In this document: in pieces, positions 1 through 40,886 of the stretch
How positions within the stretch are numbered: the stretch's first letter is position 1
How the letters are laid out: each line of letters opens with the position of its first letter
Source of the DNA: a virus
Direction: 5' to 3' (one strand)
Length of the DNA: 40,886 nt
IMG/VR virus record: IMGVR_UViG_3300033153_007483
Location: 1-40,886 of that record
Position numbers and translations under genes: made by a program
Notes under the pieces: model-generated
Database searches by the model: none
Told to the model about the DNA's origin: nothing
The model's input: only the letters and a program-made list of their open reading frames with translations

Positions 1-114
1 CTTGCAATTTTTCTTAATTTTTTCGGCGATAAGAGAAGCATCAGGGAAAAAACGACAATCATAAAATAAGTCTTCAATCGCTTTAAGTATTGCATCTATC
101 GAGAACTTTCTTAC
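1..114. repeat. Left copy of the 114-bp terminal direct repeat
   Basis: Bases 1-114 are identical to 40773-40886. A minus-strand reading frame passes through the repeat without a break, so the repeat most likely marks closure of a circular assembly rather than a physical terminal repeat. If so, the unit genome is about 40,772 bp and this copy should be counted once. Confidence 0.95.
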
Positions 115-225
115 AAGCATCTTTGTCTGAAACTTAACAGCTTCAGGAGTAAATTTAATCATTTTCGCACTACAGAACTCAGAGAGTGCAATTTCTACTT
201 TTAAAATTTCTTTATTTTCATTCAT
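1..225 (-). CDS. Replication-type protein, N-terminal part (gene split by contig ends)
   Basis: The ATG at 225-223 follows the stop of the replication initiator directly, and a GGAGG (plus strand 234-238) lies 8 bases upstream of it. The frame runs off base 1 and continues at 40772, giving a 172-residue protein once the circle is closed. The segment around residues 38-65 (KFSIDAILKAIEDLFYD, then RFFP) resembles the helical region in phage replication or helicase-loader-type proteins, which often follow a DnaD/O-like initiator. No Walker A motif is visible, so it is not an AAA+ DnaC-type loader. The assignment rests mainly on position and a short pattern; the function is tentative. Confidence 0.7.
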   Translation of the reverse strand, partial: MNENKEILKVEIALSEFCSAKMIKFTPEAVKFQTKMLVRKFSIDAILKAIEDLFYDCRFFPDASLIAEKIKKNCK

Positions 226-1053
226 TTAAGATTCCTCCATCTCATTTAATTCGTTTAACTTATCCCTTAAGCATAAAATATGCTCAACTTGAGAATTTTG
301 CCTTTCCTGTAAATCTGAGCTTTGCATACCACGTGATAGGCCATTAGATCCAATTAAAGACCCCTGAGATCTCTTCCATCCGTTTTCTGGTGTAAAGTCT
401 CGCCACGAACCGACAAACGTCCCAAAATGCTTAATATAGGCCTTTGCTGTCCCGTTATCCTGAATATCTAGTGAATAATTCTGAATAGCTTCACAAAACA
501 ATTTGAAATCGGCCTCTGTTTTGATCTGAGACTTTAATTTTCTCATACCAGCAGTTTTTCCTTTTTTCAGAGGATAGTGAGAATAAGCAAGTTCAAAATC
601 AAAATCTATATTATTCTTAACTTCTTTATTCTTCTTATAATTCTTATTCTTCTTGGTAGTTGTTGGCCGTGTGTTGGCCGTTTGTTGGCCGTTTGTTAGT
701 TCGCTTGTTAAATCGTTTGTTAAATCGTTTGTTAGTTCACTATTTCTAACTTGGTACTTACTCCAATTTATCAGAGTAATAACAGAGCCTTGCGTTGTCG
801 CCTCCTTTGTTATTTCGTTTGTTAGGACTAATTTCTCTAAACTTGTTCTAATGTTTTGAATACTTAAACCAGTTTCAAGAGAAGCTTTATTTAAACCAAA
901 AGGAAGTTGACCACATTTAAACTCTTTCCCTTTCCATTTGTAATCATTCCTCGAAGCTTTCAGTAATAAATACATAAATAAATGGACTGTTTTACTACAA
1001 GAAAACCACTCCCAATCCAACATTTTCCTATGAATTTTTATCCATCCTTCCAT
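226..1053 (-). CDS. Phage replication initiator, winged-helix O/DnaD-like
   Basis: 275 residues. The N-terminus (MEGWIKIHRKMLDWEWF, then a segment with GQLPFG and LETGLSIQNIRTSLEKL) matches the winged-helix domain of phage replisome organisers of the O/DnaD type, which bind the origin and recruit the helicase machinery. Residues about 105-145 form a low-complexity Thr/Asn/Lys linker encoded by DNA repeats that look like origin iterons. The C-terminal part (about 150-230; YPLKKGK, then WRDFTPENGWKR) resembles the region of such proteins that contacts helicase or loader. It is second in the leftward operon, 2 bases after the upstream stop, and abuts the next replication-type gene. Family match is clear by eye; the exact subfamily is uncertain. 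Confidence 0.8.
   Translation of the reverse strand: MEGWIKIHRKMLDWEWFSCSKTVHLFMYLLLKASRNDYKWKGKEFKCGQLPFGLNKASLETGLSIQNIRTSLEKLVLTNEITKEATTQGSVITLINWSKYQVRNSELTNDLTNDLTSELTNGQQTANTRPTTTKKNKNYKKNKEVKNNIDFDFELAYSHYPLKKGKTAGMRKLKSQIKTEADFKLFCEAIQNYSLDIQDNGTAKAYIKHFGTFVGSWRDFTPENGWKRSQGSLIGSNGLSRGMQSSDLQERQNSQVEHILCLRDKLNELNEMEES
595..824. other. Candidate replication origin: iterons plus AT-rich tract inside the initiator gene
   Basis: On the plus strand the 9-mer CGTTTGTTA (or a one-base variant) starts at 690, 702, 714 and 726, an exact 12-bp period. CGTTTGTTG/CGTGTGTTG copies start at 679 and 668 (11-bp period). A second pair starts at 804 (CCTTTGTTA) and 816 (CGTTTGTTA), again 12 bp apart. 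Next to the main cluster, about 595-658 is nearly all A/T with pyrimidine runs, like a DNA-unwinding element. Iterons within the initiator gene next to an AT-rich tract are the arrangement of lambdoid origins. The repeats are seen directly; the origin role is inferred. Confidence 0.65.
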
Positions 1054-1055
1054 GA

Positions 1056-1250
1056 TTATTTGCCTTTTTTATGTTTGCCATCCAAAACAGGCTTAACAAT
1101 TTCTTCCCATATTAAGCGCATCCCTAAAGATTTTGACCCATGACCTATAGATTCTATGTAATCAATCATTTCATTTGGTATTGAAACATTTACGGGAGAA
1201 TGTCTCTTTTTTGGTCTGCCTATTTTTTTCTTTTCCTTACTTTTTTTCAA
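1056..1250 (-). CDS. Small basic protein, possible DNA-binding regulator
   Basis: 64 residues, starting at TTG (1250-1248) with GGAG on the minus strand 5 bases upstream. The N-terminus is very Lys/Arg-rich with a GRPKKR stretch resembling an AT-hook. The remainder (SPVNVSIPNEMIDYIESI, then SLGMRLIWEEIVKP) looks like a short ribbon-helix-helix or helical DNA-binding unit. First gene of the leftward early operon, directly beside the divergent promoters, so a regulatory role is plausible. The SD lies in the loop of a 7-bp AT hairpin (see 1249-1272). No family is recognised with certainty. Confidence 0.65.
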   Translation of the reverse strand: MKKSKEKKKIGRPKKRHSPVNVSIPNEMIDYIESIGHGSKSLGMRLIWEEIVKPVLDGKHKKGK

Positions 1251-1272
1251 AATAACTCCTTTTTTTTATTTT
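1249..1272 (-). promoter_or_regulatory. Hairpin holding the SD of the first leftward gene in its loop
   Basis: On the minus strand AAAATAA and TTATTTT can pair (7 A-T pairs; plus-strand 1266-1272 with 1249-1255), leaving a 10-nt loop ending in GGAG. The TTG start overlaps the 3' arm. All pairs are A-T in an AT-rich genome, so it is weak evidence alone; it belongs to a set of similar hairpins at other starts. Confidence 0.35.
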
Positions 1273-1293
1273 AAAATAATTTTTAAAAAACAC

Positions 1294-1322
1294 TTGACGC
1301 AAGAATCCTAATTTACTATCGT
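1294..1322 (+). promoter_or_regulatory. Rightward early promoter
   Basis: TTGACG (1294-1299), 17-bp spacer, TATCGT (1317-1322), about 30 bp ahead of the hairpin/SD of the first rightward gene. The -35 box overlaps a TGACGCAAG element whose reverse complement CTTGCGTCA recurs at the promoter near 4263, suggesting a shared operator. Confidence 0.5.
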
Positions 1323-1334
1323 TCGTCCTGTCAA
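1305..1334 (-). promoter_or_regulatory. Leftward early promoter, overlapping the rightward one
   Basis: On the minus strand TTGACA (1334-1329) is followed after 18 bases by TAGGAT (1310-1305), then directly by TTCTTGCGTCA. It overlaps the rightward promoter, so the two operons probably compete or are co-regulated by a protein bound to the CTTGCGTCA element. Confidence 0.5.
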
Positions 1335-1345
1335 CAATAATATTT

Positions 1346-1366
1346 TCAAAACAAAGGAGTTTTTGA
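1346..1366 (+). promoter_or_regulatory. Hairpin holding the SD of the first rightward gene in its loop
   Basis: TCAAAA (1346-1351) can pair with TTTTGA (1361-1366), with loop CAAAGGAGT carrying the SD and a GGA. The A of the ATG (1366) closes the stem. This is a possible CsrA-type translational control site. Confidence 0.4.
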
Positions 1367-1902
1367 TGGAACAAAACAAGAATTTGAAAAAGATTAATCT
1401 ATGGGAAATCGGGGAAGAGTTCGAGACTTTAGAAGAGTTATTAATTGAGTCAGGTGGAGAGATAACAGAAACGCACGAAGAGCTAATTCTTCATGTAGAA
1501 AATCTACTTAAGACAAAAACCGATGGCGTAGTAGCTTACATTGAGAAGCAAAAAGATCTAATATCTTTAGCTGATGAAAAGATCAAAGCTTTACAGGATT
1601 TCAAGAAGGCAAGAAAGAAAGCTACTGAAAGCCTTTCTGGTTACGTTATTCAATGTATGAATAAGCTAGAGAAGAAAGAAATCAAAGGTGAGTTTAATAG
1701 AATAAAGATTAGAAAACCAGTTGAGATAGTAGAAATTGAAGATTCAAGTAAAATACCTCTTCAATTTATAACTCTTGTTCCAGCAGTTGAGCAAGTGGAC
1801 AAAGCGGCAGTAAAGAAAGCTTTGAAAAATAATGAATTAGTTGAAGGTGCAAAACTTATCGAAGGTAAAAAGTCATTAACGATAACTAAGAGAGTTATCT
1901 AA
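1366..1902 (+). CDS. Siphovirus Gp157-like protein
   Basis: 178 residues from ATG 1366 (AAAGGAG six bases upstream; an upstream in-frame TTG at 1363 is less likely). The order is typical of the Gp157 family: an N-terminal ELLIESGGEITE segment, a coiled coil in the middle (about 45-100, DLISLADEKIKALQDFKKARKK), a beta-rich KGEFNRIKIRKP stretch, and a C-terminal KAAVKKALKNNE ... GAKLIEGKKSLTI. The family is common beside phage recombination genes; its molecular role is not well established. The stop overlaps the recT start (TAATG), so the two are probably translationally coupled. Confident on family. Confidence 0.85.
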   Translation: MEQNKNLKKINLWEIGEEFETLEELLIESGGEITETHEELILHVENLLKTKTDGVVAYIEKQKDLISLADEKIKALQDFKKARKKATESLSGYVIQCMNKLEKKEIKGEFNRIKIRKPVEIVEIEDSSKIPLQFITLVPAVEQVDKAAVKKALKNNELVEGAKLIEGKKSLTITKRVI

Positions 1903-2837
1903 TGAATAAGCTAGTAGTGAGAAATATAGAAGACGCAAGAGTGTTAATTTATGGTGAAGAACAAAACTTCATAGCAAGGGCAGATAAAAGTGAGGATGTT
2001 AATTTTCAAAAAGAAGCTGGTTATGCGCTACAGGCTTTAGAGAAAAATGATTATCTAGTAACTGTTGCTCAGAAAAATCCAATCTCACTTAAAAACGCTG
2101 TTTCAAACGTAGCTGCCATAGGGTTGACTCTTAACCCTGCTCAAAAGCTAGCTTACCTTACCCCTATTGATGGAAGGATTGAGCTTTTCGTAAGCTATAT
2201 GGGATATATAAACCTTGCTACGAGAAGCGGATCAATTTCACATGCAAATGTTGGTTTGGTTTATGAAAATGATGATTTTCAAATGATGGGAATAAGTGAA
2301 GAGCCTATACATAAAAGAGATCCCTTTTCAGTGGAAAGAGGTAAAATAGTTGGAGGATATTGTTGCGTCAAGTTGCCAAGTGGTGACTATATGACTACAA
2401 CTATGACCATTAAAGAATTTGATAAAATTCAAATGATCTCAAAGGCAAAGAATGGGCCTTGGAAGTCTTGGCCTGATGAAATGAGAAAGAAGACTGTTAT
2501 TAAAAGAGCTTCAAAACTTTGGCCCTCTGCTAAAGACAATAGACTTGCCGAAGCTATTAATATGTCAAATCAGTATGAGGGAATAGATTTTGAAGAAAAG
2601 GAGAAAGAAAGAGAGGCGCAACTTCTTAAGAAAAGAGAGACTTCAAGAATTGAAAACGATAGAAAAAAAGAACTTCTCACCGAAATAACTTTTAAAAGTT
2701 CTGAACTAACGAAAGGGCTTAATCTCAACGAGAAAGGTGCTTTCATGGTTGGAAGATTAAAGGTTAACAGCTTCAATGATCTTGTGAGAAAGAAAGTTCA
2801 AGAGTTGGAAGAAATATTAGCAAACTTAAATAAGTAA
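1902..2837 (+). CDS. recT: RecT-family single-strand annealing recombinase
   Basis: 311 residues. RecT features are clear: an N-terminal segment with VAQKNPISLKNAVSNVAAIGLTLNPAQKLAYLTP (shown over two blocks: AVSNVAAIGLTLNP, then AYLTP), a core ELFVSYMGYINLA, PFSVERGKIVGGYC, and the GPWKSWPDEMRKKTVIKR motif. RecT proteins anneal complementary single strands during phage recombination and replication. The C-terminal 70 residues are Lys/Glu-rich and helical. It sits between the Gp157-like gene and a long coiled-coil gene. No RecE/YqaJ/lambda-Exo-like exonuclease is recognisable nearby, which is unusual. High confidence. Confidence 0.92.
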   Translation: MNKLVVRNIEDARVLIYGEEQNFIARADKSEDVNFQKEAGYALQALEKNDYLVTVAQKNPISLKNAVSNVAAIGLTLNPAQKLAYLTPIDGRIELFVSYMGYINLATRSGSISHANVGLVYENDDFQMMGISEEPIHKRDPFSVERGKIVGGYCCVKLPSGDYMTTTMTIKEFDKIQMISKAKNGPWKSWPDEMRKKTVIKRASKLWPSAKDNRLAEAINMSNQYEGIDFEEKEKEREAQLLKKRETSRIENDRKKELLTEITFKSSELTKGLNLNEKGAFMVGRLKVNSFNDLVRKKVQELEEILANLNK

Positions 2838-2849
2838 AAGGAATTAAAA

Positions 2850-4016
2850 ATGAGCAACAGTTTAATAGAAGTAAATGAAAATAAACTAGAGACAATATTT
2901 ACAAAGGCTGGAATTGATAGCGTTATAGCTCAAGTAAAGGAGCACGTTAGGGTTTTTGTTCCTGACATTACGACAGAGGAAGGAAGAAAAGAAGTTGCTA
3001 TCATGGGTAAGAAGATAAACAGATCTAAAACATACATTGATAGCTTAGGTAAGGGCATGGTTTCAGGAATGAAAGCCGAGTGCAAAAAGATTGATAATAT
3101 TAGAAAGTATTGCAATGAAGAGCTAGACGCTCTTAAGGTTGATTTTCTTGCGCCTCTTACCGAAATAGAGGAACAGCTTAAAGAAAGAATGGAAGGGATT
3201 AAAAACAGGGCTGAGCAGCTTAGGCAGCTTGGAATAGTAGTTGGTCAGCATGGACAATATTTCTCTCTTGAAATTTTAATAGCTAATCTTGAGTCAGTCA
3301 ATGGAACGATTATTGATTCTACTTGGCACGATTGGATGGCGAAAGCTTCAGATCTTAAAGATATGGCAATTCAAAATTTAACTAATGCTATTGGAATTGT
3401 AGAAGCTCAGGAAAAAGATAAGAAAGAAAAAGATGAAAAGATGCTTATCTTTAAACGAATTTCAGAAATCAGCATGGTGGCAAATCTTAACGAATCAGCA
3501 TCGGATGAGAGGATAAAAGAAGGCTTACATAATCTTGAGCAGTTATTTGATTTTGATTTTAAAGAAGAGTCTGCAAGTGCAGAGAATAGCTATAAATATT
3601 CAAAAGGTAGGTTAAACTCTCTCATTGAAAACAGAGGCAAGAGGCAAGCAGAGAGAGAAGAAAAGATAAAAACAGATGCAGCGCAAAAGGCTAAATTTGA
3701 GGCTGAGAGGGTTGCTAATGCCGAGAAGGAAAAATCTGATAGAGCTTTGAGAGAAGAGAAAGAGAGAAACGAAAGAGAATTGAGACAAGGAAGAGAACGA
3801 GCTGAAAGAGAGTTAGCGAAAAAATTAGAAGATGAAGAAAATAAGAAGTTGCAACAGCAAAAACGAGAGCAAGATACCCAACATAGGTCAAAAATAAATA
3901 ACGAAGCTCTTCAGTCATTGATTGAATGTAACGCATTTATAACTCAAGAACAAGCAAAGGATGTTGTAAGGGCTATAGTAATGGGTAATATTAAAAACGT
4001 GGAAATTAACTACTAG
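2850..4016 (+). CDS. Coiled-coil protein of the phage recombination cluster
   Basis: 388 residues, AAGGAA SD upstream. The N-terminus (residues about 28-110: VFVPDITTEEGRKEVA, then KKINRSKTYIDSLGK) resembles phage proteins found next to recT or bet and loosely related to DUF1351-type proteins. A middle segment (about 240-340) is a long Glu/Lys/Arg-rich coiled coil (EREEKIKTDAAQKAKFEAER and similar). Its position straight after recT suggests an accessory role in recombination or single-strand handling, but no catalytic motif is visible. Confident as a gene, moderate on family, function unknown. Confidence 0.75.
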   Translation: MSNSLIEVNENKLETIFTKAGIDSVIAQVKEHVRVFVPDITTEEGRKEVAIMGKKINRSKTYIDSLGKGMVSGMKAECKKIDNIRKYCNEELDALKVDFLAPLTEIEEQLKERMEGIKNRAEQLRQLGIVVGQHGQYFSLEILIANLESVNGTIIDSTWHDWMAKASDLKDMAIQNLTNAIGIVEAQEKDKKEKDEKMLIFKRISEISMVANLNESASDERIKEGLHNLEQLFDFDFKEESASAENSYKYSKGRLNSLIENRGKRQAEREEKIKTDAAQKAKFEAERVANAEKEKSDRALREEKERNERELRQGRERAERELAKKLEDEENKKLQQQKREQDTQHRSKINNEALQSLIECNAFITQEQAKDVVRAIVMGNIKNVEINY

Positions 4017-4024
4017 GGGCAGAG

Positions 4025-4225
4025 ATGAGATTTAACGGACACGAAGGAATGACTATTGAAGCGGCCCAAAAATGGGTTATTCCTTTCGGTAAATATAAAG
4101 GCGAGTTGGTAAGTGATGTTTACTGCGAAGATGAAGAGTATATAGATTGGTTACACGAGAAACTTAACGATGACGATTATTTAAAGTTTGCTATAGACCT
4201 TGTATGCTACACGCCAGATAATTAA
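4025..4225 (+). CDS. Small DUF3820/exodeoxyribonuclease-X-C-like protein
   Basis: 66 residues. The stretch IPFGKYKGELVSDVYCEDEEYIDWL follows the pattern (FGKYKGxxxxDVxxxDxxYxxWL) of the small domain found alone or at the C-terminus of Exo X-type nucleases. Such a module is thought to help bind nucleic acid rather than cut it. It lies in the recombination cluster between the coiled-coil gene and ssb. Family is likely from the motif; biochemical role is inferred. Confidence 0.65.
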   Translation: MRFNGHEGMTIEAAQKWVIPFGKYKGELVSDVYCEDEEYIDWLHEKLNDDDYLKFAIDLVCYTPDN

Positions 4226-4247
4226 TTAACATTGGCGCAATTAAAGC

Positions 4248-4277
4248 TTTACATATGTTTTTCTTGCGTCATATAAT
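4248..4277 (+). promoter_or_regulatory. Promoter before ssb with CTTGCGTCA element
   Basis: TTTACA (4248-4253), 18-bp spacer, perfect TATAAT (4272-4277), 28 bp ahead of the ssb start. The spacer ends with CTTGCGTCA (4263-4271), the reverse complement of the TGACGCAAG element at 1295-1303 between the divergent early promoters. This is the best promoter by consensus in the window. Confidence 0.65.
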
Positions 4278-4304
4278 TTTAAAAATTAAAAAAGAGAGGA
4301 AGAA

Positions 4305-4844
4305 ATGAGTTTAAATAAAGTAATGATACTTGGAAGGCTAGGATCAGATCCAGAAATTAAGTACACACCATCGGGAGTTGCGGTTTGCAATTTTACAGTT
4401 GCAACTTCCGAGGCTTGGACAGACAAGTCTGGTCAGAAGCAAGAGAGGGTGGAATGGAATAAAATTGTCGTATGGAGCAAGCTTGCCGAGCTTTGCGTTC
4501 AATATTTATCCAAGGGAAGAGAAGCATTTATTGAAGGCTCTCTTCAGACGAGATCATGGGACGATAAGCAAGGTCAGAAAAGATATACCACAGAGATTAA
4601 AGCTTCTACTGTTCAATTTATCGGAGGTCATCAGCAAGGATCTCAACAGCAGAGCCAACAGGCTAGTAATAATCAGCAAGGCGGCTATCAAAGCCAACAG
4701 CCACAGAATACGCCAGATAACAGACAGCAAGGCGGATACCAGAGCCAAAGACCAAACGAAAACATGAACCAAGACAATGGATACAATAGTGGTTACAAAG
4801 AGCCAGAAGAGAAGCAGTACAATACCGAGGATATACCGTTTTAA
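4305..4844 (+). CDS. ssb: Single-stranded DNA-binding protein
   Basis: 179 residues. Residues 1-108 form the SSB OB-fold: [20 protein letters not shown], then [54 protein letters not shown] Gln/Asn/Ser/Gly-rich linker follows (about 112-165), and the protein ends in the acidic tip EDIPF, which in SSBs docks partner proteins. SD GAGAGGAAG upstream. Own promoter at 4248-4277. It probably works with RecT and the replication proteins on single strands. High confidence. Confidence 0.95.
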
Positions 4845-4858
4845 TTGTGGGTAAAAAG

Positions 4859-5275
4859 ATGAATAATTTAGAAACTTTGCAAAGTGAAAAGATTGAAGGA
4901 TTAATCCTTCACCGAAGCGGTGTAATTGTAGACATAAGACCTAGAAACTTTCATGGTTATACAGTTAAGTGGTCTGGTGAAGTAGTGGGGAAAAAGGGAA
5001 AAATTTTAAAGCTTGAAAAAAGGGAAAGGCGAGGAGGCGGTTTTGATTACTGTGTAAGACTTTATTACAATAAAAAGTCGCATAAGTGGACTCTTCAGAG
5101 ATTGATAGCTGACTGTTTTCTTGGAAATATTCACGGAATGGAAATAAATCACGTTATGAGAAATACTTCTTTAAATGGCGGCGATGACATAGAAATACTA
5201 ACAAGATCTAAAAATCAAAGGCATTGGAGAGATGACGAAGAGATTAAAAAGGGAACAATTTATGCCAATAAATGA
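4859..5275 (+). CDS. HNH-like endonuclease family protein
   Basis: 138 residues from ATG 4859; an in-frame GTG at 4847 is the alternative and neither has a strong SD. The C-terminal half has the pattern of free-standing phage HNH proteins: LQRLIADCFLGN, then EINHVMRNTSLNGGDDIEILTRSKNQRHW. The His of INHV, the Asn residues and the SKNQ-H tail fit the HNH beta-beta-alpha fold. It may be a homing-type nuclease or a DNA-processing enzyme. It lies 2-14 bases after ssb. Moderate confidence; the activity is not provable here. Confidence 0.6.
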   Translation: MNNLETLQSEKIEGLILHRSGVIVDIRPRNFHGYTVKWSGEVVGKKGKILKLEKRERRGGGFDYCVRLYYNKKSHKWTLQRLIADCFLGNIHGMEINHVMRNTSLNGGDDIEILTRSKNQRHWRDDEEIKKGTIYANK

Positions 5276-5492
5276 AAGAGAATTAAAAGCAGGACTAGTC
5301 ACTTCGTGCGGAGTTGAGATTTTGATAATTAAAAATAATCAAATATGCGGATATTGCGAATTAAGTGGACTAGACATTTTTCATAAAGATAATTTTTGTA
5401 AGATGTTTTCTCTTCCTAAAAAAACAGAACACTTAAAGCATGAAAAGCAAATTAACAATGAAGATGTTTATTGCAAGAGTTTGCTTTATTAA
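5262..5492 (+). CDS. Small hypothetical protein
   Basis: 76 residues from ATG 5262, chosen because AAGGGA lies 8 bases upstream; it overlaps the previous gene by 14 bases. It has Cys residues in CGYCELS and NFCKMF, which could be a small metal site. No family recognised. Early operon position suggests a host-takeover or DNA-metabolism role, but nothing in the sequence shows this. Confidence 0.5.
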   Translation: MPINERELKAGLVTSCGVEILIIKNNQICGYCELSGLDIFHKDNFCKMFSLPKKTEHLKHEKQINNEDVYCKSLLY

Positions 5493-5501
5493 GGGGTAAG
5501 A

Positions 5502-5999
5502 ATGAAAAGAATAACAGTTATATTTTCAAAAGGCAGAGGTTTTGCGCCACTATCTAAGGCTATCATAGTGGTAGAAAATTCTACCTTCTCTCATGTATGC
5601 TTTAGATATACAGACGAGCGAACAGGGCAGACAATGGTTTTTGAGTCTTCTCATGGTGAAGTTCACGAGATGTTGTACGAGGCTTGGCTAGAAAGTAATT
5701 CACCAGTAAAATTTATCGAGTTGGAGATTAGTGATCATAAATATTATTCGTTGCTATTTCTATTTAATCAGTACAAGCAAACTAATTACGGATACATGCA
5801 GATATTAGGAATAGCTCTCTTCTACATGTTCGGCACAAAGAGAAATATCTTTAGAAATGGAGACAATGGTTTTTTCTGTTCCGAGCTTGTGGCTTATTTG
5901 CTGGATCTATTGAAGATTGTAGAGATCAGGGAGCCTATGGAGCTTGTTGGTCCTAAGAGATTATATGAGATATTAACAAAACAGACTTGGTGTAATTAA
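5502..5999 (+). CDS. Permuted papain-like (YiiX/NlpC-P60-type) enzyme
   Basis: 165 residues, SD AGGGGT. An early His in STFSHVCFRY (about 27-36) and a late Cys in GFFCSELVAYLLDLL (about 124-138) reproduce the circularly permuted NlpC/P60 (YiiX/YaeF) order, with His before Cys. An aromatic FESSHGEV segment lies between. Members are cysteine peptidases, amidases or acyl-transferases. There is no signal peptide, so it should act in the cytoplasm, and it is an early gene far from the lysis cassette; a role on host lipids, proteins or wall precursors is possible. Good confidence on fold, none on substrate. Confidence 0.7.
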   Translation: MKRITVIFSKGRGFAPLSKAIIVVENSTFSHVCFRYTDERTGQTMVFESSHGEVHEMLYEAWLESNSPVKFIELEISDHKYYSLLFLFNQYKQTNYGYMQILGIALFYMFGTKRNIFRNGDNGFFCSELVAYLLDLLKIVEIREPMELVGPKRLYEILTKQTWCN

Positions 6000-6215
6000 A
6001 TGGCAACAAGATCACCTTCTCAGTACTACAAAGAAACAATATGCACTAATTGCGGCGAGAGGGTTTATTACCCTCAAGAAATAAAAGGTATTTGCTCTTT
6101 TTATTTTGGTAAGTGCTTAAACATTGAAGACGGAAAACCTCATTCATGCGAGGTAAAGGTAAAGATGCTAACAAGAGAAGAAATAGAAAAAGAATATGGA
6201 GAGCGTAATGGGTAA
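6000..6215 (+). CDS. Small Cys-rich, zinc-ribbon-like protein
   Basis: 71 residues. CTNCGERVYYP gives a CxxC knuckle, and further Cys/His (IKGICSF, GKCLNI, HSCEV) could complete a metal site. The ATG follows the previous stop directly (TAAATG) with a weak SD, so translation is probably coupled. Function unknown. Confidence 0.5.
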   Translation: MATRSPSQYYKETICTNCGERVYYPQEIKGICSFYFGKCLNIEDGKPHSCEVKVKMLTREEIEKEYGERNG

Positions 6216-6651
6216 TAAAATTTCAAACGATTCAAGCATGATGGTTCTTTTTGTAGATGGGCCATATAACGGGAAGGCGGAAAAAGTAGGTATTTCATTA
6301 GAGGGAGATCTTCCAGAAACAATTAACGCCATAGAATACTCAAAAGATAATACTGGAAGGATTGAAATAACCTATAATCTTAAGGAGGTTGCTAATTCAA
6401 AACAATCTCACTATTTTTATTTATGCGAAAAGAAAAGTGAAGATAAAAATTCACTAGTATTAATGCGAATGGTAGAAGAAAAAAAATCAGATATTCAAAG
6501 GCTAGAGTCAAAACTTTTCAATTGCGAGCAACACTATGAAATTTTAAAAGAAAGATATAACGATGCGTTTACTTTCTTTGCAGAAAAGCAAGATTCTTGC
6601 ATTGAAAGAGTTTTTGACGATTTTACGAAATGGTTAACTAGTGAAGTATAG
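6208..6651 (+). CDS. Hypothetical protein with C-terminal coiled coil
   Basis: 147 residues from ATG 6208, which has GGAG six bases upstream (an ATG at 6196 lacks an SD). It overlaps the previous gene by 8 bases. Residues 1-65 look beta-rich (MMVLFVDGPYNGKAEKVGIS). Residues about 90-140 look helical or coiled (EEKKSDIQRLESKLFNCEQH). No family recognised. Confidence 0.5.
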   Translation: MGNKISNDSSMMVLFVDGPYNGKAEKVGISLEGDLPETINAIEYSKDNTGRIEITYNLKEVANSKQSHYFYLCEKKSEDKNSLVLMRMVEEKKSDIQRLESKLFNCEQHYEILKERYNDAFTFFAEKQDSCIERVFDDFTKWLTSEV

Positions 6652-6823
6652 AGGCTACAATACAACATTATATCGAACCACGTTACCAGATAATTTTTGT
6701 GAAAAGATAATTAAATTAATGGAGTCTTATTGTTTAGAAAATCAAAGGACTCCATGTCAGACGCTTTTTAACTCCATAGCAAAGAAAGAAGTTTTGAGGT
6801 TAATCGAGGAGAGTGAAGAATGA
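6641..6823 (+). CDS. Small hypothetical protein
   Basis: 60 residues from GTG 6641, overlapping the previous gene by 11 bases and the next by 4 (ATGA). Helical and mixed-charge, with Cys at about 19, 31 and 39. The tight overlaps on both sides support it as a real gene; no family recognised. Confidence 0.45.
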   Translation: MKYRGYNTTLYRTTLPDNFCEKIIKLMESYCLENQRTPCQTLFNSIAKKEVLRLIEESEE

Positions 6824-7245
6824 AAAAATACGAGATACTTTCTATGAGCGATTTTAACGAGTTTATAAGCAAAATTCATAAGTACGCTACTCAACAAGAA
6901 GGTAACGGAAAAGGATTCCCGAAGCTTAATTTTATCGTTAAGAAATATCGCAAAGATAAGACCCCTCAACAACATAAGTTTTTTTGGGTTGTTGTTAATC
7001 AAATGGTAGTTGCCTTTGACGAGGTTGGGTATAAATTCACTAGTGATGATGTTGCTTATTTTGTAAAAAAGCAAAATGGTTATGTTGAAGATACTATTCT
7101 TATGAATGGTGACAAGATCTCTAAGGTTAAATCAATTGCCGACGATTCAGAAGATGTTAACTCAAGGGTGATGGCTGGAATGATTGATTACATGATTAGC
7201 TTTTGCGCTATAAACTTAAATTATGAGATAAATGATCCAAGATGA
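6820..7245 (+). CDS. NinB/Orf-like recombination protein (tentative)
   Basis: 141 residues. The stretch FIVKKYRKDKTPQQHKFFWV resembles the NinB (lambda Orf) signature region, in which a basic strand and 'R-S-x-E-Q-N-x-x-x-W' pattern precede a helix. A later helical DYMISFCAINLNYEI tail also fits. Orf/NinB proteins bind single-stranded DNA and can replace RecFOR functions in phage recombination. It is followed with a 4-base overlap by an HNH gene, a pairing common in nin-like regions. Moderate confidence. Confidence 0.5.
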   Translation: MKKYEILSMSDFNEFISKIHKYATQQEGNGKGFPKLNFIVKKYRKDKTPQQHKFFWVVVNQMVVAFDEVGYKFTSDDVAYFVKKQNGYVEDTILMNGDKISKVKSIADDSEDVNSRVMAGMIDYMISFCAINLNYEINDPR

Positions 7246-7517
7246 AAAATAAAAGAATTGTAGACAAAAAGTTATTAGAAAATTTCAGAACTTACCCCTG
7301 CATAGTTTGCGGAGTAATGAGCATGGTATGCGCCCATCATTTAAAAACTAAAGGAAGTGGTGGAAATGATGTTACCGAAAACTTAATACCTTTATGCTTA
7401 ATTCATCATCAAGAAGTACACAATAACGGATTAAAAAGATTTGCAGAAAAATATAAACTTTATAACTACTTAAAAGTGAAAGGATGGGAGTTATCGGACA
7501 AGTGGAGAAGATTTTAA
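7242..7517 (+). CDS. HNH nuclease-like recombination protein
   Basis: 91 residues. Two metal-binding knuckles and the HNH core are clear: YPCIVCGVMSMVCAHHLKTK, then GSGGNDVTENLIPLC, then LIHHQEVHNNG. This layout (CxxC, AHH, D-x-x-x-N-x-x-P-L-C-x-x-H-H-x-x-x-H) is that of small phage HNH nucleases placed near ninB-like genes, proposed to process recombination or replication intermediates. It overlaps the NinB-like gene by 4 bases. High confidence on fold, moderate on role. Confidence 0.75.
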   Translation: MKNKRIVDKKLLENFRTYPCIVCGVMSMVCAHHLKTKGSGGNDVTENLIPLCLIHHQEVHNNGLKRFAEKYKLYNYLKVKGWELSDKWRRF

Positions 7518-7544
7518 AATAATTTAAAAAAGGGAAGGTTAGAG

Positions 7545-7907
7545 ATGAGTTGGGGAGAAAGAAGTTGTAAGAAGCCATGTAGGGCTACTGAAAACTGCAC
7601 AATGAATAGATGTAATGTTGATTGCAGTGGTTACTTATGGGACGGAGAAACAGACCCAGACAGTAAGCCGAAAATAAACAAGAATAAATGCAATAAACCA
7701 ATAATAAAGAAAAGTTTTACTGAGATGTATATTAACCCTCTTCTAAAATCACAGCTCAGAAATAAGCTATGTGTTTGTGGAAGCGGAAAGAAAGTTAAAA
7801 AGTGTTGTGGTAAAGACAGGATAATAACCTTTGCCAAGCATGAGGAAATAAAAGTTAATTACTACGAAAAGAAGAAGTCTTCAGAGAAATACAAGGGATT
7901 AAAATAA
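7545..7907 (+). CDS. SEC-C motif protein
   Basis: 120 residues, very Cys-rich. The segment LCVCGSGKKVKKCCGKD (about 75-91) is a classical SEC-C zinc motif (CxCGSGKKxKxCCG), as in the tail of SecA and many small proteins. The N-terminus has six Cys in CKKPCRATENCTMNRCNVDC, perhaps a second metal site. Role in phage unknown; possibly protein-protein or nucleic-acid binding. Confidence 0.65.
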   Translation: MSWGERSCKKPCRATENCTMNRCNVDCSGYLWDGETDPDSKPKINKNKCNKPIIKKSFTEMYINPLLKSQLRNKLCVCGSGKKVKKCCGKDRIITFAKHEEIKVNYYEKKKSSEKYKGLK

Positions 7908-8107
7908 TGGGAACGATAAGAGAAGTGTATAAAGATCAAAGTGGTGAAATATTACTGAAAAATGGTGGTATTCAGATTACAGATGGTGCTAAAACTTGGT
8001 GGTGTACTTGGGAAAAATTTATGGACACCTATAGGAAAGAAAAAGAATTAAAGAAGAGGTTTAGAGATGTTGTTTCTTACTATGATTTTCATAAAGATGA
8101 TTTTTAG
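7907..8107 (+). CDS. Small hypothetical protein
   Basis: 66 residues; the ATG overlaps the previous stop (TAATG), with AAGGGA upstream. Aromatic TWWCTWEKF centre and a charged helical tail. No family recognised. Confidence 0.5.
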   Translation: MGTIREVYKDQSGEILLKNGGIQITDGAKTWWCTWEKFMDTYRKEKELKKRFRDVVSYYDFHKDDF

Positions 8108-8143
8108 TAATAGTATAAAATTAATAATGTTTTAAAATTTAAA

Positions 8144-8161
8144 TAAAGCAAGGAGGCTTTA
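8144..8161 (+). promoter_or_regulatory. Perfect 6-bp hairpin presenting AAGGAG in a hexaloop
   Basis: TAAAGC (8144-8149) pairs fully with GCTTTA (8156-8161); the 6-nt loop is exactly the SD, AAGGAG, and the ATG follows immediately at 8162. A GGA in a hexaloop over the SD is the known geometry of CsrA targets, and this phage encodes a CsrA-like protein at 9903. Best formed of the set. Confidence 0.6.
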
Positions 8162-8569
8162 ATGAGACATGAAACTATATCGAAAGTTTTAAATAACAAG
8201 AGTATCAGTGAGAGTCACAAGGAAATATATTCTATAATAGCCCACTATGGCCCCATAAATGGCCTAACAGTTAAGAAGGTATGCAATAGGCTTCATGATG
8301 GGTCAGAAACAGTTAGAAACAGGATTACGGAGCTTAAAAAAATGGGACTAGTAAAGACTTCTGGGAAATCTGCCTGCAAAATTACTAAAAGACTCGTTTT
8401 CCTCTTTGAAATTACCGAGAGAAGTAACCCAATCTTGATAGATAAAAGATCTCAATTTTCAATAATTAAGCAAGAAAACGGAATTTTAAAGAGAGCAATT
8501 AGGGAAGTTGTAAGAAATAACAAGATAACAAATTACTTTAATGAGCTAATTAGTAGTATAAATTTATGA
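8162..8569 (+). CDS. Winged-helix DNA-binding protein, possible late regulator
   Basis: 135 residues. Residues about 18-70 fit a winged helix: HKEIYSIIAHYG, GLTVKKVCNRLHDG, SETVRNRITELKKMGLVKTS, then a basic wing. The C-terminal half is helical. Last regulatory-looking gene before the late promoter region at 9001-9135, so it could control the early/late switch. Its SD sits in the loop of a perfect hairpin (8144-8161), suggesting translational control. Confidence 0.65.
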   Translation: MRHETISKVLNNKSISESHKEIYSIIAHYGPINGLTVKKVCNRLHDGSETVRNRITELKKMGLVKTSGKSACKITKRLVFLFEITERSNPILIDKRSQFSIIKQENGILKRAIREVVRNNKITNYFNELISSINL

Positions 8570-9000
8570 AATTTTCGGTTTTAGCAGAGTTTATTTTCAT
8601 CAAGGAGCAAGATTTGAAAAAGCAATGTATTGTAAAAGTAAGAAGATTAAGACATACGCCAGATATGTACCATGTGAAATTCATCGAAAAGAGTAACCAT
8701 GAGACATTTTACCAGTTAGAAATCACTCAAAAATTAATGCTTGAAAGGATTCCTGAAGTTATCAAAGAGCATAATTTATCTTTCACTCTCAAGGATATTT
8801 CTAAGAAAAGTAGTCTGACTTGTGGAGACTGTAGCCTAAAAATAGCTGATGCATCCGTTGAGTTTTACTGTAAATTCAGCGGTTTAAGAATCAGGGGAGA
8901 GAAAAAATGCGATCAAATATCAGACAGGAAAGACCCAGGATACAGCAAAGAAATAATCTATTCTGATGAGTATTGGAAAAAAGTTATCAGTCAGTTGTAA
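8566..9000 (+). CDS. Hypothetical protein with a four-Cys segment
   Basis: 144 residues, overlapping the winged-helix gene by 4 bases (ATGA). The N-terminal half looks alpha/beta. LTCGDCSLKIADASVEFYC plus a later EKKCDQ gives CxxC...C...C, a possible zinc or iron site. No family recognised; coupling suggests a shared process with the preceding regulator. Confidence 0.5.
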   Translation: MKFSVLAEFIFIKEQDLKKQCIVKVRRLRHTPDMYHVKFIEKSNHETFYQLEITQKLMLERIPEVIKEHNLSFTLKDISKKSSLTCGDCSLKIADASVEFYCKFSGLRIRGEKKCDQISDRKDPGYSKEIIYSDEYWKKVISQL

Positions 9001-9010
9001 CTACTTGAAA

Positions 9011-9112
9011 TTATATATAATCGTATATTCCCAACCTTTGGTTATTTAATGAAATCAAACACTTACAATGATAAGTTGAGGAAAAAGCGAGAATTTGGTA
9101 AAATTATATATA
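9011..9112. promoter_or_regulatory. Direct repeats TTATATATA flanking the late promoter region
   Basis: TTATATATA occurs at 9011-9019 (followed by ATCGTATA) and at 9104-9112 (followed by GATTAGTATA), 93 bp apart on either side of the predicted late promoter. They could be operator half-sites for the winged-helix or RHH-like neighbours, but the motif is pure A/T and may be chance. Confidence 0.3.
9076..9104 (+). promoter_or_regulatory. Candidate late promoter
   Basis: TTGAGG (9076-9081), 17-bp spacer, TAAAAT (9099-9104), in the 135-bp gap before the terminase block. It is the largest gap in the rightward gene array and the logical start of late transcription. Confidence 0.45.
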
Positions 9113-9135
9113 GATTAGTATACGAGGTTTAGACT

Positions 9136-9339
9136 ATGGAAAAAGTACAGAGAGAAAAAGATGATATTCCGAAAGCAACAATGGTTTCTTTAACTCCAAA
9201 TGATTGTAAGAAATTAAGAGCTATCTCTCCAAAAGATCAAGTTACGGATGGAATAAGAATAGCCATGAAAGAAAGCGAGCAATACCGAAGAGAGCTAATT
9301 GCTATATCCGAGGCTAGGAAATCACAAAATGAATATTGA
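9136..9339 (+). CDS. Small RHH-like protein before the terminase genes
   Basis: 67 residues, SD GAGG. The stretch ATMVSLTPNDCKKLRAI followed by a helix GIRIAMKES resembles a ribbon-helix-helix (CopG/Arc) unit: one strand then two helices. First gene of the late block, overlapping the small terminase gene by 11 bases. It may regulate the late promoter just upstream or assist packaging. Moderate confidence on fold. Confidence 0.55.
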   Translation: MEKVQREKDDIPKATMVSLTPNDCKKLRAISPKDQVTDGIRIAMKESEQYRRELIAISEARKSQNEY

Positions 9340-9925
9340 TGATATTATCACTCCTTCAACTTTTTCGGGGCTTACCAAAAAGCAGCTGAAAATTCTCGAT
9401 CTTTGGTACGACAACAATTGTGAAGGTATGCAATTCGTCGCCTCAGAATTAGAAATAAAAAAGACCAATGTTCAAAAATCAGTCAATTCAGAAATAGGTA
9501 AAAAGTATCTAAAATGGAGAGCTACTCAAGACGGATCTGGAAAGATAAACAAAGATGCAATAATGCAAGAGCTTAAAAATATTGCCTTTGCTAATTATGA
9601 TGATTGTTACGAGGTTGTTAAGGAGGAAGATGATAAGGGAGAAATTCACGAGTTATACCTTCCTAAGAATTTCGCTAAAATGTCAAAGAGAGAGAGAAGG
9701 AAAGTTAAAAGTGCTATAGGGCTAGAGAATGGAAGAAATGGAACAAAATTCACAATGAATATGAAGGCGAAGATGGAAGCCCTAGAAAAACTTTCTCAAC
9801 TAGCCGACGCATTGAACCCAGAAGAAACAAACCGCACCGAAAGAAGCGGAAAAACTATATTAAGTAGAATTAAAAAACTATCAAAACTAAAAGGAGTTAG
9901 TGATGCTGAGCCTACGGAGAAGTAA
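9329..9925 (+). CDS. terS: Terminase small subunit
   Basis: 198 residues from ATG 9329 (AGGAAA upstream). The N-terminus is helix-turn-helix-like (LTKKQLKILDLWYDN, FVASELEIKKTNVQKSV). The centre, INKDAIMQELKNIAFANYDDCYEVV, is the typical TerS segment (x-L-x-x-I-A-F-x-D-Y/N-x-D). The C-terminus (SGKTILSRIKKLSK) is basic. TerS recognises the packaging site and loads TerL. It directly precedes the csrA-like gene and terL. High confidence. Confidence 0.82.
   Translation: MNIDDIITPSTFSGLTKKQLKILDLWYDNNCEGMQFVASELEIKKTNVQKSVNSEIGKKYLKWRATQDGSGKINKDAIMQELKNIAFANYDDCYEVVKEEDDKGEIHELYLPKNFAKMSKRERRKVKSAIGLENGRNGTKFTMNMKAKMEALEKLSQLADALNPEETNRTERSGKTILSRIKKLSKLKGVSDAEPTEK
9886..9901 (+). promoter_or_regulatory. 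Hairpin with SD hexaloop before the csrA-like gene
   Basis: ACTAA (9886-9890) pairs with TTAGT (9897-9901), leaving AAGGAG as a 6-nt loop; the ATG of the csrA-like gene is at 9903. It lies inside the terS coding end. A GGA hexaloop over its own SD is what an autoregulating CsrA gene would be expected to have. Confidence 0.55.
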
Positions 9926-10151
9926 AGGGGAAGGGATTGTTATTAGTGATAAAAACGGGGAAATTGTTATGACCATATTTAAAGGTGCTCAAGACAAGCT
10001 TCATATTCACGCAAGCCAAAAACTCAGGATAGAAAGAGCTGAAAAATATATGAGTGAAAAGTTTAATAGAAATGTTGATGATTATAAAAATCTATCAATT
10101 AACGATTCTGTAAATCTAAGAAATAGTCTAGCATTAGAAATAAAAGAATAA
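9903..10151 (+). CDS. csrA-like: CsrA-like post-transcriptional regulator
   Basis: 82 residues from ATG 9903 (AAGGAG six bases upstream), overlapping terS by 23 bases. It aligns along its first 50 residues with CsrA/RsmA: MLSLRRSKGEGIVI keeps M1, L2, L4, R6, G9, E10 and I14 of CsrA, and KLHIHASQKLRIERAEKY matches the CsrA segment with Ala-Pro and the RNA-contacting Arg (R45 here, R44 in E. coli), with one extra residue. A 30-residue C-terminal extension is added. CsrA dimers bind GGA in hairpin loops over ribosome-binding sites. Its place between the two terminase genes and its hairpin-covered SD suggest control of phage (or host) translation. Strong pattern match. Confidence 0.78.
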   Translation: MLSLRRSKGEGIVISDKNGEIVMTIFKGAQDKLHIHASQKLRIERAEKYMSEKFNRNVDDYKNLSINDSVNLRNSLALEIKE

Positions 10152-10155
10152 CTCT

Positions 10156-11913
10156 ATGCGATTAGATGAATACTATAAGCAAGATGAATTAGACCTAATA
10201 GCAACTGTCGGAGATCTTACCGCAGAAGAATTTTTAGGAATATATGAAGGACTTGAAGATGAGCTTGAACTTATTACCGATAGAGGAAGCGACGACTTTA
10301 TACTTCTCGAACAAGAAAAAGAAGATTTACTTTACTACCGCTGTGCTACAGATATTGAACTATTCTCTCTTAATTATTTTGCGCACTATTGTACGAGCGA
10401 GTTTAACGACTTCCATTTGGATACTTTCATTAGCTATACTTTTGGTGAGCGTGGTATACGGAGTGCAAGCTGCGCCCCTCGTGGCTTCGCTAAATCAACT
10501 ATCGAAGCAGTCATTAAACCAGTACACGACATATGCTATCGACTTGAAAGATACATTGTGGTGGTATCTAATACCAAGCCGCAGGCAATTTCTAAGCTCA
10601 AGGATATTAAACAGGAGTTGGAAAATAATGCTGCTCTTATTAGTGTTTATGGCCCCTTTTTTCGTGGTAGAAATACAGGTACGGAAGATTTTATCACTTA
10701 TTCCAAAGATACGCCTATACGCCTTCAAGCGGTTGGATCAGGGACCGAAATTAGAGGCGCAAGGTTTATTAACTTTCGTCCGACAAAGATTATTAATGAT
10801 GATGTTGAACACTCTGAACATACGGCGAGTGAAGAGCAAAGAGAGAAAATGCAAAACTGGTTTACTGACGTTATTTCTAAAATTGGTGCTAACTATACCA
10901 ATATCAGATTCGTTGGAACAGTCTTACATCAAAAGTCATTACTTAAATTTCTTCTCAAGAATCCAAGATACGACGCAAGAGAGTATAAGGCAATTATACA
11001 ATGGTCTGACAGAAGTGATCTATGGAAGGAATGGAAAAAGCTGTATTGTGACCTTGATAATGATGGACGGCAAGACGACGCAAAAGCTTTTTATACCAAA
11101 AACAAGCTAGAGATGGATAAGGGCTGTAAAGTCCTTTGGCCTGATGAAAAACCTTATTACAAATTACAAGAGGAAATAATAGAGATTGGGTATAGATCCT
11201 TTATGAAGGAAATGCAAAACGATCCTCTTTCTAGTGACGAAAAGCCTTTCTCTCCTTCTGATTGCGTATGGTGCTCTATTGAAGATAGCGGCGTAAGGAT
11301 GAAAAAATCAGGTGCGTTTATACCATTCGAGAATATGACTAGAGTAGGGGCGATTGATCCAGCATCGGGAAGAAATAAGCCTTCAGGTAAAAAGAAGCCA
11401 GATTATACTTGTATTGTTTCGGGTTGGTGGCATGAAAAAACACAAAGACTGTTTGTAACAAAGGATTATACAAAAAGAGTTGCACCTTCCAAGTATATAA
11501 AAGCTATATTTGAACATCATCAAGAGCATAGATATGTTGATTTTGGGGTTGAATATAACCTTTATCGTGAGCTTTTAACTGATAACATCATAAGAGAGAG
11601 AAATAGAATCAATGATGAGATAAGAAAAAATTTGAAAGATGGTGAGGATTTCGAGGATAAAGAGATAAGGATTAGGTTTAGTGAGATCCTCCTTACTGAA
11701 AATAAGCACGAAAGAATCTATACTTTAGAACCTAAGTTATTTCATGGTAATATTGTCTTAGCAGATACTTTATCTCCTACGTTTTTAGATATGTTATGGG
11801 ACTTCCCATTCGCTGGGCATGACGATGGGCCAGATTGTCTTGAAATGACATGGGGCGTTGCAAAAAAGAAGTACAAAACTGGTGGTTTTGGAGCAAAAGC
11901 AAGCGCCAGATAA
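10156..11913 (+). CDS. terL: Terminase large subunit
   Basis: 585 residues. ATPase domain: Walker A-type SCAPRGFAKST at about 104-114, Walker B-type TKIINDDVE at about 210-218, then a coupling motif region VGTVLH. Nuclease domain: GAIDPASG at about 399-406 (first catalytic Asp of the RNase-H fold), with further acidic residues toward the end (AGHDDGPDCLEM). TerL drives DNA into the prohead and cuts it. The start has no clear SD (ATAACTCTATG) and lies 4 bases after the csrA-like stop, so coupling to that gene is likely. A long overlapping frame at 10244-11110 is a shadow. High confidence. Confidence 0.93.
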   Translation: MRLDEYYKQDELDLIATVGDLTAEEFLGIYEGLEDELELITDRGSDDFILLEQEKEDLLYYRCATDIELFSLNYFAHYCTSEFNDFHLDTFISYTFGERGIRSASCAPRGFAKSTIEAVIKPVHDICYRLERYIVVVSNTKPQAISKLKDIKQELENNAALISVYGPFFRGRNTGTEDFITYSKDTPIRLQAVGSGTEIRGARFINFRPTKIINDDVEHSEHTASEEQREKMQNWFTDVISKIGANYTNIRFVGTVLHQKSLLKFLLKNPRYDAREYKAIIQWSDRSDLWKEWKKLYCDLDNDGRQDDAKAFYTKNKLEMDKGCKVLWPDEKPYYKLQEEIIEIGYRSFMKEMQNDPLSSDEKPFSPSDCVWCSIEDSGVRMKKSGAFIPFENMTRVGAIDPASGRNKPSGKKKPDYTCIVSGWWHEKTQRLFVTKDYTKRVAPSKYIKAIFEHHQEHRYVDFGVEYNLYRELLTDNIIRERNRINDEIRKNLKDGEDFEDKEIRIRFSEILLTENKHERIYTLEPKLFHGNIVLADTLSPTFLDMLWDFPFAGHDDGPDCLEMTWGVAKKKYKTGGFGAKASAR

Positions 11914-11972
11914 CCAACTTTCAAAAAAGAAGTAAATAGCTTAAAATGGTAATATAATCTTATGGGGTGCTA

Positions 11973-13466
11973 ATGGGACTTATAAACAATGGTAAAATCA
12001 GCTTATCTCTCTTCAAAAAGAGATCAAGATCAAAAACAAGAGCAGATAATAACTTCGGAACTATCAGTGAGGGAATAGCCGAGCCTCAAAAATACAGAAA
12101 AGAAAACCTTAACGATATTGACAAATATTACAAATCTACTCAATACGATAATTTAATGAGTTGGGAAACTTGGGAAGGCGGAGACACAGGAACCTCTTCG
12201 AGATCTGCACAGCCTAAAGTTATCTATCCATTTTTACAGGTTCTATGCGATAGAATTTCAGCAAAATTAATTGGACAAGAAACTTTTCCAGACTTTAAAA
12301 TAGAAGATGATCCAGATTTTCAATTTTTTGGTGAACTTGTCGAAAACAAAATATTACTTAAGGCAAAAATACAGTCAGCTCTTTTAAAACTTCCTATCAT
12401 GGGGAGCTGTTTTATTCGTACAAGAATTTCTAATGGTATGCCAACGATTGAGCAATACGATTCAAAATATTGCTATCCTGAGTTTAGTGGTTCTGGTGAT
12501 CTTGAAAAAGTTGAGATTAAATATATTTATGAAGATGATAAAGAAACTGATCACAATGGTAAGCCTGTAAAGAAGTGGTACAAGCTTGAATTAGGGATGA
12601 TGAAAGATATTCTCTACAATAATCCAAAATATGAAAAAGCAAAAGAGCCAGTTTTTGAAGTTCAAACAGTAACAGACCATAATCTAGGTTTCGTACAAGG
12701 CACATGGTTTCGTACATCATTTGAAAGAAACTCTCCTGATGGCAAAACTTTTGTAAGTGATGCTCTTCTCTCTTTCATTGATGAGTTTAACTATAGTCTA
12801 ACAAAAGCCGCTGGCGCAAGCGAGTATGGAACAGACCCACAACTAATCATTAACGGCATGACAGAGGATGAAGTAGGAGAGTTAGTAAAATCAACTCACA
12901 ATGCTTGGATGATGGGAAGAGAGGGCAAAGCAAGCCATCTTGAGTCAAGCAATGGTGGAGTTCAGTCTTCAGGTGAGTTCAGGGATAGACACCTTCAAAA
13001 ACATATCTTAGATATTGCTAGAGTTGCCGTTTTAGATCCAGAGAAGATCGTGGGATCTGCTCAGTCAGCAAAAGCCATGGAAGTCTTACATGGGCCAATG
13101 ATTGATATGATTAACGAGCTTAGACCTTATGTAAAGGCAGGGCTTCAAGATCTTTATTCTAAAATATTAATGACTTTAGTTATTCTTAATCAGAGAGGTT
13201 ATACGCTAGGTTTCGTAATGCCTCCACAGTATCAGCCTGTATCTGCAAACATTAGTTTTTCATGGCCTCCAATTTTTCCAATGACTGCAATGGATAAACA
13301 GCAAACAATTTCTTATGTTATGCAGTTAACAAGTGGAAATATTGTTTCAAGGGAAACAGCATTGCGTTGGCTTAAGGTAATGATTCCAGATATGCCAATT
13401 GAGGACATCGAGAAAGAGCTTCAATTAGTTAATACCCAACAACAGTTTAATACTTGGGGATTCTAG
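11973..13466 (+). CDS. Portal protein
   Basis: 497 residues from ATG 11973 (GGGG upstream; a GTG at 11967 is possible). Typical portal order: LMSWETWEGG near the start, YPFLQVLCDRISAKL, a wing with KLPIMGSCFIRTR and IEQYDSKYCYPEF, a stem DALLSFIDEFNYSLTKA, and a C-terminal crown with MAMDKQQTIS-like helices (TAMDKQQTISYVMQLTSGN). It forms the dodecameric DNA gate at a capsid vertex. Position after terL agrees. High confidence. Confidence 0.88.
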   Translation: MGLINNGKISLSLFKKRSRSKTRADNNFGTISEGIAEPQKYRKENLNDIDKYYKSTQYDNLMSWETWEGGDTGTSSRSAQPKVIYPFLQVLCDRISAKLIGQETFPDFKIEDDPDFQFFGELVENKILLKAKIQSALLKLPIMGSCFIRTRISNGMPTIEQYDSKYCYPEFSGSGDLEKVEIKYIYEDDKETDHNGKPVKKWYKLELGMMKDILYNNPKYEKAKEPVFEVQTVTDHNLGFVQGTWFRTSFERNSPDGKTFVSDALLSFIDEFNYSLTKAAGASEYGTDPQLIINGMTEDEVGELVKSTHNAWMMGREGKASHLESSNGGVQSSGEFRDRHLQKHILDIARVAVLDPEKIVGSAQSAKAMEVLHGPMIDMINELRPYVKAGLQDLYSKILMTLVILNQRGYTLGFVMPPQYQPVSANISFSWPPIFPMTAMDKQQTISYVMQLTSGNIVSRETALRWLKVMIPDMPIEDIEKELQLVNTQQQFNTWGF

Positions 13467-13468
13467 CC

Positions 13469-13693
13469 ATGGGCAAAGTTCTAAGCTTAAATGATAATAA
13501 AAAAAACTGGTACACAGGAGTTGCTTTTTGTTGTGAGTGTAAAAAGAAATGGTTTCCAGTTTTACAAGATGGAACGGACGAAGAGAAATTAGAGTGCCCC
13601 TCTTGTTCGGTTCAGAATAGCGTTATGATTAATTCCTCTGAAATAATAGAACACTCTCAACAGTTAATAGATTCGGGATGGCTTAACGACTAA
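13469..13693 (+). CDS. Small zinc-ribbon protein
   Basis: 74 residues from ATG 13469 (GGGGA upstream), 2 bases after the portal stop. Two knuckles, AFCCECKKKW and ECPSCSVQ, make a CxxC...CxxC zinc ribbon. Such small genes are often found after portal genes; the function is unknown. Confidence 0.55.
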   Translation: MGKVLSLNDNKKNWYTGVAFCCECKKKWFPVLQDGTDEEKLECPSCSVQNSVMINSSEIIEHSQQLIDSGWLND

Positions 13694-13709
13694 CAAAAGG
13701 AATATTAGT
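13689..13709 (+). promoter_or_regulatory. Hairpin around the SD and GTG start of the next gene
   Basis: ACTAA (13689-13693) can pair with TTAGT (13705-13709), the same arms as at the csrA-like gene. The 11-nt loop contains AAAAGGA; the GTG start (13708) is partly in the 3' arm. Weak alone, notable as part of the set. Confidence 0.4.
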
Positions 13710-14256
13710 GGGTTTATTTTCAAGAACAAGACATTTTTTCAAGACTAAGAAAACTTTTGAGCCACAAGAAAGGATTTCAGCGAACCTAAAAAATGGTGAT
13801 AACCTATTTTTAAATGTTGATGGTTCAGAAGATCCACAAATATTTGAATGGGTTGTTCCTCAAGGCAAAAACGCATGGATAAAAAAAGTCATGATTGCTG
13901 GCGTTAATGACGATATTTTAATGACTAATTTTATTGGTATACCAGCCTTAGCGGTTGGCGTTCAAGCTATGGTTGTTGATGAAAACGACAATATAATAAA
14001 AGATTTCACAGAAGAGCATAACGTGGTTAATACTCTTATGCTTGCTGTTTATAATGGCGCAAGCATTTCTTCTGTAATTGATAGAGTTGGTGGCTTAGAA
14101 GATGCTGTTTTATTTAGCAATGATTTCAAAGAAAATGCAGGGGAGCCGATGTTTATGCGTGAAGGTTGGAAATTTCAGTTTATAATTAATGATGATCTGA
14201 CAGATATTGACGTTCTAGGAGCAATGATAAAAGGGATATTAGTAGATAAATTTTAA
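13708..14256 (+). CDS. Structural-type protein, paralogue A
   Basis: 182 residues from GTG 13708. Same length as its neighbour and clearly related: MGLFSRTRHFFKTKKTF at the start, VVPQGKNAWIKKV in the middle, and a C-terminal block AGEPMFMREGWKF ... DIDVLGAMIKGILVDKF. Beta-rich throughout. The place between portal and head genes suggests a head decoration or head-associated protein. No database family is recognised. The relationship to paralogue B is seen directly. Confidence 0.6.
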   Translation: MGLFSRTRHFFKTKKTFEPQERISANLKNGDNLFLNVDGSEDPQIFEWVVPQGKNAWIKKVMIAGVNDDILMTNFIGIPALAVGVQAMVVDENDNIIKDFTEEHNVVNTLMLAVYNGASISSVIDRVGGLEDAVLFSNDFKENAGEPMFMREGWKFQFIINDDLTDIDVLGAMIKGILVDKF

Positions 14257-14266
14257 TGGGGGATAT

Positions 14267-14815
14267 ATGGGGATTTTTTCAAGAGGTTTAGGGTTCTTTA
14301 AAGGTAAGAAAACTTTTACAGGTGATGAGTTTATCTTTAAGTATCTTAGAAACTCAGCACTTTCTAAAGATATAAATATTAATGGGAGCGTAACCCCTGT
14401 TTTTTTCGAGTATATTGTACCTGAAGGTAAAAATGCTTGGATAACAAGAGTTAATTTATTTGCGCTTAATCAAAATATCAAGATTGATACTTTTTTCGGT
14501 GTTGCTCCATTAACCAATGGTGTTACTTTTTGCGTATCAGATGAAAACGATAATGTGCTTATTGATTTTACAGATGGTGAAGGGATTAAAACAAATGAAG
14601 AGTTTGTTTCACTTGCTGGCTCTGATGTTAACACAACTTCATCATCGTTAGGTAATGATGCCGATGGATCAGCTATCAGATGGACTATTTCAAAGGCTGG
14701 TGAGCCTCTTTTCTTAAGAGAAGGGCATAAGTTAAGAATGAAAGTAAGCGACGACATAAGCGATATTGATATGCTGAGGGCAATGATCCAAGGTATTATA
14801 GTCGATAAGTTTTAG
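14267..14815 (+). CDS. Structural-type protein, paralogue B
   Basis: 182 residues, GGGGGA SD. It shares with paralogue A the opening (MGIFSRGLGFFKGKKTF), the central VPEGKNAWITRV and the end (AGEPLFLREGHKL ... DIDMLRAMIQGIIVDKF). The middle has diverged, including an extra Ser/Thr/Asp-rich stretch. The tandem duplication implies a protein present as two variants, perhaps at quasi-equivalent sites of the head or as decoration. Function inferred from position only. Confidence 0.6.
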   Translation: MGIFSRGLGFFKGKKTFTGDEFIFKYLRNSALSKDININGSVTPVFFEYIVPEGKNAWITRVNLFALNQNIKIDTFFGVAPLTNGVTFCVSDENDNVLIDFTDGEGIKTNEEFVSLAGSDVNTTSSSLGNDADGSAIRWTISKAGEPLFLREGHKLRMKVSDDISDIDMLRAMIQGIIVDKF

Positions 14816-14823
14816 GGGGATCT

Positions 14824-15345
14824 ATGGCAATACAGGGTTTTAAACGAGCCAATATAGGCATACCAGAGGAAAGGCAATTTACCAATCCTCATGTTAGGTT
14901 TATCCGAAAACATGGAAGGGTAATTCCTATCATTAATAAGAAAAGAGTTGGTCAAGACATAAGCAGGCTTGGCGAAGGAATGGCTACAACTGGTTTTGTT
15001 GTTACTGCTACAGGATTGATAAAAAGCAAGGCAGGAAAGAAAATTGGAAAAACTAGAGTTGCTAAGTTGTTCGCAAAGGATGCTAGGAAGCTCAAAAGCT
15101 CTATTCTTAAGTCAAAGTTTGCAAGCAAGGGAAAGCAATTTGCTGGAAGATATAAGAAGATTAAGTTTATTTCTAAAATATCAAGTAAAGCATTAGCTGG
15201 ATCAGTTAAGCATATGACTAAATTTGGAATAGCTACTTCTGTTCTAGGAATTGGTGCCGCAATAATAGGTTCTGAGCTACAAATGAGATCTCCTTTTGGT
15301 AAAGATTTATTCTTTATCAGAGATCAGCACGATAGGAGTTCATAA
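14824..15345 (+). CDS. FIRK-motif basic protein 1
   Basis: 173 residues, SD GGGGGAT. Residues 24-36 carry the shared motif (VRFIRKHGRVIPI). The protein is strongly basic (many Lys/Arg) with two Ala/Gly hydrophobic segments: GMATTGFVVTATGLI (about 52-66) and FGIATSVLGIGAAIIG near the C-terminus. These could insert in a membrane. Size, charge, hydrophobic patches and place between portal and head genes recall internal head or ejection proteins delivered with the DNA. No family recognised; role inferred. Confidence 0.6.
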   Translation: MAIQGFKRANIGIPEERQFTNPHVRFIRKHGRVIPIINKKRVGQDISRLGEGMATTGFVVTATGLIKSKAGKKIGKTRVAKLFAKDARKLKSSILKSKFASKGKQFAGRYKKIKFISKISSKALAGSVKHMTKFGIATSVLGIGAAIIGSELQMRSPFGKDLFFIRDQHDRSS

Positions 15346-15346
15346 A

Positions 15347-15841
15347 ATGGCCAAAAATAAAAACATAAGATTTATTAGAAAGAGGGGACGAATAATCCCT
15401 ATTGCTGTCAGTAAGGAAATTTCAGTCGGTAAAGAGATCTTGTCAGCAAAAAACAGAGCCTCAGTATTACAGGCTAGTGGTGCTGGTGCTGGTTATCTTG
15501 CAGGGCTATACGGAGCAGGGAGGCTGCACAAGAAGGCTTTAGAAGTTGGCTCAAGCAAGCTTAATAGAATTGCAAAGCTTGGAAAGTTTGGAATAGCTTT
15601 CGGTGCTGCCGCAATGTTGGCTAACGCAGTAACAAAGATTGATAAAAGTACAGCCGATGAAAAGGCTAGATTTTTAAACATCGGATCTCAGGCTAAAAGT
15701 ATACTTGGTCATACAGCGGCTTTTGCTCTTGCATATGGTGGTTATAGATTTGGAAAGAGATTTGAATATGCTGGGAAGATGGGCGTAAATTTATTAACTA
15801 AAAAAGGTATCAAGTCAATGAGACACCTAAAGGCGTTATAA
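15347..15841 (+). CDS. FIRK-motif basic protein 2
   Basis: 164 residues from ATG 15347 (AGGAG upstream; a further upstream ATG at 15296 lacks an SD). The motif IRFIRKRGRIIPI is at residues 7-19. Rich in Ala/Gly with hydrophobic stretches (GAGAGYLAGLYGAG, GIAFGAAAMLANAV, TAAFALAYGGYRFG) separated by basic segments. It overlaps the next gene by one base (TAATG). Probably works with the other three motif-bearing proteins. Confidence 0.6.
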   Translation: MAKNKNIRFIRKRGRIIPIAVSKEISVGKEILSAKNRASVLQASGAGAGYLAGLYGAGRLHKKALEVGSSKLNRIAKLGKFGIAFGAAAMLANAVTKIDKSTADEKARFLNIGSQAKSILGHTAAFALAYGGYRFGKRFEYAGKMGVNLLTKKGIKSMRHLKAL

Positions 15842-16551
15842 TGGATGATGAAAAACCGATAAAGTTTATAAGAAAAAGAGGAAGAATAATTCCCATATTC
15901 AGGACAAAGAAACAAAGAAGAGATCTTGCGCATGGAACTTCTTTACTCGCTGGTGGAGTTGCTACAACAACAGGCGGATCTTATGCCTCTGGTAAGCTTA
16001 TTTTAGCAGCTAGAAAGATTAGACAAGCCGCAAATATTGGAGCGCAAAACATTATGGCAGCCAATAGCGGTCATGTAGATCTAAAATCGTTCAGACTGAG
16101 AAAAACAAAAACTGGCAAGATATTAGGTATGGGCGGCAGGGCTTCGGTTAATCCAAAACAATTATCATTATTTGAGTCAGCTACAAAGAGAGTTAGTAAG
16201 TCTTTTTCAATAAAAAAGAGAGTTAAGGCTTACAGGTCAGCTTTTGCGGCAAGAAAAATTCTTGGATATTCCCATAGCTTTGCCCATGCTGCGGTTGGGC
16301 TTGGAGTTGATAAACTGATTGAGTCTTCAGGTATTGAAAAGCACATAGGTACAGAATACCTATCAGAAATAGCAGGGGTTGCAGCTTTCGGGACAACACA
16401 TTCTTTATCAAGAAATATTTATAGAAAAGTTGGGTATGGAGAAAGTTTAAAGAGAGGGTTTAAAAAAGATATTCTCAAGTCAGGGAGGAAATATTCTTCT
16501 CTCGTGAAAAAACTTGGTAAATATTATTTAAAGAAAAAGTTTAAGATTTAA
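15841..16551 (+). CDS. FIRK-motif basic protein 3
   Basis: 236 residues. Motif IKFIRKRGRIIPI at residues 7-19, nearly identical to that of protein 2. Hydrophobic or glycine-rich parts: GTSLLAGGVATTTGGSYASG (about 38-57) and a C-terminal region with IAGVAAFGTTHSLS. Very basic C-terminus (LKRGFKKDILKSGRKY, then YYLKKKFKI). No catalytic motif seen. Likely a head-internal or DNA-associated protein by charge and position. Confidence 0.6.
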   Translation: MDDEKPIKFIRKRGRIIPIFRTKKQRRDLAHGTSLLAGGVATTTGGSYASGKLILAARKIRQAANIGAQNIMAANSGHVDLKSFRLRKTKTGKILGMGGRASVNPKQLSLFESATKRVSKSFSIKKRVKAYRSAFAARKILGYSHSFAHAAVGLGVDKLIESSGIEKHIGTEYLSEIAGVAAFGTTHSLSRNIYRKVGYGESLKRGFKKDILKSGRKYSSLVKKLGKYYLKKKFKI

Positions 16552-16561
16552 GGACAATAAA

Positions 16562-16933
16562 ATGCCTAATGATAAGACAGATAGCAAAGGTAATAAAATC
16601 ACGTTTATTCGTAAAAATGGGAAGGTAATTCCTATCAAGGCGAAGAGTGGGGGATCTGGTGGGGCAAAGAGTGGAATAAGGAAGCCTAAGAAGGCCAAGA
16701 AAAAGAATCTTACTGGTCAAGCGAAGAGTGAATATCACGCTAAGAGAATGTCATTCCACGAAGGTCATGCGGATAGACTAAAAGGAAAAAGTAAATTTAA
16801 AGCACTTCACTCGTTTCATTCAAAACAGAGTGCAAAACATGGAAAAAAGGTTAATTGGGATCATGATTTTGAGACACATAAAGAATATAGCCAAGGGCTT
16901 AAAGGTAGAAAGAAAATGGCGAATACTGGCTAA
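16562..16933 (+). CDS. FIRK-motif basic protein 4
   Basis: 123 residues. Motif ITFIRKNGKVIPI at residues 13-25. Unlike the other three it has no hydrophobic segment: it is Gly/Ser/Lys-rich (SGGSGGAKSG, KPKKAKKK) and has many His in its second half (EGHADRLKG, LHSFHSKQSAKHGKK). Looks unstructured and DNA- or RNA-binding. It ends the four-gene motif cluster. Confidence 0.55.
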   Translation: MPNDKTDSKGNKITFIRKNGKVIPIKAKSGGSGGAKSGIRKPKKAKKKNLTGQAKSEYHAKRMSFHEGHADRLKGKSKFKALHSFHSKQSAKHGKKVNWDHDFETHKEYSQGLKGRKKMANTG

Positions 16934-16971
16934 TATTTTAATGTAAACAGTTGTTATTATTTGAAATCGGA

Positions 16972-17000
16972 TCCCTCGCTTCCTGGTGATTTAGAGGGGA
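16972..17000 (+). terminator. Weak hairpin between FIRK cluster and head gene
   Basis: TCCCTC (16972-16977) can pair with GAGGGGA (16994-17000) around a 16-nt loop. No clean T tract follows, so it is at best an attenuator or mRNA-processing stem in the 107-bp gap. Confidence 0.25.
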
Positions 17001-17040
17001 AATTGTTTTAAGTAGTTAATTTCACAAAAGAGAGTAAAAA

Positions 17041-17871
17041 GTGGTATTTAATCCAAATCAGTCAATAATCGAAAGACACGCTAGGAGCCTTCTGGGGCTA
17101 GAAGATACTCAGGCAAGAGTTATCTTAGCTCAGTATGCGGAAGCCTTTAAGCAAGTGAAAAGCCGCCTCCTGATGGTGTCTGATAATACTTTCACTGAGG
17201 CAAGGCTAAAAGTAACATTAGAGCAACTTTCTTTGTTTATTGATGCTCTAAATAGAAATCTAAAAAATGATATAAATCAGAGTTCTTTCTTCTCGTTCGA
17301 GCAAGGTATTGAAGACTCGGTTTCCGAGATAAATAAGTTCGAGAGAGATTTTACAGGGATAACAGGGATAGTCCCACTTGATGCAATATTCAAAGCAACA
17401 AAGAAAAGGACTTATTTAGTTAATCAATTTCAAGGATCAATAATTTCTTACAATGAATCATTAAGAAGTAATATTCAGCAAGAATTAACTCAGGCATTAA
17501 TACAAGGAAAATCATATACTCAAGTTATCCTAGGTGTTGAAAATGCTATGAAATCATCCATGTGGAAAGCTCAGAGAATAGTAAGAACTGAGATGCATAA
17601 TATCTATAATGTTTCAAAAATGGACGGAATGACAAAGATTAAAGATAAGCATATTCCTGACCTTAAGAAAATGCTCATTCATCCAATGGACAATAGAACT
17701 GCACAGGATTCCAAGGATCTAGCAGAGGAAAATCCTATTGTTGAAATAAGTAAGCCTTTTAAATTCAAATATAATGGCGAGATAAGAATATTTATGAATC
17801 CCCCAGATCGTCCAAATGATAGGGCAATCTTGATACCAGTACGAGATAAGTACCTTGAAAGTGACAAGTAA
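17041..17871 (+). CDS. Head morphogenesis protein, Mu F/SPP1 gp7-like
   Basis: 276 residues from GTG 17041. Characteristic features: a helical N-terminal half, then MWKAQRIVRTEMHNIYN (about 179-195), MLIHPMDNRTAQDSKDLAEE, and a C-terminal MNPPDRPNDRAILIPVRD. These are the conserved blocks of the Mu gpF-like minor head proteins. Members are bound to the portal or inside the head and assist assembly or DNA ejection. Its position before scaffold and capsid genes agrees. High confidence on family. Confidence 0.85.
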   Translation: MVFNPNQSIIERHARSLLGLEDTQARVILAQYAEAFKQVKSRLLMVSDNTFTEARLKVTLEQLSLFIDALNRNLKNDINQSSFFSFEQGIEDSVSEINKFERDFTGITGIVPLDAIFKATKKRTYLVNQFQGSIISYNESLRSNIQQELTQALIQGKSYTQVILGVENAMKSSMWKAQRIVRTEMHNIYNVSKMDGMTKIKDKHIPDLKKMLIHPMDNRTAQDSKDLAEENPIVEISKPFKFKYNGEIRIFMNPPDRPNDRAILIPVRDKYLESDK

Positions 17872-17922
17872 ATAGAGCATAATGAGTATTAAGAGCAAAA
17901 TTAATTAAAGGAGCAAGGTTTT

Positions 17923-18762
17923 ATGAAAATGTTTATTAGAATGTTATTTATGTTTTTCAGTTTTTTCTTTATGGATATTTCACGAGTAATGAAGTGCGAG
18001 GGTGGATTTATTCGCTTTGGCGGTATCGGTAATATGTTAATGGAAGAAGAAGGCGGCGGCGAAGGTGGTGCTGGCGGTGGTGGTGGAGAAGGATCTGACG
18101 GCGAAGGTGGCTCTGGTGAAGGTAAAGGCAAAGGCGAAGGTAAAGGCGATCCAGACCCTAACGATAAGGGAGCCAATGACTTTGAAGATCTTCCCGATTG
18201 GGCCAAGAAAGAAATAGGCGATTTAAGAAAAGAAAATGCATCAAGAAGAAAGTCTGGTAAGGACGTTGGCGATAGACTCGACAATTTACAGAACGGACTA
18301 AAAAAAGCTTTTGGTATCGAGCAAAATGAAGAGGTTGATCTTAACGAACAGGTTTCGGGATTAACTGAGAGGCTAGAAGAATCTCAATTTCATAATGCTA
18401 TCGTAGAAATGGCGTACGAAAACGAGATACCGAAAGATAAAATAAGCTTCTTTAAATTCCGTTTGAATGAAGCACTTCAAAGCGTAGGTGAAGAGGAAGA
18501 ACTTCCAGCCGAGGTTATGAGTGCAATAGTTCAAGAGGTTAAAGGGGCTGGGAAAGGCGCAGGAAGCACCGATCTTGAAGGAGATGAAGGAGGCAAGAAG
18601 CCTACAGGTGAAGGAGAAGGCAAGAAAAAAGACTTCTCTAAGATGAGCGCAGAAGAGTTTGTAAAAACCTCGGACAGTGATAAGAACCTTCTTTTCAAGA
18701 ATGACCGAGCTACTTATGATCGTCTGCACAGTGAAGCAAAGGTAAAACGTCTATACAGATAG
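17923..18762 (+). CDS. Scaffold-like head protein with glycine-rich linker
   Basis: 279 residues from ATG 17923 (AAAGGAG upstream). Residues 1-18 are hydrophobic (MKMFIRMLFMFFSFFFMD), then a Gly/Glu/Lys low-complexity stretch (about 43-82). A region typical of scaffolds follows: DLPDWAKKEIGDLRKENASR, a coiled region to about 165, an acidic linker, and a basic C-terminus (TYDRLHSEAKVKRLYR). It lies just before the major capsid gene, the usual place for scaffold. The hydrophobic start is odd for a scaffold; internal ATGs at 18034/18040 would remove it but lack a good SD. Confidence 0.7.
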   Translation: MKMFIRMLFMFFSFFFMDISRVMKCEGGFIRFGGIGNMLMEEEGGGEGGAGGGGGEGSDGEGGSGEGKGKGEGKGDPDPNDKGANDFEDLPDWAKKEIGDLRKENASRRKSGKDVGDRLDNLQNGLKKAFGIEQNEEVDLNEQVSGLTERLEESQFHNAIVEMAYENEIPKDKISFFKFRLNEALQSVGEEEELPAEVMSAIVQEVKGAGKGAGSTDLEGDEGGKKPTGEGEGKKKDFSKMSAEEFVKTSDSDKNLLFKNDRATYDRLHSEAKVKRLYR

Positions 18763-18781
18763 ACAAATTTTTTTATTAACA

Positions 18782-18802
18782 ACTTTCAAGGAGTTAGAAA
18801 GT
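18782..18802 (+). promoter_or_regulatory. Hairpin with SD loop at the major capsid start
   Basis: ACTTTC (18782-18787) pairs with GAAAGT (18797-18802), leaving AAGGAGTTA as a 9-nt loop. The first two bases of the GTG start (18801) close the stem. Fits a CsrA-type site (GGA in loop, over the SD) controlling the most abundant virion protein. Confidence 0.5.
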
Positions 18803-19706
18803 GACTACATCAAGCGTAGATTTAACTTTTGAGCCTAAGATTTGGCAAGACCATATCGAGGGCTATTTCGATCAAAAATTAGTGTATGGTGCTTTCGCAT
18901 ATGTACCAGAGGAAGAGTATATCCCTTATGATCTTGCTGAAGGTGGGGAGACAGTAAACTTTCCATACTTTAATAATATTGGGGATGCTGAAGAGCCAGA
19001 AGAGGAAGAGTCTTTAACAGTTGATAAGCTCACAGATGGTAACTTTACTGCTGCCGTTAAAGAGTTTGGTAAAGCTGTTGGAATTAAGAAAAAAGCAATT
19101 CGTAAGTCATCGGCTAAGAGAGATAGGATCTTTCGAGAGATGAGACAACAGGTTGCTAGAGTTCTAGCTGAGAAGCTAGATAATAATCTCAATACTGAGA
19201 CAAACGAAGCTGGTAACTTCGATCAAGGTTATCTTGCAACGGCTGCGGCTAACACAATGAGCGTTAAGACTCTCATGAGTGGTCAGGTTAAGGCTTTTGG
19301 AGATAAGGCGGATGATGCAGAAATCTGTTTCATGCACTCTTATCAGTACCATGATTATGTTACCGATGCTACGACAGGATTTATCAAGGCAGATGCTAAT
19401 GATCCTTTCTATTTCGTTAACGGATTCAAGGGAAGAGTTAATCAAGGTCTGGTAATTGTTGTTGCTGATAGTGTTAAGAAAGTGGCTGATATTGACGGCA
19501 AGGATGCTTATCAAGCAATGATCCATAAAGCTAGATCATATGGATATATGCCAGCCGAGGAAATGGATTTTGAAATGGATAAGGATATTCTAGCAAGATC
19601 TGAGGTTATGGTTGCTACTCAGTGGTACGCTGTTAAGTCTTTCCATAAGAAGAAGTCTGCGGAGTATAAAACTGCGGCAGCGGTAACAACTACCGTAACT
19701 CTTTAG
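18801..19706 (+). CDS. Major capsid protein (HK97-fold type)
   Basis: 301 residues from GTG 18801. Opening segment with FEPKIWQDHIEGYFDQ, then a long strand region with GETVNFPYFNNIG (E-loop-like), a helical spine KRDRIFREMRQQVARVLAEKLDN, and CFMHSYQYHDYVTDAT and VVADSVKKV of the A/P domains. This is the pattern of phage capsid proteins of the N4 gp56/P22-coat type. It is placed after the scaffold and followed by a strong terminator, as usual for a highly expressed coat gene. High confidence. Confidence 0.85.
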   Translation: MTTSSVDLTFEPKIWQDHIEGYFDQKLVYGAFAYVPEEEYIPYDLAEGGETVNFPYFNNIGDAEEPEEEESLTVDKLTDGNFTAAVKEFGKAVGIKKKAIRKSSAKRDRIFREMRQQVARVLAEKLDNNLNTETNEAGNFDQGYLATAAANTMSVKTLMSGQVKAFGDKADDAEICFMHSYQYHDYVTDATTGFIKADANDPFYFVNGFKGRVNQGLVIVVADSVKKVADIDGKDAYQAMIHKARSYGYMPAEEMDFEMDKDILARSEVMVATQWYAVKSFHKKKSAEYKTAAAVTTTVTL

Positions 19707-19725
19707 TAAGTCACTAAAGTAAACC

Positions 19726-19749
19726 GAGGGGGGAGTGATCCCCTCTTTT
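19726..19749 (+). terminator. Rho-independent terminator after major capsid gene
   Basis: GAGGGG (19726-19731) pairs with CCCCTC (19740-19745), 8-nt loop, followed by TTTT. Likely partial, so that capsid is made in excess over downstream tail genes. Confidence 0.8.
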
Positions 19750-19777
19750 ATCGTGAATTTTAAACAAAGAGGTAAAA

Positions 19778-20170
19778 ATGTTTAATTCAAATAACCGAAG
19801 CCATGCGGTTCTTAGCGTTGGAGCAGTAGCAGCCACGAAAGAAGTTGGCTTTATTCATGCTCAAAAGAAAATGATTGTACGCAATCTTTCAATGATTGAT
19901 ATTACGTTAGTTGGTGCTCACGCAGATAACTACGTTGAAGTCATCCCATTGGTTGATGGTGCGGAAGTTGTAGGGAGTAAGGCAGATACTAAGCTGGGAC
20001 TTGACGCAAGAGAGCCTTTAGAATGTACAATGGTTGACATTGATACCTCTAAAACAAAAGGTATCGAGCTTGAAAAAGGCGAAGTTTTAAGTGTTTCACT
20101 TACAGTTGCAGGGACAGGAGCTTTAACAAATGCCTCTCTTCATGCTGATATTGAAATAGTAGGAAACTAA
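19778..20170 (+). CDS. Probable head decoration or stabilisation protein
   Basis: 130 residues, SD AGAGGT. Beta-rich and soluble: VGFIHAQKKMIVRNLSMIDI, then VEVIPLVDGAEVVGS, ending SLHADIEIVGN. It stands alone between two strong terminators directly after the capsid gene, the typical position of a capsid decoration or cement protein. No definite family recognised. Confidence 0.6.
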   Translation: MFNSNNRSHAVLSVGAVAATKEVGFIHAQKKMIVRNLSMIDITLVGAHADNYVEVIPLVDGAEVVGSKADTKLGLDAREPLECTMVDIDTSKTKGIELEKGEVLSVSLTVAGTGALTNASLHADIEIVGN

Positions 20171-20209
20171 TAGCTAAGAGGACACAAGGAAGCGTCTAAT
20201 TAGCGATAG

Positions 20210-20242
20210 GGGCGTAGGTTTGCTCTTTCCTACGTCCTTTTT
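20210..20242 (+). terminator. Strong rho-independent terminator
   Basis: 9-bp stem (20210-20218 with 20229-20237; one G-T pair): GGGCGTAGG against CCTACGTCC, 10-nt loop, then five T. It follows the decoration-type gene. Confidence 0.85.
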
Positions 20243-20265
20243 CTAAAAGAGCGCAAGGGGCAGTA

Positions 20266-20619
20266 ATGTTAAATCCAAAAAAAAGAATACTTACCAAAAC
20301 AGGAAAGGAAATTGTAAAAAAGAGAAAAGAAGAAAGAAAGTCTCTTAAGGAAGATTCCAAAACTTCAATCAGTCTTAAAGAAAAAAGCGAAGAGCTTCTA
20401 GTTGTCTCTATCAAATTAAGAGAAGAGCTTGTTAAGTTAAATAACACCTTGAAAGAAAAAGAAGAGTTAATCGTAAATAAATCTAACACAATGAAAATTC
20501 TTGATGATCGAGTTCAAGAGCTTGAGTTATTAAATAATAAAAAGTCTGAAGAGATAAATTCTCTTAATGATCAGATTAATGAAACTAAATCAATGAAAAA
20601 TAGAAAAGGTCGTAAATAA
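20266..20619 (+). CDS. Coiled-coil protein after the capsid block
   Basis: 117 residues, basic N-terminus (MLNPKKRILTKTGKEIVKKR) followed by about 80 residues of heptad-like coiled coil (ELLVVSIKLREELVKLNNTL and onward) and a basic end. It overlaps the next gene by one base. Possibly an internal head or connector accessory protein; no family recognised. Confidence 0.5.
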   Translation: MLNPKKRILTKTGKEIVKKRKEERKSLKEDSKTSISLKEKSEELLVVSIKLREELVKLNNTLKEKEELIVNKSNTMKILDDRVQELELLNNKKSEEINSLNDQINETKSMKNRKGRK

Positions 20620-20984
20620 TGGCTTTCACTGACACAGAAAAGGCAGAGGTTTTATACTACTTAGGTTATCCAGCTAAAGTGATTGATCCCGATTCACTGG
20701 AATATAACTCTTTAGTGAATAGTAGGCTTGTTAATTTCCCAGAAGATTTTGAGGCTTTTGTAAGAAAAATAGTTGTTGATATTAAAGAACTTGAAGCGCA
20801 ACTAAAAAAATCTCAATGCACAATGGGGACTAAGCAAGTTGGAGATATAGTTTTAAATCCTGATAAAGTTGCTTCAAATCTTAAGAGAGAATTTAAGCGG
20901 CTTCTTATGGAACTATCAGAGGTTACAAACATTAGATATATTAGCAAGCGACTAGGGAGTAGTGTTGTTAAGGTGAGGTTCTAA
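20619..20984 (+). CDS. Putative head-tail connector (adaptor) protein
   Basis: 121 residues, helical: TDTEKAEVLYYLGYPAKVID at the start and KREFKRLLMELSEVTNIRYI near the end. It is the first of four short genes between capsid and tail sheath, the usual place of adaptor (gp6-like) proteins. The assignment rests mainly on position, size and helix content. Confidence 0.5.
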   Translation: MAFTDTEKAEVLYYLGYPAKVIDPDSLEYNSLVNSRLVNFPEDFEAFVRKIVVDIKELEAQLKKSQCTMGTKQVGDIVLNPDKVASNLKREFKRLLMELSEVTNIRYISKRLGSSVVKVRF

Positions 20985-21442
20985 TGAGTTGTGATTTAAA
21001 AGACTCTATTGCTGATGCTATTGATTGCGCTCTACAGGTTAGAGATGATCTAGGGCTTCAAATCCACAATGTTTATATTGTTACTAGAACTAGAGCCGTT
21101 GCAGATCCAGAACTAGAAGGATTCGGAGAAGAGGGAATGATTATTGATACTAAAGTACAAATTTTTCCTACTCCTAAAATTGTTGATTACTCTCATAGTT
21201 TAAGAACTAGAGAAGGTGGCTCAATAAAGCAGGGTGATTTAGTTCTTAAGCAGATCTCTAAAAACAATTATTCAAGAGAAGATATTGATTGCACGAAAAC
21301 AGAGATCCAAGGCGATAATGTAGAGAAATATTATTATATAAATAGTGATCTCTATACTGTTATTTCTGTTACTGAAAAAGTTATGTGGTGGAATGTTCAA
21401 GTAAGAAAACATATAAGCCAAGAGGTTTACTTTGCCGATTAA
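20984..21442 (+). CDS. Putative neck/head-closure protein
   Basis: 152 residues, SD GAGG; overlaps the previous stop by one base. Mixed alpha/beta with strands such as NVYIVTRTRAV, MIIDTKVQIFPTPKIVDYS and KYYYINSDLYTVISV. Position second in the neck cluster suggests a head-closure (stopper) protein. No specific motif recognised. Confidence 0.5.
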   Translation: MSCDLKDSIADAIDCALQVRDDLGLQIHNVYIVTRTRAVADPELEGFGEEGMIIDTKVQIFPTPKIVDYSHSLRTREGGSIKQGDLVLKQISKNNYSREDIDCTKTEIQGDNVEKYYYINSDLYTVISVTEKVMWWNVQVRKHISQEVYFAD

Positions 21443-21893
21443 GACTATAAAACTTAGTCAATTAGCATCAGAGCTAGGAATAGCTGCAAGAGATATTCAA
21501 GAGGCTCAAAGAGGCATTGTAGCAAATGCCATCATTAAAGAATTTCCAAATATTATTAAAAACTCTCCTGTTGATACAGGTTTATTTTCTCAGTCATGGG
21601 ATTTAGTACAGACAGAAACAAGTATGTTGTTAGGAAACTATGCCCCTCATGCTTCTATAATTGAATATGGAGCTAGGCCTTTTACACCTCCAATCGGTCC
21701 CTTGCTTGCATGGGCCAAAAGAGTTTTACAAGATCCTTCCCAGCCGCCAGAGTATTCTAGTGATGTCTGGGGCCTTGCTAAAGGTACTCAAAAGAAAATT
21801 AGTGAGCTAGGTATGCAACCTAAAGGTGTTATGGAAAAAGCAATACCTAAAATTATTGATCAGATAAAAATAGATATAGAGGCCATGCAATGA
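21432..21893 (+). CDS. HK97 gp10-like neck/tail-completion protein
   Basis: 153 residues from TTG 21432 (GAGG six bases upstream; no ATG nearby), overlapping the previous gene by 11 bases. The block IIKNSPVDTGLFSQSWDL, then NYAPHASIIEYGARPFTPP and LLAWAKRVL, is the signature of HK97 gp10-type proteins, which act at the head-tail joint or in tail completion. Good confidence. Confidence 0.72.
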   Translation: MPIKTIKLSQLASELGIAARDIQEAQRGIVANAIIKEFPNIIKNSPVDTGLFSQSWDLVQTETSMLLGNYAPHASIIEYGARPFTPPIGPLLAWAKRVLQDPSQPPEYSSDVWGLAKGTQKKISELGMQPKGVMEKAIPKIIDQIKIDIEAMQ

Positions 21894-22480
21894 CAGAGCT
21901 TAAATTATCAGAAGACTTTACAGCTTTATATTCTCTTAAGAAATATCTTCAAGTTGAGCTTGCTGATTTTAGTATTAAGCATGGTTGGCCAAAGCCCGAC
22001 GAAGAGTTGAAATTTCCGAGTATTTCACTATTTCAGTCAGGAGATACGGAGATAATAAACCATGATCCAAGATTGAGAGAAACTATAGATATTGATGACG
22101 ACGAAGTTAATGTCTTAGCAAGATATAACACTGGATCAATAGAACTATCTATAAATGCCGATATTTGGGAGACTTCCAAGTCTAGGCTAGGGTCGTCTTT
22201 CCTAGACCTTAAAAACGCTCTCAGCAAGTCTCAGGGGCAAAATATTGATAATCCGAAAGGATTAGAGCTTGAACTTCTCGGATATTTTGGAACACTAGCA
22301 AGGTATGACATTTTAAGATATAATTATATTATTGGAGAAGCGGAGTCTCAGCGATCAGAATATAGAATGAGAGTTGTTATATCTTGCCATTTTGATGAGA
22401 TTCGAGAAGTAGAGGTTTCAAAAATGATAGAGACTTCTATTCAACACGATATTTCAGTAAACGCTAACATAGGAGAATAA
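21890..22480 (+). CDS. Putative tail terminator protein
   Basis: 196 residues, overlapping the previous gene by 4 bases (ATGA). Alpha/beta with strands FPSISLFQSGDTEII, GSIELSINADIW and YRMRVVISCHFDEIRE. It lies between the gp10-like gene and the sheath gene, the normal position for a tail terminator. Assigned by order and size rather than a motif. Confidence 0.55.
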   Translation: MTELKLSEDFTALYSLKKYLQVELADFSIKHGWPKPDEELKFPSISLFQSGDTEIINHDPRLRETIDIDDDEVNVLARYNTGSIELSINADIWETSKSRLGSSFLDLKNALSKSQGQNIDNPKGLELELLGYFGTLARYDILRYNYIIGEAESQRSEYRMRVVISCHFDEIREVEVSKMIETSIQHDISVNANIGE

Positions 22481-22483
22481 CAA

Positions 22484-23932
22484 ATGGTTTTCAAAACAAA
22501 CAATCCCTTAGAGTACAATCAAGTTGATGGCATGGTTGCAGATGAGACAGCACCAGCACCACAAGTTCAAAGTGTTGGAGTTGGAACGGCAATTATAGTT
22601 GGCTTATTTAGCTGGGGGCCTACAAACGAATTATCCAAAGATTTTGCAAGACTTTCAGAAATTCAAAGGATCTATATGGATACTGCTATAAGCGGTATGG
22701 ATGCACTTAGAAATAAGTCATATTCTTCTCTAAAGGTTGTTAGGGCCTTGGTTGCTGATTCGGTTGCAGCAACTAAAACTTTTCAAGATGTTGACCCAAA
22801 AGACACAATTGTTTTCACAGGAAAATATAAAGGAGTAATGGGGAATAGTATTCAAGTTAAGATTGAAGATGGAACTACTACAGGTAAAAAATATACTGTT
22901 AAGTTAGATGATTCTGACAATGTTTCTCGTTTCCCTCAAGAAATTTATGACGATGTCGAGCTAGCAGATGTTGCAGAAGCTTTTTTAACTTCTAAGCTTG
23001 TTACTGTTGCTTTAGATGTTGCAGCCGATACAGAGCCAGAAGATGCAGCTTTCACAGCTCTTGCGGCAGGATCTAACGGAACGGCGGTTGATACTGATTA
23101 TGAAACAGCTATTAAATTAACTGAGTCAGAAGGTGCTGGGAATGTTGTTTTTCTTGATGTTTATACAGTGTTAAGAAATGGATATTTAAAAGCATCAATG
23201 GCAACAACTCAAGATAAAATGGCAATTCTTGGAGGCTCAGAAGCCGAAACAGTTGCCGAAGCTATTGCAGCGGTTGAAACTCTTCGAGATACAGAAGGAA
23301 GATTAATTTATGCGTTTAATTGGCTAGAGACTACGATTAGAGGTGCTAAAAGATTTATGTCGCCAGCAAGTTTCTACGCTTCCATAGTTTCAAATATTGG
23401 CCCACATATTGATCCAGCATATGCAGGAAATGCTAAATATTTATATGGTGTTTCAGATATTAAAAATAAACTTTCAAGAAATGATTTTATAAATCTTAAT
23501 ACTGCTGGTGTTTCTTCTTTCGAGTTTGTGAAAAACATTGGTTTTAATATTAAGTCTGGAATTGTTACGCAAGTTGCTAACAGTGAAAAAGTTATGATCT
23601 TAAGAAGAAGAATGTCAGATTTCTTGATTGAGTCACACTATACATTGATTAGAAATTATCAAAACGATGTGAACAGTCTTAAGAATAGAAAAGCTATTCA
23701 AGGTGGAATGTATAACTTCATTGAAAATAATTTAGAGAAAAATAATGTTCTTCCTAAAGATTCAGAAGTAGAGGGAGGACTTGCAAAGATCGTTGATATT
23801 GAAAGCCTTAACGATGATATTTCTATTGGCCAAGGTTTCAACTATATTCTTTACAAGCAGAGAATCTATTCAAGTATGCGTTGGATCGTTCTTAAGATTG
23901 AAGTTGGGACTGGTACAGTAGTAGAAGCTTAG
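22484..23932 (+). CDS. Contractile tail sheath protein
   Basis: 482 residues, SD GGAG. Features: GVGTAIIVGLFSWGPTNE (about 31-48), the common sheath motif near the N-terminus; FTGKYKGVMGNSIQVKIED (about 112-130), the domain-II entry; and a C-terminal INLNTAGVSSFEF/IESHYTLIRNYQ/IYSSMRWIVLKIEVG core that packs on the tube. It defines the phage as contractile-tailed. High confidence. Confidence 0.9.
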   Translation: MVFKTNNPLEYNQVDGMVADETAPAPQVQSVGVGTAIIVGLFSWGPTNELSKDFARLSEIQRIYMDTAISGMDALRNKSYSSLKVVRALVADSVAATKTFQDVDPKDTIVFTGKYKGVMGNSIQVKIEDGTTTGKKYTVKLDDSDNVSRFPQEIYDDVELADVAEAFLTSKLVTVALDVAADTEPEDAAFTALAAGSNGTAVDTDYETAIKLTESEGAGNVVFLDVYTVLRNGYLKASMATTQDKMAILGGSEAETVAEAIAAVETLRDTEGRLIYAFNWLETTIRGAKRFMSPASFYASIVSNIGPHIDPAYAGNAKYLYGVSDIKNKLSRNDFINLNTAGVSSFEFVKNIGFNIKSGIVTQVANSEKVMILRRRMSDFLIESHYTLIRNYQNDVNSLKNRKAIQGGMYNFIENNLEKNNVLPKDSEVEGGLAKIVDIESLNDDISIGQGFNYILYKQRIYSSMRWIVLKIEVGTGTVVEA

Positions 23933-23946
23933 TTAAATATTAATTC

Positions 23947-23964
23947 TTTTCGGAGGTAAGAAAA
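23947..23964 (+). promoter_or_regulatory. Hairpin with SD loop at the tail tube start
   Basis: TTTTC (23947-23951) can pair with GAAAA (23960-23964), leaving loop GGAGGTAA; the alternative pairing TTCTT/AAGAA keeps GGA in the loop too. The ATG (23964) touches the 3' arm. Part of the SD-in-loop set. Confidence 0.4.
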
Positions 23965-24386
23965 TGTCAACACCTAGTATAAAATCACATCAGTATGGAA
24001 TTGAGTTTTTCAGAGCTGGTAAAAAAGTCGTTATTGACACGATTACAAATGTATCTATTAATCAAGATTCTGATTTCAGTCGGTCTACTTATGTAGGAAA
24101 TCCAATTCCTGAAGGTGATCAGACTTTTAACGGACATTCTGGATCTTTTGATCTTGAAGTTAAGGGGCCAGAGCTTGACGATTTGATGGAAGCTATTACT
24201 ACTCAAAACTACAATGGCGTAGGAATTGACGACGTTGCGCTTCTTGAAACTGAAAACTACAGTGATGGAAGATCAGCCACATATCTCCATTTAGATGTTC
24301 AGTTGAAAATGAGTAAGACAGCTCAAGGAAATCAGAAAATGACTAAGAGAATTGATTTCCAGTCAGCTTTCAAAAAGAAAATTTAA
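23964..24386 (+). CDS. Tail tube protein
   Basis: 140 residues, SD CGGAGGT. Directly after the sheath. Beta-barrel-like sequence of contractile tube proteins: HQYGIEFFRAGKKVVIDTIT, then SRSTYVGNPIPEGDQTFNGH, GSFDLEVKGPELDDLM, and a strand TYLHLDVQLKMSKTA. It forms the inner tube through which DNA passes. High confidence from order and strand pattern. Confidence 0.82.
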   Translation: MSTPSIKSHQYGIEFFRAGKKVVIDTITNVSINQDSDFSRSTYVGNPIPEGDQTFNGHSGSFDLEVKGPELDDLMEAITTQNYNGVGIDDVALLETENYSDGRSATYLHLDVQLKMSKTAQGNQKMTKRIDFQSAFKKKI

Positions 24387-24400
24387 CCAAACTTTAACCA

Positions 24401-24427
24401 ATGGGAGAGATAAAGAGCCTCTCCCAT
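24401..24427 (+). other. 9-bp hairpin without T tract between tube and chaperone genes
   Basis: ATGGGAGAG (24401-24409) pairs perfectly with CTCTCCCAT (24419-24427) with a 9-nt loop. AACTC follows rather than a T run, so it is not a standard terminator. It could stabilise the sheath-tube mRNA 3' end or be an RNase processing site. Confidence 0.65.
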
Positions 24428-24447
24428 AACTCAAAAAGGGGCAATTT

Positions 24448-24774
24448 ATGAGTGAAGCAAAAACAGCGGTAAAAATAACTATTGGTAAAAAAGTTATTAT
24501 TGCTAGAAATCCAGTTAATGAAGATATTGAAAACGCAATGCGGATAACTGGTCAACAAATGAACGGATCAGAAGACAAAAATCTTTACATGTTCAAAATG
24601 CAAGACAACCTTCTAAAAGAATTACTTATTTCAGTTGATGGTGACACCGATGTCAGAAAGCCTTTGGATGATATGTTTAATCTGGTAGAGAAAACAAAAG
24701 CCGCGGCAGTAGTTCAGAAGATGGCTGGCTTGGGAAACGAAGTGAAAGTGACGGAGGAGATCGTAACCCTTTAA
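24448..24774 (+). CDS. Tail assembly chaperone, short form (gpG-like)
   Basis: 108 residues, SD AAGGGGC. Soluble alpha/beta protein (AVKITIGKKVIIARNPVNED, then NLLKELLISVDGD). It lies between tube and tape measure genes, the fixed position of G/GT-type chaperones. Near its end, codons GGA AAC preceded by G form a slippery G GGA AAC (24732-24738) leading to the long form described separately. Confidence 0.8.
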   Translation: MSEAKTAVKITIGKKVIIARNPVNEDIENAMRITGQQMNGSEDKNLYMFKMQDNLLKELLISVDGDTDVRKPLDDMFNLVEKTKAAAVVQKMAGLGNEVKVTEEIVTL

Positions 24775-24917
24775 AAGGGTATTTAAGTAAGGTCGTTTTT
24801 GCTCAGAGGTATACCAGTATCAGCCGTGAAGAGATCAGGGATATGCCACCAGAAGAGTTTGAAGATTACTTAGAGTCACTTCAGGAATTAATAAACAGGG
24901 AGAACGCAATAGAATGA
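24448..24917 (+). CDS. Tail assembly chaperone, -1 frameshift long form (gpGT-like)
   Basis: Slipping back one base at G GGA AAC (24732-24738, the lambda-type slippery heptamer with C instead of the final G) joins 97 codons of frame 0 to 59 codons of the -1 frame, giving 156 residues and ending at TGA 24915-24917. The added tail includes FAQRYTSISREEIRDMPPEE, followed by an acidic helix, a typical 'T domain'. The -1 frame is open only from 24681 to this stop, has no good start of its own, and its stop overlaps the tape measure ATG. Such fusions bind the tape measure during tail assembly. Strong evidence by position, heptamer and open frame. Confidence 0.85.
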
Positions 24918-26839
24918 CGGCACTAATCGAAGGTTTTAAAATTGTTACAGAATTTGCCTTCGATGCAGGATTGGCAAGTGCTGAAATTGGCGGTATCCAA
25001 GGGCAGATAGGAAAGTTATCAAGTGGAATTGATGATCTCTTATATCAAGCTCAAAACTTTGGTCTTAACTTTGCCGCTTCTTTCACTGGTTTAGGTGGCG
25101 GCATTATTGGAATAATCGGATCGGCAATTACTGCTTCAGATCAGTTTAATAAAGCTCAGTTATCTTTTTCTAATATCATGGCATCAAATCTCGATATGTT
25201 TTCAGGAAGTATTACCACTTTCAACGATAGAATGTTAGCTTCAAAAAATATTATTGCTGATATTGTTAAGGACTCAAGAGAGTTTGCTATACCAGCAAAG
25301 GTATTGCTTCAAACTACAGAAATAATAGGTGGTCTTACTGCGCCACTTGGCCTTACAGGAACAAATTTCGGAACCTCAAGAGAATTATCTGCAAACTATT
25401 TGAAAGCTTCTCGTTCAATGGGACTAGATCCTAGCCAACAAATGAATCAATTCGTTAATATTGTAACTGGACACGCAACACAACAAGGTATGCTAGGTCA
25501 GAGACTTTTTAAAGAAGTTGGAATTGAAGATACTGAAGGGAATGTTTTAAGAACAGCTAAGGCATGGAATAAGTTCTTTGAGTCAGACAAAATTAACGCA
25601 ATAGCCGCTTTAAATAAAGCAATGGATAGATTTACAAAAAATGCTGATGAATTAGCAGGGTCTACCAATACAATGTCAGCATTATTTCAGAAAGCAAAAG
25701 ATCTATTCTTTGGATTTGGTAGCATATTGAAGCCTTTGGGTGATGTTATATTGCCAACAGTTTCAAGGTATCTAAGCCAAATAATTGATTTAGTTCAAAA
25801 GCAAGGTGGTAATATAGTTCAAACTATTGCAAATTTAATTGAGCCAATAGTTAAAGCACCAGAGAAATTTTTAATAAAACTAATGCAACTTAAAAACCTA
25901 GCTGGTGATATTGCTAGTGCTGCTGGAATTGCGTCTCTCGGTCTTATGCTAACTCATTTAGGGCAAGGACTTGCGTTTCTTGGAGGTAGTACTATTCTAG
26001 CTGGAATAGGTAGCTTCATAACATCAATACCAATACTAGGGACTTTTATAACTTTCCTAGTGAAAGCTTCTGGCGCAATAGGGACTTTTATTGTTGGTGC
26101 TGGTGGACTAGTTAGCACAATATTAAACCTTAGTGGTGTTTTTGCTGGATTAACAATTTATTTTCAAGCTATATCAAGAGCTTTTGCCAAGGCAGATATA
26201 GCAAATTTTTATACAATGGTTAAAAACTCAGATAAATTTGTAGAACTTATAGGAAGAGGTGCCGCCGCGCTTGAGGAAATATTTAGACCTATAGAAGTTG
26301 TTATAGAAAGCCTTTCTGAATTATTTTTGCTTTTTATTCCTGCTGGATCTCAAACTGAAGGTTTTATAAGCATACTTGATATATTAGTTAGTGCTTTAGA
26401 GCTAGCGTCAAGCGGTGTAAGACAATTTTTAGGTGGTATCATGGGTTTTGTTCATGGCCTAGTAGAAGCCTTCTCCCCTCTTATGAAGATGATAGCAGGG
26501 ATAGCAGAGCAAGGGCCTATAGATTATATTAAGAACCTTGTTGCTGGCGGAGAGTCTAACCCTTTTGAGGGATACGGAATTGATAGCATAATGAGTAAAA
26601 TGATTGAGGGTTATGATAAATATTCCAGACCATACCTTGAGACAAAAAAGGGTGATAAAGATAAAGAGGTAACGCAAAGTAATGTTAACATAGGTCAAGT
26701 TAATCAAGAGTTTAACATTAAGCATGAAGTGCAGCCTGACAGAATAGCTTTTACTGTTAAAGAGCAGCTTTCAAAACTTAGCAAAAATTCAAAAAGTCGT
26801 AAAGCTGGCGGTATTAAAAGAGCCGCTTTCTCTCGATAG
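24914..26839 (+). CDS. Tail tape measure protein
   Basis: 641 residues, overlapping the frameshift product stop (ATGA). Ala/Gly/Ile-rich hydrophobic and amphipathic helices: FAASFTGLGGGIIGIIGSAI (about 56-75) and several Gly-Ile segments at about 335-420. A polar helical middle and a Lys/Ser-rich C-terminus (SKLSKNSKSRKAGG). The tape measure sets tail length and lines the tube. By the usual 0.15 nm per residue it suggests a tail of roughly 95 nm (estimate). High confidence. Confidence 0.88.
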   Translation: MTALIEGFKIVTEFAFDAGLASAEIGGIQGQIGKLSSGIDDLLYQAQNFGLNFAASFTGLGGGIIGIIGSAITASDQFNKAQLSFSNIMASNLDMFSGSITTFNDRMLASKNIIADIVKDSREFAIPAKVLLQTTEIIGGLTAPLGLTGTNFGTSRELSANYLKASRSMGLDPSQQMNQFVNIVTGHATQQGMLGQRLFKEVGIEDTEGNVLRTAKAWNKFFESDKINAIAALNKAMDRFTKNADELAGSTNTMSALFQKAKDLFFGFGSILKPLGDVILPTVSRYLSQIIDLVQKQGGNIVQTIANLIEPIVKAPEKFLIKLMQLKNLAGDIASAAGIASLGLMLTHLGQGLAFLGGSTILAGIGSFITSIPILGTFITFLVKASGAIGTFIVGAGGLVSTILNLSGVFAGLTIYFQAISRAFAKADIANFYTMVKNSDKFVELIGRGAAALEEIFRPIEVVIESLSELFLLFIPAGSQTEGFISILDILVSALELASSGVRQFLGGIMGFVHGLVEAFSPLMKMIAGIAEQGPIDYIKNLVAGGESNPFEGYGIDSIMSKMIEGYDKYSRPYLETKKGDKDKEVTQSNVNIGQVNQEFNIKHEVQPDRIAFTVKEQLSKLSKNSKSRKAGGIKRAAFSR

Positions 26840-26852
26840 ATAAGGGGTTCTT

Positions 26853-27974
26853 ATGTCTTTATTGGACAGCACTAAATCATCAGTAAGCCAAGCAACAACT
26901 TTTATAAACAAACTAACTGCTGATCTTCTAATACCATTTAGTTATGGGGAAAAAGATTTTGAATATTTTTTAATTCAAGAACTTGAAGGGCCAAAAAAAG
27001 AAGTTTACTTAAGAGGGAATCAGTTGCCACATGATAGCCTTCCTTTCGGTGGCAAGCAAAGAATTGTTAAGGAGTTCTATTCTGGCTACACAGAGCCTGT
27101 TATGCATATCTTAGGGCCTCAAGAGAGCGATTCAATCATAAAGGGTAAGCTGAAGGATAAGAGGTTCCCAATTGGTGGCCATGGCGTTTCTATGGAGATC
27201 CAGAAGCTAATAGACTCTATTCGGATAAGAGGAAATCTTTGCCGTTTCGTAATGGGAGAGTGGGAAAGATATGGATTTATAGAAGAGGTTGATTTTAGAG
27301 TTTTCAGAACTACCGAGATCGAATACGAAATAAAGCTTTCAGTAAGTGGGTTTACTGCCCCACAAAATGCTAAGTTTCTTGAAAAAGATAGACTTGTTCC
27401 ATTTGATATAAACGAGGCTTTAATAGCTGAAGCAGATAAGTTTTTAAAGCTTGGATTAGATTATCCCGATGGTATCCCTTTTAGTATATTAAGACTTTTT
27501 AATTCTTTAATTGGTGCAATAGCTGGCGCAATAAATGCATTAACTTCTTTTGTCGATGGAATTATTAAAGCTATCGGAGATATAAAGAAAACTATAAACA
27601 GGGCAATAAGTTTAATAAGGCATACAAAAAACAAGATTGCTCAATATGTTAGCTTTGTAAGTAATTTTAGTTTTAATGATCTTGATTACTCTAGCCTTAC
27701 GTCACGTTATGACATGGGAAAATATACTGCTGGTCAAGTTTCAGGATCGGCTTCAATGTATTCTCTCTTAAATAAATTCGAAGGTAGATTTAAAAATATA
27801 TTGGCAGAGAATCCGCTTGATAGTCACATGGTTGTTACCGATGATACTCTTCAAAGCATAGCGATTAAATATTACAATGATTCTGCACAATGGAAAAAGA
27901 TCTATGATTACAATGATCTTTATACTACACAGCTTGAGACTGGTACTGTTTTAGATATTCCTGAGCTTGGTTAA
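26853..27974 (+). CDS. Baseplate/tail protein with C-terminal LysM-like domain (Mu gp43/DNA circulation N-like)
   Basis: 373 residues, SD AAGGGG. The first 180 residues fit the N-terminal domain of Mu gp43 or 'DNA circularisation' type proteins (FEYFLIQELEGPKKEVYLRG, then GGKQRIVKEFYSGYTEPVMH). A hydrophobic helical stretch lies at about 210-240. The C-terminus (HMVVTDDTLQSIAIKYYNDS, then WKKIYDYNDLY, then GTVLDIPE) is a LysM-like domain, as in tail proteins joining tube and hub. Order before the hub gene agrees. Confidence 0.72.
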   Translation: MSLLDSTKSSVSQATTFINKLTADLLIPFSYGEKDFEYFLIQELEGPKKEVYLRGNQLPHDSLPFGGKQRIVKEFYSGYTEPVMHILGPQESDSIIKGKLKDKRFPIGGHGVSMEIQKLIDSIRIRGNLCRFVMGEWERYGFIEEVDFRVFRTTEIEYEIKLSVSGFTAPQNAKFLEKDRLVPFDINEALIAEADKFLKLGLDYPDGIPFSILRLFNSLIGAIAGAINALTSFVDGIIKAIGDIKKTINRAISLIRHTKNKIAQYVSFVSNFSFNDLDYSSLTSRYDMGKYTAGQVSGSASMYSLLNKFEGRFKNILAENPLDSHMVVTDDTLQSIAIKYYNDSAQWKKIYDYNDLYTTQLETGTVLDIPELG

Positions 27975-27995
27975 TTATTAAGATGAGAGGTAGAA

Positions 27996-29420
27996 ATTAG
28001 CATATATTATCCGCAAGGCGCAATTATTCTTGATGTTATATGGGAAGATTTCGGAAACTTTGATAATAAAGAACTTAACGAAGTTTCACAATTACAAATC
28101 TTAGCTAGAAACTTATCAGTTGAAATCAATGATTATAAAGAAGCTGATTCATTTAAAGCCGAGATTGATTACAAGTCATTTCCCTTTGATCCAAGGTGTA
28201 TAAGACAATGCAAAGTTTCTATTTACATGGAAGATAGAAAATCTATATTTTCAGGAAGGGGAAATAGTTTAAATTTATTAATTCCTTCAGAAGATAATAA
28301 TCTTTTCGTTGGTTACGCCGATAAAGAAGCTATAGAGTTCAATGAAACGTCAAGAACTGTATCAATAGAGGGTAGAGATCTTACCTCTTTATTTACTGAT
28401 GCTAAGTATTTAGGTAAACCAGTTGCGTTAACTGTTCCTGTAAATATCGTTATAGAAAATCTTGTTAAGCAGCAAGATTCAACTAAGAGCATGGAAGTCA
28501 TAAATTTACTCGATGAGGACTTACCCATATTGTCAAAGTTAGGCTCAGACCTTTCTACCACTTCCTCACTTGTTAATCCTAAGAGAAATTCGTCATTCTG
28601 GGATATGATACAAGATATAATAGATCGTGCTGGATTAATTTGTTATGTGGACAGAGATAAATTAGTAATAAACAAACCTAGAAACTTATTTAAAAAGCAG
28701 AAAGTTAAAAACTTTATCTATGGTAAAAACTTAAGCAAACTTTCACTTGAAAGAGAACTAGGAAGGCACAAAGGCTTCAATATTCTTGTTAGATCCATGA
28801 ACTTAAAAGATAAGAAATTGTATGAAGCAAAAATACCAAAGGACTCAGGTCGCGAGGATCTCGGCGGAGGGATAGAAGTAACAATTCCGCAGCTGGACAG
28901 TAAAGGGAAAAAAATTGATCCTCAAAAACCAGCTCCATACCTCACTCATAATATCGCGGATGTTTTCAGTAAAGAGAAACTTATTGAGATAGGAGAGTCA
29001 ATTTACGAAGAGCTATCAAGGCAACAAATTGAAGGAAGTTTAGAAACTAAAGAAATGGAGATCCCCGAGACTCCTTACTTGAAAGATAAAGAAGGATCTT
29101 ATACACCATTTTCTAGCAGAGAGTCGGAACCTGTTAATTTCAGCACTATAAGAAATGGAACAGCTATCCAAATTTTTATTGATATTTCAGACTTGGAAAA
29201 GATTAGAACTATTTCAAGTATGCAAGAGAGAAAGAAATATTTAAGACTTCAAGGCTTTTCTTCCAAAGTATCGTCTGCTCTTGCAGAGTCTTTAAATCGG
29301 GCCTCTTATACTTTTTACACCAAATCGGTTAATTTCAGAATTGATCAAGATTCAGGTTTCTCTATGGATATAAAATTTATAAACTTTATCGAATTAGACA
29401 ATAAGGGCTTAGGTTTATAA
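27996..29420 (+). CDS. Baseplate hub protein (Mu gp44/P2 gpD-like) with ATT start
   Basis: 474 residues if read from ATT 27996. The frame is open from a TGA at 27984-27986 but has no ATG, GTG or TTG before ATG 28227. The 77 residues ahead of that ATG look conserved and needed (SIYYPQGAIILDVIWEDFGN, ARNLSVEINDYKEADSFKAE, PFDPRCIRQCKVSIYM). GAGAGG lies 5 bases before the ATT. Later segments VSIEGRDLTSLFTDAKYLG and FWDMIQDIIDRAGLICYVD are typical of hub proteins of the gpD/gp44 family. Either a rare ATT start is used or ATT is a sequencing error for ATG. Family confident; start unusual. Confidence 0.78.
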   Translation: MSIYYPQGAIILDVIWEDFGNFDNKELNEVSQLQILARNLSVEINDYKEADSFKAEIDYKSFPFDPRCIRQCKVSIYMEDRKSIFSGRGNSLNLLIPSEDNNLFVGYADKEAIEFNETSRTVSIEGRDLTSLFTDAKYLGKPVALTVPVNIVIENLVKQQDSTKSMEVINLLDEDLPILSKLGSDLSTTSSLVNPKRNSSFWDMIQDIIDRAGLICYVDRDKLVINKPRNLFKKQKVKNFIYGKNLSKLSLERELGRHKGFNILVRSMNLKDKKLYEAKIPKDSGREDLGGGIEVTIPQLDSKGKKIDPQKPAPYLTHNIADVFSKEKLIEIGESIYEELSRQQIEGSLETKEMEIPETPYLKDKEGSYTPFSSRESEPVNFSTIRNGTAIQIFIDISDLEKIRTISSMQERKKYLRLQGFSSKVSSALAESLNRASYTFYTKSVNFRIDQDSGFSMDIKFINFIELDNKGLGL

Positions 29421-30052
29421 TGTCAGATGTATTACAAGAACTAAGAGAGATGATGATAGATGATAGCTTTAAGATTTCTTTAGCATTAATTGAAAGAGTT
29501 CATATTGCCGATGATCTTACTCATTTAAGAGCCGAGTGCTTAACTTTACCTGATTCATATCATATTATAGCAGAAATTGGGTCAGATTCAGTGGGTGGTA
29601 GATCCATAACCTTACCCAATAAAGATGATTTAGTATTAATAGCTTTCACTGACGAGGATCAAAAGGCAGTAATTTTAAAAAGTCTTTACTCGAATAGTGA
29701 TAAAATTCCAAAACAAGCCATAACTGGCGATACTGTTTTAGAGTCACTAATCACCAAAAAACTATGGTTATCATCAAAAAATAGGATAAATTTGTCCGAA
29801 AGTGATGCAGAACCTACCGAAAACCTCGTTTTTGGGCAGATTTTTAAAAGTTTTGCCAGTGATTTGCTCACGATAATTTCAACAAAATTTGATAATAGCT
29901 CTCAACATACCCATATTGGTAATTTAGGAATTAAAACAACTCCAACAGATAAGGCAGTAGATGACCAAACTTCTAAGGCAGATATTGACCAGTTGAAGAG
30001 TTCTCCAATTGATAATGGTGAAATATTGTCAGAATTGTCTTATACTGATTAA
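29420..30052 (+). CDS. Baseplate spike/assembly protein (gpV, Mu gp45-like)
   Basis: 210 residues, overlapping the hub stop (TAATG). An OB-like N-terminal part (SFKISLALIERVHIADDLTH ... RSITLPNKDDLVLIAFTDED) and a C-terminal stretch with QHTHIGNLGIKTTPT. The HxH followed by Gly and Pro-Thr resembles the end region of gpV-type spikes, where His residues bind metal. It follows the hub gene as in Mu and P2. Good confidence. Confidence 0.75.
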   Translation: MSDVLQELREMMIDDSFKISLALIERVHIADDLTHLRAECLTLPDSYHIIAEIGSDSVGGRSITLPNKDDLVLIAFTDEDQKAVILKSLYSNSDKIPKQAITGDTVLESLITKKLWLSSKNRINLSESDAEPTENLVFGQIFKSFASDLLTIISTKFDNSSQHTHIGNLGIKTTPTDKAVDDQTSKADIDQLKSSPIDNGEILSELSYTD

Positions 30053-30063
30053 AAGAGGTTTTA

Positions 30064-30273
30064 ATGCCATTAACTATAGCAACATCAAAAGCAATTTATT
30101 TAGAAGAGCTTGAAAATGAATTTTCTTCCATTGATGATCCAGCACAGGCGGAGAGATTTGCTAATGTTTTCGCAAATGCTGTAAATAGAATACTTCTCGA
30201 AACAGTCGATGTTAATGCAGGAAGTTTTGCAAATTCTGGTGGAGCAGTTTCTGGACAAGGAGAAATAGCGTAA
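30064..30273 (+). CDS. Small baseplate-cluster protein
   Basis: 69 residues, SD AGAGGT. Helical N-terminal two-thirds (YLEELENEFSSIDDPAQAER, then FANAVNRIL) and a Gly/Ala/Ser end. It overlaps the gp25-like gene by one base. It is not a recognisable PAAR protein. Unknown role in the baseplate. Confidence 0.5.
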   Translation: MPLTIATSKAIYLEELENEFSSIDDPAQAERFANVFANAVNRILLETVDVNAGSFANSGGAVSGQGEIA

Positions 30274-30650
30274 TGAGTAAAATACAAGACTCTTACAAAA
30301 GAGATTTCCTCCACAATGAAGATTATCAACCTACGTCTAGTGGTGATTATGTAACAATTAGTGGTATTGAGAATGTTAAACAAAGACTTTATCACAGGCT
30401 AATAACTCAAAAAGGTGAAATAGTTCATCGTCCAGATTTCGGGGTAGGAATTTATAAATATAAAAACGCAGTGCCAACCTTATCAACTCAAACAGAAATA
30501 GCCCTAGATATTAAAAAGCAATTCATGGATGATATAGATATTGAAGATGTTGAAAAAGTTTCAATTAGATTTGATAATGGTATATTTTATATAAGCACAA
30601 AAATTTTAATCAAAGGCTACGGATCTACTGATCTGGATTTAGAGGTTTAA
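30273..30650 (+). CDS. Baseplate wedge protein, gpW/gp25-like (Mu gp46)
   Basis: 125 residues, AAGGAG upstream. Signature segments: ENVKQRLYHRLITQKGEIVHRP is split here as VKQRLYHRLITQKGEI and the following DFGVGIYKYK, matching 'I..RL.T..GE...P.FG' of gp25-like wedge proteins. It joins sheath and baseplate. High confidence. Confidence 0.85.
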   Translation: MSKIQDSYKRDFLHNEDYQPTSSGDYVTISGIENVKQRLYHRLITQKGEIVHRPDFGVGIYKYKNAVPTLSTQTEIALDIKKQFMDDIDIEDVEKVSIRFDNGIFYISTKILIKGYGSTDLDLEV

Positions 30651-31814
30651 ATGAGCACGAAAATATTAACTCCTAGAGAGATTTACGAAATATATAAAGC
30701 GGAAGTCATTGCTAGAGGTTCCGATATTATAGATTTTAATGACGGATCTCTTCAAGATATAAACACAGGGGCAATGAGTACCTCCTTCAATGAAGTCTCT
30801 GAATTAATGATAACTGAGTTTTTGAAAACTTATTTCGGTAGTGCTGAAGCTGATGATTTAGAATATTTAGCTATAGATCATTATGGAGATAGATTCATTA
30901 GGCCAAAGGCAACAAAATCAACAACTAGCGTGAAATTTTCGAGAATTAATGATGATAAGGGAGATGTTTTAATAGGTGATGATACCATAGTTAAAACAGA
31001 AAAAGACGCAGCAGGGAAAGAGGTAAGATTTAAAGTTATATCTTCTACAACAATGGTCGGACTTACTTTAAATGTTGCGGTTGAGTCAGTAGAAGAAGGA
31101 TCTCAAACAAAAACAGAAGAAGGAAAAATAACTGTTTTAGAATCGTCTTTAACAGATGAATCTATTACAGTAACTAACGAAAACGCAACAGCAGGCGGAG
31201 AAGATAAACAAACTGACGAGGAATACAGAGAAACAATTTCAAATCTCCTACAGTCTTTATCTGGCGCAACGGAAGCAGCAATAAAGGGAGCCGTTGAAGC
31301 TGCACCCGATATTACATATGTATCTATCGTTACAACTCTCCAAAAGGTTAGAAATGTTGATGATGGTGGCGTTCCATTTGGTGATATTTACAAAATTCCT
31401 TTCGTAGTTGTTTACGTTGCAGATGCAGACGGAAATTTTTCACCATCTTTATTAGAGCAAGCAGATTCGGCAATATTACCAGTAAGAGCGGCAGGGGTTA
31501 AAATAACAGTGGAAGGCGCGCTATCTACTGTTCTAAATTGGGTAGCAAGCATAACTTTAAATCCTGCAGGGCCTAACTATGAAGAACTATCTGAAGACAC
31601 AACTCGAATTACTGACGATATGGGTAATTATGTAGATCTCCTTTTAGAAATTGGAGATGGATTCAATAGAACAACAGCAAATGAGTATATTTTATCAATA
31701 TGGGGAGCAGGGGGAACGGATGATTTAACATCTTTCACCACTAGTCAACCTACTGGAAACGTGGCAGGGGTAGAAGATACTAAGTTAATTTCTGGAAATA
31801 TGGAGATTGAATAA
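30651..31814 (+). CDS. Baseplate J-like protein (Mu gp47/P2 gpJ)
   Basis: 387 residues, starting right after the gp25-like stop. Blocks of the J-like family: GSLQDINTGAMSTSFNEVSE, EYLAIDHYGDRFIRPKAT (LDxxAxxYGxxR-like), then AGGEDKQTDEEYRETISNLL and AIKGAVEAAPDITYVSIV. It forms the wedge periphery of the baseplate. High confidence. Confidence 0.88.
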   Translation: MSTKILTPREIYEIYKAEVIARGSDIIDFNDGSLQDINTGAMSTSFNEVSELMITEFLKTYFGSAEADDLEYLAIDHYGDRFIRPKATKSTTSVKFSRINDDKGDVLIGDDTIVKTEKDAAGKEVRFKVISSTTMVGLTLNVAVESVEEGSQTKTEEGKITVLESSLTDESITVTNENATAGGEDKQTDEEYRETISNLLQSLSGATEAAIKGAVEAAPDITYVSIVTTLQKVRNVDDGGVPFGDIYKIPFVVVYVADADGNFSPSLLEQADSAILPVRAAGVKITVEGALSTVLNWVASITLNPAGPNYEELSEDTTRITDDMGNYVDLLLEIGDGFNRTTANEYILSIWGAGGTDDLTSFTTSQPTGNVAGVEDTKLISGNMEIE

Positions 31815-32426
31815 ATGCTAACTCAAGAGCAATGGTTTAATAAATTATCTGGTTTTATTCCATCTTGGGTATTACAGGAAAATAAAAACGCATATGCTCA
31901 CTATCAAGGAATGGCAAAAGTTTTATCTGTATCTCAGGAAATAATTGCTAATCATATTAAAGAAACTTTTATAACTACTTCAAGCGGAGAGTTTCTTGAC
32001 CTTCATGGTGCCGATAGAAATAAAGAAAGAACATCGTTTGACACAGACGAGTCTTTTAAGGCGAAAATAAGAGAGATAGTAAACTCTTGCAGCTTACCAG
32101 CAATTAAAGCTCTAGTTGATTCTATGCTTATAACAGGAGAATCGACGATAATAGAGCATTATTCAGCGGAAAACTTTTGTAATTCAGGAGCTTTTTTAAA
32201 TGTTAATATTATTCCTGTTCAAGAATATCTTTATAATTTTTTTACAATAATTGTTGATCAGCAAATTCCCGAGCCATCAACTTTCTGTAATGTTGATATA
32301 TTTTGTGATGCTGAAAATATAACTGGTGCCGATGAATCGGATATTGAACTTTTTAGAAGTATCGTTAATGCAGTAAATGAAAATAAAGCTTTAGGTGTTG
32401 AGTATCGTTTAATCGAGAGAAGATAA
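31815..32426 (+). CDS. Tail protein I-like (Mu gp48, YmfQ/DUF2313-type)
   Basis: 203 residues. Opening FNKLSGFIPSWVLQENKNAY, then SGEFLDLHGADRNKERTSFD and DESFKAKIREIVN, resembles gpI/gp48 proteins, which have 'L..LG...G..R..GE.D..FR.RI'. It connects wedge to tail fibre. It follows the J-like gene directly (ATAAATG). Good confidence. Confidence 0.78.
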   Translation: MLTQEQWFNKLSGFIPSWVLQENKNAYAHYQGMAKVLSVSQEIIANHIKETFITTSSGEFLDLHGADRNKERTSFDTDESFKAKIREIVNSCSLPAIKALVDSMLITGESTIIEHYSAENFCNSGAFLNVNIIPVQEYLYNFFTIIVDQQIPEPSTFCNVDIFCDAENITGADESDIELFRSIVNAVNENKALGVEYRLIERR

Positions 32427-32438
32427 GGAGAATTTAGG

Positions 32439-33449
32439 ATGGAATCAAGACAGCAATTTGGAGTAGGTCAAGAAATAATAGAAGCCGATTTAGATAAAAT
32501 TCCCTCAAGAGTCGAAAGAGGAATGTTTGATTATATCATTAGAGAAATGCTAGGAAGAAAGACAGATGCTTTTTTCCAAGATTCTTTCAATGTTATTTTT
32601 GTGGATGATTCTTCCGTTTTGCTTAAGTCGGGGGTTGGCTTTCAAAACATAGTAACGGATTCACATGACCCAGATAATAAACCATTGTATTTAGGAGCAG
32701 ATAAGACATTAAACTTTAATGCTCCAAATGCTGCAAATAATCGAATTGATGCTATTGCAGTAAAATACAGCTTAATTGATGGTGAAACAGTATCGAGGCG
32801 ATACAAAGATATTACTACACAAGAGGTTTCAGATAGAAATTTTGTTATTTCTAAAATATGGTCAGTTGAAACACTGGTTGTTGAAGGTGAAGCTGCGGTT
32901 GAACCTGTTTGTCCCGATATTCCAGCAGGCTATTTAAAAATCACTGAAGTTTTAGTAAGTGCTGCTCTTGGAATAGTTGATCAAGACTCAATAAGCGATT
33001 TAAGAACTCTCCTTCCTATCTCTACACAATATAGTACAGTTGGGTCATACGAATATGATGCGGTTGTTGGATCTATCCCACAAGCTAATTACGAGACTCT
33101 AGGAGCTGCTTTAATTGCTGCGCAAGATGGTTGGAAGATATTAGTTTTAGAAAGTGATACTATTGAAGCTGGCGAGATCCCAACAGTAACAAAAGATAAT
33201 ATTGAAATTAACTTTAAGCGAGATGTTACATTTACTAAAGGATCGGCTGCAATAGGGCTAATCGTTCAAGGTGACTTTTTCAAGATCAAAAACGGAAGAT
33301 TTAAAGATTTTTCATCAGGTGGTAACTTTGGGGTACATTTAGATGGTAGTAATTTTGCAGAAATCACAGGGATAAGATATTTAAATTGTGATTCTAATTT
33401 TTCAGACGAAGGCACAAATACTGTTCATGTTTATAGTATAGAAGAATAA
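32439..33449 (+). CDS. Tail fibre adaptor or proximal fibre protein
   Basis: 336 residues, SD AAGGAG. The N-terminal 200 residues resemble the baseplate-attaching part of fibre proteins (GQEIIEADLDKIPSRVERGM, DAIAVKYSLIDGE, PDIPAGYLKITEVLV, DLRTLLP). The C-terminal 120 residues (ETLGAALIAAQDGWKILVL, then GDFFKIKNGRFKDF) look like a short right-handed beta-helix. It likely joins the fibre to the baseplate. Moderate confidence. Confidence 0.68.
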   Translation: MESRQQFGVGQEIIEADLDKIPSRVERGMFDYIIREMLGRKTDAFFQDSFNVIFVDDSSVLLKSGVGFQNIVTDSHDPDNKPLYLGADKTLNFNAPNAANNRIDAIAVKYSLIDGETVSRRYKDITTQEVSDRNFVISKIWSVETLVVEGEAAVEPVCPDIPAGYLKITEVLVSAALGIVDQDSISDLRTLLPISTQYSTVGSYEYDAVVGSIPQANYETLGAALIAAQDGWKILVLESDTIEAGEIPTVTKDNIEINFKRDVTFTKGSAAIGLIVQGDFFKIKNGRFKDFSSGGNFGVHLDGSNFAEITGIRYLNCDSNFSDEGTNTVHVYSIEE

Positions 33450-33462
33450 AAAAGGGGAAGGT

Positions 33463-35658
33463 ATGAAGTTTATTATTTTTGTTTTATTTTTAATTACCTC
33501 CTTTATTGCGTCGAGCGCGTCAATTCCAAACAATAATTTTAAAATTGGAACTAGCGCATCGGTCGATAAAGGATTTGAGTTTAATTTTGGTGGTGATAAT
33601 CCAAAGTTGCAAATTTTAAGCTCTGACAAGTCTATGAGTTTTGACAGAGACAAGCTTTCGGTTGGAACAGGTGCAGCTTCAGGAGTTAAGCAGTTAAATT
33701 TTAATGGTTACAACAAATCATTATCTTTTGAAACTGACACCTTTAAACTTGATGCTCAAAAACTTCAAGTTGGCGACGGAACAGCTTCAAGCATTGATCT
33801 ACTCTTTAATAATGGATCTAATCAAAAACTAAGATCTAACCCAACAAGCGGAAAGCTTGAATTTACAAACGATGGTACTCTCTTTAAATCCATGGGTTCA
33901 GGTGGTGGTGGTGGATCGGCTGGAATAATCCTAATAAGCAATGAGGGCTTTGAGGATGGCGTAACAGATCAATGGAGCGTTACAGGTGGGGCTACAGTAG
34001 CAGAAGTAACAACTGGTGCAGACCTTGGCTTTGATGATAAATCGGCAAAGGTTACTTATTCAGCAGCAGGGACTTACTGTTCTGATTTGGCCACTAAACC
34101 TAATGCGCTTGGCTTTGGTTGTATGGCTTCGATTTATTATAAAAATGGTGGAACCGATCAGAAAGTAGTTGTTTATGACGGATCAAGTAATTCACTTGCC
34201 GAACTAGATCTTTTATCAAGCACAGAATGGACAAGCTTCTCACCTCTAACTTTTGAATGTAAAGACGAGATGAAAATATGCTTTGAAGGCTCTTCTGGTG
34301 ACATTGTTTTAGATAATAATTACCTTGGAAACAATAAGAACTTTGTTACTGTTACGCCAAATGCTAAAGTTCTAGCAAGTGTTGAAGCCGCAGGAAGTAC
34401 AGGGCAGACAATAACCGCTAGTGTTACACCCTTACCATTCACTGAATTAAGCGATCCAGCAAACGCATGGAGTGGAGATTCTTACACTGTGCAGTCATCA
34501 AATACAATAATAGAATTATCTGGGAGAATGTTTTTTACTACTTCGGCAGGCAGAAACACAGACCTACATGTAAATGGTAGCTTTTACAAGAGAATTGGCG
34601 GGACTAGTGTTTCTGGCAGACACGAATCTTTTGTATTTATTGGCAGTGTTGGAGAATTTCAAAAAGATGATGTATTAACATTGATACTAGATTCTGGCGG
34701 AACACTTGAAACATATACAGAATACCATAGCATAAATATAAACGAGTCAGAATTTCCAGACGCTTCACAAGCTGCTTGGTATCCAGATGCTCAGAGTTTC
34801 TTTGTTAGTGCTAATATCGGTGGATCTGATATAACTGGTGTTCACGAATCGGTGCCGAATAATTCATCAATAGATATGATTGTAAATAGTGGTTCTCCAA
34901 ATATAACCTGTAGTGATGGGTCACAGGGAGCACTTACTTGTTCAACAGGTAACGAGCAAATTGGAATAGAGGCAATATTACCAGTAGTTGGAAAATACAA
35001 GGTATGCATAAACTCAAGCTCAAAAGCTATAAGTGGATCAGATTTATCTGGCAGAATTGGATTATTTGAAAATTTGACAAACAATATTATAAGCATTGGT
35101 GATAGTTCATTCTCTATATATAATGGAAACAGTGTAGCTACTCTATCAGGCCAAAGGCTTTGTGATGTTTTCAATATAGCATCTATAGGAAAAGCAACAT
35201 TTAAGCTTTATACAGAGTTCACAGCTAGCGCCGCGACAATAGTTGCAGATAGATTTGCAGGCACAAATGATAGAGATGTTAATATCACCATAGAACTAGT
35301 CTCAGAGGGCGTAAACAAGCCCTACGTTCTTAATCAGGTTGATACGAGTGTTAAAGGTGGAGTGAAAATAAACGGATGCACAATATCCAATATAGCAAGC
35401 CCTACATTCCTAACTAATGACTGCTCATCATGGGCTAGCTCTATAGCCATAAACGGAACGGCTGATATTCAAGTCAACCTTCAGTCTGGAATATTTAAAG
35501 ATACTCCTACATGTTTAAGCTCTTCAGGAGATGAAAGCTACAATGGACGATGTTCCGTCACAGCTTTAAACTCAACAACATTAAGGATTCTAGGTTCTAG
35601 CGATAGTGGGGCCGCACACTACCAAAATTGTCAAATCATGTGCTATGGAGAGAGGTAA
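33463..35658 (+). CDS. Large fibre-like protein with signal peptide
   Basis: 731 residues, SD AAGGGGAAGG. Residues 1-20 form a Sec-type signal (KFIIFVLFLITSFIASSA), unexpected for a tail fibre. Residues about 26-135 contain three related units of about 37 residues beginning FKIGTSASVD, KLSVGTGAASG and KLQVGDGTASS, each followed by a strand ending in L/N-F-N/F-G-like turns. A Gly linker (about 145-150) leads to a carbohydrate-binding-like segment (NEGFEDGVTDQWSVTGGATV). Later beta-rich domains contain several Cys pairs, and the end is Ser/Cys-rich. Could be an exported receptor-binding or surface-modifying protein. Fibre role by position. Confidence 0.65.
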   Translation: MKFIIFVLFLITSFIASSASIPNNNFKIGTSASVDKGFEFNFGGDNPKLQILSSDKSMSFDRDKLSVGTGAASGVKQLNFNGYNKSLSFETDTFKLDAQKLQVGDGTASSIDLLFNNGSNQKLRSNPTSGKLEFTNDGTLFKSMGSGGGGGSAGIILISNEGFEDGVTDQWSVTGGATVAEVTTGADLGFDDKSAKVTYSAAGTYCSDLATKPNALGFGCMASIYYKNGGTDQKVVVYDGSSNSLAELDLLSSTEWTSFSPLTFECKDEMKICFEGSSGDIVLDNNYLGNNKNFVTVTPNAKVLASVEAAGSTGQTITASVTPLPFTELSDPANAWSGDSYTVQSSNTIIELSGRMFFTTSAGRNTDLHVNGSFYKRIGGTSVSGRHESFVFIGSVGEFQKDDVLTLILDSGGTLETYTEYHSININESEFPDASQAAWYPDAQSFFVSANIGGSDITGVHESVPNNSSIDMIVNSGSPNITCSDGSQGALTCSTGNEQIGIEAILPVVGKYKVCINSSSKAISGSDLSGRIGLFENLTNNIISIGDSSFSIYNGNSVATLSGQRLCDVFNIASIGKATFKLYTEFTASAATIVADRFAGTNDRDVNITIELVSEGVNKPYVLNQVDTSVKGGVKINGCTISNIASPTFLTNDCSSWASSIAINGTADIQVNLQSGIFKDTPTCLSSSGDESYNGRCSVTALNSTTLRILGSSDSGAAHYQNCQIMCYGER

Positions 35659-35664
35659 TAAACT

Positions 35665-36222
35665 ATGAAAAACTTAATTTTAATTTTCTCAATTTTTCTC
35701 AATTTTTCTTTATTTGCTAAAAATGTAAATTATACGGCAGATGGGAAAACAATGTTTTTAAAGCAAAAAGATTGCATGGCAAAAAATGAGGTTTGCTATG
35801 CTTTTCCAGTTGGAAAGTCTTATTCGGATTTCGATCTAACACCAGAATACAAAAATGGTGAAGCTGTTTATTCAAAAAATCAGATTAATGATTGCGGAGA
35901 GTATTGCCAAACTCTTTTTGATTCAGGAAATCAGATTGATGAGTGCGAAGATCCAGACGAGACAATGATTTTAAATCTTGATCTTGAACAGATTTACTGT
36001 TCTAAATTTCTTCATTACGAACAGGTTTTGACTGGAAACAAAATTCTTAAACTCAATCAGTCAAAAAAAGACGAAAGATTATTGTTGAAATCTCAGAAAA
36101 AAGAGAAGGATAAGCGGAGGGAAGTAAAGAAGAAAAAATCTAGGAATTATTTCGATAGTATTAATTGTGATGACTTGACGGATGATTTCCAGAAAAACAC
36201 TTGTATCTTGCTGAGTAAGTAA
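35665..36222 (+). CDS. Secreted Cys-rich protein
   Basis: 185 residues with a Sec-type signal (MKNLILIFSIFLNFSLFAK), ten Cys after it (for example KDCMAKNEVC, NDCGEYCQTLF, DECEDP) and a very basic segment near 130-160 (KKEKDKRREVKKKKSRNY). It follows the signal-bearing fibre-like gene and overlaps the next by one base. Disulfide-rich periplasmic or outer-surface protein; function unknown. Confidence 0.6.
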   Translation: MKNLILIFSIFLNFSLFAKNVNYTADGKTMFLKQKDCMAKNEVCYAFPVGKSYSDFDLTPEYKNGEAVYSKNQINDCGEYCQTLFDSGNQIDECEDPDETMILNLDLEQIYCSKFLHYEQVLTGNKILKLNQSKKDERLLLKSQKKEKDKRREVKKKKSRNYFDSINCDDLTDDFQKNTCILLSK

Positions 36223-36455
36223 TGAGCAAGGATCTTTTTTTACATGTATCAAAATGGGCGGTAGTTGCAATAATTGCCGCCATCTTTTCAACAGTCATAA
36301 CTTCGAGAGAGTTGAAGGGAAGAGTTTCATCTCTTGAAGCCCAGAGGAAAGTTGAGGCTAGGCTATTGTGCAAAATTGCAATAAAGATTAACGCATTAGA
36401 CAAAAAACAAGATCCTGAACTAAATAATGCTTGCGCTTCCCTAATCGGGATATAG
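36222..36455 (+). CDS. Small single-TM protein, candidate holin or inner spanin
   Basis: 77 residues. One transmembrane segment (about 12-28: WAVVAIIAAIFSTVIT) followed by a charged helical region (ELKGRVSSLEAQRKVEARLL). This topology fits a small holin-like or spanin-like protein. It lies upstream of the lysis cassette. Not enough to choose between roles. Confidence 0.5.
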   Translation: MSKDLFLHVSKWAVVAIIAAIFSTVITSRELKGRVSSLEAQRKVEARLLCKIAIKINALDKKQDPELNNACASLIGI

Positions 36456-36505
36456 TAGCTATTATCTAAATTCATAAAAGTTATTATTAATCTAAGGAGC
36501 AAAAA

Positions 36506-36904
36506 ATGAATGATCAAAATGAAACTATGGAAACTGCACCAGAGGAATTTACATCAAATGAGAGTACTGGGATTGATGACGTAAAGCCAATGGTTAACCT
36601 TGTCGCTGAGCTTGCAAACGTAAGTGGTGAGATCGTTAAAGGCAATTACGGGTCGCTAATGAGACTTATTGACGAGGTTGCAGCACTTGAAGGGGTGGAT
36701 TTCGATAAGTTCTTAATTCAATTGAAAGATGTTGATACAGACGAAAGCAAAGAGCTAGCTTCTATTTTCAAGAAGAAATTTGATATTGATAATGATTCTC
36801 TTGAATTAGTTATTGAGCAAGCCCTTGATTCTGTCGAAAAGACTTATTTAGCAATTATGTCATGGGTTAATCTATCTAAAAGAATTAAATCACTCGAAGA
36901 TTAA
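36506..36904 (+). CDS. Hypothetical acidic helical protein
   Basis: 132 residues, SD AAGGAG. Acidic N-terminus (ETMETAPEEFTSNEST) followed by helices (VNLVAELANVSGEIVKG, then YGSLMRLIDEVAALEG). No family recognised; sits between the small TM genes before the endolysin. Confidence 0.5.
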   Translation: MNDQNETMETAPEEFTSNESTGIDDVKPMVNLVAELANVSGEIVKGNYGSLMRLIDEVAALEGVDFDKFLIQLKDVDTDESKELASIFKKKFDIDNDSLELVIEQALDSVEKTYLAIMSWVNLSKRIKSLED

Positions 36905-36906
36905 AA

Positions 36907-37074
36907 ATGAAAAAGTGGTATAAATCAAAAACACTTTTATTTAATTTTTCATTATTGGGGTCGGCAATGTTCGCCCCCTTTTTGTCTGAAGACATTAGAA
37001 AGTATTTAGCTGGAATAGCAATAACTAACATCATTTTAAGATTAAAAACAGTTGATAAAATCAAGGTAAAGTAA
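36907..37074 (+). CDS. Small holin-like membrane protein
   Basis: 55 residues. Starts MKKWYKSKTLLFNFSLLGSA, closely like the 'K-W-x-x-S-K-T-x-x-x-N' opening of many phage holins, with a hydrophobic stretch at about 10-26, a second mildly hydrophobic segment (LAGIAITNIILRL) and a basic tail. Its stop overlaps the endolysin ATG (TAATG), the usual holin-endolysin arrangement. Good candidate holin. Confidence 0.65.
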   Translation: MKKWYKSKTLLFNFSLLGSAMFAPFLSEDIRKYLAGIAITNIILRLKTVDKIKVK

Positions 37075-37436
37075 TGCCATATTTTAGCAAAATTTCTAAG
37101 TCTAAATTGAATCTTGCTCACAAAGATCTACAGCGCCTTTTCAATAACGTAATAAAAACATATGATTGCAGTGTTATTTGCTCAATTAGGAGCAGGAAAG
37201 ACCAGGAAGAGCTCTTCCAGTTGGGATTATCTAAAAAGCAATATCCAGACTCTAAACATAATGTAATTCCGAGCCTTGCCGTAGATGTTGTTCCATATCC
37301 TGTCGATTTTAAAAATATAACGGAATTTGAAAATTTTGTTGATCGAGTCAAGGAAGTAGCAAGAAAAATGAATATTGAAATAATTAATGGTGGGAAATGG
37401 AGCTTAAAAGACTATCCCCACTTTGAATTAAAATAA
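37074..37436 (+). CDS. Endolysin, M15-type L-alanyl-D-glutamate peptidase
   Basis: 120 residues. Zinc-peptidase motifs of the VanY/T5-endolysin family: an SKHN (Ser-x-His) at about 60-63, AVDVVPYPVD (metal Asp) at about 69-78, and DYPHFEL near the end (catalytic/metal His). NGGKW precedes it. It cuts peptidoglycan cross-bridges at lysis and lacks a signal peptide, so it needs a holin. High confidence. Confidence 0.88.
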   Translation: MPYFSKISKSKLNLAHKDLQRLFNNVIKTYDCSVICSIRSRKDQEELFQLGLSKKQYPDSKHNVIPSLAVDVVPYPVDFKNITEFENFVDRVKEVARKMNIEIINGGKWSLKDYPHFELK

Positions 37437-37449
37437 AAAAGGGGGGTTT

Positions 37450-37764
37450 ATGGGATTATTAACAATATCCAGCTTAAAGCTTATAACTTCAGGAATTGGA
37501 CTAGCTAGCCAGATCTTGGCAAGAACTAGTCCAAGCGAGTTAAAAGATCTTGAAAAGCTTGAAAAGTTAAGACTGAAATATGAGGGATTGATCACTGATT
37601 ATAAAAGGCTTAATCCTTCAGAAAGAAATCAGGCAAAGTTAGAAATTTATATCCAAGAATTAGAGAAGGTATGCAATGAAATACTTATTATGCAGAAATT
37701 TGCAGAAACAAAACTCAGACTCATATTATCTCAAGATGTTAATAGCTCTAATAGCTCTAATTAG
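37450..37764 (+). CDS. Putative inner-membrane spanin (Rz-like)
   Basis: 104 residues, SD GGGGGG. Hydrophobic N-terminal segment (MGLLTISSLKLITSGIGLAS) then a charged coiled-coil-like body (ELKDLEKLEKLRLKYEGLI, then IQELEKVCNEILIMQK). A lipoprotein gene starts inside its end, the classic overlapping Rz/Rz1 plan. Function inferred from topology and context. Confidence 0.55.
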   Translation: MGLLTISSLKLITSGIGLASQILARTSPSELKDLEKLEKLRLKYEGLITDYKRLNPSERNQAKLEIYIQELEKVCNEILIMQKFAETKLRLILSQDVNSSNSSN

Positions 37765-38179
37765 CCTTCTAAGTTGTTCGTCCTCACAATATGACCTATT
37801 GCCATCAAAATACCTTAGAGGGGCATTTAAGACCCAGATAATGACATTTCACCCAGATCATAAATATTTCTTAACCAATACTGATGATTCAGGGCTAGTT
37901 AAGTATGATTTAAGGACTAATGAACTTAGATCTACTCTTGATCACCTCCATTTTATTTGTGAAATAGGAAAAAAAAGATATTTCATATGTCAGGATTCAG
38001 TAGGGCTTTGTCGAAAAACCAATATTTGCATAAAAAGAAAAAGAGCATTATTTAAATCTGGAAGAAAATGCTTGAAATATAAACTTGAGAAAATTGATAT
38101 TGAGCACCATGATTTTTTGGTTAAATCAGGAGTTCATTGCTATAGCGAATTTGTTTATCCTAAAGGTATTTATTACTGA
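37736..38179 (+). CDS. Lipoprotein, putative outer-membrane spanin (Rz1-like)
   Basis: 147 residues from ATG 37736 (an ATG at 37676 in frame would put a signal-incompatible extension in front). Short signal MLIALIALISLLSC with lipobox LLSC; lipidated Cys at 14. The mature part (about 134 residues) is longer than most Rz1 proteins, has several Cys and a basic centre. It overlaps the inner-spanin candidate by 29 bases. Good lipoprotein call; spanin role inferred. Confidence 0.6.
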   Translation: MLIALIALISLLSCSSSQYDLLPSKYLRGAFKTQIMTFHPDHKYFLTNTDDSGLVKYDLRTNELRSTLDHLHFICEIGKKRYFICQDSVGLCRKTNICIKRKRALFKSGRKCLKYKLEKIDIEHHDFLVKSGVHCYSEFVYPKGIYY

Positions 38180-38193
38180 ATTTAGATATAAAA

Positions 38194-38224
38194 AAAGCCA
38201 CCTCTTCATAAGGCAGCTTTCTTT
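38194..38224. terminator. Probable bidirectional terminator between convergent operons
   Basis: AAAGC (38194-38198) pairs with GCTTT (38216-38220), and inside it CCT (38201-38203) with AGG (38211-38213), separated by a 2x2 internal loop. A-rich on the left and CTTT on the right suit termination in both directions. It lies in the 83-bp gap between the converging operons. Confidence 0.5.
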
Positions 38225-38262
38225 AACTGACGTAACATACTAACAAGAAAAATCGTTATAAT

Positions 38263-38592
38263 TTATTCTATTTTACTTAAAAGATATTTGGCAAGAGAAA
38301 CTTTACCTTTTGACTCTTCATTACCAGTTTGCTCAAAATCTAAATGATAAATATGTATCATTTCCTTAAGCACTTGAACTATTTCTTTATTTCTTGAGTC
38401 ATATCCATAAGCAAGACCATTAACAAAATTGCAGTCTTTTCCTTCAATTTCATTAATTTTAATAATTTCAGGAGCAAGCCTTTCACATGCAGTTTTTTTC
38501 TCTTCAGAAATTTCAAACTTATAAAAGCCATCGAAAAAATGGGGTATAAGTTTTTCTGGATTAATTTTTTCTTTTTTACTATCTTTACTCAT
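38263..38592 (-). CDS. Hypothetical protein, last gene of the leftward operon
   Basis: 109 residues, helical and charged (SEEKKTACERLAPEIIKI, then KEMIHIYHLDFEQ). It overlaps the preceding gene by 4 bases. No family recognised. Confidence 0.5.
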   Translation of the reverse strand: MSKDSKKEKINPEKLIPHFFDGFYKFEISEEKKTACERLAPEIIKINEIEGKDCNFVNGLAYGYDSRNKEIVQVLKEMIHIYHLDFEQTGNEESKGKVSLAKYLLSKIE

Positions 38593-39119
38593 GATACAGC
38601 GCCTTTTTTTGTTAGCTCCTTAATTATGCTTGGAGCGATTAAGTTGATTCCGTCATGTATTGTTATTTCGCTTTTTAAATGATTTCCTATAAACGGAACT
38701 GTATAAGAAACAAAAAAAGCCTCTAATTCGTGCTCTTTGTGCTCTATAGGGTACTTGAACGCAAAGCCATACTTTTTATCTACCTCAGTGGCCATGTAAT
38801 GCTTATCAAGCTTCTCGTAAACAATAGGCTCAACGAGAACCTCAACTTCAATATTCTTTCTAGCTCTTTCAAGTTGCTCAATTACCACTTTAGCAATCTG
38901 ACCCCTAAGACTTGTTATTGCTTCAGGAATATATTTAACAGCAAGAGGCCATATAGGAAACTCTAGGTCAACAGTAGATTCTTGATCAAAAGTAGTAACT
39001 TTTCTATAGAACATTTTCCCAGTTGATGGATCTTTGTCTTTGATAATTTTAGGCTGTCCGAGTTTTGCTTTTGATGAAACAGTTGCGTGAATTGTAAGGG
39101 AGAGTTTTTTATTATTCAT
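38589..39119 (-). CDS. Hypothetical protein
   Basis: 176 residues with a beta-rich pattern (KLSLTIHATVSSKAKLGQ, STVDLEFPIWPLAVKYI, ESITIHDGI-like strands) and a mid-helical segment (ITSLRGQIAKVVIEQLERA). The SD (GGAG) lies straight after the U tract of the upstream terminator. No family recognised; soluble, early. Confidence 0.5.
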   Translation of the reverse strand: MNNKKLSLTIHATVSSKAKLGQPKIIKDKDPSTGKMFYRKVTTFDQESTVDLEFPIWPLAVKYIPEAITSLRGQIAKVVIEQLERARKNIEVEVLVEPIVYEKLDKHYMATEVDKKYGFAFKYPIEHKEHELEAFFVSYTVPFIGNHLKSEITIHDGINLIAPSIIKELTKKGAVS

Positions 39120-39129
39120 TTTTTACTCC

Positions 39130-39161
39130 AAAAAAAAGGGGTTCGCAATTGACGTACCCCC
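39130..39161 (-). terminator. Rho-independent terminator (leftward)
   Basis: On the minus strand GGGGT pairs with ACCCC (plus 39156-39160 with 39138-39142 region), with inner CG/CG pairs around an A-A mismatch, followed by eight U (plus-strand A run 39130-39137). It follows the RHH/lysine-tail gene. The T run also lies next to the SD of the following gene. Confidence 0.75.
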
Positions 39162-39184
39162 TCTTTGCTCTTTTTTAAATCTAA

Positions 39185-39439
39185 TTATTTCTTTTTTGAA
39201 ACTTTCTTAGATTTCTTAAAAACCTTTTTAACTGCTTTCTTGATAGCTTTTTTTGAAACTTTTTTCTTGGCAACCTTCTTTGCAACTACTTTTTTAACCA
39301 CTTTTTTCATTTTCTTAGGATTAAAGTTTGTAATTGATTGACGAATAAATTCGGCAATAGTCTCTAGATTCTTGTCTGCAACCTTGGCCAATAAAGCTTT
39401 GTGTTGATCGTCTGTAATTTGGATTGATAATCTCTTCAC
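39185..39439 (-). CDS. RHH protein with histone-H1-like lysine tail
   Basis: 84 residues from GTG 39439 (AAGGAG upstream). Residues 1-40 (RLSIQITDDQHKALLAKVAD, then IAEFIRQSITNF) are a clear ribbon-helix-helix unit. Residues about 43-84 are a Lys/Val/Ala tail with repeats such as KKVVAKK and KKAIKKAVKK, like histone H1/HU-type tails. Probably binds DNA site-specifically with the RHH and non-specifically with the tail, as a regulator or nucleoid remodeller. Each half is clear; the combination is unusual. Confidence 0.75.
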   Translation of the reverse strand: MKRLSIQITDDQHKALLAKVADKNLETIAEFIRQSITNFNPKKMKKVVKKVVAKKVAKKKVSKKAIKKAVKKVFKKSKKVSKKK

Positions 39440-39472
39440 TCTTTTTTCTCCTTTAAAAATTAATGTTGCGTT

Positions 39473-39502
39473 ATTCTAAACTAACACAATCAAAAAAGTA
39501 AA
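39473..39502 (-). promoter_or_regulatory. Possible promoter before the RHH/lysine-tail gene
   Basis: On the minus strand TTTACT (39502-39497), 18-bp spacer, TAGAAT (39478-39473), followed by AACGCAAC, loosely like the ACGCAA core of the early operator element. Would give this gene its own transcription, isolated by the terminator at 39130. Confidence 0.35.
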
Positions 39503-39506
39503 GTAT

Positions 39507-40199
39507 TTATAATGCGCTATCATCAAGAAAAGCTTTAAATGTTTTATTTTTCGATGATGTCACAAATTTAAAAGGGTTTTTTGTGGCCCCACCAATAAAA
39601 ACGTCAATGTGATTTCCTTTTATTAATCCGCCGACATCTCCGCATATGAAATTTCCATCATGTTTTTTTCCACTCGGAAGCAATGTTCCTACTGCTGAAG
39701 GAATAAAGAATTTTTGACCGAATTTAAAACGTGATTGATCACAAGCAATACTTACAAAAGGAATTAGTGGGTTGTTTTTATTACCTACGCCATAGGGATG
39801 CTTTGTCACATAAAACTTAACGTATCCGCTTGCTCGATGCTTGCACTTAACTTTATGCTTTCTAGTTGTTCCAGAATAGTTGTAAGTCTTTCCATCAATG
39901 AAGCCAGTACCTTCCATGCTAATAGAGCAATAGTCACTTATCGAAAGTTTTACTCCTAGTGGTTTATTATTAATATCTCTAAGCTCAACACCATTTTTAT
40001 CTTGAGTAAACGACGGCATGAAATAATATGTAGCCCACAATTCTACTTCTTCGATAAGAACAGGAGCAGGAATTTCCCTTGGCTCAATTTCTTGTATCAC
40101 AATTTCTTGTACTGTTACTCGTGGGATCTTCTCAGGTTTTTTTGAAGAGCAAGAGAAAAATAGGGCAGAAATTAGAATTAATAATAAAAGTTTTTTCAT
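39507..40199 (-). CDS. 3D-domain lipoprotein
   Basis: 230 residues, strong SD (AGGAGGT). Signal peptide MKKLLLLILISALFFSC with lipidated Cys 17. A Lys/Pro/Glu linker follows (about 20-50), then a domain ending GNFICGDVGGLIKGNHIDVF, the hallmark of the '3D' double-psi beta-barrel shared with MltA and resuscitation-factor-like murein-active proteins. An acidic D in each turn is present. As an early operon lipoprotein it could modify murein, block superinfection or help lysis. Good confidence on domain. Confidence 0.75.
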   Translation of the reverse strand: MKKLLLLILISALFFSCSSKKPEKIPRVTVQEIVIQEIEPREIPAPVLIEEVELWATYYFMPSFTQDKNGVELRDINNKPLGVKLSISDYCSISMEGTGFIDGKTYNYSGTTRKHKVKCKHRASGYVKFYVTKHPYGVGNKNNPLIPFVSIACDQSRFKFGQKFFIPSAVGTLLPSGKKHDGNFICGDVGGLIKGNHIDVFIGGATKNPFKFVTSSKNKTFKAFLDDSAL

Positions 40200-40222
40200 T
40201 TTTTTACCTCCTAGGTAGTTAA

Positions 40223-40465
40223 TTATTTTGTATATAATTTATAGTCTTCAACACACCAGTTTGTGTTTATAATACCTTCATCGTAGATGCAATCCTGAAG
40301 ATATGCTAGGCAATATCTGACATTAATAAAATCTTTTTTGATACAAAATTCATAGATATTTATTTCGTTAGACTCGATCTCGTCGGCTCTTGTTTCGCAA
40401 GTAAAGAACAGGTAAGCAGTAAATATATAGAGTGCTATCAATAGGTTTCTTGTTAATTTATTCAT
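40223..40465 (-). CDS. Small secreted Cys-rich protein
   Basis: 80 residues with an N-terminal signal or anchor (NLLIALYIFTAYLFFTCETR) and five more Cys in the mature part (EFCIKK, RYCLAYLQDC, NWCVED). It follows the split replication-type gene by 13 bases and precedes the 3D lipoprotein. Likely a periplasmic or membrane-anchored partner of the latter; function unknown. Confidence 0.55.
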   Translation of the reverse strand: MNKLTRNLLIALYIFTAYLFFTCETRADEIESNEINIYEFCIKKDFINVRYCLAYLQDCIYDEGIINTNWCVEDYKLYTK

Positions 40466-40478
40466 CTCTTAAATTCCT

Positions 40479-40886
40479 CTAGTTTTCTATTTGGTTAGTT
40501 AAATTATTTGATATTGCGTTATTGCTTGCTAGTCTTTCCTCTGCTCCTTTCTTTGCAACAAGCGGCTCTATTGCGTCTCTGAGTTGCGCCCTAAACGTGC
40601 CTATTGGAATCTCTCCCATTCCATAAGATTTAATAGTAATAATTCCGCCAATTGCTCCGAAAATCTCTACCCCTAGCTCTCTAGCAATTTGAGAAGTGTC
40701 AAAGCCGCAGTCGTGAATTGTTTGGATTATTACATTTGCTTCTTGCGTTGCAATTGCTTTAGAATCTCCAATCTTGCAATTTTTCTTAATTTTTTCGGCG
40801 ATAAGAGAAGCATCAGGGAAAAAACGACAATCATAAAATAAGTCTTCAATCGCTTTAAGTATTGCATCTATCGAGAACTTTCTTAC
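40479..40886 (-). CDS. Replication-type protein, C-terminal part (gene split by contig ends)
   Basis: Continuation of the gene starting at 225; stop TAG at 40481-40479. This part repeats the 38 codons in the terminal repeat and adds the C-terminal 97 residues, with IARELGVEIFGAIGGIITI (possible strand-rich core) and IPIGTFRAQLRDAIEPLVAK. The open frame through the repeat shows that the two ends are contiguous in the real molecule. Functional class tentative (see the N-terminal part). Confidence 0.7.
   Translation of the reverse strand, partial: VRKFSIDAILKAIEDLFYDCRFFPDASLIAEKIKKNCKIGDSKAIATQEANVIIQTIHDCGFDTSQIARELGVEIFGAIGGIITIKSYGMGEIPIGTFRAQLRDAIEPLVAKKGAEERLASNNAISNNLTNQIEN
40773..40886. 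repeat. Right copy of the 114-bp terminal direct repeat
   Basis: Exact copy of bases 1-114. It lies inside the gene whose carboxyl end is at 40479 and whose amino end is at 225. Joining the two copies restores one continuous reading frame, which supports circularity or circular permutation. Confidence 0.95.

Follow-up and report, generated by a model that had tools for sequence, protein, structure and literature searches.

The capsid targeting sequence of bacteriophage T4 is N-terminal and is cut off by the prohead protease. The internal proteins of T4 are highly diverse, and the only element common to all of them is a short terminal capsid targeting sequence that directs them to the prohead core (PMC3012670). 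One packaged and injected T4 protein, Alt, is an ADP-ribosyltransferase (PMC5512222). In phage P1, the first 30 residues of DarB suffice to package a reporter, the signal spanning more than 9 but no more than 30 residues, and no common consensus was found among the Dar proteins (PMC9024508). In SPP1, gp7, a protein of the MuF type, is targeted into the procapsid by the portal protein, and MuF-fused toxins are believed to enter the capsid in the same way, through portal contact (PMC6316719); a family of MuF polymorphic toxins is treated in a further article (PMC5576092). Phages and conjugative elements also encode polyvalent proteins, among which ART-PolyVal domains are found in a virion-gene context and which are predicted to be injected (PMC5512222).

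The locus considered here lies in a window of 40,886 bases, the whole stretch of DNA that was analysed (IMG/VR record IMGVR_UViG_3300033153_007483). As in T4, a short terminal sequence (the tag) stands on otherwise unrelated proteins. Unlike the T4 sequence, however, this tag may be located at either protein end, is predicted to form a β-hairpin and belongs to a phage with SPP1/Mu-F-like head genes. Whereas the Dar proteins of P1 lack a consensus, a single one here runs across about 94 families. The portal/MuF neighbourhood is the same as that of SPP1 gp7 and the MuF toxins, but the cargo consists of separate tagged proteins instead of being fused to MuF. At about 260-306 aa, MuF in this clade stops shortly behind its MuF domain and carries no C-terminal effector fusion. 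The short MuF, together with the separate and tagged cargo, suggests targeting in trans. As among polyvalent proteins, an ART-PolyVal domain and a virion-gene context are found in the tagged set; unlike the multidomain polyvalent chains, the tagged proteins are small, apparently single-domain and share a common tag.

Tagged genes of the window and their neighbourhood

The sequence-only reading had described four consecutive, very basic and otherwise unlike proteins, three of them with Ala/Gly hydrophobic segments, that share an N-terminal FIRKxGRxIPI motif between portal and Mu-F-like genes. This description holds in full for the window. The four ORFs and their motifs were re-located at the residues claimed (Table 1), Ala/Gly-rich hydrophobic stretches were seen in C1-C3 and a strongly basic character in all of C1, C2, C3 and C4, the flanking genes match PF05133 and PF04233, and the unlikeness of the bodies extends to the relatives, in which 244 tagged proteins clustered with the tag masked fall into 94 families, including 66 singletons. 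When the motif was written as a degenerate DNA pattern, exactly four matches were obtained in the window, compared with none in 100 shuffles.

Table 1. Features of the head-gene region of the window (positions of the window)
Feature	Position	Strand	Details
Portal protein (SPP1 gp6-like)	11967..13466	+	PF05133 E=8e-11, phrog_64; left border of the cargo slot
C1, tagged protein 1	14824..15345	+	173 aa; tag VRFIRKHGRVIPI at residues 24-36
C1 tag core FIRKHGRVIPI	14899..14931	+	degenerate DNA pattern match
C2, tagged protein 2	15347..15841	+	164 aa from ATG 15347; tag IRFIRKRGRIIPI at residues 7-19
C2 tag core FIRKRGRIIPI	15371..15403	+	degenerate DNA pattern match
C3, tagged protein 3	15841..16551	+	236 aa; tag IKFIRKRGRIIPI at residues 7-19
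C3 tag core FIRKRGRIIPI	15865..15897	+	DNA pattern match; AF2 strands 7-12, 15-20
C4, tagged protein 4	16562..16933	+	123 aa, Lys/His-rich; tag ITFIRKNGKVIPI at residues 13-25
C4 tag core FIRKNGKVIPI	16604..16636	+	degenerate DNA pattern match
Mu-F-like minor head protein	17041..17871	+	PF04233 E=2e-7; without extra C-terminal domain; right border of the slot
Scaffold-like protein	17923..18762	+	phrog_8952, weak phrog_233
Major capsid protein	18801..19706	+	phrog_544, PF25209
h2 and h3 genes	20984..21893	+	border a second cargo slot in relatives

None of C1, C2, C3 or C4 received a Pfam or PHROG assignment. The C1 family counts five non-redundant members including C1 itself, all of them tagged (e.g. 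in L010 and L045), and the C2 family three, likewise all tagged, while no homologue was found for the C4 body (a family of one). The second slot, between h2 and h3, is empty in the window, where the two genes overlap. Sheath-type and Baseplate J genes located downstream indicate a contractile-tailed phage. Pfam and PHROGs comparisons of the genes for portal, MuF, scaffold and capsid protein matched no protease family.

Three untagged genes (13454-14815) separate the portal gene from C1. Two of them (13708-14256 and 14267-14815) are similar, with starts MGLFSRTRHFFKTKKTF and MGIFSRGLGFFKGKKTF, are probably paralogues and have relatives in very few viruses.

Spread and placement of the motif

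Three degenerate patterns, searched over 2.9 million viral contigs, returned 47, 26 and 41 stretches, and head genes homologous to those of the window accompany the motif in 44 of the 47 loci of the first set and in all 21 new loci of the second. Across the genomes of some 85,000 species of bacteria and archaea, the pattern had 10 matches, only one of which (L052) comes with the head genes of this phage; it is a contig of a Chitinivibrionales MAG carrying the phage head module. This MAG was the one outcome of the search for a host, since the capsid gene was found in no other genome of the 168 searched in its phylum. A position-specific matrix was built from 118 seeds and used with a threshold of 9, the top score among 1500 shuffled ORFs being 2.9; it parts tagged from untagged ORFs cleanly. 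In this way, 288 non-redundant tagged ORFs were collected from uncultured myovirus-like phages related to the window, with the 13-residue consensus [VI]-x-F-[IVR]-R-x-x-G-R-[IV]-[IV]-P-I. Most of these relatives are metagenomic fragments with predicted ORF starts, and the virus groups referred to below are an operational grouping.

The search for recurring positions and neighbours proposed in the sequence-only reading thus led to protein ends only and to slots of the head operon. The N-terminal placement claimed there applies to 240 of the 288 ORFs but not strictly, as the tag is C-terminal in 41 and present at both ends in six; the remaining one combines an N-terminal tag with a weak copy near the C-terminus, and a purely internal tag was never found among the 288. 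Likewise, the single FIRKxGRxIPI motif is valid for the four window proteins, whereas FIRK-, F[IV]R[IV]- and FRRI-type forms exist in relatives. Both ends carry a copy in L024:768-1328, L044:1223-1750, L215:3837-4859, L066:7465-8409, L067:3340-3882 and L219:4977-5528; such proteins often bear one FIRK-type and one FRRI-type copy.

When the tag peptide by itself, C3 and a number of tagged proteins were compared with 50,697 named phages by tblastn, no relevant match was obtained, PHROGs returned weak or few matches only for tagged proteins, and no paper describing the motif was found in the open-licence literature. By core genes, the nearest named relatives are remote (a Komagataeibacter phage for the portal, with 21.5% identity, and an Alicyclobacillus phage for the sheath).

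Confinement to slots of the head operon

Because the first loci had been found via the motif, relatives were re-collected through alignments of the MuF and capsid proteins, giving 127 loci that were merged into 70 viruses by shared near-identical ORFs. A tag is present in 59 of these 70 viruses. The portal-MuF interval contains tags in 50 of the 54 virus groups where it can be seen, and the h2-h3 interval in 16 of the 44 where that one is visible. Counted by ORF in this sample, tags are borne by 119/152 in the portal-MuF slot, 34/97 in the h2-h3 slot, 10/32 between terL and portal, and 3/16 between the capsid gene and h1. By contrast, none was found in about 707 core-gene ORFs, in 89 ORFs upstream of terL, in 32 between tube and tape measure (TMP) or in 21 between dec and h1. 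The Fisher value for slots against core ORFs (p~1e-103) overstates independence, since redundancy was cut at 90% identity only, but the contrast itself is near absolute. Broad occurrence in unrelated non-virion proteins, which would have spoken against a sorting signal, is therefore not what the core and upstream ORFs display. The tag is real, stands only at the ends of non-homologous bodies and is confined to slots of one head operon.

Untagged ORFs also occupy the slots (33/152 in portal-MuF and the majority in h2-h3). In L164:2952-7289 and L208:2095-6333, the h2-h3 slot is filled by untagged gene blocks, one of the genes encoding 1170 aa, without tagged cargo.

The conserved member C3

C3 is a near-universal core gene of this phage clade, with 61 non-redundant homologues in 56 virus groups, mostly directly before MuF, of which 58 are tagged. 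The mean majority residue within the family reaches 0.72 in tag columns versus 0.32 in the body. In an AlphaFold (AF2) model of C3 computed from 57 sequences (mean pLDDT 81), residues 7-12 and 15-20 form a β-hairpin at a pLDDT of about 90, followed by long helices; the tag is thus predicted to fold as a β-hairpin. A Foldseek search of the model against PDB and viral models gave no significant match. C3 is probably a helical, Gly-rich ejection protein or membrane-inserting internal protein.

What carries the tag

Tagged proteins are mostly 100-350 aa long, with at most one recognised domain among those examined, and most cargo has no known domain. Their net charge per 100 aa is +13.4 with the tag excluded, versus -2.1 for core proteins, and a hydrophobic stretch of 19 residues is found in 49% of them versus 15% of core proteins. 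Cargo with Gly-zippers is present as well. Among recognisable enzymes, the set includes about 10 GNAT acetyltransferases, two ART-PolyVal ADP-ribosyltransferases (in L180 and L157) well above the Pfam cut-off (E=2e-17), and eight HExGH metallopeptidase-like proteins where 0.05 would be expected. With ART-PolyVal, the tagged set contains a domain from the repertoire of injected effectors.

An alternative N-terminal motif

In four viruses the portal-MuF interval can be seen but no tag is present, and in two of them the C3 homologue starts with a different motif, GSRGG[HK]II..T..G.P[IV]Y. GSRGG-type starts are carried by proteins at L144:4111-4686, L144:1767-2552 and L131:4270-4971 (identical in L128 and L201). 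In L144, a second slot protein, located between terL and portal, begins similarly. In these two viruses the GSRGG motif looks, from the protein starts, like a replacement of the FIRK tag, possibly serving as an alternative packaging tag. When the two viruses were compared in search of a tag reader, no core protein was found to be outlying. Neither the FIRK-type nor the GSRGG-type motif is present in the corresponding region of the Komagataeibacter phage.

Role of the tag

The tag is best explained as a portable capsid-targeting signal that loads proteins into the phage head for delivery to the host, to which we give a probability of roughly 75%. A virion sorting signal fits because the tag is end-only, the bodies are unrelated, their genes are confined to the head operon and the cargo is of a suitable kind; the same observations, together with the selection on the peptide and the apparent substitution of another motif in two relatives, favour the proposal of the sequence-only reading that virion-internal proteins are sorted by it. 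Gene position, charge and cargo type point to a virion location of the tagged proteins. A short basic-hydrophobic β-hairpin (xFIRK-NG-RIIPI and variants), borne at either protein end, would be recognised during prohead assembly, and the protein attached to it would be carried into the head. After DNA packaging, it would be kept with the genome and then delivered into the host. C1, C2, C4 and the changing sets of the relatives would represent lineage-specific cargo, comprising basic DNA-compatible proteins, membrane-active proteins and host-modifying enzymes. The reader of the tag would presumably be the portal, MuF, scaffold or capsid protein. FIRK-, F[IV]R[IV]- and FRRI-type tags occur mixed within one phage, so that a single strict reader is not obvious.

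Docking of the tag to the particle's exterior or neck (portal/connector or head-tail joining), with the proteins having a structural or decoration role, is unlikely. The slots do flank the portal gene and the head-completion genes h2/h3, and a hairpin could extend the β-sheet of such a protein. However, cargo differs wildly from one relative to the next. It comprises enzymes that act on intracellular substrates (ART-PolyVal, GNAT, metallopeptidases) as well as membrane-like proteins of very basic character, a mixture more in keeping with the inside of the head than with a fixed structural function. It is still less probable that the tag works after entry, in crossing or inserting into the host envelope or at a host target, packaging being directed otherwise: such a function would accord with the Gly-rich hydrophobic helices of many tagged proteins, but the tag is also borne by soluble enzyme-like proteins, at either end, is tied to one clade, and has neither the length nor the low basicity that a membrane anchor would need.

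That the tag mainly binds DNA as a basic hairpin, the proteins being packed passively with the genome, is very improbable. Although this role would suit the basic tag residues and the highly basic character of the bodies, the most fixed tag positions include F, G, P and I besides R/K, and the bodies are already very basic on their own. Moreover, a non-specific role would not require one motif over about 94 families, and two viruses have a different motif in its place. Finally, a conserved element at the DNA or RNA level, a seed for recombination or a shared ancestry of gene starts is hardly credible despite cargo sets that differ strongly among relatives, as for shuffled genes. The DNA-element reading was rejected, given that C-terminal copies exist and that the codon entropy at each tag position differs little from the value for that amino acid in the bodies, tag codons being as varied as body codons, so that the peptide and not the DNA is under selection.

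The capsid-targeting signal preferred here is most likely a new one, functionally like those of T4 and P1 but usable at either end. In a more far-reaching and tentative version, which we hold to be possible but doubtful, it would act as a clade-wide zip-code in which a hairpin at either end loads any protein, phages swap cargo freely among fixed slots, and code and reader are exchangeable together (FIRK for GSRGG). Capsid-targeting signals are known from a few model phages. In the uncultured phages considered here, about 290 candidates for packaging are recognisable by one simple consensus, so the likely virion-injected repertoire could be read from sequence. An end-agnostic tag would be on offer for loading proteins into phage heads, and the selection of internal proteins becomes directly testable.

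Other features of tagged proteins

A kinase-like pattern (VLK.P ... D.H.GNI ... DTA) is found in L066:7465-8391, L215:3837-4826 and L119:6069-6968, a group tagged at one or both ends. Its identity as a kinase is a guess from this pattern; the structure model of the double-tagged L215 protein has a pLDDT of 40.

Basic residues followed by a TG[VFLI] or SSV ending are observed in 24 of 247 N-tagged proteins versus 22 of 1615 untagged ORFs, the pattern having been defined post hoc. Such ends occur in L005, L006, L212, L209, L219, L112 and others, and at 16532-16930 of the window; they may represent a second signal or common ancestry.
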